Source: Deltaproteobacteria bacterium (lineage in GTDB: Bacteria; Bdellovibrionota; Bdellovibrionia; Bdellovibrionales; Bdellovibrionaceae). From it: a stretch of DNA of 43,892 nucleotides. The DNA lies in NCBI GenBank assembly GCA_017302835.1, contig JAFLCC010000022.1, positions 1 through 43,892 on the forward strand. The letters run 5' to 3'. Shown piece by piece: positions 1 through 43,892 of this stretch. The notes under the pieces were generated by a model. The model was not told the origin of the DNA, did not search any database, and saw only the letters and a list, made by a program, of their open reading frames with translations. The position numbers were made by a program, and so were the translations under genes. Within the stretch, counting starts at the first letter, position 1; every line of letters begins with the position of its first letter.

Positions 1-208
1 GGCTATAGCTCGGGACATCCGAGGGCGGAAGCGCAGTGTCGGATTTATGTGTAGCGATATGGCCGTAAAGGCTTGGAATTACTTTTACCAAGAGCACAGT
101 CCACATAATCCAGCGCTTCCCATAACAGATGTTATGTCGAGCACCACATACCATCTGAAGTTTCAGATTCATTTCTAGAGTGATGTAGTTGTTTTGATTT
201 TGTTCCAT
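1..208 (-). CDS. Partial hypothetical protein, cut by the left edge
   Basis: A reading frame of 69 codons starts with ATG at 208 on the minus strand and stays open to the window edge. An AAGGAG ribosome-binding site lies about 7 bases before the ATG. The visible N-terminus is MEQNQNNYITLEMNLKLQ, followed by a mixed stretch containing two Cys and a short hydrophobic run (WTVLLVKVI). I recognise no family. It is divergent from the gene at 448 and is probably an island gene. The good ribosome-binding site and intact frame support a real gene, but the missing C-terminus prevents any assignment. Confidence 0.5.
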   Translation of the reverse strand, partial: MEQNQNNYITLEMNLKLQMVCGARHNICYGKRWIMWTVLLVKVIPSLYGHIATHKSDTALPPSDVPSYS

Positions 209-356
209 AAGCGATCTCCTTTTACCCACGCCGACAGGCAGGAGAAGGAGTCGATTAGGGAATCAAACGACGCTTGGCTTGAATCAAAATGAGTCATTTG
301 AAGGACCGGACTTGGCTTTTCATAGGCGAAACCTCGCAGAGATCATCTATTTATAT

Positions 357-370
357 GTAATTTCAATTAC
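357..370. promoter_or_regulatory. Perfect palindrome in divergent intergenic region (candidate operator)
   Basis: GTAATT-TC-AATTAC is a perfect 6-2-6 inverted repeat in the AT-rich spacer between the divergent genes at 208 (minus) and 448 (plus). AbiEi-type antitoxins are known to repress their own promoter by binding inverted repeats, so this is a plausible autoregulatory operator for the 448 gene. That role is inference. Apart from this and the promoter-like sequence before 448, I see nothing in 209-447. Confidence 0.35.
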
Positions 371-411
371 TTATAAATTTACAACCCATTTTCATAAATT
401 TAAGAATATAC

Positions 412-447
412 TTTGAAAAAACGTAAGATGCTGATAATATTACTGTA
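412..447 (+). promoter_or_regulatory. Candidate promoter giving a leaderless transcript for the 448 gene
   Basis: A -10-like GATAAT at 433-438 sits only 9 bases before the ATG at 448, with a TTTGAA-like -35 at 412-417 (15-base spacer, shorter than ideal). No Shine-Dalgarno sequence precedes the ATG. Transcription would start at or next to the start codon, so the mRNA would be leaderless or nearly so. Confidence 0.3.
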
Positions 448-1491
448 ATGGAACAGATTGATATTGAGAGAAACCTTAGAGCCCTTCAAGCCCTCTACCC
501 CGGTCTAACTGAGGATAAGCCCCAGCATTTGCCGATGGAGCAAATCAAGGGGCTCCCCGTATGGATGCGAGAAAACATTCGAGTCCTAAAGTTGCCAATG
601 AAAGAGGCGGCACCATTTTATCTCGTTATTCCAAAACCGCGACTCGCATTTGAACATCTCATGCGGATCTACCAATTACTTCACGAAAAACTTGGCCCGC
701 TTGTTTTGGTCATTGCTGACCGAATGCCGCCCAAACACCGACCACTGCTCGTCAAGTTTCGTATTCCATTCATTTACAAAAATGAGTCTGTGTTTGTGCC
801 CGATCTTGGATTGAAAATTGGACGACTTAAAAAATTTGAGGATAATCACAAACTTGAACTAGCTGATAAAAAAGAGGGACTCACTCCTTTTGCTTTTAAG
901 ATCGTGGCGGGTCTTTTAACGAATCAGATTCCGGAAGAATTCACGCAGAAACTTCTTCTTGAAAAACTGCAATATCGGACCAAGATCTCCGCTTCAAAGC
1001 TAAGTCCTGCTTTAACCGAGCTGACCGAACACGATCTTCTCTTTTCACATGGAGCGGGACCAACCAAGTCCTACACTCAAGAGAATCATCAAAAAACTTG
1101 GGAGAAGGTTCTTCTTCAAACTTTCGCTCCGTTTTTCAAAGAGGTGGAAACTAATTATCTCCCAAAGCCTTTTGAAGGTTATATAGTCGCTGGTGAATCG
1201 GCCTTAGCTAGATACTCGAATCTCGCTCATCCAAATCAGAACGTCATCGCGGTGACAACCAGTGAGTTTCGTCAAAATTTTAAAACACTAGACAAAATGG
1301 CACTCGCTCAAGAGCGTAGCGAAACAACGCTTATTCAGGTTTGGAAAGAAGATCCCGCCCTCTTTGCAATCAAAGGGGCTCAAAATCCGATTGAGGTCTT
1401 TTTCTCACTTCAGCGCAACACGGATGAACGTGTTCAATTGTCTCTTGATGAAATGCTGAAAGCCTATGGCCTTCATCGAGAAAAGGAGTAA
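448..1491 (+). CDS. AbiEi-like winged-helix regulator/antitoxin candidate
   Basis: A 347-residue soluble protein with no signal peptide or membrane segment. The central part (about 145-205) looks like a winged-helix segment (LTPFAFKIVAGLLTNQ ... KISASKLSPALTELTEHDLL). The C-terminal part has a GYIVAGESALARYSNLA-type segment that I associate with regulators encoded next to AbiEii-type nucleotidyltransferases. The next gene starts 3 bases after its stop and is such a nucleotidyltransferase, so the two form an operon resembling a type IV (AbiE-like) toxin-antitoxin pair with this gene as antitoxin and repressor. There is no Shine-Dalgarno sequence, so the mRNA may be leaderless. The family call rests mainly on gene context; a generic MarR-like regulator is the alternative. 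Confidence 0.5.
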   Translation: MEQIDIERNLRALQALYPGLTEDKPQHLPMEQIKGLPVWMRENIRVLKLPMKEAAPFYLVIPKPRLAFEHLMRIYQLLHEKLGPLVLVIADRMPPKHRPLLVKFRIPFIYKNESVFVPDLGLKIGRLKKFEDNHKLELADKKEGLTPFAFKIVAGLLTNQIPEEFTQKLLLEKLQYRTKISASKLSPALTELTEHDLLFSHGAGPTKSYTQENHQKTWEKVLLQTFAPFFKEVETNYLPKPFEGYIVAGESALARYSNLAHPNQNVIAVTTSEFRQNFKTLDKMALAQERSETTLIQVWKEDPALFAIKGAQNPIEVFFSLQRNTDERVQLSLDEMLKAYGLHREKE

Positions 1492-1494
1492 TTC

Positions 1495-2280
1495 GTGGCA
1501 AGACCTCATGGGTTTGATCATTTTTGTACTTATCTAATTGGATTGGAAAAGCACTACGTCATCATTGGTGGTGGCGCCGCCGCTATTCTCATGGAAGATG
1601 AAGGACTTGAATTCCGAGCCACTAAAGATGTTGATCTGGTCGTCCTTGGACGCTCAGAAGATCTCAACACTCGGATTCTTTCGTATGTCGAAGAAGGCGA
1701 GTACAAAACCAAGGAAGCAACCGAAGGCACACCTCGATATTATCGCTTCAGAGAGCCAGATAAAAAAGAATGTCCGGCACTCATCGAGATTTTTGCTCGA
1801 AATGAATTAAAGCTTGAGTTGGCAGAGGGGCAATACATTATTCCTATAAAGGACGACTCGGCAGAAAAGCTATCAGCTATTCTTCTTGATGATGAGTATT
1901 TTGAAATAATCCAAAAAAATCTCGTCACTTCTTCCTCTGGAATTCCACTTATTAATGCGCTTGCAAACATCTGCCTCAAAGCAAGAGCGCACCGAGAATT
2001 GTTTGATAGAAAAAATTCTGGCGACGATACTGTTGACGAAAAATCTGTTCAAAAGCATCTCAAAGATATTTGGCGACTAGCCGCTGTTCTGACTGGAGAT
2101 GAAGAAATCTCTTTGACGGGGCAACCTCAAAAAGATGTGACTTCGGCCATTGCAAAACTCGGTCAACTTCCGTCGTCTCAGTTCAAACAAGTTATGGAAA
2201 AAACTCCTGGGATAACAATGGTGCCCATCATGGCTGCATTAAAAAAAGTATTTCTAAAAAATTCGGAATCTGTGAAGTAG
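1495..2280 (+). CDS. Nucleotidyltransferase, AbiEii-like (candidate toxin)
   Basis: 261 residues with the minimal nucleotidyltransferase signature: a Gly-rich IIGGGAAA at 23-30 and RATKDVDLVV at 41-50, the latter giving the two metal-binding Asp residues (45 and 47). This is the arrangement of AbiEii/MenT-type enzymes, which inactivate tRNA or other targets by adding nucleotides. The rest is helical with no other recognisable domain. It starts at GTG (1495) with AAGGAG 6 bases upstream, inside the end of the previous gene, so the two are translationally linked. The natural reading is toxin of a type IV-like toxin-antitoxin or abortive-infection pair. A housekeeping nucleotidyltransferase is less likely given the island setting. 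Confidence 0.65.
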   Translation: MARPHGFDHFCTYLIGLEKHYVIIGGGAAAILMEDEGLEFRATKDVDLVVLGRSEDLNTRILSYVEEGEYKTKEATEGTPRYYRFREPDKKECPALIEIFARNELKLELAEGQYIIPIKDDSAEKLSAILLDDEYFEIIQKNLVTSSSGIPLINALANICLKARAHRELFDRKNSGDDTVDEKSVQKHLKDIWRLAAVLTGDEEISLTGQPQKDVTSAIAKLGQLPSSQFKQVMEKTPGITMVPIMAALKKVFLKNSESVK

Positions 2281-2290
2281 GCGATCTCTA

Positions 2291-3499
2291 TTGGAAAAAA
2301 TCACCGCAACAAAAAATAAAGTCCTGAACCCTACAGTTCTAAAGCTTGGTGCTGTGTCGTTTTTCGCCGATGTCGCAAGTGAAATGCTCTATCCAGTCAC
2401 ACCCATTTTTTTGACAACTGTTCTGGGTGCATCGATGGCGTCACTTGGACTTATCGAAGGGATTGCAGAAGCCATCGCAAGTCTTCTGAAAACCTACTCC
2501 GGAAGTTGGTCAGATTCTTTAGCTAAACGAAAGCCATTTATTTTGGTGGGCTATCTGCTCGGCGCAATCTCCAAACCTTTCATCGGTCTCTCGCAAAATT
2601 GGACTCATGTACTTGGAGCCCGCGCACTTGATCGAACCGGGAAAGGAATTAGGTCGGCTCCCCGAGACGCTCTCATTGCAGACTCGGTTGAACCCGCGAA
2701 AAGAGGTGCGGCTTTTGGATGGCACAGAGGAATGGATACAATGGGGGCTGCTATTGGCCCCTTGCTGACCGTAGTTTTACTCTCAGTTAATTCTGAAAAC
2801 TTAAGATCACTTTACTTTTGGGCGCTAATCCCTGGCCTTATCTCGGTACTGGTGATTTTTTCGATTCGAGAACCCAAACACGAGGTCAAGAAGCGGCCCT
2901 GGGAGAATCCGTTTAAAAGTTGGAAACGATTTGATTTGACATTCAAAAAATATATTTTTGCTTGGGCTCTTTTTTCTTTAACAAATTCAAGCGATGTTTT
3001 TCTCTTGATGAAAGCCAAAGCTTCCGGCCTTTCAACCCAAACAGTGATTCTTTTGTTTTTCGCTTATAATCTCACCTACTCGATCTCTAGCCCCTATCTT
3101 GGTCATCTATCAGACCGGATTGATCGGAAGAAGATTATGGTTGGCGGACTTATGACGTTTTTCATCGTGTATCTGGGATTCGGATTCGCCTCAGCGGCTT
3201 GGCAATTCTGGGCGCTGTTTTTCGTTTATGGACTCTATATGGGCGCCACTGAGGGAGTAGGAAAAGCACTGGCTGTTGATTTGTCTCCCCCTCAGTTCAG
3301 GGCCACGGGCATCGGCATTCTGGGAACCGTGACAGGAATTTGTACGATATTCGCAAGTGTATCTGCTGGGATAATTTGGGATCAGTTTGGATCGTCTTTC
3401 ACTTTCATATTTGGAGCTGCGGGAGCCTTAGCCTCTTCGTTCCTGATTTTCACGAGTTTCAAATTAACTAGGAATAAGCTTCCAAAAGTTGAAATCTGA
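2291..3499 (+). CDS. MFS transporter
   Basis: A 402-residue integral membrane protein with about 12 hydrophobic segments and the major facilitator loop signatures: GSWSDSLAKRKPF between segments 2 and 3, and GHLSDRIDRKKIMVGG at the equivalent position in the second half. ALDRTGKGIRSAPRDALIADS is typical of a widespread MFS subgroup of unknown substrate. Translation probably starts at TTG 2291, ten bases after the nucleotidyltransferase stop, with only a weak ribosome-binding site. It is likely the third gene of the 448-3499 operon. The substrate cannot be read from sequence; drug or small-molecule efflux is a guess. Confidence 0.75.
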   Translation: MEKITATKNKVLNPTVLKLGAVSFFADVASEMLYPVTPIFLTTVLGASMASLGLIEGIAEAIASLLKTYSGSWSDSLAKRKPFILVGYLLGAISKPFIGLSQNWTHVLGARALDRTGKGIRSAPRDALIADSVEPAKRGAAFGWHRGMDTMGAAIGPLLTVVLLSVNSENLRSLYFWALIPGLISVLVIFSIREPKHEVKKRPWENPFKSWKRFDLTFKKYIFAWALFSLTNSSDVFLLMKAKASGLSTQTVILLFFAYNLTYSISSPYLGHLSDRIDRKKIMVGGLMTFFIVYLGFGFASAAWQFWALFFVYGLYMGATEGVGKALAVDLSPPQFRATGIGILGTVTGICTIFASVSAGIIWDQFGSSFTFIFGAAGALASSFLIFTSFKLTRNKLPKVEI

Positions 3500-3803
3500 A
3501 GAATGAGCTAGATTGTTTGAATCTGTTTTTAGGAAATCTCCTTTGATAAGTTCTTTTGTAAGATCGTTCGCTACTTGCGTCTGCCTGATCCTCCCTTTGC
3601 ATCGGTCTGCGCCAGGGCCTAGCGGCTTTTTCCTGTCACGCCCTCTGCCTCTACCGCACCTCTCGGGTGCTCTCGTGTGTCGGTCGGGGCAAACGCCTTC
3701 GCTCACTTGAAACTTCTCTCTTCGGGGCCTTGCCCTTTGTGAAAGGCCCACTCGATAGAGAGTGAAGCCAAAAAACAAAATAACTTTCACTAAGGAGAAA
3801 GTC
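3500..3803. other. Gene-free leader region with strong hairpin (3725-3749)
   Basis: This stretch has no credible gene: its short ORFs lack ribosome-binding sites and are of low complexity. The middle is C-rich. Before the 3804 gene there is a perfect 7-bp stem, GGGCCTT (3725-3731) with AAGGCCC (3743-3749), flanked by loosely complementary TCTCTC/GAGAG sequences that could extend it. The hairpin is not followed by a T-run, so it is not a typical terminator. It may be part of a structured 5' leader or a single-strand promoter of a mobile element. Confidence 0.45.
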
Positions 3804-4178
3804 ATGGAAACCACAGTTCAAAATAAACCCGCTCAAAGTACACGGATCATTCAAGGATTTAGCGCAAATCCTCAAGTTTATCTCAACTCTGATCGCGGCA
3901 GCATCACGCATCGCTTAGGAGCCGATCTGAAAATCGAAATGCCCATCAATCTCTACAAAAAGATTCTTGGACTTCCTTTCGAAAAGAAAGAATCAGCTCC
4001 ATCATCAGAAACGACTCGTCGAAACACCTACGGTTTAGTAGCTCGACCCGTAATCTTTCTGAGCCAAGACGGCAATTATCTTGTTCACAGTGTTCTTGGA
4101 ATTCGCATTTCAAAGCATGTGAACTACTACAAACAAATCCTTGGAGTAAAGTACACTTCCAAAGCTCAAACCGCATAG
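3804..4178 (+). CDS. Small protein built from two tandem repeats of about 38 residues
   Basis: The start is ATG 3804, with AAGGAG 6 bases upstream; the longer frame from 3762 has no ribosome-binding site. The 124-residue product is two copies of one module joined by a polar linker. Copy 1 (about 23-60) has VYLNSDRGSITHRLG and INLYKKILGLPF; copy 2 (about 77-115) has IFLSQDGNYLVHSVLG and VNYYKQILGVKY. The shared pattern is hydrophobic-L-S/N-x-D ... H ... N-x-Y-Y/L-K-K/Q-I-L-G. There is no signal peptide. I do not recognise the family. The location, in an island that also encodes ArdA and defence-like genes, makes a small accessory or anti-defence protein possible, but this is inference. Confidence 0.7.
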   Translation: METTVQNKPAQSTRIIQGFSANPQVYLNSDRGSITHRLGADLKIEMPINLYKKILGLPFEKKESAPSSETTRRNTYGLVARPVIFLSQDGNYLVHSVLGIRISKHVNYYKQILGVKYTSKAQTA

Positions 4179-4219
4179 ACGAAGCGGTTTAATAAGTCTG
4201 GAGGTTTCCGTCTCCAGAC

Positions 4220-5014
4220 TTATAGTTCGTCAAGAATGTTCTCGTTCCCCTTAATTTTGATTCCGTGATCTTGGAGCATTAATAGAAGTGGCTCTACCGT
4301 AATTGCTGCCATGAACCCTGTTTCGTAGGGCTTTCCGTGGTGATAAAAGCAATCTGTAACCACACCGAGCAGAAATCCCCCTTCGGAAATTACAGGGCCA
4401 CCACTATAACCGCCTCGCGCAGTTGTATTAAGAATAAAGTAGGGATGCGGAGACGAATATTCGTCCATCACCGCGCCGACTTGAGCGTAGGCAGCAATAG
4501 GAACCTGAAATTTAGATCGGGGAATTTGTGGGTATCCAACGATTAACGCTGACGACAAAATAAATTCGTCACCGATCCAATCATCTAAATGCCCACCAAG
4601 TTGGATACGATCAATTTTTTTCTGTCGTTCCCGGCCTCTTACTTTTGTTTTTTCCATCCAATGATTCAAATTAAAATTAGATCTGATAACGGCCAGATCA
4701 ACTTTGACATCCTTGTGGTAAAGAATGTCTCCGACTTGAATCTCTTTCTTTTCAATTTCAACTTTTTTCATTCCCTCTACGACATGTCGAGCTGTCACGA
4801 TATAACCATCACCGATGTGAAAACCTGTCCCGCAATCAAGGTCGCCGTTAGGCTTTTCGACATTTATTGGGACTATCGTTTTCTTGTACTGTCCAAAAAG
4901 ATCGGGAAGCGTAGCATGTCCGTCCAGTTTTTTATTTGGAAAAATATTTCCACAGCAATATTTGAAAGTAGAAAGTTTTGATTTCAAGGCATTTAGGACT
5001 AACTTCTTGGTCAT
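4220..5014 (-). CDS. Cytosolic trypsin-like serine protease in DprA-PRTase operon
   Basis: 264 residues with a complete chymotrypsin-type triad: His77 in YIVTARHVV, Asp106 in VKVDLAVI and Ser204 in GGYSGGPVIS. No signal peptide or membrane segment is seen, so it should act inside the cell, unlike HtrA-type periplasmic proteases, and there is no PDZ domain. The N-terminal 50 residues include a Cys-Cys pair and match nothing I know. Its ATG overlaps the end of the phosphoribosyltransferase gene by 4 bases (ATGA), so it is the third overlapping gene of one operon. The context suggests a protease effector or processing enzyme tied to the DprA-PRTase pair. The fold call is secure; the role is inferred. 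Confidence 0.85.
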   Translation of the reverse strand: MTKKLVLNALKSKLSTFKYCCGNIFPNKKLDGHATLPDLFGQYKKTIVPINVEKPNGDLDCGTGFHIGDGYIVTARHVVEGMKKVEIEKKEIQVGDILYHKDVKVDLAVIRSNFNLNHWMEKTKVRGRERQKKIDRIQLGGHLDDWIGDEFILSSALIVGYPQIPRSKFQVPIAAYAQVGAVMDEYSSPHPYFILNTTARGGYSGGPVISEGGFLLGVVTDCFYHHGKPYETGFMAAITVEPLLLMLQDHGIKIKGNENILDEL

Positions 5015-5646
5015 TCGTCCTCTACGGCAGAAAAAACCACTTGGGCCGTCGGGAAAACGGATCTAGCCCAAAATATACCCACGATATTGCCAGTGTATCC
5101 ATTGCTTCTGATGAAGTCAGACATCGCTCTAAAGTGAGAGCCTGTTGTAACCACATCGTCGAAAAGAACAAGCGTTTGTGGAACTCCGTTTTGAAATCCT
5201 CTCCAGCGGTAATGTTGCTGAATCTGCTGAGGGTTTCTGCTTCCAGCTTGATGAGAAGCTTGTACCGTTTGAATGAGTTCAACCGGCCACTCCTCAATCA
5301 AATTTGGCCTAAGAGTTAATAAATGTGTGAGCATATCTTCGAAGCGATTTGTATAATCAGGATCATTCTTGGCTTTCGAACTAGGAATAGCTGTAATTGC
5401 CACAGTCGAATTTGCTCCAAAATTTAAAGCGGCCTCTTCGGCAAATTTTCTTACATCTCTATCTCGATACCGCCATCTATTCGTCCCTTTAAATGTCACA
5501 AACATTTTAAAATTAAGTATGAGCTGATTGGTTTCACCCGCAGCATACCCTTGGCCCGCCTTATACTCTCGTGCGTAAATACAGACATCATTGGTCATGA
5601 TGTGCGGAAGGTTGTGCGAGCTATCAATTCGTTTCCAAACACTCAT
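5011..5646 (-). CDS. Phosphoribosyltransferase (ComF-like/defence PRTase)
   Basis: 211 residues with the type I phosphoribosyltransferase PRPP-binding loop LVLFDDVVTTGS at 159-170, where Asp163-Asp164 and Thr167-Thr168-Gly169 are the classic residues. An N-terminal segment (YAREYKAGQGYAAGETN) resembles the start of ComF-type PRTases. The zinc-binding Cys cluster of true ComF is absent, so it is not a standard competence ComF. It overlaps DprA by 4 bases upstream and the protease by 4 bases downstream. DprA plus PRTase is a known two-gene anti-phage arrangement ('DprA-PPRT', reported from phage-satellite hotspots). The substrate base is unknown. Confidence 0.75.
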   Translation of the reverse strand: MSVWKRIDSSHNLPHIMTNDVCIYAREYKAGQGYAAGETNQLILNFKMFVTFKGTNRWRYRDRDVRKFAEEAALNFGANSTVAITAIPSSKAKNDPDYTNRFEDMLTHLLTLRPNLIEEWPVELIQTVQASHQAGSRNPQQIQQHYRWRGFQNGVPQTLVLFDDVVTTGSHFRAMSDFIRSNGYTGNIVGIFWARSVFPTAQVVFSAVEDE

Positions 5647-6560
5647 TTCAAAGCACCAAGAATATCGGAAAGCTCCTTAACTCTTATTGCGCCTTGTTTT
5701 TCATAATGTGCGGGCCAACTGATATTGGTGTTCTGAAAACATGAATCAAGAATGAATAGTTTTTTGTGCTGGCTTACGCAGGCCCTTGCCTGAGTAAGAG
5801 AGCCACTCGTATCCGATGCCTCGACAATGACCGTAGCCTCACTTATGGAAGCCATTGTGACATTTCGTCTGGGGAAATGATGTCGATGAAGTTGAAATGT
5901 TTCTTTTTTGTAACGGTAAAAAGGGACCTGACTAATCAATAGAAAATCCTTCGCAATTTTATCCTGAAGATCTTTATTTTCTTTAGGATAATACTGATCT
6001 ATCGGTGTTCCGATAACGCCAATAACTTTACCTCCGCTTTCGATGGCTGCATGAAGAGCCGCCGTGTCTATTCCAGCAGCCAAACCTGAAACAACTGAAT
6101 ACCCATTTTCCACCAGCCCCTTCGATAGCCTCTCCGCTCTCTTGAGACCAGCACTTGAGGCTTTTCTCGCGCCTACAATGGAAATACTTTTTGTCCCCAA
6201 TAGATCAAGATTGCCACGATAATAGAACAGCTCAATTGGATGCTTTGCATGCCTGAGTTCCAACGGATACTGAAAATCCCGATTAACAACTATCGAAAAT
6301 CTTCCCAGCTTAGTTTTCAAAAAGTCACTAACATCATTTTTAAGATTATTAATTGGATCTTGATCTCCAAAAAGTGAATGTTGATGCTCACTTTGATATT
6401 TATGCAGAACTTTTGTGGGAAGATCGTTCGACTTACGAAATAGCTCACTTAATTTCGCTTCAGTCATTCCATCTACAGCCCAAAGAGTCTCATAGGCGAC
6501 CATTTCATCGTAAGGTGATATGACATTTTCTTTTATAAGATCAGTTGCTCTCATGTTCAC
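5643..6560 (-). CDS. dprA: DprA/Smf-family Rossmann protein, short form
   Basis: 305 residues with the core DprA motifs: SIVGARKAS (about 127-135), SGLAAGIDTAALH (158-170), FPRRNVTMASIS (229-240) and a VEASDTSGSLTQA strand-loop (246-258). The C-terminal winged-helix domain of many competence DprA proteins is missing; the protein ends soon after the Rossmann domain. The N-terminal 80 residues are divergent. The start is GTG 6560 or ATG 6554. It is the first of three genes overlapping by 4 bases each and directly follows the RHH gene. DprA normally loads RecA on incoming single-stranded DNA, but the PRTase and protease partners and the island location favour a defence role. The chromosomal competence DprA is probably elsewhere. 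Confidence 0.85.
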   Translation of the reverse strand: MNMRATDLIKENVISPYDEMVAYETLWAVDGMTEAKLSELFRKSNDLPTKVLHKYQSEHQHSLFGDQDPINNLKNDVSDFLKTKLGRFSIVVNRDFQYPLELRHAKHPIELFYYRGNLDLLGTKSISIVGARKASSAGLKRAERLSKGLVENGYSVVSGLAAGIDTAALHAAIESGGKVIGVIGTPIDQYYPKENKDLQDKIAKDFLLISQVPFYRYKKETFQLHRHHFPRRNVTMASISEATVIVEASDTSGSLTQARACVSQHKKLFILDSCFQNTNISWPAHYEKQGAIRVKELSDILGALK

Positions 6561-6806
6561 CTACTTATTCCGTCTCAAAGATTCGGCATGCTGCTCGACA
6601 AGTACCGAAATATACTTGGAAACAGTTAAATTCTTTACTTCACGATCATTACGCTTAATTTCCAGAAGTTCCCTTTTTAGGGCCGTGAGACACTCCGGTG
6701 ACAGCCTAATCGAGATTGTCTCCTTCGAAGAGTTTTTAAGCGTGCGGATGATTTCTTCTCTTGCTTGTCTCGGATTCATTGTTTCCATAAATTCAACATA
6801 ACTCAT
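6561..6806 (-). CDS. Ribbon-helix-helix regulator at head of the DprA operon
   Basis: 81 residues. From about residue 30 it fits a ribbon-helix-helix DNA-binding fold: strand ETISIRLS, helix A PECLTALKRELLEIKR, helix B TVSKYISVLVEQHAESL. The stop codon abuts the GTG of dprA, so the four genes read as one operon. There is no Shine-Dalgarno sequence before 6806, and ATG codons at 6788 and 6779 are alternative starts. It is most likely the operon's repressor acting on the 6807-7137 region. An antitoxin-like role is the alternative, since RHH proteins are common antitoxins. Confidence 0.6.
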   Translation of the reverse strand: MSYVEFMETMNPRQAREEIIRTLKNSSKETISIRLSPECLTALKRELLEIKRNDREVKNLTVSKYISVLVEQHAESLRRNK

Positions 6807-7063
6807 TATTCTAAAATTATTAAGAATTTATTGCGGCTGCGCTGCGCCTCAATTCATCGTCCTAAAGAAAAAGAATCTGTAGATAAACTTGGAATTCTCC
6901 AAGTTCGTCGTTTTCTTAGGTCGTACTTTTCACATCTTGCAAATTCGATTTCTCTTTTCACTGAGTCCCGCCAGCCCCTTCAGGTCTGTCATGCCTCATG
7001 ATCGACCCTGAAGGGCCTAAGCGAGAAATCGAGCAATCCGCGCCAACCACTCATAATTTTACC
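6807..7063. other. Divergent gene-free region with compound hairpin (6976-7015)
   Basis: No gene is supported in the 330 bases between the RHH gene (minus) and ardA (plus). The strongest signal is a two-part hairpin: an outer 9-bp stem CCCTTCAGG (6976-6984)/CCTGAAGGG (7007-7015) enclosing an inner stem TCATG (6989-6993)/CATGA (6997-7001) with a 3-base loop. No T-run follows, so it is not a usual terminator. Compound hairpins upstream of ardA-type genes are known as single-strand promoters in plasmid leading regions; an operator or oriT element is also possible. Confidence 0.45.
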
Positions 7064-7096
7064 CCCGCCAAGCAAGCTTGGGGCGTACCTGGCGGG
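7064..7096. repeat. Inverted repeat just upstream of ardA
   Basis: CCCGCCA (7064-7070) and TGGCGGG (7090-7096) form a perfect 7-bp GC-rich stem around a 19-base loop containing AGCAAGCTT. It ends about 40 bases before the ardA start. No T-run follows. It could be a promoter/leader structure for ardA, or part of a conjugation-related site together with the 6976-7015 hairpin. Confidence 0.45.
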
Positions 7097-7137
7097 CGAA
7101 AAATGTTTTTTATAAACCATTAGAAGGAGAAGAATTC

Positions 7138-7683
7138 ATGAAAAACCAAGAGCAACAAACCAGTCCTAGAATTTACGTCGCATGTCTAGCAGCCTACAAC
7201 ACAGGACAACTGCATGGCGAATGGATCAATGCTGACCAAGAAGCACACGAAATTCAGGACGACATCAAATCCATGTTGGAAAGATCGCCAGAACCCAGCG
7301 CCGAAGAGTGGGCAGTCCACGATTACGAAGGCTTCAACTCCATTTCTCTAAGTGAGTGGCCCGATATTGAACGAGTCTCAACTCTTGCAAAACTGATTGT
7401 CGCACATGGTGAACCATTTTCGATCTGGTATCAAAACCAAGACGGAAGCAACTTTGATGTTTCCGAGCTTGAAGAAATGTTTTTAGAACAGTGGCAGGGG
7501 TCTTTTGAGTCTGAGACTGACTTCGCATATAAACTGCTCGAAGACTCAGGGCAACTGAGCGAACTTCCAACATGGGCACAGAATTACTTTGATTATGAAA
7601 GCTATGCTAGAGACCTACATTTAGGCGGCGATTTTTCTTTCACACGACATAATTGTCAGACCTACGTTTATCGCAATTGTTAG
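7138..7683 (+). CDS. ardA: ArdA antirestriction protein
   Basis: The start is ATG 7138, with AAGGAG about 8 bases upstream; the longer frame from 7078 has no such site. The 181-residue product shows the ArdA hallmarks in order: PRIYVACLAAYNTGQLHGEWI at the N-terminus (the AYN-x-G-x-LHG-x-W pattern), EEWAVHDYEGF near the middle, and YFDYESYARDLHLGGDFSF at the C-terminus. ArdA is an acidic DNA mimic that blocks type I restriction enzymes and protects mobile DNA entering a new host. It is slightly longer than the usual 165-170 residues. It marks this region as part of a plasmid-like or conjugative element. A terminator follows at 7719. Confidence 0.93.
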   Translation: MKNQEQQTSPRIYVACLAAYNTGQLHGEWINADQEAHEIQDDIKSMLERSPEPSAEEWAVHDYEGFNSISLSEWPDIERVSTLAKLIVAHGEPFSIWYQNQDGSNFDVSELEEMFLEQWQGSFESETDFAYKLLEDSGQLSELPTWAQNYFDYESYARDLHLGGDFSFTRHNCQTYVYRNC

Positions 7684-7718
7684 AGCGAAACTCTACTTTT
7701 CCTTCGGCAGAAGGATTC

Positions 7719-7757
7719 AAGGCGGACCGCATTTTCGTGCATTCCGCCTTTTCTTTT
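7719..7757 (+). terminator. Intrinsic terminator of ardA
   Basis: AAGGCGG (7719-7725) pairs with CCGCCTT (7744-7750), followed by TTCTTTT. It lies 36 bases after the ardA stop and also overlaps the end of the convergent minus-strand gene at 7756. Confidence 0.7.
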
Positions 7758-8115
7758 ATGCAGCATTCGCAGTTTGCGACTGCTCTACTAGAAATCCCGA
7801 AAACTCTTTTGTAAGCATAAAGCCAATGAATTCATCGCGAGTAATAGGTCCACGCATTTCGATATACCGTTGTCGCAGTTGCTCTTTGCGGTCTTCATTC
7901 GATAAGGACTGATCTTGCAGCCTTTTGATGTGTTCGTCTGACACAAGATCAAGTGCAAGATTGAGTAGCTGATCAACCTTAATCTTGCGACCGGCTTTCT
8001 TCTTATTTGCGGAAAGCAAAAGTTTTTCTGCTTTCTTTTGGACTTCAGAAGTGATGCGAATTGATTTCGGTTTTTGATTCGATTTTAAATTTGTTTTTGT
8101 GCTTTTAGATTCCAT
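7756..8115 (-). CDS. RHH-like small DNA-binding protein, mobile-element type
   Basis: 119 residues, basic N-terminus (MESKSTKTNLKSNQKPK). KSIRITSEVQKKAEKLL ... KIKVDQLLNLALDLV fits a strand-helix-helix (ribbon-helix-helix) pattern at about 17-57, followed by a charged helical tail and MRGPITRDEFIGFMLTKEF. Proteins of this kind are frequent accessory factors of plasmids and ICEs (relaxosome, partition or regulation), but I cannot name the family. It lies 29 bases downstream of the XRE gene on the same strand and probably shares its transcript. Confidence 0.6.
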   Translation of the reverse strand: MESKSTKTNLKSNQKPKSIRITSEVQKKAEKLLLSANKKKAGRKIKVDQLLNLALDLVSDEHIKRLQDQSLSNEDRKEQLRQRYIEMRGPITRDEFIGFMLTKEFSGFLVEQSQTANAA

Positions 8116-8144
8116 TGTTTGCTCCGTTTAATTTTGATATTTTG

Positions 8145-8540
8145 TTAGTTCGTTTGATTTTCTTGCGACGTATCGCCCTTGATATCGATAACGCCTTGGC
8201 CTTTTGGTCGCCTCAACATCTGAGACATAACTGCACGAATGGCTGCGAGCTGTTCGTCATCCATGAAACCAATCATTGATACACAGTCGTCTTTGAAACT
8301 GAGGACAGTCTTGTTGCCTGAGATCTTGTTGAACTGCTCCATCGTGTAGCCATAGGCCCTCACCATCTGCTCCACCCGAAAGCCTTCAACGGCGCGTTTG
8401 CCGTTTTCAAAGTGGCCAATCGTTGTATGGGTTACGCCCACAATGGATGCCGCCTGACGTGTTGTCAGACGTGCGTTTTCGCGCAAACGCTTTAGAACAT
8501 TTGCGACACTTTCATTTTTGTTTTTGGTTACTGGCTGCAT
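8145..8540 (-). CDS. XRE-family transcriptional regulator
   Basis: The chosen start is ATG 8540 because AAGGAG lies 9 bases upstream; the longer frame to 8576 has none. The 131-residue product has a Cro/C1-type helix-turn-helix at about 10-70: VLKRLRENARLTTRQAASIV, then GVTHTTIGHFENGKRAVEG. The tail (about 75-131) is a short helical region with no known domain (MIGFMDDEQLAAIRAVMSQM). It probably regulates itself and the downstream RHH-like gene, and perhaps the island. Inverted and phased repeats lie directly upstream (8611-8693). Confidence 0.85.
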   Translation of the reverse strand: MQPVTKNKNESVANVLKRLRENARLTTRQAASIVGVTHTTIGHFENGKRAVEGFRVEQMVRAYGYTMEQFNKISGNKTVLSFKDDCVSMIGFMDDEQLAAIRAVMSQMLRRPKGQGVIDIKGDTSQENQTN

Positions 8541-8610
8541 GTTTCTTGTCTCCTTTGGTTGATGCTTTCCAGACATCGAACTTGGAAACTACGAAACGCT
8601 GTTGTTTTGA

Positions 8611-8644
8611 GAAGTTAGCTGGAGGTTTCCAGCTTTCCAACTTC
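8611..8644. repeat. Nested inverted repeat upstream of the XRE gene
   Basis: GAAGTT (8611-8616) pairs with AACTTC (8639-8644), and inside it AGCTGGA (8617-8623) pairs with TCCAGCT (8628-8634), with a 4-base asymmetric insert on one side. It lies 70-105 bases upstream of the XRE start, where an operator or leader hairpin would be expected. A transfer or recombination site is the alternative. Confidence 0.5.
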
Positions 8645-8664
8645 CTGAATTTTTCTATTTTTCC

Positions 8665-8693
8665 GTAGCACAAAAGTAGCACTGAAATAGCAT
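8665..8693. repeat. Three short direct repeats with an exact 11-bp period
   Basis: GTAGCAC at 8665 and 8676 and ATAGCAT at 8687 repeat every 11 bases, about one helical turn, so they lie on one DNA face. This is the geometry of binding sites for a cooperative regulator, or of arm-type sites of a tyrosine recombinase near an attachment site. The rest of 8541-8867 shows no gene that I can support, although a short minus-strand frame near 8760-8820 has a Lys-rich end. Confidence 0.45.
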
Positions 8694-8867
8694 AACTCAG
8701 GAATTTTGGCGTATTCTCGCGTGACGATGGACGAAATCGAACCGGATCACTCGTTGAACTTTATCTCTTTGCAATTGCTGTTTTCTTTTTACTTTTCGCG
8801 GAGTTAGGAGATTGAAACTTGAGTCATCTGCGAGCGGTCCGAAATTTCATTTTACTTAGGTGTAAAA

Positions 8868-8957
8868 TGGCGGAGCGAGTGAGATTCGAACTCACGAGCC
8901 CCGCGAAGGGCTGCCAGTTTTCAAGACTGGTGTATTCAACCGCTCTACCATCGCTCC
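8868..8957 (-). tRNA. tRNA-Ser (anticodon UGA), CCA encoded
   Basis: On the minus strand, GGAGCGA at the 5' end pairs with TCGCTCC at the 3' end, followed by discriminator G and an encoded CCA. The anticodon arm CCAGT-CTTGAAA-ACTGG gives anticodon TGA (codon UCA). There is a long variable arm (GCAGCCCTTCGCGGGGCTC region), as expected for a class II serine tRNA, and the T-loop is TTCGAAT. It lies 64 bases downstream of serS on the same strand and could be co-transcribed. Its 3' end faces the accessory region, and an inverted repeat CATTTTAC/GTAAAATG (8848-8869) abuts the CCA. Confidence 0.95.
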
Positions 8958-9021
8958 GGGGTCAGTTGTATTGGAAATGACCCCGTGAGGCAAATGGAAT
9001 TTCATTTTATTAATCAATGCG

Positions 9022-10323
9022 TTACTGGAAACGAATCTCGCTCAGACCATTCATATATTTTTGAAGGACCAAAGGGACTTGGATAGTTCCTGATTCTGTT
9101 TGATAATTTTCCAATATTGCAATCAATGTTCTCCCTACAGCTAAACCGGATCCATTCAGTGTATGAACAAATTGCGGTTTATTTGATTGAGATTTAAACC
9201 GGATGTTAGCTCTTCGTGATTGAAAATCTTCGTAATTAGAGCAAGAGCTAATCTCGCGGTACTCATTTTGGCCTGGGAGCCATACTTCTAAATCATAGGT
9301 TTTTGCTGAACCAAATCCCATATCTCCGGTACATAGTAACATTCGTCGAAAGGGCAATTCTAAGCGGAGTAAAACCTCTTCCGCATGGCTTGTCAGAAGA
9401 TCGTGCATTTCATAGGAATGATGGGGATGAGAAAAAATCATCAATTCGACTTTGTTAAATTGATGTTGTCGAATCAAACCCTTGGTATCTCGTCCATGAC
9501 TTCCAGCTTCGGATCGAAAGCAAGGAGAATAGGCGCAAAACTTTTTTGGCAAATCCGATTCGTTTAAAGTTTCGCCGCTATAGTAATTTGTTACAGGGAC
9601 CTCGGCCGTGGGGATAAGAAAATAATCAAATCCTTCTAAATGAAAAAGATCTTCCTTAAATTTAGGTAGCTGAGTCGTCCCAATTAAGCTTTGGCTATTA
9701 ACAATAAACGGAGGGATCATCTCGGTATACCCATGATGTTCGCTATGCAAATCCATCATAAATTGAATCAGCGCCCTTTCAAGTCTAGATCCTGCGCCTT
9801 TTAAAAAAGCAAAGCGACTACCGGTGACTTTACCAGCTCTTTCAAAATCGATGATATTTAATTTTTCTCCAAGCTCCCAATGTTCTTTTGACTTGAATGA
9901 ATGTCGAGTCGGCGTTCCAACAACTTTTTCAATTTTATTATCTTCAGCGCCTTTGCCAACAGGTACCATTTCATGGGGCTTATTGGGAACCGTCAGCAAT
10001 AGTTGATAGACCTGTTGATCAACCTCACTGGCTTTTGTTTCCATTTCTTTTACACTTGCTGAAATTTTTCCAAGCTCGGCAATCAGGTTTGCAGGATCTT
10101 TCCCTTGTTTTTTTAATTGAACAATTTCTTGACTGGCTTTATTTTGACTCGCTTTTGCTGTTTCAGCTTGAGTCATTAGTTCTTTTCTGTTTTTATTTAA
10201 AGCCATAATTTGATCAATCAATGAAGTATCTCCGCCTCGATTTAGGAGACCTTTTTTATATAAATCTAAATAAGATGTCTGGCCATCCTCAGATTTTTTT
10301 TCTAATAGTTTAATGTCTAACAT
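9022..10323 (-). CDS. serS: Seryl-tRNA synthetase
   Basis: 433 residues, the usual length. The N-terminal coiled-coil arm that holds the tRNA-Ser variable loop spans about 30-110 (helical, Lys/Glu/Gln-rich). Class II catalytic motifs follow: [15 protein letters not shown], motif 2 [21 protein letters not shown], the [19 protein letters not shown] segment, and motif 3 with [20 protein letters not shown]. It charges tRNA-Ser with serine in the cytoplasm and also supplies Ser-tRNA-Sec where present. One of its own substrates is encoded immediately downstream on the same strand. Confidence 0.97.
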
Positions 10324-10392
10324 CGCCCACCTACAGATAATTTTTTAAATACGTTTTAAATTGAATTTTGAATTCATTTTATCTCCTTGGGA

Positions 10393-10701
10393 TTAAGGAG
10401 CAATCAAGATATACATTTTGAATAATTGAATGACAAGGATACAAATTAAGTCAAAGACTAAAATTTTTGTAAATAGCCAGCCCGTAGAAATTCTTAAAAA
10501 AATTCCCATTACTACAATGGTTAAAAAAACCAATGAAAAAGATCCAAATTGAACCAGTTCCTGACCGATGAGGGCGATGGTTAAGCCCAAGAAAAATCCA
10601 CTGATTCCACGCAAGGAAATCAGTAATAAATCAATAAAAGTCGTTTTAATTTTTTCTTCAGTTCTACTTCCCATAGTAACAATTTGTTGTCTAATCCCCA
10701 C
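10393..10701 (-). CDS. Small three-helix membrane protein
   Basis: 102 residues: a short cytosolic N-terminus (MGIRQQIVTMGSRTEEKIKTT) then three closely spaced hydrophobic segments, GISGFFLGLTIALIG, SLVFLTIVVMGIFL and ILVFDLICILVIQLF. Its start overlaps the end of the TPR gene by 11 bases, so it is translationally coupled to it. The family is not recognised. It may be a membrane partner of the TPR protein. Confidence 0.65.
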   Translation of the reverse strand: MGIRQQIVTMGSRTEEKIKTTFIDLLLISLRGISGFFLGLTIALIGQELVQFGSFSLVFLTIVVMGIFLRISTGWLFTKILVFDLICILVIQLFKMYILIAP

Positions 10702-13612
10702 AACTTCCCCCTAAATTCTGAATTTGAGATAAAAACTCTTGCTTGTCTTTAGAGTTTGGCGACAAATCTAAATACTTGCAATAAGATCTGACCGCGGCTA
10801 GACGGTCTCCCCTGGCTTCAAATAAGGCACCCTGTTCTTTGTAAATATCTTCAAACCCGCTTTCTCTTTCAGCTGCAATATCTAGAAAACCTTGGGCCAT
10901 GTCAATCTGGCCCGCAAGACGATAGCAACGTGCCGCCCTTACATACACGTAGACGGGCTGTGTTCCCGTGTTAGTTGCTTTGGTGTATTCAGCAGCGCAT
11001 TCAGAATAGTTTTTACTGGCAAACTTGATTTCACCTACTAAAATATACGAATCAATCAAACCTGGATAAAGCTTTTTTTCGAGCTCGGCATTTTTTTCAG
11101 CTTCTAAAAAGTTACCATCAAGCAAATAGGTTTTTCCTAAAAACAAATGAGCTCTTGGAAATTTTTGATTCAATCTGATAACTCTTTCAAATTGATTTTT
11201 GGCCTCGGAAATTTTGGAAGCCTCTAAATATATTTTAGCCACTTCAAAAATCGGCTCGGCGTCGGATGGATCCAGGTAACTGGCTTTTAAATACTCTCCA
11301 ATAGATTTTTCGATTTGCCCCAATTGGTTATAACATTTACCTAGTAAAGAATGAGCCGCTTTATTTGATTCATTTAGGGCGATTACTTTTTCAAGAGCTT
11401 CAGAGGCTTGTTTAAACCGGTCTTCTTCAATATAAATTTCAGCAAGGGCAATGCGGTATTCATAAATAGATGGGTATTTTTTTATAATCTCGATAAGATA
11501 ATCACCACCATCATCAACGCCCTGGCGAGTGGCAAGGACTTTGGCATAATTTATTTGAGCTTCAACATTTGTTGAATCTAGCTCGATGGCTTTCAAAGCA
11601 AAGCTGTAAGCATCTTTAGAAATCTTTTCTCTGGATTCTTGTTCTTTTTGATTTGTGACTTTTGTTAAATTTGTAAGTTCTCTGGCTGCAGCGGAATAAA
11701 GAATGACGCTTTCGATATCAGCGTCGAAAATTTTAAGAGCTTTTTCTGCTAATTTCAAAGTTCCCTGGTAGTCTTTTTTTTTGAAGGCTAAATGAGCGAA
11801 CCCTCGCTGAATTTCATAATTTCCCTTACTTAAATAATCGGCCTGGATCAAAGTTTTCTCTGCTTCAGAGAAATCATAAGCATGTGATAAAAATTCTGCT
11901 TTTTTAAGATAAGATTTCACATTTGCTGAATCAGCTTTGATAGACTTATTAACCCAATCAACGGCCTCAAGGCCTTGCCCCAAACTCCAAAGGGCTTCGC
12001 TTGCCTTAAGCGCTGCTGTTGAATTTTTCGGGTTCAATTCAAAAGCGGCTTTACATTCCGCCTGGGCACGTACATATTCTTTTTGCCTTAAGTAGAGTTG
12101 ACAATTAAATAAGAGTTCTTCGTCTGGGCGTTCTGAATATTTCAAAGATTTATCACAACCGCCTAAACGAGTACATAGTTCCATGGCTAACTTACGTGAG
12201 GGATTTTTCTTTAAGTTGAGATTGGCAATTTCAAGAGCTTTTCTTTTATTTCCACGAATCAAGTGAACCTCAGAAAGGGCCTCGAAACCCTGAGCCTCTA
12301 ATCCTTTATCCATGAGAGTATCTATTTCCATTCCTGAGTTTAAATAATTTGAGGCTTTATCATATTGGTTTCTAGAAAATTCAAGTAGCCCGAGTCCAAA
12401 ATAAGAGGCTTTATGTTTTTTATTTTCTTTGATTGCTTGCAAGAAGAGGTTGTTCGCTTTACTTAAATCTTTAAGTTTAAAATTGGCCTTCGCTTGGAAG
12501 AAAACAGGTTTAACCCATTGGCCCGAAAGTTCTCTTGCTTTCTGAAAAAAAGATTCAGCAATCAGTGTTTCATTTTCCATTTCCAAAAGCTCGCCCTTCA
12601 TTTGATAAAGCAAAAAGTTAGAAAAATCTTTTTCTAAGATGGTATCTAAAGTATTAAGTGATTCTTTAAACCTTCCCTCCGAATAGAGTTTTACGGCTTC
12701 ACAAAAAAAACCACTTGTATCAATTTTATTTAGAGACTTGGTTGTTTTCGCTAAGGTGGACACGGTTTTTTGATCTTGATAATCTTGGAAACTAAAATAC
12801 CAGAGCTCTTTATAGACTTCACAAAGGAGCATCCTTGCCATTAAGTTATTTAATGAATTTTCAATTACATTGACGAGAATATTTTGAGCTTCAATATATC
12901 CTTCGACGCTATCAGGAGCGATGAATTTAAGAGCATGATTTGTTTTTTGATTTACTTGGGCATCGCTTAGAGTAATTTGACTTTTCTTAGGGGCTAAAAG
13001 CCGAATTCGTTCATTAGAATGAGAACCTGAATCGTCAAAAAAACCAAAATAGAGACTGAACGCTGCAATAAGGATCAAGGAAATAAATAAAGGCCATCTA
13101 AGAATATCTTTAAGTAGGTCTTTTTTTTCTTCTACGAGGTTTTTAAGCTCGATGACATTACCATTTGGATCTGAATTATTTGGATCTGAAGATAGTTGTT
13201 TTATTTCCTCTGAGGTGAGTTTTTTTCTCGCATCACTATTGTGAGTTTTGGTGTTTGGCTTTGGGACCGATGGGGGATCTATTTTTGTTAGGAGCGGTTT
13301 CTTAACATAGGGAATAATGACGGTCTCATCCAAAGGGGGTGTGTCTTCAGACTTTTTATGAGGGGGGTTTGGTTTTTTGGGGGCAGAATTCTTACCAGGG
13401 TTCATTTCATTCGCAAGAATTTCAAGGATTTTTTCATAGAAAAGAGGCTCTTTTGCGATGAAATCCCATTTTCCGCCTGGATAAATAGCTATTTTCTCTT
13501 CTCCAGTGATAAACCCCTCATTGATGTGATCCAAGATTTCGGCAGCGGTGTAAGGACCACCGATTTGACCCGAATTGAGTTGAACAATCCATGTTGTTGA
13601 TATTTTTGCCAT
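10691..13612 (-). CDS. Large membrane-anchored TPR protein with GYF-like N-terminal domain
   Basis: 973 residues. The first 70 (TWIVQLNSGQIGGPYTAAEI ... INEGFITGEEKIAI) resemble the GYF_2/DUF4339 type of small peptide-binding domain. A Pro/Lys-rich linker follows, then one transmembrane segment (about 173-192), then some 750 residues of tetratricopeptide-like helix pairs (for example SYLDPSDAEPIFEVAKIYLE), so the TPR part is probably periplasmic. Proteins of this layout occur in predatory and gliding delta-type bacteria, where TPR scaffolds organise envelope machines. The exact role is unknown. It is the first gene of a two-gene operon with the small membrane protein. Confidence 0.8.
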   Translation of the reverse strand: MAKISTTWIVQLNSGQIGGPYTAAEILDHINEGFITGEEKIAIYPGGKWDFIAKEPLFYEKILEILANEMNPGKNSAPKKPNPPHKKSEDTPPLDETVIIPYVKKPLLTKIDPPSVPKPNTKTHNSDARKKLTSEEIKQLSSDPNNSDPNGNVIELKNLVEEKKDLLKDILRWPLFISLILIAAFSLYFGFFDDSGSHSNERIRLLAPKKSQITLSDAQVNQKTNHALKFIAPDSVEGYIEAQNILVNVIENSLNNLMARMLLCEVYKELWYFSFQDYQDQKTVSTLAKTTKSLNKIDTSGFFCEAVKLYSEGRFKESLNTLDTILEKDFSNFLLYQMKGELLEMENETLIAESFFQKARELSGQWVKPVFFQAKANFKLKDLSKANNLFLQAIKENKKHKASYFGLGLLEFSRNQYDKASNYLNSGMEIDTLMDKGLEAQGFEALSEVHLIRGNKRKALEIANLNLKKNPSRKLAMELCTRLGGCDKSLKYSERPDEELLFNCQLYLRQKEYVRAQAECKAAFELNPKNSTAALKASEALWSLGQGLEAVDWVNKSIKADSANVKSYLKKAEFLSHAYDFSEAEKTLIQADYLSKGNYEIQRGFAHLAFKKKDYQGTLKLAEKALKIFDADIESVILYSAAARELTNLTKVTNQKEQESREKISKDAYSFALKAIELDSTNVEAQINYAKVLATRQGVDDGGDYLIEIIKKYPSIYEYRIALAEIYIEEDRFKQASEALEKVIALNESNKAAHSLLGKCYNQLGQIEKSIGEYLKASYLDPSDAEPIFEVAKIYLEASKISEAKNQFERVIRLNQKFPRAHLFLGKTYLLDGNFLEAEKNAELEKKLYPGLIDSYILVGEIKFASKNYSECAAEYTKATNTGTQPVYVYVRAARCYRLAGQIDMAQGFLDIAAERESGFEDIYKEQGALFEARGDRLAAVRSYCKYLDLSPNSKDKQEFLSQIQNLGGSCGD

Positions 13613-13769
13613 ATTTAATCATAAAGATAGAGCCACAGCTAATAAACAAAAAATTGGGTCTGCCTGGCAAAGCCTAACTTAGGACCTGTACCTTACTAAA
13701 AGCCTAGCTGAAGGAGTCTAGAGTGAGCAAAAGCTCTAAAGTCAACATTTAACATAGTTTTAAAAAAAA

Positions 13770-13805
13770 ATCTTGCAAATTAAAAAAAATCTTATATCTT
13801 GCAAA
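13770..13805. repeat. Direct repeat ATCTTGCAAA (two copies) in AT-rich region
   Basis: ATCTTGCAAA occurs at 13770-13779 and 13796-13805, 26 bases apart, just upstream of the RNA-like element at 13829. It may be a pair of regulator sites, or carry promoter elements (TTGCAA as a -35-like hexamer with TATAAA at 13815-13820), although spacer lengths do not fit a standard promoter. I see no gene in 13613-13828. Confidence 0.3.
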
Positions 13806-13828
13806 GATATATCTTATAAATGCAACTC

Positions 13829-13892
13829 CTTGGACCCCTCCAGGATTGTTTTTTCAAAGCCTCTTGGACCCCTCCACTGAGGCTTTTTTTTT
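13829..13892 (+). ncRNA. Putative small RNA or leader with two CCCCTCC hairpins and terminator
   Basis: Two copies of TTGGACCCCTCCA occur here. Copy 1 is a hairpin CTTGGA-CCCC-TCCAGG (13829-13844). Copy 2 (13864-13876) tops a second stem, AAAGCCTC (13856-13863) with GAGGCTTT (13879-13886), which is followed by a run of T, so it is an intrinsic terminator. No protein gene on the plus strand reads into this terminator, because the gene to the left (13612) points away. This implies a short plus-strand transcript. CCCCTCC is complementary to ribosome-binding sites, as in C-rich regulatory RNAs. It could be an independent small RNA or a terminating leader of the 14032 gene. Confidence 0.5.
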
Positions 13893-13994
13893 CTGAAAAA
13901 CCTATTTTTCGACGCCACTCAATATAACTTTGTCTTAATTATAATTTTACTGATCTCTAACAACTTTAAGCGGTAGGATTTTTCAAACAGAGTC

Positions 13995-14030
13995 TAAGGA
14001 GGGGCAGGGGTTACGCCTGAAGGAGGGGGA
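13995..14030 (+). promoter_or_regulatory. Leader with two G-rich Shine-Dalgarno-like blocks before the sigma54 activator
   Basis: GGAGGGG occurs at 13998-14004 and again at 14022-14028, the second being the likely ribosome-binding site for TTG 14032. Both are exact 7-base complements of the CCCCTCC elements at 13835-13841 and 13869-13875. The first block resembles a second ribosome-binding site with no gene behind it. This suggests RNA-RNA pairing controlling translation of the 14032 gene. Confidence 0.5.
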
Positions 14031-14031
14031 G

Positions 14032-15429
14032 TTGGTTTTAAAAGCAAGACATATTGTTATTGTTGAAGAAGATAAATTTCTTGTTGAAAAAATTAAAAAT
14101 TATTTTCTTCCGAAAGGTTACATTTGCCATCATTACGAATCCATTGCTAAGGCATCACAAGAGTTAAAAAAAACTTTAATCCCCGGTGGTTTTGAAATTG
14201 CTCTTTTTATTTGTGAAATTAATCAGAATGATGATTCCACTCTGGCCGAGCTAATGGAAACTCAGGCCCTACTTGAAAACACCTCCATCATTGTTTTGAC
14301 AAATGTTTTATTCAAGCAAAAAGCATTGCAAGCTATTTCCCAAGGTGTTCTTCATTATTTAACTAAACCTTTTGATTTTTCAGAAGTGGTTCACTTGTTT
14401 GAACATGCCATTAAATATCAAATTATTAATAAGGAGAACTCATTATTAAAAAAAGAAATGATTGCCAAAAGCAGCTTTCAAGGAATTATTGGCCGAAGTG
14501 AAAGTATGCGAAAATTATTTTGTTTGATATCTCAGATTGCGAACTCAACAGCAAATATTTTAATACAAGGGGCCACAGGTACGGGGAAAGAGGTGATTGC
14601 TAAATCTATCCATAATTTAAGTTCTAGAAAAAACAATCCCTTTGTTGCGATAAATTGTTCTGCAATTCCTGAAGCCTTACTTGAATCTGAACTCTTTGGA
14701 CATGCAAAAGGTAGTTTTACAGGAGCCATCTGCAATAAAAAAGGACTGTTTGAAGAGGCAAATGGGGGAACTTTATTTTTAGATGAAATTGGCGATCTCC
14801 CTCAAAGTCTGCAGGCAAAATTATTGCGGGTAATTCAAGAAAGAACGGTTCGTCCCGTCGGCGAAAACACAACAAAGCCGATTGATATAAGAATCATAAG
14901 TGCTACTCACCGAGATCTTAAGGAAATGATAAATTCCCAAATTTTTAGAGATGATTTATATTACCGCCTTGCCGTTATACCTTTGGTCGTTCCTCCGTTA
15001 AATCAACGAAAGGATGATATCCCACTGCTGGCAAATCATTTTCTGAATAAATTTGCCGTTTTAAACAATAAAGAATTTATAGGTTTTTCTGGTGATACTT
15101 TAAATTTTTTAATGAATCACGCTTGGCCTGGAAATGTCAGAGAACTAGAAAATACGATTGAGCGAGCCGTCGTTTTATCTAAAACAGATAAAATTGAATT
15201 AGAAGATTTAGGGCTAGACTTTTCCTCTGAAAATAATTTGTTTCTTTCCAGACTAAAGTCTGAATTACCTACACTCGCAGATTTAGAAAAAAAATACATT
15301 GAATTTGTATTAGAGAAAACAAATCAGCAAAAAGAACGAGCTTCTGAAATTTTAGGATTAAATCGGAAAACACTTTATCGGAAAGAAAAAGAATTTGGTT
15401 GGGACAAATTGCCCCATTCCACTCAATGA
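14032..15429 (+). CDS. NtrC-type sigma54 activator with altered receiver domain
   Basis: 465 residues in three domains. The receiver (about 5-128) keeps the acidic pocket (VEED), Thr90 in IIVLT and Lys112 in YLTKPFD, but the phospho-acceptor position reads CEINQ, placing Glu62 where Asp is expected. The AAA+ domain (about 150-380) has Walker A GATGTGKE (180-187), the sigma54-contact loop GSFTGA (227-232) and Walker B GTLFLDEIGD. A Fis-type helix-turn-helix (RASEILGLNRKTLYRK) ends the protein. The start is TTG 14032 behind a GGAGGGGG site. With Glu in place of Asp it may be active without a kinase. No histidine kinase gene is adjacent. Confidence 0.9.
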   Translation: MVLKARHIVIVEEDKFLVEKIKNYFLPKGYICHHYESIAKASQELKKTLIPGGFEIALFICEINQNDDSTLAELMETQALLENTSIIVLTNVLFKQKALQAISQGVLHYLTKPFDFSEVVHLFEHAIKYQIINKENSLLKKEMIAKSSFQGIIGRSESMRKLFCLISQIANSTANILIQGATGTGKEVIAKSIHNLSSRKNNPFVAINCSAIPEALLESELFGHAKGSFTGAICNKKGLFEEANGGTLFLDEIGDLPQSLQAKLLRVIQERTVRPVGENTTKPIDIRIISATHRDLKEMINSQIFRDDLYYRLAVIPLVVPPLNQRKDDIPLLANHFLNKFAVLNNKEFIGFSGDTLNFLMNHAWPGNVRELENTIERAVVLSKTDKIELEDLGLDFSSENNLFLSRLKSELPTLADLEKKYIEFVLEKTNQQKERASEILGLNRKTLYRKEKEFGWDKLPHSTQ

Positions 15430-15534
15430 AACAAAATTAAATTCACTTCTGCTTGGTAAAGTTCTTGCTTTATAACAAGGTGTCAGCGTAGAAATTAATC
15501 ACAACCACTTCAAACCATTATCAAGGAGAGATTT

Positions 15535-15933
15535 ATGAAAGCTTTAAGTTTTATTTCGATAGCCATGTTTTTAATTATCTGGGCGCCTTCAATGTCTAGT
15601 GCCGCAGCGGCTCAGGATAGGGAAGTTATCGTAGGGATTAACGAGGCTTTTATCCCCGGAGGTTTTGATATCTATTCAGAGACTTATGTTGTCGCAAGTG
15701 GGATTTTTCCAAATGGATGTTACAAGTGGAGTCGTGTTGATGTGAAGCATGTTGATAAATTCAACCATGAGATAAGGTCCGTGGCCAATGTCAGACAAGG
15801 TATGTGTATCATGGTTTTAATTCCTTTTAATAAAGAAGTTAAACTTGGCAAGTTCGATGCCGGTCAACATACATTGAGGTTTGTCAATGGTGATGGAACT
15901 TACCTTGAGAAAACAATGGTGGTGGAAGAGTAG
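15535..15933 (+). CDS. Secreted hypothetical protein
   Basis: 132 residues. The start ATG 15535 has AAGGAG upstream (AAGGAGAGATTTATG). A signal peptide is clear: MKALSFISIAMFLIIWAPSM followed by SSAAAA and cleavage before or near QDREV. The mature part of about 105 residues is probably all-beta (EVIVGINEAFIPGGFD ... KLGKFDAGQHTLRFV) with two Cys that may form a disulfide. I do not recognise the family. It stands alone between the activator gene and a terminator, so it has its own transcript and may be a periplasmic or outer-surface protein. Confidence 0.75.
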   Translation: MKALSFISIAMFLIIWAPSMSSAAAAQDREVIVGINEAFIPGGFDIYSETYVVASGIFPNGCYKWSRVDVKHVDKFNHEIRSVANVRQGMCIMVLIPFNKEVKLGKFDAGQHTLRFVNGDGTYLEKTMVVEE

Positions 15934-15985
15934 CTGATTGACTTTGCGATAGTGAGGTCAAGGACCTATGGTCCTGAGTATTTCT

Positions 15986-16012
15986 AGCCCGGTTATGCCG
16001 GGCTTTTTTTTT
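15986..16012 (+). terminator. Intrinsic terminator after the 15535 gene
   Basis: AGCCCGG and CCGGGCT form a strong stem with a short loop (TTATG), followed by at least eight T residues. A second small hairpin, AGGACC/GGTCCT, lies just upstream at 15961-15975. Confidence 0.85.
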
Positions 16013-16091
16013 AATGATCTCTTTTTTTTATGATCTATTGCTCAATATAAAAAAACCGATTAGCATTTATACAATGTTCTATGGAGGGATT

Positions 16092-17465
16092 ATGGGGTTA
16101 TTAAAAAAAAGGTTAGTGTTTTGCCTTTTTGTCGTTTCCACTCTGGTTTCTTGTGGTCGAAAGGAATCCTTTAAAGAAATAAATTGGGTCAAAGGTTTAA
16201 ATAGTGAGCCTGTGGATTATAAAATCGATGCTTCTTTGACTTTAGATCATAAATCAAGTGTTGATGACAAAAGAATTAATATTTATAAACAATTAATAAA
16301 TAACAAAGAAGTCGATGGGTCCTATTTTAAGAAAATAGACAGCGAGCAAGGTGATACAATTGGTTTAGTTGGTCAGACGACTGACTTAAAGGTCGATAAA
16401 TCCAAAGTGGAAATTTTTGAAAAAAGAAATTTAGCTTTGGTTAAAGAAGAGTTTTTAAATAAGTATCCAGAATTCAGAAAAAATGACATTCAAGATTTTA
16501 ATTGGATTTATGTTCCTAGTAAAAACTTTTTAATCCCAATGTATAAATTATCCTTCACGAATAGAAAAACTGAAATTTACGAAGTCCAATTTGATTCAGC
16601 TTTAAATATTTATTCAAACAAAAAAATGGGTTCTCAATTTTCTGATGTGGAAGCTATGGTTTTCCCAAAAGGTCCAAAAATGAGCCAATTGGAAGCTGTG
16701 ATACTTAAAAGTGTAGAAGTGGAAAATGGCATCAGGGGGCTGAATTTTAAAGTATCCTCTCTTTTAAACTCTAAGTTTGAAAGCCCTCGAGAAATTGTTA
16801 AAATCCCAATCAGTGACGACCGCTTCGATCAAGTACAAGTATCTTTTTTTATCCAAAAATCCTATGAGTGGTTCGCTAAAACATTTAATTCTAAAATTCC
16901 ATTTATGATAGACATCCAAGTTAATGTGGGAGCTCCTGAGAAATCTAATACAGCCTTTTATTATGCAAATAAAATTAGATTTGGCTCGGGAGATGACATT
17001 GTTTACTCAAAAATCCCAAGGGATCCAACGATCATTATCCATGAAAGTAACCATGCCATTATTGATTATCTGGCTCATTTGCCCTTTGACAGAGAAGGGG
17101 GTTCCTTGAATGAGGGTTTTGCCGATTTCCTGACGACTCTGCAACTCAATAACCCCAATTTAGGCGAGGTTTCATTTCTTAAGGGCTCTTTCAGAAGGAC
17201 GGTAAAAAATGAGTTAAAATTCACCGATAGAAAAGGTAGTTTATACGGAGACAGTGCTGTCGCTTCAGGATTATTGTGGAATTTAAAGGAAACATTTGGG
17301 GATGAAATCGCTGGCAGAATAGCCGTGAACACCTTAATGTTATTGGGACCAAGAAGCGACTTTATTGATTTTAGAAATAAGATTTATTTCAGCATCAAAT
17401 CGGAGTTAAAAGAGAAAAATCTTGAAACAGCAGAGAAAATCCTAAAAGATAGAAACTGGTTATAA
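16092..17465 (+). CDS. Lipoprotein metallopeptidase (gluzincin, thermolysin/fungalysin-like)
   Basis: I chose ATG 16092 because a GGAGG lies 4 bases upstream and it gives a clean lipoprotein signal (KKRLVFCLFVVSTLVSC, lipid-bearing Cys21); a longer frame begins at 16014. The 457-residue product has the zinc motif HESNH at 317-321 and the third ligand Glu341 in SLNEGFADFL, the gluzincin arrangement seen in M4/M36 enzymes. The N-terminal 240 residues look like a propeptide-type region. There is no sorting Asp at +2 (Gly instead), so outer-membrane localisation is likely. In a predator this would fit digestion or surface remodelling, but that is inferred. Confidence 0.8.
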   Translation: MGLLKKRLVFCLFVVSTLVSCGRKESFKEINWVKGLNSEPVDYKIDASLTLDHKSSVDDKRINIYKQLINNKEVDGSYFKKIDSEQGDTIGLVGQTTDLKVDKSKVEIFEKRNLALVKEEFLNKYPEFRKNDIQDFNWIYVPSKNFLIPMYKLSFTNRKTEIYEVQFDSALNIYSNKKMGSQFSDVEAMVFPKGPKMSQLEAVILKSVEVENGIRGLNFKVSSLLNSKFESPREIVKIPISDDRFDQVQVSFFIQKSYEWFAKTFNSKIPFMIDIQVNVGAPEKSNTAFYYANKIRFGSGDDIVYSKIPRDPTIIIHESNHAIIDYLAHLPFDREGGSLNEGFADFLTTLQLNNPNLGEVSFLKGSFRRTVKNELKFTDRKGSLYGDSAVASGLLWNLKETFGDEIAGRIAVNTLMLLGPRSDFIDFRNKIYFSIKSELKEKNLETAEKILKDRNWL

Positions 17466-17516
17466 CTCAAATTCGAGGGAGAACTCGAGGTTATAGATCC
17501 TAAATTTTTTTAGAGA

Positions 17517-18044
17517 GTGGTGTCTGTGTTTTTATCCGTGGTTTTGATAACAGTGTTGTCCTTTTTTTCCAATTTCACATTGGCTACTGAAAATGCTATT
17601 GAAAAAGCTGCTGAAAGAGTTACAGATAAACCGGGTAAAAAAATAAGCATTTCGTTTATTGGTAAATGGCAGTTTTTTCAATACCAGTATCAAGGACAAA
17701 AATTTCCAGCACCTAATCCTGATCTTTATGAAGAGTTTACGATAACTCAAGATGAGACAATCCTATATTACGAAAGAAAAGATGAGGGCTTTTTTTGTGA
17801 AAGAAAAGCCACTTACATTTACAATCCACAAAATGCAGAATTAGTGCAGACAATTTACTGGACTCATCCACAAAATGGCCACAAATGTTTAATGGATTCA
17901 GATATGCAAATAGGAGCACATCTAACGAATAAAATGTACTTAGAAGAAAATGAATTATACCTGCATACTCCCTTTGGAGAAGAGGAAATTATTTTAATTT
18001 GGAAAAAAGCCGATCCCTTTAAGATCCCCTTGCTTGCGCCTTAA
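17517..18044 (+). CDS. Secreted lipocalin-like hypothetical protein
   Basis: 175 residues starting at GTG 17517 (or GTG 17520); the ribosome-binding site is weak. A signal peptide precedes TENAIEKAAERV. The mature part begins GKWQFFQYQYQGQKFPAPN, a G-x-W opening typical of lipocalin/fatty-acid-binding barrels, and then alternates strands (EEFTITQDETILYYERK ... LYLHTPFGEEEIILIWKK). Two Cys could pair. It follows the metallopeptidase gene by about 50 bases and may share its transcript. Its last 4 bases overlap the convergent end of murA. Confidence 0.6.
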   Translation: MVSVFLSVVLITVLSFFSNFTLATENAIEKAAERVTDKPGKKISISFIGKWQFFQYQYQGQKFPAPNPDLYEEFTITQDETILYYERKDEGFFCERKATYIYNPQNAELVQTIYWTHPQNGHKCLMDSDMQIGAHLTNKMYLEENELYLHTPFGEEEIILIWKKADPFKIPLLAP

Positions 18045-19291
18045 ACTCTTTTGATATTGGCACCTAAACTTGAGAGTTTGGCTTCCATTTTTTCATAACC
18101 TCGATCTAAATGATAGATTCTGTTTATGGTGGTATCACCCTTGGCGACGAGTCCTGCTAGGACTAAGCAAGCACTGGCCCTTAAATCAGTGGCCATAACG
18201 GGAGCTCCGGTTAATCCCTCGGCTTTTCCACGAACCACGGCCACCCTTGTTTTTTGCGTGATATCAGCACCTAATCGCATCAGTTCTTGAACATGCATAA
18301 ATCTATTTTCAAAAACAGTTTCCGTAATCACGCTGGTGCCGCTGGCAATGCTCATTAAGGACATAAACTGCGCTTGAAGATCTGTCGGGAATTGGGGGTA
18401 AGGAGCCGTAGAAATATCAACGGCTTTGAAATCTTTAAGCGGATGGATAGTCACGGTATCGTCGGTAGTTATTAATTTAAAACCCGCATCTTTTAACTTA
18501 AAAATTAAGGCTTCAAAATGATGGGGAACGCAAGATCTAACGGTGACTTCTCCGGCAGTTATCGCTCCAGCTAAGAGCAAAGTGCCTGCTTCGATTCTAT
18601 CAGGCATGATTCTATGTTCAGCAGCAGAAAGTTTTTCAACTCCTTCAATTTTAATAATAGAAGTTCCATGTCCAGAAATTCTGGCACCCATTTTATTTAA
18701 ATATTCTGCGAGATCTACAATTTCAGGTTCTTTGGCTGCATTTTCTAAAAGGGTAGTTCCTTCGGCTAAGGTGGCCGCCATCATCACATTTTCAGTGCCC
18801 CCAACAGTCATATTTTCAAACAAGAAGGTCGTACCCTTAAGCTTTTTGGCTTTGGCATGAACATAACCCTCTCTTAATTCAATTTCAGCGCCCAGGGCTT
18901 TCATTCCTTCAATATGTAAATCTATAGGCCGCGAACCAATGGCACAACCTCCAGGCAATGAGACTACGGCCTCACCATATCTTGTTAACATGGGCCCCAA
19001 GCATAAAATACTGGCTCGCATCTTGCGGACTAAATCATAACTCGCTTCTAAGTTTTTTAGATGTTGGGAATAAACCAAAAAATCTTTCCCTTTTCTTTCG
19101 GAATGAATTCCTAAGCTCGCAAGCAACTGGCTTGTAGATTCAATATCTTTTAAATCAGGCAGATTTTCAAAACGATGAGTGCCATCTGCTAATATTGTAG
19201 AAAACAAAAGTTTAAGCGCGGAGTTTTTTGCTCCACTTGCATGAACTTCGCCATTTAAGACTTTTCCGCCACTAACAATCATTTTATCCAT
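18041..19291 (-). CDS. murA: UDP-N-acetylglucosamine 1-carboxyvinyltransferase
   Basis: 416 residues, full length for MurA. The catalytic Cys116 sits in LPGGCAIGSRPIDLH, and the N-terminal KNSALK (Lys22-Asn23) is conserved. It adds enolpyruvate from PEP to UDP-GlcNAc, the first committed step of peptidoglycan synthesis, in the cytoplasm. Having Cys rather than Asp at the loop predicts fosfomycin sensitivity at the enzyme level. Its start overlaps the end of prmC by 8 bases, placing it third in a prfA-prmC-murA operon. Confidence 0.97.
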   Translation of the reverse strand: MDKMIVSGGKVLNGEVHASGAKNSALKLLFSTILADGTHRFENLPDLKDIESTSQLLASLGIHSERKGKDFLVYSQHLKNLEASYDLVRKMRASILCLGPMLTRYGEAVVSLPGGCAIGSRPIDLHIEGMKALGAEIELREGYVHAKAKKLKGTTFLFENMTVGGTENVMMAATLAEGTTLLENAAKEPEIVDLAEYLNKMGARISGHGTSIIKIEGVEKLSAAEHRIMPDRIEAGTLLLAGAITAGEVTVRSCVPHHFEALIFKLKDAGFKLITTDDTVTIHPLKDFKAVDISTAPYPQFPTDLQAQFMSLMSIASGTSVITETVFENRFMHVQELMRLGADITQKTRVAVVRGKAEGLTGAPVMATDLRASACLVLAGLVAKGDTTINRIYHLDRGYEKMEAKLSSLGANIKRV

Positions 19292-20216
19292 TTTTATTCC
19301 ACTTCTTTTTTAAAAATAAAATTCTCTCTTTACCACTGAGATCCTTAAGCGTGTCAACCTCTGAGAATAAATTCAATCCCAACATTTTGTTTTTCAATTC
19401 GGATCCTTGAGTGTGACCAATTTCAAATAAAAAATAGCCATTGGGTTTCAGGTAAGGACTATATTTTGCTATCCAAGATTCAATAAAATACAAGCCCTTC
19501 TGATCTGCAAAAAGCGCCAATTCGGGTTCATATTTTTTTACATTCACATCAATATTTTCATCTTCTTTATCTATATAGGGAGGATTTGAAAGGACAAGAT
19601 CAAACTGTTCTTTTGTTTCTTTACAGGCAGCAACTACTTCTTTTTCGTTTTCAGCATCTTGATGAATAATCTTTAAATTTTCGCAAGGGTTATTTTTTAA
19701 ATTTTCTTCTAATACAGCAAAAGCACCATCTGATTTTTCAACTGCGAAAAAACAAACAGATTCAAATTCTTTAGCCAGTGAAATAGAAATACATCCTGAA
19801 CCCGCACCTAATTCTAATACGCTCAGTGCACTTTCTTTTTCAAGAGTTTGTTTAGTTAGCTCAAGATCCTCAAGATCTTTACAAGCTTTAGCTAAAAGCT
19901 TAGCGGCCGTTTCCACCAAAGTTTCTGTTTCTGGTCTAGGAATGAGAACATGGGAATTTACGAGAAAGGTGGATTTATAAAAATCTTTTTTTCCTAATAT
20001 GTAGGCTATGGGCTCGCCCTGGGACCTTCTTACAACAAGCTCTCTCAATTTAGTTATTTCATGTTCTTTGAGGGGAAGATCATATTTGAGATAAAGTTGA
20101 ATTCTTTCAAGCCCCAAACCATAAGCCATTAATAGCTCGGCATCTAATCTCGGTGTTTCAAATTTTCTTTGCTTGAAGAAGGTGATGGATTTATCCAAAA
20201 CTTCTTTTAAAATCAT
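19284..20216 (-). CDS. prmC: Peptide chain release factor N5-glutamine methyltransferase
   Basis: 310 residues. It has the release-factor-binding N-terminal helical domain with IPRPETE at 92-98, the SAM-binding [12 protein letters not shown] at 134-145, and the catalytic NPPY at 211-214. It methylates the Gln of the GGQ motif of RF1 and RF2, increasing termination efficiency. It overlaps prfA by 4 bases and murA by 8. A Lys/Glu-rich insert (about 111-131) sits between the IPRPETE region and the SAM motif, making the protein slightly longer than typical. Confidence 0.96.
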
Positions 20217-21289
20217 GACCCGCTCGTTTGTTTCTTTAGTGCTTCCGCTTGGTAGTGTGCGCTGAGAGCATCTATCAATATTTCCATAGACCCGTTCATG
20301 ATTTCAGTAAGTTGATGGGTGGTCAAACCAATTCGATGATCCGTGACTCTTGTTTGAGGAAAATTGTAGGTCCGAATTCTTTCGGATCTGTCCCCAGTAC
20401 CAATTTGGTCAAGACGCGCATCACTGGCTTCTTTTCTGACCTTATCTTCCTCTAGTTGCTGAAGTTTCGCATAAAGAATTTGAAAGGCTCTTTCCTTATT
20501 TGACGTTTGTGATTTTCCCTCTTGGCAATGGACCATGATTCCTGAGGGAATATGCACCACTCTGACTGCGGATTCTGTTCTGTTGACTGACTGTCCACCA
20601 GCTCCGCTGGACCTCATCACGTCGATACGAATATCATTCATGTTTATTTTGACTTCGTTTTCCTCTGCTTCAGGAATGATAGCTACAGTGACGGTTGAGG
20701 TATGAACACGTCCTGCTCCTTCTGTTTTGGGAACTCTCTGTACTCGATGAACTCCACTTTCAAATTTTAATTTACTGTAAACATTTTCTCCAGAAATGGT
20801 GGCGATGACTTCTTTGGCGCCTCCAGCATTGCCATCAGAATAAGAAACCAATTCCACCTTCCAACCCAAACCAGAAGCATAGTGACCGTAAGCTCTAAAC
20901 AATTCATCTGCGAAAAGGGAGGCTTCGTCCCCTCCTGCTCCAGCGCGGATCTCAAGAATAATATTCTTATCATCATTAGGGTCTTTGGGAATGAGAAGAA
21001 TTTTTAAACTTTCCTCAAGCTGAGGAATATCAGTTTCAAGCTCTTTCACTTCTTCACGAATGAGTTCTTTCATCTCTTGATCTTGCTCTGCCGTGAGTAA
21101 TTCCTTACTGGCTTTGAGAGAGGAAACTTTTTTCTTATACTCACGGTATACAGATACGATTTTTTCTAAATCAGCGAGTTCTTTCATCAAAGAACGATAT
21201 TGTTTTTGGTCAGAAGCAATATCGGGTCGTTGTAATGAAAGATTTACTTGTTCATACCGAGAATCGACTTCGTCTAATTTAGAAAACAT
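20213..21289 (-). CDS. prfA: Peptide chain release factor 1
   Basis: 358 residues, the usual RF1 length. The codon-recognition tripeptide is of the RF1 type: PKT within [19 protein letters not shown], equivalent to PAT/PxT and not SPF, so it reads UAA and UAG. The peptidyl-tRNA hydrolysis motif GGQ is at 231-233 in [17 protein letters not shown]; Gln233 is the target of PrmC, which is encoded immediately downstream with a 4-base overlap. Confidence 0.97.
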
Positions 21290-21330
21290 ATTTAATCCTA
21301 AATATTTAGCTTTAAGTGAAGAATGGTAAA

Positions 21331-21365
21331 ATAAAAAATGCGGTTAGCAATAAACTAACCGCATT
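21331..21365 (-). terminator. Intrinsic terminator of rpmE
   Basis: AATGCGGTTAG (21337-21347) and CTAACCGCATT (21355-21365) form a perfect 11-bp stem with a 7-base loop. Reading on the minus strand it is followed by a T-run. It separates rpmE from the prfA operon. The A-run on the other side would allow weak bidirectional use. Confidence 0.9.
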
Positions 21366-21388
21366 AAAAATATATAAAATCAAAATCT

Positions 21389-21649
21389 CTATTTAGGTTG
21401 TGCTGTTTGTGCTGCGTATTTTTTCTTAAATTTATCAACACGACCTTCTGTATCTAGAAGTCTTTGCTTCCCAGTGTAAAAAGGATGAGATGCAGAAGAG
21501 ATCTCTACCTTGATCAAAGGGTATTCTTTTCCATCTTCCCATTTAATAGTTTCTTTGGATGATAACGTAGTCGTTCCAAGGAAAGAAAAATCACAAGAAA
21601 TATCTTTAAAAACAACCGTATTAATTTTTGGATGAAGATCTTTTTTCAT
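21389..21649 (-). CDS. rpmE: 50S ribosomal protein L31, type B
   Basis: 86 residues with the L31 pattern: [16 protein letters not shown] at the start and [12 protein letters not shown] followed by [14 protein letters not shown]. The type B loop ([29 protein letters not shown]) is present and the paired zinc-binding Cys motifs of type A are missing; only one Cys remains. Type B L31 needs no zinc and is often used when zinc is scarce. It is a single-gene unit with its own terminator, between rnpB and prfA. Confidence 0.95.
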
Positions 21650-21756
21650 TATTACCTCTTAAATAATATAAATAAAATATGAGCTTATGTCCTCTACCAT
21701 AGGGATGCCATACTGTCGAGAAAATATTCACCCATGCTTTAAAAGAAATGGGAACT

Positions 21757-22154
21757 GGTTTTGCTATAAGCCGGATTCTGTCTAAATGATAAAGTCCCAA
21801 AAGTTTTCTCTATCATTTTCGATGATTATTTATCTGGGAGTTTTGTCTCCAAAACCCTCGAGCGATCCTACCCGAAAGCTTCACCCGAGCCGAGCTACTA
21901 ATGCTTCCCTATTTGATCTTGCTTCATGCAGAGTTTGGCTGTTTTCACTCCAGCAGCTCCCTTGAAAACTCCCGTTCCCGTTCTCAAGATTATAGCCCTG
22001 GATATTCTTTCTGTTCCACTGTTCCTCGCCTTACAACGGAGGGGCGTTACCCCTTGCACTGCTCTTTGAAGTCCGGACTTTCCTCCCTTGCTGACTTACC
22101 AAATTGATAAATCAAAACGAAATTTCGTAAGCAAGAGCAATCACCCGCAAAACC
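21757..22154 (-). ncRNA. rnpB: RNase P RNA, bacterial class A-like
   Basis: On the minus strand the universal 5' core GAGGAAAGTCCGGACT is followed by the AACAGAAAGAATA/GGGTAACGC-type internal elements and the 3' core ACAGAATCCGGCTTATAG. The ends pair as the P1 helix: GGTTTTGC at the 5' end (22154-22147) with GCAAAACC at the 3' end (21764-21757). The length is about 400 nt. It is the catalytic subunit that trims tRNA 5' leaders. Minor length error at both ends is possible. ORF-like stretches inside it on the other strand are not genes. Confidence 0.95.
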
Positions 22155-22160
22155 TGAGCC

Positions 22161-22190
22161 TTTATAACACAGCATGTCCGGAAATAGCAA
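22161..22190 (-). promoter_or_regulatory. rnpB promoter
   Basis: On the minus strand, TTGCTA (22190-22185) and TATAAA (22166-22161) are separated by 18 bases and give a predicted start 6-8 bases downstream, matching the first base of the P1 helix at 22154. Confidence 0.65.
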
Positions 22191-22275
22191 TGAAAAGAAT
22201 AAAATCGTGAGAATTTATCTATTTAATTGTAAAACACACTTATAAAACACCTGTAAGTGTAGTTTTGGAGACAGT

Positions 22276-22746
22276 ATGCGGAAAGGGAATATGAAGAAAG
22301 TTTTATTTATCTTAATTTCAGTTTTATTTGTTACTTTTAGTTTGAGTCAGGCAGAGCCTAAGCATTTGGGGCAAGCGGGCGCCAAAGCGAAACATGATCC
22401 TGGATCCCTTTTTCCTCAACCTAAGCCAAATAAATCAAAAACGAATCAGCCTCCAGCGACAGAGCTTATGGAGCCTGCTTTTATGGCTAAGATAAACGGA
22501 ACCACCGTAAAGCTTAAGTGGAGTTCTGTGGCCGGTGCAGAAAACTATCATCTTCAGATAGCCACAGATCCAAATTTTAAGTGGCTCACTTTAGATAATC
22601 ATTATCAGAAAACGATCTCCTATGACGTCACCGATTTGTCACCAGGTAAAACCTATTACTGGCGAGTTGCTGCTGTTCGAAACTCTAATGATGCGACCTA
22701 CATTAAAGGTGATTTTGTAAAATCAATGTTTGAAGTGATAAAATAG
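22276..22746 (+). CDS. Secreted fibronectin type III-like protein
   Basis: 156 residues from ATG 22276 (GGAG 5 bases upstream); ATG 22291 (MKKVLFILIS) is an alternative that gives a cleaner signal peptide ending at SQAEPK. After a Pro/Lys-rich linker (about 30-60), residues 68-155 form one fibronectin type III module: VKLKWSSVAGAENYHLQIA, then ISYDVTDLSPGKTYYWRVAAV, the typical W ... Y-x-L-x-I ... Y-x-W-R-V pattern. It is probably periplasmic or surface-attached and involved in carbohydrate or protein contact. It precedes the nitroreductase gene by 29 bases. Confidence 0.75.
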   Translation: MRKGNMKKVLFILISVLFVTFSLSQAEPKHLGQAGAKAKHDPGSLFPQPKPNKSKTNQPPATELMEPAFMAKINGTTVKLKWSSVAGAENYHLQIATDPNFKWLTLDNHYQKTISYDVTDLSPGKTYYWRVAAVRNSNDATYIKGDFVKSMFEVIK

Positions 22747-22775
22747 AAGGGTGCTAAAATAGCAGGGAGCTTTCA

Positions 22776-23417
22776 GTGGAAAAAAATACACTCATCGAAA
22801 AATTAAATTGGCGGTATGCTGTAAAAAAATTTGATTCTTCAAAAACAATTTCTTCTTCAGATTGGGAAATTTTGGAAGAATCCTTACGGCTGGCACCTTC
22901 TTCTTATGGGCTTCAACCTTGGAAATTTTTAATTATTCAATCTCATGAGGTTCGAAAAAAACTAACTCCTCTTTCTTGGAATCAAACTCAAATCGAAGAT
23001 TGTTCTCATCTTGTCGTTTTAACGTTTAAAAAGAAAATGGATGAGGCTCATATTCAAAAACATATTACCAGAATGGCCGAAGTCAGAAAAATGGATGTAA
23101 GCCAACTCGAAGGCTTTAAAAAAGCAATGATAGGTGATTTAGTTCAAGGCCCAAGAAGCGAAGTCATCAATTTTTGGGCCCAGAGGCAAGCTTATATTGC
23201 AATGGGTTTCTTGATGGAAACAGCAGCGCTTATGAAAATAGATACTTGTCCACTAGAGGGTATCGATTCCAAAAGCTATGATAAGGTTTTGAACCTTGAG
23301 GGAACTGGTTATGAAACAGTGGCTGCTGTTGCCGTTGGATACCGTCATCCAGAAGATGCTTATCAAAAAGCTGTTAAAGTCAGATTTGAGAAAAAAGATA
23401 TCTTCACTTATTTGTAA
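22776..23417 (+). CDS. Nitroreductase-family NAD(P)H oxidoreductase
   Basis: 213 residues from GTG 22776 with a GGGAG site upstream. The N-terminal LIEKLNWRYAVKKFDSSKTI and RLAPSSYGLQPWKFLIIQS are the FMN-binding signature of NfsB-type nitroreductases, and the C-terminal GYETVAAVAVGYRHPEDAYQ is also typical. Such enzymes form FMN-containing dimers that reduce nitro groups, quinones or flavins. It may be co-transcribed with the upstream FN3 gene. The physiological substrate cannot be predicted. Confidence 0.9.
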   Translation: MEKNTLIEKLNWRYAVKKFDSSKTISSSDWEILEESLRLAPSSYGLQPWKFLIIQSHEVRKKLTPLSWNQTQIEDCSHLVVLTFKKKMDEAHIQKHITRMAEVRKMDVSQLEGFKKAMIGDLVQGPRSEVINFWAQRQAYIAMGFLMETAALMKIDTCPLEGIDSKSYDKVLNLEGTGYETVAAVAVGYRHPEDAYQKAVKVRFEKKDIFTYL

Positions 23418-23801
23418 AACTTATCTGTTTATAAAATTTATTTCTTGACGGGACCTTGCAAATTTCAAAAGAAAAAAGAACATTCAAAGTGGTAAACAAA
23501 TTATCAGTTGAGTGGTTTTTATTCAAAAAAAACCATAATTTGAAATTAAATAGTTTTTAAATTCAATAAGTTAATAGCTAAGCACAAAATCTTTAAGAAA
23601 TTTGTCTAATTATATGTGACTGCCGTTGGTGATTACAATTTAGTAATCTTCCCTGAATGAGATTCTCTTCTAATAATAAGAAGTTAGAATTAGCGCTGTT
23701 ATAAATTGATACTGTCATCTTTTTTGCTCCTGTTCCCTATTAGACATTATGGAAAATACTTCCCTTTCCGTTTTTCATGATGACAAACAAAAGGAGAATT
23801 T
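23418..23801. other. Intergenic region with stem-loops only
   Basis: No gene is seen. TGGTTTTT (23513-23520)/AAAAACCA (23528-23535) is a stem of 8 bp that could end the nitroreductase transcript in either direction. GATTAC (23631-23636)/GTAATC (23643-23648) is a perfect short inverted repeat that might bind a regulator of the 23802 lipoprotein gene. The latter gene has its own AAGGAG site. Confidence 0.5.
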
Positions 23802-24575
23802 ATGAAATTTATTTATTTATTTAAGGGGCTCATTTTAATAGGACTTACGGCTTTCCTTTCTGCCTGTGGGAATAGCTCGCTCGTAGAGAAAATTTCAGTT
23901 CAGACAAGTCAAGATTTCAATCAAGACACATGGGTCACTCTCAATACCCAACTAAATATGGGAGCCCTTAGCTTTCCAGGATTGTTGATTCCCGTTCCTA
24001 ATCCAAAATTTCCTTCAGAGATGATGGGCAGAGTTCAATTACAAAGGTCACTTGATGGAAAAAACATTTTAACTGTTTCCGCGAATATTTCTGAAATAGA
24101 AAAGACTCACTTAGCGCAGGATAATTTTCTTCCTAATGGTTCCGTTATTCCTGTTGTTGGTTTAACAAGTGTCGTATCTGCTAAGTTTAATTCAAATTCA
24201 AAAATTTATTTTGGAGGAAGTGAACAGTCGCTAATGTTTGGGATTTCCCTAGCTATCCCTCTTTTCGATAATATTGGAAAGTATCTGCCAGGAGTAAATT
24301 TGTTTTTACCGCTCCCCGCAGAGTCAAAGATCGAAGGCCTGGGTGGAGTTTTTACTGGAGGACTAGGGCAAAATGGACTTGGACTGTTTGTTAAAGTGCC
24401 CAATGGTTTTAATACTATGGCAGAAACAGTGATGGCTAAAAGTACTCACTTAGATCCATCGGTCACCGATGGACTTAAATTTCAGACTTCGAATGAATCA
24501 AATAAGAAATCTATTTCTCTTAAAAAGTACCTATTTAATTTAAGTCTTCAGCCACAACTCTTAAAAATCAAATAG
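23802..24575 (+). CDS. Lipoprotein of unknown function
   Basis: 257 residues with a good AAGGAG ribosome-binding site. The lipoprotein signal is LFKGLILIGLTAFLSAC, giving a lipidated Cys about 22 residues in, followed by Gly-Asn (no Asp at +2), so outer-membrane sorting is expected. The mature part is probably beta-rich with a Gly-rich stretch (GLGGVFTGGLGQNGLGLFV). I do not recognise the family. It is a single transcription unit followed by a terminator. Confidence 0.75.
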   Translation: MKFIYLFKGLILIGLTAFLSACGNSSLVEKISVQTSQDFNQDTWVTLNTQLNMGALSFPGLLIPVPNPKFPSEMMGRVQLQRSLDGKNILTVSANISEIEKTHLAQDNFLPNGSVIPVVGLTSVVSAKFNSNSKIYFGGSEQSLMFGISLAIPLFDNIGKYLPGVNLFLPLPAESKIEGLGGVFTGGLGQNGLGLFVKVPNGFNTMAETVMAKSTHLDPSVTDGLKFQTSNESNKKSISLKKYLFNLSLQPQLLKIK

Positions 24576-24598
24576 TTGTTTCTTGAAGAGATTACTAA

Positions 24599-24625
24599 AA
24601 AGAGGTTCCTACTGAACCTCTTTTT
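24599..24625 (+). terminator. Intrinsic terminator after the 23802 gene
   Basis: AAAGAGGTTC (24599-24608) and GAACCTCTTT (24614-24623) form a perfect stem of 10 bp with a 5-base loop, followed by T residues. Confidence 0.9.
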
Positions 24626-24677
24626 GAAATAAAGAAAAAATATTATTTACTTCAATAGCAAAAGGCCTTAAATAGTC

Positions 24678-25967
24678 GTGATGAGCGCATTAGGAAGACA
24701 TATTTTAGTTGAATTTACTGGCTGCAATGCTGACATTTTAAATGATGTGGCTGTTATCGAAAAAACAATGATTGAGGCCGCACAAAAAGCGGGTGCTACA
24801 GTTATTAATACAAATTTCCATCATTTTTCCCCTTGGGGAGTTTCAGGAGTGGTGGTTATTCAAGAAAGTCATTTAGCCATTCACACCTGGCCAGAATATC
24901 GTTATGCTGCAGTCGATTTATTTACTTGCGGTGAAACTGTAGATCCTTGGGTCTCCTTTGATTGGCTAAAGACCATACTAGAAGCTAGCTATTCAGCCTT
25001 GGAAATGAAACGAGGCTCATTGAATTTGATTAAAAAATCAAATTACAAACCAAATCAGGGGCGAGCTGAATCAGAATCCACGATAGAGGATGGTAAGTTT
25101 AAAATTGAAAGAAATGTTTGGTTTACTGATAAAGATGACCAACAGGCTTTGTCATTGCGATATGCTGGAGATATTTTGTTTAATGAACAAACCCCATTTC
25201 AGCAGGTCAGGGTTTTCAACACTCTGGCTTATGGTAAAATGCTCGCTATTAATAATATGGTGATGTGCACAGAAAGGGATGAATTTCACTATCATGAAAT
25301 GATTGTGCATCCAGTATGTCAGTTGGCAAAAAAACTGAATAAAGTTTTAATTATTGGCGGCGGTGATGGTGGAACTGTCAGAGAGTTATTAAAGTATAAA
25401 GAGCTTGAAAAAGTTGTTATGGTTGAGATTGATGAAGCGGTTGTTCGGGCTTCGAAGCTTCATTTACCAACTTTGAGTTCTGAGTTTAATAACTCTAAGC
25501 TCGAGCTCATCATCGGTGATGGTATCGAATATGTTAAAAATTGTGGAGAGAACCAGTTTGATTTGATAGTCGTTGATGGTTCCGATCCCGTGGGGCCAGC
25601 AAAAGGATTATTCACATCCGACTTTTATCGAAATTGTCAGAAGGCTTTGACAGCCCAAGGGCAGCTGGTGACTCAAGGTGAATCTCCTATGTTTCATCGG
25701 AATACATTTATTGAACTTAATAAGTGCCTCAAAGGAATTTTTGGAAAAACACAAGTTCATACTATGCTTTTCCATGCAACGACCTACCCCTCTGGCATGT
25801 GGTCATTAATGATTGGCTGTAAAGTGCCCACCGATCCAAAAAATGATTTTAATAAAACTCTTTGCAAGGAGTTCTGCGATTTAAATAAACTGAAGTATTA
25901 TAATGAAGATATTCATTCTGCAGCTTTCAGTTTGCCTACTTTTGTAAAAGAATTAATTAGGGATTAA
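24678..25967 (+). CDS. speD-speE: S-adenosylmethionine decarboxylase-spermidine synthase fusion
   Basis: 429 residues joining two enzymes. The N-terminal part (about 1-115) is a SpeD proenzyme with [15 protein letters not shown] and the self-cleavage site [13 protein letters not shown], where Ser64 would become the pyruvoyl group; Cys84 in FTCG is the catalytic acid. A linker of about 30 residues leads to a spermidine synthase: [15 protein letters not shown]-type loop [12 protein letters not shown] (226-237) and catalytic [13 protein letters not shown] (Asp300). One protein would make decarboxylated AdoMet and use it for aminopropyl transfer. The start is GTG 24678 or ATG 24681, with a weak ribosome-binding site. 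Polar link: the radical-SAM gene begins at the next base. Confidence 0.95.
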
Positions 25968-27572
25968 ATGGCGAATGATTTGATCTTACTGTGTGCAATT
26001 AACTCAACTTACCAGCACACCGCTTTTGGTCTTCGCTACTTAAAAGCCAATTTAAATGAATTAAGTTCCCTTTGCGAAATAAAAGAATTCACTATTTCTC
26101 AAGATCCGAAAGATATTGCAGAAAAAATCTTGTTACAAAAACCAAAAATTTTGGGCTTCGGCGTTTATATTTGGAACACTCTTGAGATTTTGGAAACTAT
26201 AAAAATTATTAAAAAAATGACCCCAGATATAGTCATCATTTTAGGGGGCCCCGAAATAAGCTATGAAACAGAAAACCAGGAACACTATAATTATTGTGAC
26301 TATGTTATTCAAGGGGAAGGGGATCTTGCATTTTATTCCTTATGCAAAAATATTTTTGATTTTCAGAAACCACCTAGCAAAGTTATCCCAAGTTCCGTTC
26401 CTGAAATAAGTCAGATTCAATTGCCCTACGAGCTCTATTTAGAAGAAGATATTAAAAACCGTGTTATCTATGTTGAAGCCTCACGAGGTTGTCCTTATAA
26501 ATGCGAGTATTGTTTATCCTCTCTAGATAAATCTGTTAGAAACTTTAACCTGGAAAATTTCTTAGATGCTATGGGCAAGTTAATGGAAAAAGGAGTTCGT
26601 GAGTACAAGTTCGTCGACAGGACCTTTAATTTAAGTCCTAAGATATCTCAAAGTATTTTATCCTTTTTTTTGCAGCATATTGAAAAGAACTTATTTTTAC
26701 ATTTTGAAATGGTTCCTGATCGGCTTCCTGACGAGCTCAAGGAATTAATTAAAAAATTTCCACCAGGAAGTCTTCAATTTGAAATCGGTATTCAAACATT
26801 AAATGAAGAAGTTGCAAAAAATGTAAGTCGAAAACAAAATAAAGAAAAAATAATTGATAATTTTAAATTCTTAAAAGAAGAAACCCATGTTCATACCCAT
26901 GCTGATTTAATTGTGGGACTACCTGGAGAGTCCTTAGAAAGTTTCAAAATAGGTTTTGATCAATTAGTTGGGTTTTCTCCGGATGAAATTCAAGTGGGCA
27001 TTTTGAAAAGGCTTAGAGGCGCGCCCCTTATCAGACATGATAAAGCCTTTCAAATGATTTATTCTGATAAAGCTCCCTATCAAATTTTACAAAATAATAA
27101 AATGAGTTATTTTGAAATTCAAAACATGACCAGGTTTTCAAAGCATTGGGATAGCGTCGCCAACTCAGGAAATTGGAAGGTTTTTCTCAATCAATTGATA
27201 CATTATAGTGAAGTGCAGCAAGAAAGTATTTTTGATATTTTTTTTCTGTTTTCAAAATTTTTATCAAGGCGACATCAGAATCCTTTTGGGATTTCCCTTA
27301 TTCATTTTGGTGAATCAATTCTTCTATATATGCTGAACGAATTAAATTGGTCCCAAGAGAAAAGTATTGAAATTATAGTGATGGATTACTGCTTTAATAA
27401 AAAAAGAGACCTTCCTCCATTTTTAAAATCAAAAGATGAGTGGAGACTTATGAGTTTTAAAATAATAGAAAGAAATAAACCGAGTGTCACATCAGAGCCA
27501 AAATCACAAATAGAAATTGAATTAAGTGACAAAATAAAATCTTTGAAAAAAAGGCAGATTCAACATTTGTAG
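25968..27572 (+). CDS. B12-binding-domain radical SAM protein
   Basis: 534 residues. The first 130 form a B12-binding-like Rossmann domain (ILGFGVYIWNTLEILETIK, then VIILGGPEISYE) without the usual DxHxxG cobalt-ligand motif. The radical SAM core follows with Cys175, Cys179 and Cys182 in SRGCPYKCEYC, the 4Fe-4S cluster site, and the later FEIGIQTLNEEV and ADLIVGLPGESLESF strands. The C-terminal part resembles the DUF4080 type. It begins immediately after the SpeD-SpeE stop, so the two are co-transcribed and possibly coupled. The substrate is unknown; a role in polyamine-linked metabolism is only suggested by position. Confidence 0.88.
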   Translation: MANDLILLCAINSTYQHTAFGLRYLKANLNELSSLCEIKEFTISQDPKDIAEKILLQKPKILGFGVYIWNTLEILETIKIIKKMTPDIVIILGGPEISYETENQEHYNYCDYVIQGEGDLAFYSLCKNIFDFQKPPSKVIPSSVPEISQIQLPYELYLEEDIKNRVIYVEASRGCPYKCEYCLSSLDKSVRNFNLENFLDAMGKLMEKGVREYKFVDRTFNLSPKISQSILSFFLQHIEKNLFLHFEMVPDRLPDELKELIKKFPPGSLQFEIGIQTLNEEVAKNVSRKQNKEKIIDNFKFLKEETHVHTHADLIVGLPGESLESFKIGFDQLVGFSPDEIQVGILKRLRGAPLIRHDKAFQMIYSDKAPYQILQNNKMSYFEIQNMTRFSKHWDSVANSGNWKVFLNQLIHYSEVQQESIFDIFFLFSKFLSRRHQNPFGISLIHFGESILLYMLNELNWSQEKSIEIIVMDYCFNKKRDLPPFLKSKDEWRLMSFKIIERNKPSVTSEPKSQIEIELSDKIKSLKKRQIQHL

Positions 27573-27582
27573 TGATCTATAG

Positions 27583-27987
27583 TTAATTACAATCTAAATA
27601 AAAATTAATTTGATCGTAATCTGCGTGAACAAATGCATTTGTAGCTAATATATCTACACCAAGTATTGAAATAATTCCTCCATCAATGAGCAGACCTAAG
27701 AAAGTGACTGGATCAATGGTTCTTTGAACTGAATGATATTCCGATTTGCAGTTTTCAGCATGAACTTCAACAACGACTTTTCCTTTTTTAGGAATTTCAG
27801 CCATCAATGGGATTTTAGAATCAGAAGCTCCAAGGGGAACTTCGTTAATAAAAACTTTAGCTCCAGGCCGATCCACAGCAATTTTAATTTGATCAGTAGT
27901 TCCATTGATAATGGTCGCACAAGAGGAAAGCAGAACACTTGTTAAAATAATTATAAAGCGCCAATGTAAGAAATTACTTTTTATCAT
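27583..27987 (-). CDS. PEGA-like lipoprotein
   Basis: 134 residues. The lipoprotein signal ends at LTSVLLSSC, followed by ATIINGTTDQI, a well-known start of small outer-membrane lipoproteins. Residues 35-80 (IKIAVDRPGAKVFINEVPLGAS) fit a PEGA-type beta domain, and a hydrophobic Gly-rich stretch (FLGLLIDGGIISILGVDIL) follows, ending in a Cys-containing tail. Convergent with the radical-SAM gene; only 10 bases separate their ends. The function is unknown; PEGA domains often lie near the cell wall. Confidence 0.75.
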   Translation of the reverse strand: MIKSNFLHWRFIIILTSVLLSSCATIINGTTDQIKIAVDRPGAKVFINEVPLGASDSKIPLMAEIPKKGKVVVEVHAENCKSEYHSVQRTIDPVTFLGLLIDGGIISILGVDILATNAFVHADYDQINFYLDCN

Positions 27988-28042
27988 TTAGGCATCATAC
28001 ATAAATTGACTTATAGGTAAACTCTTTTTTATCCTACAAAGA

Positions 28043-30769
28043 ATGAAAAAACAAAACCATCTAAGGAACCATCTAAAAATAAGTTCCCTTTTTATAAATA
28101 TTTTTATGCCATTGTTTTTTTATGTTTTGCCTACATTGGCGTATCTAGTACCAAACGATACTGATTATAAAATCTTAAAAGAAGACAAATATCAGTATAT
28201 TCTGCCTTCTGAACAACTCAGCAACTTCATTCAGATTAAAAGTTATAGTGATTTTATTACCCCTTTGTATGAACGGGAATTTGGTTGGATCATTGACGAA
28301 AAAACTTCTGTTGTTCTTGCCTCCAAATGGAATCAGATTCCCAATGCCTTTGCCATGTCCACGCCGAACAGTCTTACGGTATATTATTCTGGCGGAGTTG
28401 AATTTCTAGAAGGTAGCGCTTCTTCTTCATGGCTCTTTTTGCTCTCTACTCATGAAAGGGCTCATATCTACCAATTGAATGTGAAGCAAAGTCCAGCTAA
28501 ACAAATGAAATACATTTTTGGAAATGATCCATTGGTATTTATCCCTTTCTTCCCCTGGCCGATTTTTATGACTCCAAACCAATTTTTGCCTACCTTTCTG
28601 GTGGAAGGAAATGCTGTTTTAAATGAATCGCGATTTCAAAATGGAGGACGTCTCTATAGCGGTGAAGCTCGAGCGACAGTTCTCAATCTTGTTTTAAATG
28701 ACAAGGCGGATTTAAAATTCATCATGAATGACAATTTAAATTTCCCTTTCGGTTCTGAAAAATACTTAATTGGTGGGTATTTCCAAAATTTCTTATCAGG
28801 GAAATTTGGCATTCAAAAAGTGAATTCCTTTTTTAGTCAAAATGCCAATAGGTATTTAAATCCATTCTTATTAAAAACTAGTTTTGCTGAAACATTTTAT
28901 CAATCCTATGAAAAGCTATATAATGAGTTCTTATTGGATATGAAAAGCTCCTATTCTTCTTTTAAGATAGCCAAAGGAAACAAAGTTGCCAGTTCGATCA
29001 AAGAAATTATTTTTAATAGATCAAAAGATGGTAAGAAGATTATTTTTACGACTCAAAAAGATGGAAAAAATAGAAATATCTTAAATATTATAGATGGCCA
29101 GGGATCTCCGTTGATCGAAAGATCTACCTTGCTTAAAAGTGGAAAAGTATTTGAAATTGCTGACAATGAATATCAGTCTGTAGGTAGTGACTATATTGAT
29201 CGTACAAAATATTTATTTTCTCTTTTTGATGAACAACAAAAGTCAAATTCTCTATATGAAGGTAAATATGTTCATGACATGAAACAAGGACATGTCAGCT
29301 ATTTTTTAATGGCTGACTCGATAGACACGGGGGAATTATATTTAGATAGTGAGTTTATTGCCAAGACAGAGTCTAAGTCTTTAATAGACCATGAAAATAA
29401 CATTTACTATTTCAAACAGAATCAAAATAAAAGAGAGTTGTTTATAAATAAAACAAAACTTACGGAATTTGAGGGTTATTTTTCAATTTTACAAGATGTA
29501 GTAGATAAAAATGAAATTTATTTTACAGCCAATACCTCTAATGGTTCAGGACTGTATTGCTTTTGTCAGGGAAATATAAAAAAACTTCTTGATAGTGATA
29601 ATATTTCCAGAGCCATCAAGCTAGATAAGGGCTTCCTTGTTAGCGCCATCGAACCTGACGGATACTCTGCGATTATCGTTGATAAGGGAATTGAAACTAT
29701 TGAAAATCCCTATGTATACAAATATCTAACTTTAGTTGGAGCGCCAGGGACGGCTCTTTTGCCAAACTTAAATAGTTTAACAAATTCAGAAAGTGATTTT
29801 AAGAATTATTTCAGTCTTAGGGAACTCAGATTCCATCGTTTTGCCCCTTCACTATATTTCAATCAGGAAGAGTTTTTGTGGCTTAATAACTTTGGTTTTA
29901 CAGATCCTTTGTTTTGGTCTTCGTTAGATTTTGGATTTTCTTTTTCTAACAATCAAAGCTTCAATTATATTAATTTTAATTATTCGCCTTACCTCGTTGA
30001 GTTTTTTACAAGCGCAACAAATGAAACTTGGAATTTTAACACCACTAAACTTGCTAAAGAATACCGAACTGATTCAAATTTTGATGTAGGAATTAATTAT
30101 CCCATTTTTAAAAACAGTTTTCATGAGCTTTCCTCAGGACTTATTTTGCAGAATAGGAATCTAGGATTAGATTCTTACTTTAATCAGAAAGTTTTTTTAA
30201 ACTATTCCTATCAAGAAAATTATTTGCTAAATTTTGGTCCATATCAGTATTTTAACTTCAGGCCCTCCATCTATAAAAAAAATGACTCTTTAATTCTTAA
30301 TGTTTTAACAGAGTTTAGTTATTATCTTGGAAAAGATTTTTATCTTTCAGGAGGTCTTTCTTATTTAGAGGAAAAAGCGAGCACTCTCAAAAATAATTTA
30401 AATCAACTCTCAACGCCTAGGTTTAAAGATAGATTGAGTCTATTAAGTTTTTCTCCCTCATTGTTGATTGAAAAACTAGAACAACAGCAACTGATACTTA
30501 AAAAAGAAATCCCTTATTCTATTTATTATTATCGATTTCCGTTATCAGTCCGACGTGTGGCCCCGTACGTTGGGTTCCAAGATAACAAGTTTTATGATTT
30601 AGATGCTGCTTTTTTAAAAGAACGATTGACCTTTGCCAACATTGGAATAGAGGCAGAGTTGCTCCTATTCCACCGAATTCCAATCAGGATTAATATTCTA
30701 AATTCAGAAATCTATTCAAAAAATCAGAAGGAAAATTTTACCCAGCTTCAACTTGAAAAAGTATTTTAG
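28043..30769 (+). CDS. Outer-membrane metallopeptidase with beta-barrel C-terminus
   Basis: 908 residues with a signal peptide (hydrophobic core about 14-33). The N-terminal part has a zinc motif HERAH (137-141) and a downstream FLVEGNAVLNE (Glu188), the pattern of a gluzincin peptidase. A middle region (about 310-560) has repeated sequences like SKDGKKIIFTTQKDGKNRN, resembling TolB/WD40-like propeller blades. From about 590 the sequence alternates aromatic and polar residues in strand-turn units and ends in Phe (LQLEKVF), as outer-membrane beta-barrels do. It may be a surface-displayed protease; the order and limits of the last two parts are inferred. Confidence 0.7.
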   Translation: MKKQNHLRNHLKISSLFINIFMPLFFYVLPTLAYLVPNDTDYKILKEDKYQYILPSEQLSNFIQIKSYSDFITPLYEREFGWIIDEKTSVVLASKWNQIPNAFAMSTPNSLTVYYSGGVEFLEGSASSSWLFLLSTHERAHIYQLNVKQSPAKQMKYIFGNDPLVFIPFFPWPIFMTPNQFLPTFLVEGNAVLNESRFQNGGRLYSGEARATVLNLVLNDKADLKFIMNDNLNFPFGSEKYLIGGYFQNFLSGKFGIQKVNSFFSQNANRYLNPFLLKTSFAETFYQSYEKLYNEFLLDMKSSYSSFKIAKGNKVASSIKEIIFNRSKDGKKIIFTTQKDGKNRNILNIIDGQGSPLIERSTLLKSGKVFEIADNEYQSVGSDYIDRTKYLFSLFDEQQKSNSLYEGKYVHDMKQGHVSYFLMADSIDTGELYLDSEFIAKTESKSLIDHENNIYYFKQNQNKRELFINKTKLTEFEGYFSILQDVVDKNEIYFTANTSNGSGLYCFCQGNIKKLLDSDNISRAIKLDKGFLVSAIEPDGYSAIIVDKGIETIENPYVYKYLTLVGAPGTALLPNLNSLTNSESDFKNYFSLRELRFHRFAPSLYFNQEEFLWLNNFGFTDPLFWSSLDFGFSFSNNQSFNYINFNYSPYLVEFFTSATNETWNFNTTKLAKEYRTDSNFDVGINYPIFKNSFHELSSGLILQNRNLGLDSYFNQKVFLNYSYQENYLLNFGPYQYFNFRPSIYKKNDSLILNVLTEFSYYLGKDFYLSGGLSYLEEKASTLKNNLNQLSTPRFKDRLSLLSFSPSLLIEKLEQQQLILKKEIPYSIYYYRFPLSVRRVAPYVGFQDNKFYDLDAAFLKERLTFANIGIEAELLLFHRIPIRINILNSEIYSKNQKENFTQLQLEKVF

Positions 30770-30807
30770 ATCAGTAGCCCTATCAAGAGCTAAATAAAAA
30801 CTTCTTT

Positions 30808-31287
30808 TTAAATCTGAGTGCAATTTTCAATTTTATTTTTATTTGAAATGATGACCTTATTGAGATTTTTAATCCAAGCTTCATTATTTTCGTCTTTTGA
30901 ATTTATTAAATTAAATTCATTTTTTGTAAGCAGTTTAAATTCGCTAACGGCTTGATTGTTGGAACAACCATAGAGAACCGCTAAAGTCTCTAATTTTTCC
31001 CCTGAACCCATCGCCATGTCATTTAAGATTTCTTGACGGTTTACTTCAACATAGTTTTCAATCATTTTGTCATTTGAAACAATTCCACTCGATGAACAGT
31101 TAGAGGTTCCTGATGTGATCCCGAGGGGTTGTGAAAAAAAAGAGGAGTTTGTCGTCATCGCAATTAATTGTAATCCTTTAGAGTTTTTACTAATGATGAC
31201 ACTTCCAAGTCCACAACCAGCATCACCACTTGCAAGAGCTATTGTTGAAAATCCCGACAAAAGTACAGTTAATATGAAGTTTCTCAT
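30808..31287 (-). CDS. DUF3015-family secreted protein
   Basis: 159 residues with a signal peptide (MRNFILTVLLSGFSTIALAS). The mature start GDAGCGLGSVIIS and the following IAMTTNSSFFSQPLGITSGTSNC match the DUF3015 pattern, with several Cys that probably form disulfides in the periplasm. Its ATG at 31287 has AGGAGG about 8 bases upstream. Function unknown. Convergent with the 28043 gene. Confidence 0.8.
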   Translation of the reverse strand: MRNFILTVLLSGFSTIALASGDAGCGLGSVIISKNSKGLQLIAMTTNSSFFSQPLGITSGTSNCSSSGIVSNDKMIENYVEVNRQEILNDMAMGSGEKLETLAVLYGCSNNQAVSEFKLLTKNEFNLINSKDENNEAWIKNLNKVIISNKNKIENCTQI

Positions 31288-31383
31288 GATATATTATCCT
31301 CCTTGATAATTATTAAAATTAATCTAACATCTTACTTGCAACTTTTAATCTTAATTTTAAATAACTGAACCAAAGGAGTGTTT

Positions 31384-32016
31384 GTGTTTAAGAAGTTTTT
31401 TTTCTCACTGAGTGTAATCTGTTTTTCGTTTTGTTACTCAAATGCCAAATCTGATCCCAAGAAAGATTCTTCAGAATCTTTTAAAGTGGATGTTTCATCG
31501 AGTACTGCCACATGGGTTGGGTTTAAAAAAATTGGAGATAAACACACAGGAAAAGTCTCGTTAAAAAATGGAACTGCCGACTTTAAAGATGGAAAACTCG
31601 TCAGTGGCGAGTTCGTATTTGATATGAGTTCTATAATGAATGAGGACTTGAAAGATAAGCCAGACTATCAAACTAAGCTTACAAAACATTTAAAAAGTGA
31701 TGATTTTTTTAATATTGAAAAATTTCCAGAGTCAAAGTTTTTAATCACATCAGTAAAAGAAAAAGATGGTCAGCCTTGGGTTATTGGAAAATTGACCATG
31801 ATTGGCAAAACTGAAACCTTAGAGTTCCCTGCAAAAATAGTGATCAAGGACGGTGTCGCCACTGGAACTGGAACGATGAAGGTCGACAGAACAAAGTGGG
31901 GTTTAACTTATGGATCTGGAAACTTTTTTAAAGAACTTGTCGCAGATAAAGTTATTGAGGATAAATTTGAAATATCTGTTAATTTGGTAGCTAAAAAGGC
32001 CACTTCTCCCAAGTGA
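31384..32016 (+). CDS. YceI-family periplasmic lipid-binding protein
   Basis: I place the start at GTG 31384 because AAGGAG lies about 6 bases before it; GTG 31378 would lie inside that site. The 210-residue product has a signal peptide (FKKFFFSLSVICFSFCYSNA) and a YceI-type barrel: SSTATWVGFKKIGDKHTGKV, then GEFVFDMSSIMN and the KFPESKFLITSV region, ending MKVDRTKWGLTYGSG. YceI proteins bind long isoprenoid chains in the periplasm and are often stress-induced. A single gene on its own. Confidence 0.93.
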   Translation: MFKKFFFSLSVICFSFCYSNAKSDPKKDSSESFKVDVSSSTATWVGFKKIGDKHTGKVSLKNGTADFKDGKLVSGEFVFDMSSIMNEDLKDKPDYQTKLTKHLKSDDFFNIEKFPESKFLITSVKEKDGQPWVIGKLTMIGKTETLEFPAKIVIKDGVATGTGTMKVDRTKWGLTYGSGNFFKELVADKVIEDKFEISVNLVAKKATSPK

Positions 32017-32029
32017 ACTTAATTTTTTC

Positions 32030-32809
32030 TTAATTTTTTCGATATCTGAGCAAAGTGGCTTTGTCTCCTTTGCTCAGTTTTTCTGTAGAAGCTGTCCAAG
32101 CTGCTGGATGAATTTTTTTTGCCTTTCGAATTAAATAGGGGAACACTTTTTCAGGATAAAGGTTGTAGGATTCCCTAAGACACCAACCGACTCCTTTTTG
32201 AACATAATAATCTTCATCAGCAAGCAAATTTTCAATCATGGGAGTGATAGCACTCCAAGAAAGTGGTTTTTTCCTGGATCGCGAGTAATATAAGATACCA
32301 ACAATAGATTGCCTGCGTTCCCAAGGATTCGAAGAACTATTCCATTTTTTATAGAAACGAATTAAGGATTTATCCTCATCAAGCATCTGGGCAAATTGAT
32401 TGCTTAACTCATCAGAATGGGCCCAATTATCAATTTTATTTAACCAAGAAAACAACAGTTTTTTATTTTTGACTTTTTCTTTCGCAGTTAATGTGGCGGC
32501 GAAATATAACGAGAGAAGCATCACTTCAAAATATCTGCTATTTTTCCAAATATAATCAAAAATTTTTAAGACTTGAGAGTGAGTAAAAACCTCACTCCGT
32601 TGGGTCTTCTTTTCAATTTTTCTAGTATTTGGATGATAAAAAGAAAAGCCCTGATTAAAAGCTTTTCTTACCTCTGGTATTTTAATATCCAAAAATTCTA
32701 ATCGAGATTTTCCTCCGCCAACATAATTTTTTGCTTTCCACTTCTCTGGCTTATCAACAGAAGAGATACTTCTTATAACCCTTTCCGCTTCAAGCAAATA
32801 TTTTTCCAT
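32030..32809 (-). CDS. AlkD-like DNA alkylation repair protein
   Basis: 259 residues of HEAT-like helical repeats. The family signatures are NWAHSDELSNQF, SSNPWERRQSIVGILYYSR and the DEDYYVQKGVGWCLRESY segment, the last containing the conserved KGVGWxLRE. AlkD-type enzymes excise bulky or charged alkylated bases without flipping them. It lies 20 bases downstream of pckG on the same strand and may be read from the pckG transcript. Together with Ogt (36930) it gives two alkylation-repair genes within 5 kb. Confidence 0.88.
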   Translation of the reverse strand: MEKYLLEAERVIRSISSVDKPEKWKAKNYVGGGKSRLEFLDIKIPEVRKAFNQGFSFYHPNTRKIEKKTQRSEVFTHSQVLKIFDYIWKNSRYFEVMLLSLYFAATLTAKEKVKNKKLLFSWLNKIDNWAHSDELSNQFAQMLDEDKSLIRFYKKWNSSSNPWERRQSIVGILYYSRSRKKPLSWSAITPMIENLLADEDYYVQKGVGWCLRESYNLYPEKVFPYLIRKAKKIHPAAWTASTEKLSKGDKATLLRYRKN

Positions 32810-32833
32810 CTAATTTGTTTCCAGACAAATTAG
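32810..32833. repeat. Inverted repeat between pckG and the AlkD-like gene
   Basis: CTAATTTGT and ACAAATTAG form a perfect 9-bp stem with a 6-base loop. It spans the pckG stop codon and abuts the ATG of the AlkD-like gene, so folding of the mRNA would affect initiation of that gene. No T-run follows on the minus strand, so it is not a normal terminator. Confidence 0.5.
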
Positions 32834-34653
32834 TGTAGTTGTTTTTTAAATTTCATTAAAAAATTTTCTTGAAGATTTAAAAACTCAACCGGAAAATTTT
32901 CGAGTTTAGTAAAGAACTCTTTGTGAGATTCTAATTCTTTTTCCCATTTTGTGGGATCTAACTTTAATAATTTTTCAAACTTTTCTTTTTCAAAAGTGGA
33001 TCCTGTCCAGTCAATTTCCTCATAGGTTGGTCGAGTTCCTAATTCAGTTTTAATCCCAGGAACCTCTTGATTTACTCGTTGAAACATCCATTTTAAAATT
33101 CGCATGTTTTCACCAAACCCAGGCCACATGAACTTTCCGTTTTCATCCTTATTAAACCAATTAACAATAAAAATTGGTGGGACCTTGGCGGCTCTTTGTT
33201 CCATTTTCAACCAATGCTTGAAGTACTCACCAACATGGTATCCACAAAAAGGCAACATCGCCATGGGGTCACGTCGAACGACACCTACTTGGCCTGTAGC
33301 TGCAGCCGTGGTTTCTGAACCAATAGTGGCACCGAAATAAACTCCATCCACCCAGTTATTTGCTTGCATAACCAAGGGAATCGTATCGGCTCTTCTTCCA
33401 CCGAAAATAATTCCACTGATTGGAACACCTGCTGGGTTTTCCCAATTAACATCAGCAGAAGGACATTGCGAGGCGGGCACAGTGAACCTAGAGTTTGGAT
33501 GAGAGGAAAGTCTTCCGCAATCTGGGGTCCATTCTTTTCCTTGCCAGTCAGTCAATTTAGCAGGAGGAGTATCTGTCAAACCTTCCCACCAAACATCTCC
33601 ATCTTCAGTTAAAGCCACATTCGTGAAGATCGTATTTTTAGCAATAGTGTAAATGGCGTTGGGGTTCGTTTTCAAGCTTGTCCCTGGCGCGACTCCAAAG
33701 AAACCTGCTTCTGGATTAATGGCTCTGAAGGAGCCATCTTTATCCACTTTAATCCAAGCTATATCATCGCCTACGGTAGTGATTTTCCAGTTTTCAAATC
33801 CTTTTGGTGGAATAAGCATTGCAAAATTAGTTTTTCCACATGCGCTTGGGAAGGCTCCGGCAAAATATTTCTTTTCACGTTGTGGAGACTCCAATCCAAG
33901 AATCAGCATGTGTTCCGCTAACCAGCCTTCTTGTTTTCCTTTGTAGGAAGCAATTCTTAAAGCAAAACATTTTTTTCCAAGTAAGGCGTTACCACCATAT
34001 CCGCTTCCAAAAGACCAAATTTGTGAGTCTTGAGGAAAATGCACAATATATTTATTTTCATTATTGCAAGGCCATTTGGAATCTTGCTGGCCTTTTTCTA
34101 AAGGGACTCCAACGCTATGAACACTTTTTACATAATCAGAACTATTTCCAAGAGCAGCTAGTGCCTTAGCTCCCATACGAGTCATGATTTTCATATTGAT
34201 AACAACATAGGGAGAATCTGTAATCTCAATTCCAAATTTTGAATAAGAAGAGCCCAAAGGTCCCATGCAAAAAGGAATCACGTACATCGTTCTTCCCTTC
34301 ATGCAACCGGTAAACAATGATTTTAATTTTGGCTTCATTTCTTTTGGGTCAACCCAGTTATTTGTAGGACCTGCTTCTTCTTTTTTTTCTAAACAGGTTA
34401 AGGTGCGATCTTCAACTCGGGCAACATCTGAGGGGTCAGACCATGCTAAATAACTATTTGGTCTTTTTTCTGGATTTAATTTTATCAAGGTTTTTGCTTC
34501 AACTAAAAGGTTAATTAAACTTTGGTTTTCTTCTTCTGATCCGGTACACCAATGTACTTTATCAGGTTGGCATAAACTAGAGACTTCAGAGACCCATTGG
34601 ATCAGCTCTTGATTTTCTGTCATATTTTGTTCTTGTGAATTTTGACTAGCCAT
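32830..34653 (-). CDS. pckG: Phosphoenolpyruvate carboxykinase (GTP)
   Basis: 607 residues, full length for the GTP-dependent class. [17 protein letters not shown] (about 264-280) holds the P-loop and reactive Cys272; [14 protein letters not shown] supplies metal ligands and [12 protein letters not shown] is also conserved. It interconverts oxaloacetate and PEP with GTP/GDP and is the entry to gluconeogenesis. That would suit an organism living on prey amino acids, which is an inference. The gene begins at ATG 34653 with a GGGAG-like site upstream. Confidence 0.97.
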
Positions 34654-34767
34654 TTGTTCTCCCTTTTTATATATAGTATGCGTTTCTTATGTCCTATTTC
34701 ACATTAAAACTCAAAATAATAATGAACTCTAATTTTTAAAATTCTTCAGATACTTTTTGTAAAATAA

Positions 34768-35229
34768 TTACTCTGTTTTGCAAAAAATATTGAAATAAGC
34801 TCCAGATTGATTCGATACTCCCAATTCAAATGGTTTATTATCTTTTGAATTGTATGTTTGAGAATTATTGTATGGATCTGGATTTGTTTGATCTTTTACT
34901 GCAAATCGAGTTGTAACTCCATTTGCAGTTTTTTCAAAAACCACTTTGAATTTTAAATTAAATGTAGCTCCTATTTTCAAAGCGTCCTTGATCGCATCCA
35001 AGCCAAAAATATGTTCAATTTTGCTAAGTCCTGGCTCTTTATTCATGCTAATAATTAAACTGTTTCCCGCTGAGTTCGCTTGAATGCCCGAATCTGAGTG
35101 ATGGCCCATAATGGGGCTAAAATACGAACCATTAGAAGATTTTATTTGGGCCGAACAATTTAACACCTTTCCTGCCTGGGAAAAACTGGATGCAAGTAAC
35201 ATGATTAAAACTAACGTACTTTTTTTCAT
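34768..35229 (-). CDS. Secreted hypothetical protein
   Basis: 153 residues with a signal peptide (MKKSTLVLIMLLASSFSQAG) and two Cys, one near the new N-terminus (VLNCSAQIKSSNG) and one at the very end (FNIFCKTE), probably disulfide-linked. The mature part is polar and Ser/Asn-rich with likely beta strands. I do not recognise the family. It is a single gene; no clear terminator follows, and a hairpin CTAAGG/CCTTAG lies upstream near 35266-35285. Confidence 0.65.
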   Translation of the reverse strand: MKKSTLVLIMLLASSFSQAGKVLNCSAQIKSSNGSYFSPIMGHHSDSGIQANSAGNSLIISMNKEPGLSKIEHIFGLDAIKDALKIGATFNLKFKVVFEKTANGVTTRFAVKDQTNPDPYNNSQTYNSKDNKPFELGVSNQSGAYFNIFCKTE

Positions 35230-35819
35230 TTGAGCCTCATTATATTAGTTAAGGTTTAGTTAAACGCTAAGGCAAAGGGCCTTAGGTTGAAACAATTGTA
35301 GATTCCTATTACCCATGCAAAAAAATAATTCTGCGAAAATGATACCTTGATTACCTTGGATCTATTGCTGTTTCAGGATAAATTACGTATGAACTGTTTA
35401 CATTAAGCCCTTTTTTGTGGTCAGCAATACTTAAGAGCCCGCCGTCATCTTTTTTTGAGGCTTTTTAAGTGAACCAGTTGCAAATTTAATGGTTCTTGAC
35501 CGAATATCGATTAAATTTTCTTAATAAAATTGATATGCGTCTTATTCTAAGATGCTGTTATTTTTGCTTTAATTAAGTAATATCAAATAGTTATTAGAAA
35601 GTGCCCTCAATTTTTTTTGTTAGTTTTCAATCTAGAAAAACGGTTTCAAATGTAAATTTTTCCCCTGTTCATATTGAATTTCCTTGTTTATTGATAATTT
35701 TAAGGTATAAATTATTGCAAGTTTTGAAGTCTTATTCTTGAGCCTTAACATTTCCGTGTTGCCTCTTTAATAGGCCGCAGAAATTAAAACAATTAAAAGA
35801 ACCAATAAGGAGGCTCTTT
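35230..35819. other. AT-rich gene-free region with promoter and long leader for the RRM gene
   Basis: Nearly 600 bases without a supportable gene. A stem-loop CTAAGG/CCTTAG is seen near 35270. A promoter candidate, TTGTTT (35684-35689) and TATAAA (35706-35711) with a 16-base spacer, would give a leader of about 100 nt before the RRM start at 35820. Long AT-rich leaders are typical of cold-shock and RNA-binding protein genes, which often regulate themselves through them. Nothing else in 35290-35680 stands out. Confidence 0.45.
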
Positions 35820-36155
35820 ATGAACAATAAACTATACGTAGGACAACTATCTTTCTCAGTTGATTCGAATACTCTTGGAGACTTTTTTTCTTCAGTAGGA
35901 CAAGTAACATCTGCAAAGGTGATTACTGACCGTGATACTGGAAGATCTAAAGGTTTCGGTTTTGTAGAAATGTCTACAGAAGCAGAAGCACAAAAAGCTA
36001 TCAGCGAATTAAATGGACAAGAAATTAGCGGAAGAGCAATCAATGTTTCTATTGCTAAACCACAAGAAGATAGAAAATCTGGTGGCGGCGGTAGAGGTGG
36101 ATTTGGCGGCGGCGGCAGAAGTGGCGGCGGCGGCGGATCTCGAAGAAGCTACTAG
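35820..36155 (+). CDS. RRM RNA-binding protein with glycine-rich tail
   Basis: 111 residues from ATG 35820 (AAGGAGG upstream). A single RRM spans about 3-80: RNP2 LYVGQL (5-10) and RNP1 RSKGFGFVEM (42-51). After KPQEDRKSGGG the tail is a Gly/Arg-rich low-complexity stretch ending RRSY. The layout is like the cold-induced Rbp proteins of cyanobacteria and similar bacterial RRM proteins, which bind mRNA and help localisation or cold survival. A terminator follows at 36225. Confidence 0.93.
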   Translation: MNNKLYVGQLSFSVDSNTLGDFFSSVGQVTSAKVITDRDTGRSKGFGFVEMSTEAEAQKAISELNGQEISGRAINVSIAKPQEDRKSGGGGRGGFGGGGRSGGGGGSRRSY

Positions 36156-36224
36156 TACGTTGTTACTATTTAAGTAAAAATTTAAATAATTTTATTCTTA
36201 AATTATTGTAAATAAATGTTTTGG

Positions 36225-36252
36225 AACCCAAGGTGTAAATCTTGGGTTTTTT
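36225..36252 (+). terminator. Intrinsic terminator after the RRM gene
   Basis: AACCCAAG (36225-36232) and CTTGGGTT (36241-36248) form an 8-bp stem with an 8-base loop, followed by a T-run. Confidence 0.9.
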
Positions 36253-36388
36253 GTTTTTTATCTTAGCTTGTCAATTCATTCATGTTTCACATCAAAAGCC
36301 TGGACAGACTCTTTCCTGAAGAGCAGCATAATGTTTGGCTACAAATTCCTGGTTAAGTTCAACTAAATTTTTTACCAAGGAGGTTATT

Positions 36389-36865
36389 ATGAAAAATGTT
36401 ATTTCAATTGGGATCAAGGAAGAAGACCGGCTTAAATTATCTGAAGGTCTTTCAAAACTGCTTGCTGATTCGTACACTCTTTATTTGAAAACTCATAATT
36501 TTCATTGGAATGTTAAGGGGCCAATGTTTCAAACTCTTCACTTAATGTTTGAAGCACAATATACTGAATTAGCAACAGCAGTGGATTTGATTGCAGAAAG
36601 AATTCGAGCTCTTGGGTATCCAGCTCCGGGAAGCTATCTCCAGTTTTCAAAACTCACTTCCATAAAGGAAAGCGACACCGTCCCTGCTGCCAGAGAAATG
36701 ATTCAGCAACTTGTTGAAGGGCAAGAATCTGTAGCAAGGACAGCGCGCTCTATGTTACCGCTAGTGGAGGCTTGTCATGACGAAGTCACTTCTGGCTTAC
36801 TTGCTGATCGGATGGAAATTCATGAAAAGACAGCCTGGATGTTAAGAACTCTTTTAGAAGAATAG
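36389..36865 (+). CDS. dps: Dps-family ferritin-like DNA-protection protein
   Basis: ATG 36389 is chosen for its AAGGAGG 5 bases upstream; a longer frame from 36335 has none. The 158-residue product has the Dps ferroxidase pattern: LKTHNFHWNVKGPMFQTLH (His36/His39 region), FEAQYTELATAVDLIAERI (Asp66, Glu70), and the usual C-terminal helix EIHEKTAWMLRTLL. Dps forms a 12-subunit shell that oxidises and stores iron with peroxide and can coat DNA. It has its own promoter region after the RRM terminator. Confidence 0.95.
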   Translation: MKNVISIGIKEEDRLKLSEGLSKLLADSYTLYLKTHNFHWNVKGPMFQTLHLMFEAQYTELATAVDLIAERIRALGYPAPGSYLQFSKLTSIKESDTVPAAREMIQQLVEGQESVARTARSMLPLVEACHDEVTSGLLADRMEIHEKTAWMLRTLLEE

Positions 36866-36929
36866 AAACATTAAATGTCCTCTTTGTATATAGCTGCGAA
36901 GGGGACTTAGGAAGCGTTTAAAAAGTTTC

Positions 36930-37409
36930 TTACTTGTAAAGTGATTCTAATTGGAGCAGTTTTTTCTTGATGTGTATTCCACCAGTGTAGCCACCTATTG
37001 AACCATCAGCGGCAATAACTCGATGACAGGGAATAATGATACATATTGGATTTTTTCCATTAGCTGTTCCAACCGCGCGGTAGGCATTTTTATGATTTAT
37101 TTTTTCAGCAATATCTTTGTAGGAGCGAGTTGATCCGTAAGGAATTTTTTTTAATTCCATCCAGACTTTTTTTGAGAATTCTGCACTTTCAATGTCCATT
37201 GGAAGAGTGAATTTTTGTCTTTTTCCAGAAAAGTATTCTTTGAGTTGTAGAACGGTGGTTCTTAAAATAAGGCTGGCCTTTTCCCTTCCTTGAAGGGACT
37301 TAGCGAAAGGAACATCCTGTTCATTAAAATAGATACCCGTGATTCCTTTTGGAGATGCAACAATAAAAAGTTTGCCAATAACCGTATTTAATTTCCATTG
37401 TTTTTTCAT
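36930..37409 (-). CDS. ogt: Methylated-DNA-protein-cysteine methyltransferase
   Basis: 159 residues. The active-site motif IIPCHRVIAADGSIGGYTGG begins at 125, with acceptor Cys128; the helix-turn-helix recognition segment is KKIPYGSTRSYKDIAEKI and the Asn hinge is GTANGKNP. It removes methyl groups from O6-methylguanine in a one-time reaction. It lacks the Ada regulatory domain, so it is the Ogt type. Single gene, convergent with dps. Confidence 0.95.
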   Translation of the reverse strand: MKKQWKLNTVIGKLFIVASPKGITGIYFNEQDVPFAKSLQGREKASLILRTTVLQLKEYFSGKRQKFTLPMDIESAEFSKKVWMELKKIPYGSTRSYKDIAEKINHKNAYRAVGTANGKNPICIIIPCHRVIAADGSIGGYTGGIHIKKKLLQLESLYK

Positions 37410-37642
37410 TATTGCAATCCTTTTTGATAATTTAAATTAGCAGAACTGACTTTACCATGAACGTCTTTTTCAATAAGAAGATCACCCAGGTTTGAAAAAA
37501 TAACTAATTTAAAAAAAACCGATGAACTTGATTTCATATTGTTGAGAATAGTTATTATTTTTCTTGATTAGTCCATACAATTAATAAAAAATGAAGTCGA
37601 ATCAATTCGTCTTCTAGTTTATTTCAATAAGGGATATCTTCA

Positions 37643-38266
37643 ATGAAAAATGTCATAATCAATCTGAAAATTTTAATTTTTAGCGCCTGTTCCATTATGT
37701 TCAGCTCTATTGTCTTTTCTCAGCAAGAACCTTCAAGTTTTTCAGAAAAAGATCCGGCTATTTCTAAGCCAGCTCCAACGAAAAAACGTGTAGGGCAGAT
37801 TAATCCGGATGAAAAAGATAAATTTAGAACTCGATTTGAAGCTAAGGACTCACGATATTTTTCTTTCGGCCCTGGCTTTGGGACCAATCTAAATAATTCC
37901 CAAATACTTTATTCACTTACAGGAGGCTATGAATGGGAAGTTGGATCTCAGGGCGCTCTCATTACAGAACTTTTTGCAACGTTTGGAGAAGGAACACTGT
38001 TGGGGGATGCCTCTCTTGGTGGAAAGTTTTTCTTTTCTGATGAAGACATTTCTCCCTTTGTTAAAGGAACCTTTGGTGCGGGGGTTGCGACAGTAAAAGA
38101 CGTAGAAACTATTTCTGGATTTTCAGGAAAGGTCAGTATTGGCATGACTTTCTTTAGAACATCAACAAAGCATATGGAAATTGCGGCCAATTATGCTAGT
38201 ATTTTTAAGTCTTCAAAAGAAGGAACTCCCGGAGTTTTTAGTTTATCCTTAGGCCTTTTATATTGA
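37643..38266 (+). CDS. Outer-membrane beta-barrel-like secreted protein
   Basis: 207 residues with a signal peptide (LKILIFSACSIMFSSIVFSQ). A disordered Pro/Lys-rich segment (about 28-60) leads to a Gly/aromatic strand-rich part: YFSFGPGFGTNLNNSQILYS, LTGGYEWEVGSQGALITELF, SLGGKFFFSDEDISPFVKG, ending SLSLGLLY. This looks like a small eight-stranded OMP-type barrel ending in an aromatic residue. No specific family is recognised. It is preceded by a weak ribosome-binding site. Confidence 0.7.
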   Translation: MKNVIINLKILIFSACSIMFSSIVFSQQEPSSFSEKDPAISKPAPTKKRVGQINPDEKDKFRTRFEAKDSRYFSFGPGFGTNLNNSQILYSLTGGYEWEVGSQGALITELFATFGEGTLLGDASLGGKFFFSDEDISPFVKGTFGAGVATVKDVETISGFSGKVSIGMTFFRTSTKHMEIAANYASIFKSSKEGTPGVFSLSLGLLY

Positions 38267-38332
38267 AGAAACTTGATCTCTTTAATTATATTATTTTAAT
38301 TTTTTGACCTCTTAAGGAAGTTTTTTCGCTAA

Positions 38333-38491
38333 ATGAAAACGTATAAAAATCAAAATTTCATTTTCATTAAAATCATATTCTACTTAGTGATTTTGATTTT
38401 TACTATCTACGCAATGCAATGCTCAAAAAGTTCAAATTTTTCTGATAAAATTAACATTTTTTTCAACTCCGACCGTCATTCATCGAAATAA
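38333..38491 (+). CDS. Possible small secreted or membrane protein (52 residues)
   Basis: A 52-codon frame starts at ATG 38333: a short basic start (MKTYKNQNF), one strong hydrophobic segment (IFIKIIFYLVILIFTIYAM) and then a Cys (QCSKSSN) with a polar tail. It looks like a signal peptide or membrane anchor; the Cys context AMQC is a poor lipobox. An AAGGAAG lies rather far (about 14 bases) upstream. It is in the 309-base gap between 38266 and 38575 that otherwise holds nothing. It may be chance in AT-rich DNA. Confidence 0.3.
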   Translation: MKTYKNQNFIFIKIIFYLVILIFTIYAMQCSKSSNFSDKINIFFNSDRHSSK

Positions 38492-38574
38492 AAGAATTGA
38501 ATTTTCGATTAGATGATTTGACTGGCCAGATTTAAAACTTAATCCAACCAGTCCCTCAAAAAAATTAAATCCAA

Positions 38575-39090
38575 TCAAGAGAATCTATTTTCTAAATTTC
38601 GATTTTGTTGTTTTATTAGCCCACTACGAGGTCGATTTTCCTCCACTGTGTTTGCGCCTGTCACATATGTCACTAACTGGTTAACCATGAATTGATTTTC
38701 TTCAACCAAAGCCTCCATTATATGTCTCATACTTAAAAACGCAATCGGAGCGTCTCCTTGAAGCACAGGCAAGTGACGAATTTTCATTTTAACCATGACC
38801 GCCATACATTCTTCCAATAGATAGTCAGTAGTTACAAAAACAACCTTATGGCTCATGAAATCCTTCAATTTTGCATTCGGTTCTACAATCGCTCGGTTTA
38901 AAGTGTATGCCCGCGCGAAGTCTCTTTCTGAAAAAACTCCAACGACTGCAGCCTTATCCATGACCAGCGAAGCCCCGATATCAGATTTTTCTAAAAGTGC
39001 CAGCGCCTCATCGACTGATGCGTTCACGTCAATCAAAGGTGGATGGCCGAAGTCTCTTTGTTTCATTAAATCAGATACTGTTCTCTTCAT
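38575..39090 (-). CDS. Two-CBS-domain protein in hibernation operon
   Basis: 171 residues with two CBS motifs. The first (about 8-65) has PPLIDVNASVDEALALLEKSDIGASLVMD and VVGVFSERDFARAY; the second (about 78-135) has VVFVTTDYLLEECMAVMVKMKIRHLPVLQ. Such pairs bind adenosine nucleotides and sense energy state. The gene overlaps the end of the HPF-like gene by 20 bases and is the third member of the Balon-like/HPF/CBS operon, which suggests it senses low energy in dormancy. The target of regulation is unknown. Confidence 0.88.
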   Translation of the reverse strand: MKRTVSDLMKQRDFGHPPLIDVNASVDEALALLEKSDIGASLVMDKAAVVGVFSERDFARAYTLNRAIVEPNAKLKDFMSHKVVFVTTDYLLEECMAVMVKMKIRHLPVLQGDAPIAFLSMRHIMEALVEENQFMVNQLVTYVTGANTVEENRPRSGLIKQQNRNLENRFS

Positions 39091-39463
39091 AAAAGTCCTC
39101 CTTCTGTTTCGATTTTCTTGTTTGTAGAAGTTTTCGTTCTAAATTTCTATTTTTTATCCTTCTCTTATCACCGAAGCGGTTAAGCCGCTCTAGAGCGTGA
39201 ACAGAGACATCCCCCAACGCTTTGTATAGACTCGTTGCCGACTTTTCCAAAACAACTCCACCATATTTTTTTCCAGTAATTATCAGCTTCACCTTAAACA
39301 AATCCGGACCTGGCTTGAATTGCGAGTTATCCATGCGCAAGGTGAAAATGAGTTTGTGCTCCTCAAGATCTGGAAATCTATCCTTTATTGCTTGGATACG
39401 ATCATGAACCGCTTCTTTCGCAAGTTCAGATTCATCAAGGTCTTTAAAAATAATTCGGATCAT
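39071..39463 (-). CDS. HPF/RaiA-type ribosome hibernation factor, short form
   Basis: 130 residues with the S30AE fold pattern: IRIIFKDLDESELAKEAVHDRI, then a strand with FTLRMDNSQFKPGPDLFKVKLII, and the helix SATSLYKALGDVSVHALERLNR. The extra C-terminal dimerisation domain of long HPF is missing; instead there is a basic tail (RRIKNRNLERKLLQTRKSKQK). It should bind the decoding centre of the 30S subunit. It overlaps the Balon-like gene by 4 bases upstream and the CBS gene by 20 downstream. Confidence 0.8.
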   Translation of the reverse strand: MIRIIFKDLDESELAKEAVHDRIQAIKDRFPDLEEHKLIFTLRMDNSQFKPGPDLFKVKLIITGKKYGGVVLEKSATSLYKALGDVSVHALERLNRFGDKRRIKNRNLERKLLQTRKSKQKEDFYEENSI

Positions 39464-40608
39464 ATAGCACTCCTTTCAATTTTCTGATTGTGATTTAAAT
39501 CAACGGTATATAATTTTGACAGCTCAGAATCAGGACGTTCTAGAATTGCCAAAATTGGTCTGCCTTTTGGAATCTCTTCGCGTGATGCAACCACCACCTC
39601 TCCACCTTGAATCAAAACCTCCTGAGCCAGATCATCAAGTATATCATCATCCTCATGATTAAGATGGGCTGGATGAATAAAAAGCTCGCCAGATTTTTTA
39701 TCGATTTTTCCAAAGATTTTGATTCCGTCAGCAATTATTAGTTTTCTTACTTTTCCTTTTATTGCGGCTTTCGCGATTTGAAATATATTCTTATTTGCCA
39801 AGTTCAAATCTTCAGCTTGATAAAATTCCATAAGACCCTGCTCAAGATCTTTTTTTGCATCCTTCATTAAGGAAGATCTAATTTCAGAGCAAATTTCTGA
39901 TGCTCTTTCCTGGTTAAAATAAGGCCAAATCGGTTGATTTCTTGTATTTTGGTAACAGCAGCTCTTAAGGAAAACACTGGTCAATTTCTTTTGGCCAGCC
40001 ACAAAAAGAGGCGGCTTTAAATCCTTTGTTAAACTGAATAGCCATTCGTTCAGCCATTCTATGGTCTGGCTATACTTCAGACCATTCAATCGGCGTTTCT
40101 TTAGGTCATCGTATGTATCTGGGTCAGTGGAATTCTGAAGTATCGTAGGAAAAATGATTGTGTCTAGCAAATTGAAGCTGTTTTGGTTACCGTAATATAG
40201 GCTTGCCGAACCCTCGGAAATTCCCAAAAATAAAAATTCTCGGTCAACCTGTATCCATCTCAGGAGGGGCTTTACATGAAAGCTTGTTGCGATCACGCAA
40301 GTTTTTTCGACAGGAACAGGAAGACCGAGAATTCGAAATGAATTTTCATTCCTAAAAAGGCCGACATTGCCTTTTAAGGTTTTAAGCAATTTGGTATCCT
40401 CGATAGCATTATGAATTGGCTCAACAAAACTCACCATAGCATCCTGATTCATTACAGGTGCCAAATACTCATAGGCAGCTTCTAAAGTTTCGCGAAGCTG
40501 CCGTCTTAAATGAAAAATATTTTGGTCGTTGGTAAGATAGGCCGTTAAGTGTTGTTCGTCTTTTGATTCAATCAGGGGTTTAAGTATACTCATTTTTGAA
40601 GCAAGCAT
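39460..40608 (-). CDS. baeRF/Balon-like ribosome hibernation factor
   Basis: 382 residues resembling the bacterial eRF1-like (baeRF) family, whose member Balon (AOC03_06830 of Psychrobacter) binds the ribosomal A site during dormancy. Family-like features include an N-terminal helical pattern (RRQLRETLEAAYEYL), NVGLFRNENSFRILGLPVPV, the SFHVKPLLRWIQVDREFLFLGISEGSASLYYG segment and a C-terminal IQGGEVVVASREEIPKGRPILAIL. No GGQ motif is seen, as expected for a hibernation factor rather than a release factor. It is the first gene of an overlapping operon with an HPF-like and a CBS protein, which strongly supports the role. The family call is from memory of its pattern, not a search. Confidence 0.75.
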   Translation of the reverse strand: MLASKMSILKPLIESKDEQHLTAYLTNDQNIFHLRRQLRETLEAAYEYLAPVMNQDAMVSFVEPIHNAIEDTKLLKTLKGNVGLFRNENSFRILGLPVPVEKTCVIATSFHVKPLLRWIQVDREFLFLGISEGSASLYYGNQNSFNLLDTIIFPTILQNSTDPDTYDDLKKRRLNGLKYSQTIEWLNEWLFSLTKDLKPPLFVAGQKKLTSVFLKSCCYQNTRNQPIWPYFNQERASEICSEIRSSLMKDAKKDLEQGLMEFYQAEDLNLANKNIFQIAKAAIKGKVRKLIIADGIKIFGKIDKKSGELFIHPAHLNHEDDDILDDLAQEVLIQGGEVVVASREEIPKGRPILAILERPDSELSKLYTVDLNHNQKIERSAI

Positions 40609-40896
40609 ATGTCCTCCTTAATTACTGAGTTGAGAGGAATTCCCAACTCATATGACTCTACGGAATTTTTATGAATTGTTAAAATAGATAAATAATATGT
40701 GTACTATTGTTTAATACTATATATTAAATATGATCATAATTTTAGCTGACATTGGATTGCCCAATAAGGACTCGTTGGTATCTCTCGTCTTGAATTGAAT
40801 CGTTTAAATGTATACATAGCAATATATTTATCGATTTGAACGATGTTATAAAATGATAGATAGTCATATAAAAATATATAAAGGAGAATTTGAATC

Positions 40897-41955
40897 ATGA
40901 TACTTTTCCCGTTTGCTGACTATTGGTGGTTTTATGCAGGATTCACCCTGTTTGTTTTGTTATTGCTTGCTCTGGACCTTGGGGTGTTTCATAAAAAAGC
41001 ACATGAAGTCTCTCTCAAAGAATCTTCTATTTGGACGACCATTTGGATTAGCCTTGCCCTGTTTTTTAACTACCTGTTCTATTTGTATGCGCAATGGCGA
41101 TTTTCAACAGATGAGAAATACCTTTCTATTGCAGGTTTTAACCCTGAAGCACAGGCGAAGTCGACAGCTCTTGAATTTCTAACCGGCTTTGTGATCGAAA
41201 AATCCCTTGCTGTTGATAACATCTTTATTTTTGCAGTTGTTTTTGGTTATTTTGCAATTCCCAAGATGTATCAACACCGAGTTTTATTTTGGGGAGTTCT
41301 CGGCGCACTCATATTTAGGGCAATTTTTATTGGTATGGGGTCCCTTTTGATGCAATACGAATGGGTTGTCATTTTCTTTGGTGTATTGCTTATCGCAACT
41401 GGCATTAAAATGTACTTCGCCGGTACGGAACAAAAAAATCTTGATGAAAGTATTATCGTTCGTGGCCTCAAAAAAATCTTTCGTATTCATCCAAAAATTG
41501 AAGGCCAAAAGTTTTTCCATAGAATAAATGGACTAATCTATGTAACGCCGTTGTTCTTGGCTTTGGTATTTTTAGAGCTGACAGACATAATCTTTGCGGT
41601 GGACTCTGTGCCGGCAATTTATGCGATAACTAAAGAACCCTTGATTGTTTTCACATCAAATATATTTGCGATACTCGGTCTACGATCCATGTACTTTATG
41701 TTAGCCGGAGTTATGGATAAATTTATTTATATCAAATATGGTTTGGCCTCAGTTTTAGTATTTGTAGGAAGCAAAATGGTTTATTTAAATAAAGCTTTTG
41801 GTGGGAAATTTCCGATCAGTTGGTCGCTTGGAATCATTGCCACTTTGATTGGAACTTCGATTGTCATTTCAATTTTGGTGGATATGAAGAGAAAGAAGTT
41901 TAGCATTAAAAATAGTTTAATACTTTCAAAACAAAATGAAGGGAGCCTTTTATGA
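40897..41955 (+). CDS. TerC/Alx-family membrane protein
   Basis: 352 residues from ATG 40897 (AAGGAG upstream) with about 9 transmembrane segments. The TerC signatures are FVIEKSLAVDNIFIFAVVF and FLELTDIIFAVDSVPAI, with acidic residues in the membrane that bind metal. Members export manganese (Alx, MntX-like) and help membrane proteins avoid metal damage. Its stop overlaps the htpX start by 4 bases (ATGA), so the two are coupled. Confidence 0.93.
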   Translation: MILFPFADYWWFYAGFTLFVLLLLALDLGVFHKKAHEVSLKESSIWTTIWISLALFFNYLFYLYAQWRFSTDEKYLSIAGFNPEAQAKSTALEFLTGFVIEKSLAVDNIFIFAVVFGYFAIPKMYQHRVLFWGVLGALIFRAIFIGMGSLLMQYEWVVIFFGVLLIATGIKMYFAGTEQKNLDESIIVRGLKKIFRIHPKIEGQKFFHRINGLIYVTPLFLALVFLELTDIIFAVDSVPAIYAITKEPLIVFTSNIFAILGLRSMYFMLAGVMDKFIYIKYGLASVLVFVGSKMVYLNKAFGGKFPISWSLGIIATLIGTSIVISILVDMKRKKFSIKNSLILSKQNEGSLL

Positions 41956-42881
41956 AAATCGCGAAAAGAGTATTTCTTTTTTTAGCTGTTAACATTTTGA
42001 TTATTGCAACAATGTCGGTAATCTTTTCAATCCTCGGCATCCAGCCTTACCTAGATGCTAAAGGTATAAACTACCAATACTTGATGATCTTCTGCGTGTT
42101 TTGGGGGTTTGGCGGAGCATTTATCTCACTCTCCTTGTCGCGCATAATGGCTAAATGGATGATGGGGGTAAAAATAATTGATCCTCAAAATGCTTCTTCT
42201 GAAATGCTAAGCCTTATCAATCGTGTTCATGGATTTGCTCGCAAGGCCGGTCTCGAAAAAATGCCTGAGGTTGGATATTATGAGTCAGATGATTTGAACG
42301 CATTTGCAACTGGGCCCTCAAAAAGAAGATCCCTAGTAGCCGTCTCGACTGGGCTTTTGCGTAAGATGAGTCAAGACGAGGTTGACGGAGTCTTGGCACA
42401 TGAAGTGGCCCATATAGCAAACGGTGATATGGTCACAATGACGCTTATTCAAGGTGTTGTGAATGCCTTCGTGATGTTCTTGGCAAGAGTAGCTGGTTTC
42501 TTTGCAAGTCAGTTTGTTGATGAAGAAAAGCGCCCTATGGTTCAGTTTGGAATCGTCATTGCGTTTGAATTATTATTTGGAATGCTAGGATTGATTGTTG
42601 TTTCTTCATTTTCAAGACGTCGCGAGTATCGTGCTGATGCTGGGGGCGCAATGCTTTCAACCAAAAGCAATATGATCGCTGCACTTGAGCACCTGAAAGC
42701 GAACACCCAAATATCCCAGGATGAGAACCAGGCAGCCATTGCGAGTCTGAAAATTTCTGGTAAATCCGGTGGTATTCTAAAATTGTTTTCAACCCATCCA
42801 GATTTAGATGATCGTATTGCACGGCTAAGGACTCAGTCCACTTTGGAAAGATTCAAACGCGGAGGTATACAATATGGTTAA
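41952..42881 (+). CDS. htpX: Membrane zinc protease HtpX
   Basis: 309 residues. Two N-terminal transmembrane segments (about 5-28 and 42-65), the zinc motif HEVAH at 150-154 within GVLAHEVAHIANGDMV, two further membrane segments, and the third ligand Glu in SRRREYRADAGGAMLS. HtpX degrades damaged inner-membrane proteins together with FtsH. Coupled to terC, so the operon links metal export and membrane quality control. Ends near decayed DNA. Confidence 0.95.
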   Translation: MKIAKRVFLFLAVNILIIATMSVIFSILGIQPYLDAKGINYQYLMIFCVFWGFGGAFISLSLSRIMAKWMMGVKIIDPQNASSEMLSLINRVHGFARKAGLEKMPEVGYYESDDLNAFATGPSKRRSLVAVSTGLLRKMSQDEVDGVLAHEVAHIANGDMVTMTLIQGVVNAFVMFLARVAGFFASQFVDEEKRPMVQFGIVIAFELLFGMLGLIVVSSFSRRREYRADAGGAMLSTKSNMIAALEHLKANTQISQDENQAAIASLKISGKSGGILKLFSTHPDLDDRIARLRTQSTLERFKRGGIQYG

Positions 42882-42884
42882 AAA

Positions 42885-43075
42885 GATACCTTTATGAACC
42901 AGGATTGGCGCCAAAGCGGCTTTTACAAACTGCGCCCGCACATTTGAAGAATCGGTTTGCAAACTTAAATCTGCAACATCAGAAGCATAAGCAAAACCCC
43001 TGCGCGCTGAGTAGCAGTTCTGCAGCTTTTGCAAGTTTTTCTGATTTTTGCTCCTTTGTAACTCGATCTAAAACT
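42885..43075 (-). pseudogene. Frameshifted gene fragment
   Basis: On the minus strand two overlapping frames join into one plausible protein segment: VTKEQKSEKLAKAAELLLSA in the first frame and RRGFAYASDVADLSLQTDSS continuing in the next, ending in a piece with LAPILVHKG that then runs into the htpX end. Both parts look like real protein, with helical and TPR-like character, but no start, ribosome-binding site or full length is present. A frameshift and truncation explain this best. The family is unknown. Confidence 0.4.
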
Positions 43076-43160
43076 TAGCTTTGCTGTTTGATCAGGACAA
43101 GAAAATTAATGGATCGATTAGCCGAACCGAAGAAGTTATCAAGTATTTTTTGCCGATAAA

Positions 43161-43796
43161 CTATCGAGTCTTTATCCGTGATTTCAATTTGCATGAGGAT
43201 AGCGAGACAGAAAGATCGCCTTCATTGCGAAGGATTTGGTTCCAGATTTTCGCGGAGCAATCGCTTAGGCCTGCTAGAAGGGGATTGTGCCCGGCTTCCA
43301 AAACTTCAACAAGAAGTTGTTGGGAATTATTTTGACGATTGAAATGTCGATGGGCCATCCAAACAGGGGTTGCGGGATCGTTTTCGCCGACGAAGTAATA
43401 GATCGGAACATTCATTTGCCATTTACTCGATTGATAAGGTGTTTTGGGAACCCCTGCGCATTTATCAACTTCATCTAGGTGCCACACAAGCTCTCCACTA
43501 TCCAAACGAAGAGTGGAACTGTATGGGTAAATTTCAGCACAAGCTACTGTATTGAAGACATTTTGAAAGTCTTCGGGAGAGGGAGCGGAAGCAGCCTGGA
43601 CGGTCTCTTTCAAGATATTCATCGTGGCGGGATTGTCCAAAAATGATAAGAGTAAAGGAATTGGATTATCCTGGTGTGCACTCCGTCCAAAATACAAAAA
43701 TTGGACTATCCATGCGCTCCACTCTTCGGAAGTCAATCCCAACGGCAACGGAGACTGGCTTAATTTTGATGGCGTCCCGTTTCTGGTAGAAACTTT
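43161..43796 (-). pseudogene. Alpha/beta-hydrolase, N-terminal half missing (TAP-like C-terminal part)
   Basis: About 210 codons on the minus strand encode the C-terminal part of a tripeptidyl-aminopeptidase-like hydrolase: NVPIYYFVGENDPATPVWM carries the catalytic Asp and VEVLEAGHNPLLAGL the catalytic His. The nucleophile Ser domain is absent. Protein-like sequence continues upstream of TTG 43748 (STRNGTPSKLSQSPLPLG) to an in-frame TAA at 43797-43799, so this is a 5'-truncated gene rather than a short protein. A sequencing or assembly break is the alternative. Confidence 0.6.
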
Positions 43797-43833
43797 TTAG
43801 AAATACTCCAGAATGATTTTTTATTTTTATTTT

Positions 43834-43892
43834 CTAAGCTGCATACAAGTCAAGTTCTAGTTGTTGAATCATGTCTACTTTTTCAAGTTTAA
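43834..43892 (-). CDS. Possible C-terminal end of a gene entering from the right edge
   Basis: A frame open to the window edge ends at TAG (43836-43834) with the tail KLEKVDMIQQLELDLYAA. Only 18 codons are visible, so no family can be named and it may be chance. Confidence 0.25.
   Translation of the reverse strand, partial: KLEKVDMIQQLELDLYAA

Follow-up and report, generated by a model that had tools for sequence, protein, structure and literature searches.

Three overlapping genes on the minus strand of the window (the whole stretch of DNA analysed here, 43,892 nucleotides) encode a Balon-family protein, a short HPF-like protein and a protein with two CBS domains. We infer, with good support, that they form a ribosome-hibernation kit of the Bdellovibrionota, and we consider it probable that HPF and Balon act here with a CBS partner under the control of an NhaR-like LysR regulator. 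The outline of such a kit is already known: two papers, of 2019 and 2024, describe Balon beside RaiA/HPF, the 2024 one also places a Balon near Hrp1, and the HPF-CBS fusion HibA followed in 2026. Judged from sequence comparison, what looks new is a Bdellovibrionota branch of Balon without the THRxxP loop and the long middle-domain loop, a rigid promoter common to the Bdellovibrionota Balon operons, and the pairing of HPF and CBS genes in a bacterium.

The operon and its three proteins

The three reading frames overlap by 4 and 20 nucleotides, as the initial annotation had stated, and a strong Shine-Dalgarno sequence was found at each of the three ATG codons (AAGGAGG, AAAGGAG and AGGAGG). No intrinsic terminator was found on the operon strand 3' of the CBS gene. 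The features of the locus are listed in Table 1. The genome assembly comprises 3.6 Mb in 35 contigs, and a class A RNase P RNA was observed elsewhere in the window (21751-22156 on the minus strand, 208 bits).

Table 1. Features annotated at the Balon locus, with positions in the window.
Feature	Position	Strand	Remarks
Two-CBS protein, 171 aa	38575..39090	-	Operon gene 3; start codon within the hpf gene
Short S30AE/HPF-like protein, 130 aa	39071..39463	-	Operon gene 2; family profile and fold
Balon-family (baeRF/aeRF1-fold) protein, 382 aa	39460..40608	-	Operon gene 1; profile and fold
Leader hairpin GAGTTGGGAATTCCTCTCAACTC	40627..40649	-	Immediately 5' of the Balon Shine-Dalgarno sequence
Conserved promoter TTTATCTATTTT-N17-CCGTAGAGT, including the sigma-70-like TTAACA-16-TAGAGT	40655..40692	-	One mismatch
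LysR-type dyad TATAG-N7-CAATA	40705..40721	-	13 nt upstream of the promoter box; one mismatch to TATAG-N7-CGATA
TerC/Alx-family metal homeostasis membrane protein	40897..41955	+	TIGR03718, 375.9 bits, above cut-off; divergent
M48 (HtpX-like) peptidase	41952..42881	+	PF01435, E 1.5e-36; 3' of terC

The product of the first gene had initially been described as an eRF1-like protein without GGQ. Neither GGQ nor NIKS occurs in its sequence, and both the profile searches and the predicted fold place it with Balon. Against the NCBIfam model NF052287 (AOC03_06830 family ribosome hibernation factor) it scores 87.6 bits (E 1.1e-24), below the equivalog cut-off of 330 bits, and against Pfam baeRF_family3 it scores 29.4 bits, slightly under the cut-off of 31.5. 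A profile of 23 relatives matches the Balon of Psychrobacter urativorans (8rd8_B) over the full length (E 1.8e-26, profile positions 6-353). The AlphaFold model (pLDDT 89, pTM 0.82) has the aeRF1-like three-domain fold and matches 8rd8_B with an E of 2.3e-21 and a TM of 0.63-0.66. Its five best PDB fold matches are all Balon structures, with aRF1, eRF1 and Pelota ranking lower.

Two loops were found to be missing from the Bdellovibrionota branch in an alignment with the Balons of other phyla. The N-domain loop of the other phyla reads SLYQPTHRxxPxxxQDP, in which we take THRxxP to be the published decoding-centre HP motif of Balon, and its equivalent in the window is TAYLTNDQNIFH---LRRQL, three residues shorter. 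The long middle-domain loop of other Balons, possibly that of the bL27 trap or lasso, is likewise missing in the clade. Despite these losses FHxKPL and the LDD region are kept, and the C-domain aligns through the region that would hold the EF-Tu-binding beta-hairpin. With both loops absent, the exact A-site binding mode of Balon cannot be assumed for this branch. The best fold matches of the model also include mycobacterial Balons, for which A-site binding is documented (PMC10901736), so the missing loops alone do not exclude ribosome binding. The homology, the sub-equivalog score and the lost loops together indicate a Balon-family member on its own branch rather than an equivalog.

The second protein matches Pfam S30AE (PF02482) weakly as a single sequence (E 0.014), its score of 16.5 being below the gathering score of 23.7. 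The profile of its 23-member family matches chloroplast pY (E 3e-5) and the RaiA of P. urativorans (E 2e-4), and the leading PDB fold matches of the predicted model (pLDDT 90) are all HPF, RaiA or pY. By family profile and model, the protein is a divergent S30AE/HPF. The initial assignment to S30AE therefore stands, but the basic tail that had been called unusual does not single this protein out, since the tail motif LNRxGDKxRVKxRxxARK is a conserved feature of the 23-member family. The tail prolongs the last helix (79-128), and the family has the clade motifs MENSPxQAGPDxFxVKL and LNRFGDKxRVKxRxxARK. No C-terminal dimerisation domain of the long, 100S-forming HPF was found in the 130 residues, the model of which ends in one long helix. 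The genome carries two other S30AE genes. Two broken pieces of the HPF-like family with an in-frame stop were also observed (G000:C3:154118-154335), and they are probably a decayed copy.

The third protein does contain the tandem CBS pair that had been proposed for it, the Pfam CBS model matching in two stretches (E 8.7e-18). The first domain has the canonical S-x-x-D motif (GVFSERD) and the second has S-x-x-H (SMRH). Its nearest solved relatives are PDB 4fry (E 6e-20) and 2rc3. The 392-aa chain 9sr9_H also matches and is probably HibA, which is described with 392 residues; since CBS domains are generic, this match is not specific evidence.

A control region shared by the Balon operons

The clade operons share a control region with the layout TATAG-N7-CGATA, 13 nt, TTATCTATTTT, 17 nt and CCGTAAAGT. 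Among the upstream regions of 34 loci, whose relatedness inflates the counts of boxes and dyads alike, the spacer between TTATCTATTTT and CCGTAAAGT is exactly 17 nt in 19 of the 21 loci with both boxes, and the dyad with at most two mismatches occurs in 20 of 27 loci compared with 2.9% of shuffled sequences. The two spacer exceptions are L113 (8 nt) and L118 (18 nt). Both boxes, at any allowed spacing, were found in 31 of 3000 shuffles.

A genome-wide search allowing up to three mismatches returned the second Balon gene of this genome on contig C6 (no mismatch), the Balon gene of the window (one mismatch) and one further site with three mismatches, which is at chance level as a control search likewise gives single matches. 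Although nhaR is gone from the window, the promoter is kept there, and nowhere in the genome other than at the two Balon genes does it exceed chance level; this, too, looks new. Co-regulation is backed by G003, in which the operon has come apart: its CBS-Balon and HPF parts are on different contigs, yet each retains a match to the promoter with four mismatches. A four-mismatch copy was also found at a TM-HPF-SbtA operon without Balon in G043.

LysR-type regulators act through a dyad around -65 and a contact near -35. The dyad and promoter described here are laid out as a LysR-activated promoter, with an NhaR-like protein as the probable activator, and the link to LysR draws on the form of the dyad, its spacing and the neighbouring nhaR genes. 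The TTATCTATTTT and CCGTAAAGT boxes could also be recognised by an alternative sigma factor. The regulators encoded in relatives and at the C6 locus have NF008284 as their best model (E 2.3e-37 and 1.8e-35) and are termed NhaR-like because they fall below its cut-off of 219 bits; no copy of the gene was found in the window. The rigidity of this control region and its conservation in the lineage suggest that ribosome silencing has a switch of its own. No dedicated transcription factor for bacterial Balon operons is described in the hibernation literature cited here.

The leader of the window operon folds at -13.9 kcal/mol with a single-sequence z-score of -2.9. Many relatives have hairpins of differing sequence in this position (mean z -1.4 over 26, from single-sequence z-scores only, the arms being too different to align), and these hairpins are possibly mRNA-stabilising 5' stems.

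Two further candidates were rejected. FliA-type promoters have the form TAAA ... GCCGATAA, and an attack-phase promoter of this type does not agree with the spacing and the CCGTAA box. The yybP-ykoY riboswitch is known for Alx-type genes, and a riboswitch upstream of terC was rejected: Rfam gave no match at this place in L060, L066 or the window, and positions 40500-41000 had none even at E 1.

Gene neighbourhood and alternative readings

The branch comprises 28 Balon genes among 141 genomes of the order, membership being set at 236 bits or more. For 19 of these 28 genes the HPF-like gene is found no more than about 0.5 kb away and in the same orientation (a count from two tables), and this linkage argues that the Balon-HPF arrangement is not due to chance. 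The usual layout in the clade is terC divergent from nhaR - balon - small membrane protein - hpf - sbtA, with TerC adjoining Balon/nhaR in most loci. The window locus is without nhaR, the small membrane gene and sbtA, and the M48 peptidase that follows its terC was also found in several relatives. The second Balon copy of the genome (C6; L060:5349-8611) has a perfect promoter and is accompanied by terC, the NhaR-like gene, a P-II-like gene and a shortened sbtA, an internal part of which is missing relative to Sbt_1; it has no hpf.

The small protein encoded between balon and hpf in many relatives has no Pfam family. Examples such as L061:7059-7490 and L067:3112-3516 have 114-151 aa, one apparent membrane helix and a SCWxKAQSL...W motif. 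A TerC/Alx gene was observed beside Balon in near and more distant Bdellovibrionota (the window, L123, L139 and L147), company that suggests an ion or metal connection. A Pfam scan of the genes beside distant Balons gave TerC in 5 of 44 and S30AE in 3 of 44, and CBS was not among the 25 families listed. In G030 (L092:9564-11891), a gene for a 775-aa protein, PEP synthase-like by sequence, follows hpf in the place of the CBS gene.

It is possible, if doubtful, that the CBS gene is a passenger, with Balon and HPF forming the hibernation unit and the CBS protein serving, for example, metal or ion transport next door. The gene is intact in only two of the 28 clade loci, where its position varies, and it is decayed in two more genomes; its absence from most clade operons and its ready decay make it dispensable. 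An occasional chance neighbour is conceivable with about ten CBS proteins (18 domain matches) in the genome, and the second CBS domain is without the canonical S-x-x-D. However, among 60 related genomes the window CBS protein has its best relative in G014, in a CBS protein that is likewise Balon-linked (109.5 bits); a paralogue on contig C4 of the genome under study comes next (63.6 bits). The order in G014 is promoter - CBS - Balon - small membrane protein - HPF, with the CBS gene first and a 4-nt overlap, so that the gene overlaps its neighbour in both loci. A truncated 76-aa CBS start in G003 and a shorter stub in G005 lie directly behind the same promoter region. The relatedness between the window and G014 and the repeated position argue against a chance neighbour, and the G014 gene together with the two stubs points to a recurrent, fast-lost part of the operon, a pattern that looks new as well. 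The existence of an HPF-CBS fusion in archaea also speaks against a mere passenger.

We regard it as improbable that the Balon branch is a non-catalytic ribosome-rescue or clearance factor (Dom34-like) instead of a hibernation factor. This would agree with the absence of the N-domain and middle-domain loops and with the Dom34-like relief of stalled ribosomes that Burroughs and Aravind proposed for baeRFs (PMC6514570), but the linkage to HPF is persistent, the hpf gene has the same promoter even when separated, and the fold search ranks Pelota and eRF1 below the Balon structures. The special link to a non-growing attack phase that was suggested initially is weakened, and a role as an attack-phase module of predatory life appears very improbable. 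In favour of such a role are the membership of the genome in the Bdellovibrio family and the lack of replication in attack-phase cells (PMC3627812). Against it, the Bdellovibrio genus group (g6) is represented by at least 24 genomes, of which only G033 and G070 were found to carry the operon, and the promoter looks LysR-controlled in a neighbourhood with an ion or pH flavour.

Predicted mechanism and relation to known systems

In the preferred reading of a ribosome-hibernation operon, the HPF-like protein is predicted to occupy the path of mRNA and tRNA on the small subunit of an idle ribosome whose A site would be filled by the Balon-family protein. The CBS protein probably forms a dimer, which would have four CBS domains; it would bind an adenine nucleotide and either modulate the assembly or become part of it, and by analogy CBS and HPF would correspond, as separate proteins, to the two modules joined in archaeal HibA. 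Transcription is expected to be activated by an NhaR-like LysR regulator through the conserved dyad and promoter. Because nhaR is missing beside the window copy, the regulator would have to act in trans, encoded at the second Balon locus on contig C6. The inducing signal may be Na+, pH or ion stress, since NhaR, TerC/Alx and SbtA as neighbours suggest that ions or pH, and not starvation alone, are involved. A co-expressed hibernation kit with a nucleotide sensor, as the initial annotation had it, is borne out insofar as genes of the Balon and HPF families and a CBS gene stand in one operon with a shared promoter, but its outline is not new.

The operonic association of baeRF proteins with HPF was described in 2019 by Burroughs and Aravind (PMC6514570). 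The likeness to the present locus lies in the occurrence of baeRF with HPF in operons, whereas the main text of that paper does not mention a CBS gene (0 occurrences), and no description of a shared control region was seen there. In 2024, Balon genes were reported to adjoin raiA most often and Balon and RaiA to be present on the same ribosomes (PMC10901736); the co-occupancy cited in the initial annotation is a published one. The window Balon shares with the known Balons (P. urativorans A0A0M3V8U3, NF052287; mycobacterial Msmeg1130/Rv2629) the three-domain aeRF1-like fold, the absence of GGQ/NIKS, a full-length profile match and an adjoining HPF/RaiA gene. It differs from them in its two missing loops, its score below the equivalog cut-off and its Bdellovibrionota-specific promoter and neighbours. 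Similarly, the HPF-like protein resembles RaiA/HPF (S30AE, PF02482) in its profile match to pY and P. urativorans RaiA, and differs in its score below the Pfam gathering score, its own clade motifs, the long basic C-terminal helix and the lack of a dimerisation domain.

In archaeal HibA, described in 2026, a CBS module that binds AMP is joined to an HPF/RaiA domain within one protein; the same paper describes Dri as CBS modules blocking the ribosome (PMC13324472). Both HibA and the window pair an HPF/RaiA module with a CBS module. HibA is however one fused archaeal protein with four CBS domains, whereas the window has separate bacterial proteins from genes overlapping by 20 nt, with two CBS domains and a Balon in addition. 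Hrp1, which we take to be a two-CBS protein, offers a further likeness in that a Balon gene lies near it, with the difference that no overlapping HPF gene is described there and that promoter and lineage are not those of the window. The gene concerned is a single mycobacterial Balon gene (PMC10901736). Our literature search found no description of hibernation operons of Bdellovibrio.

A bolder version of the preferred reading, which we hold to be rather unlikely, is that the Bdellovibrionota possess a dedicated hibernation switch in which the NhaR-like LysR activator controls essentially only Balon/HPF operons. In the same version, CBS and HPF of some members would form a two-piece bacterial equivalent of HibA, through which nucleotide status would act on a Balon variant holding the A site without the usual decoding-site loop.

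The presence of the rigid promoter at only the two Balon genes of the genome provides a direct handle on the signal for ribosome silencing. The bacterial HPF-CBS gene pair parallels archaeal HibA and would make nucleotide control of hibernation testable with separable parts, and a Balon lineage without the decoding-site loop tests which contacts Balon truly needs.
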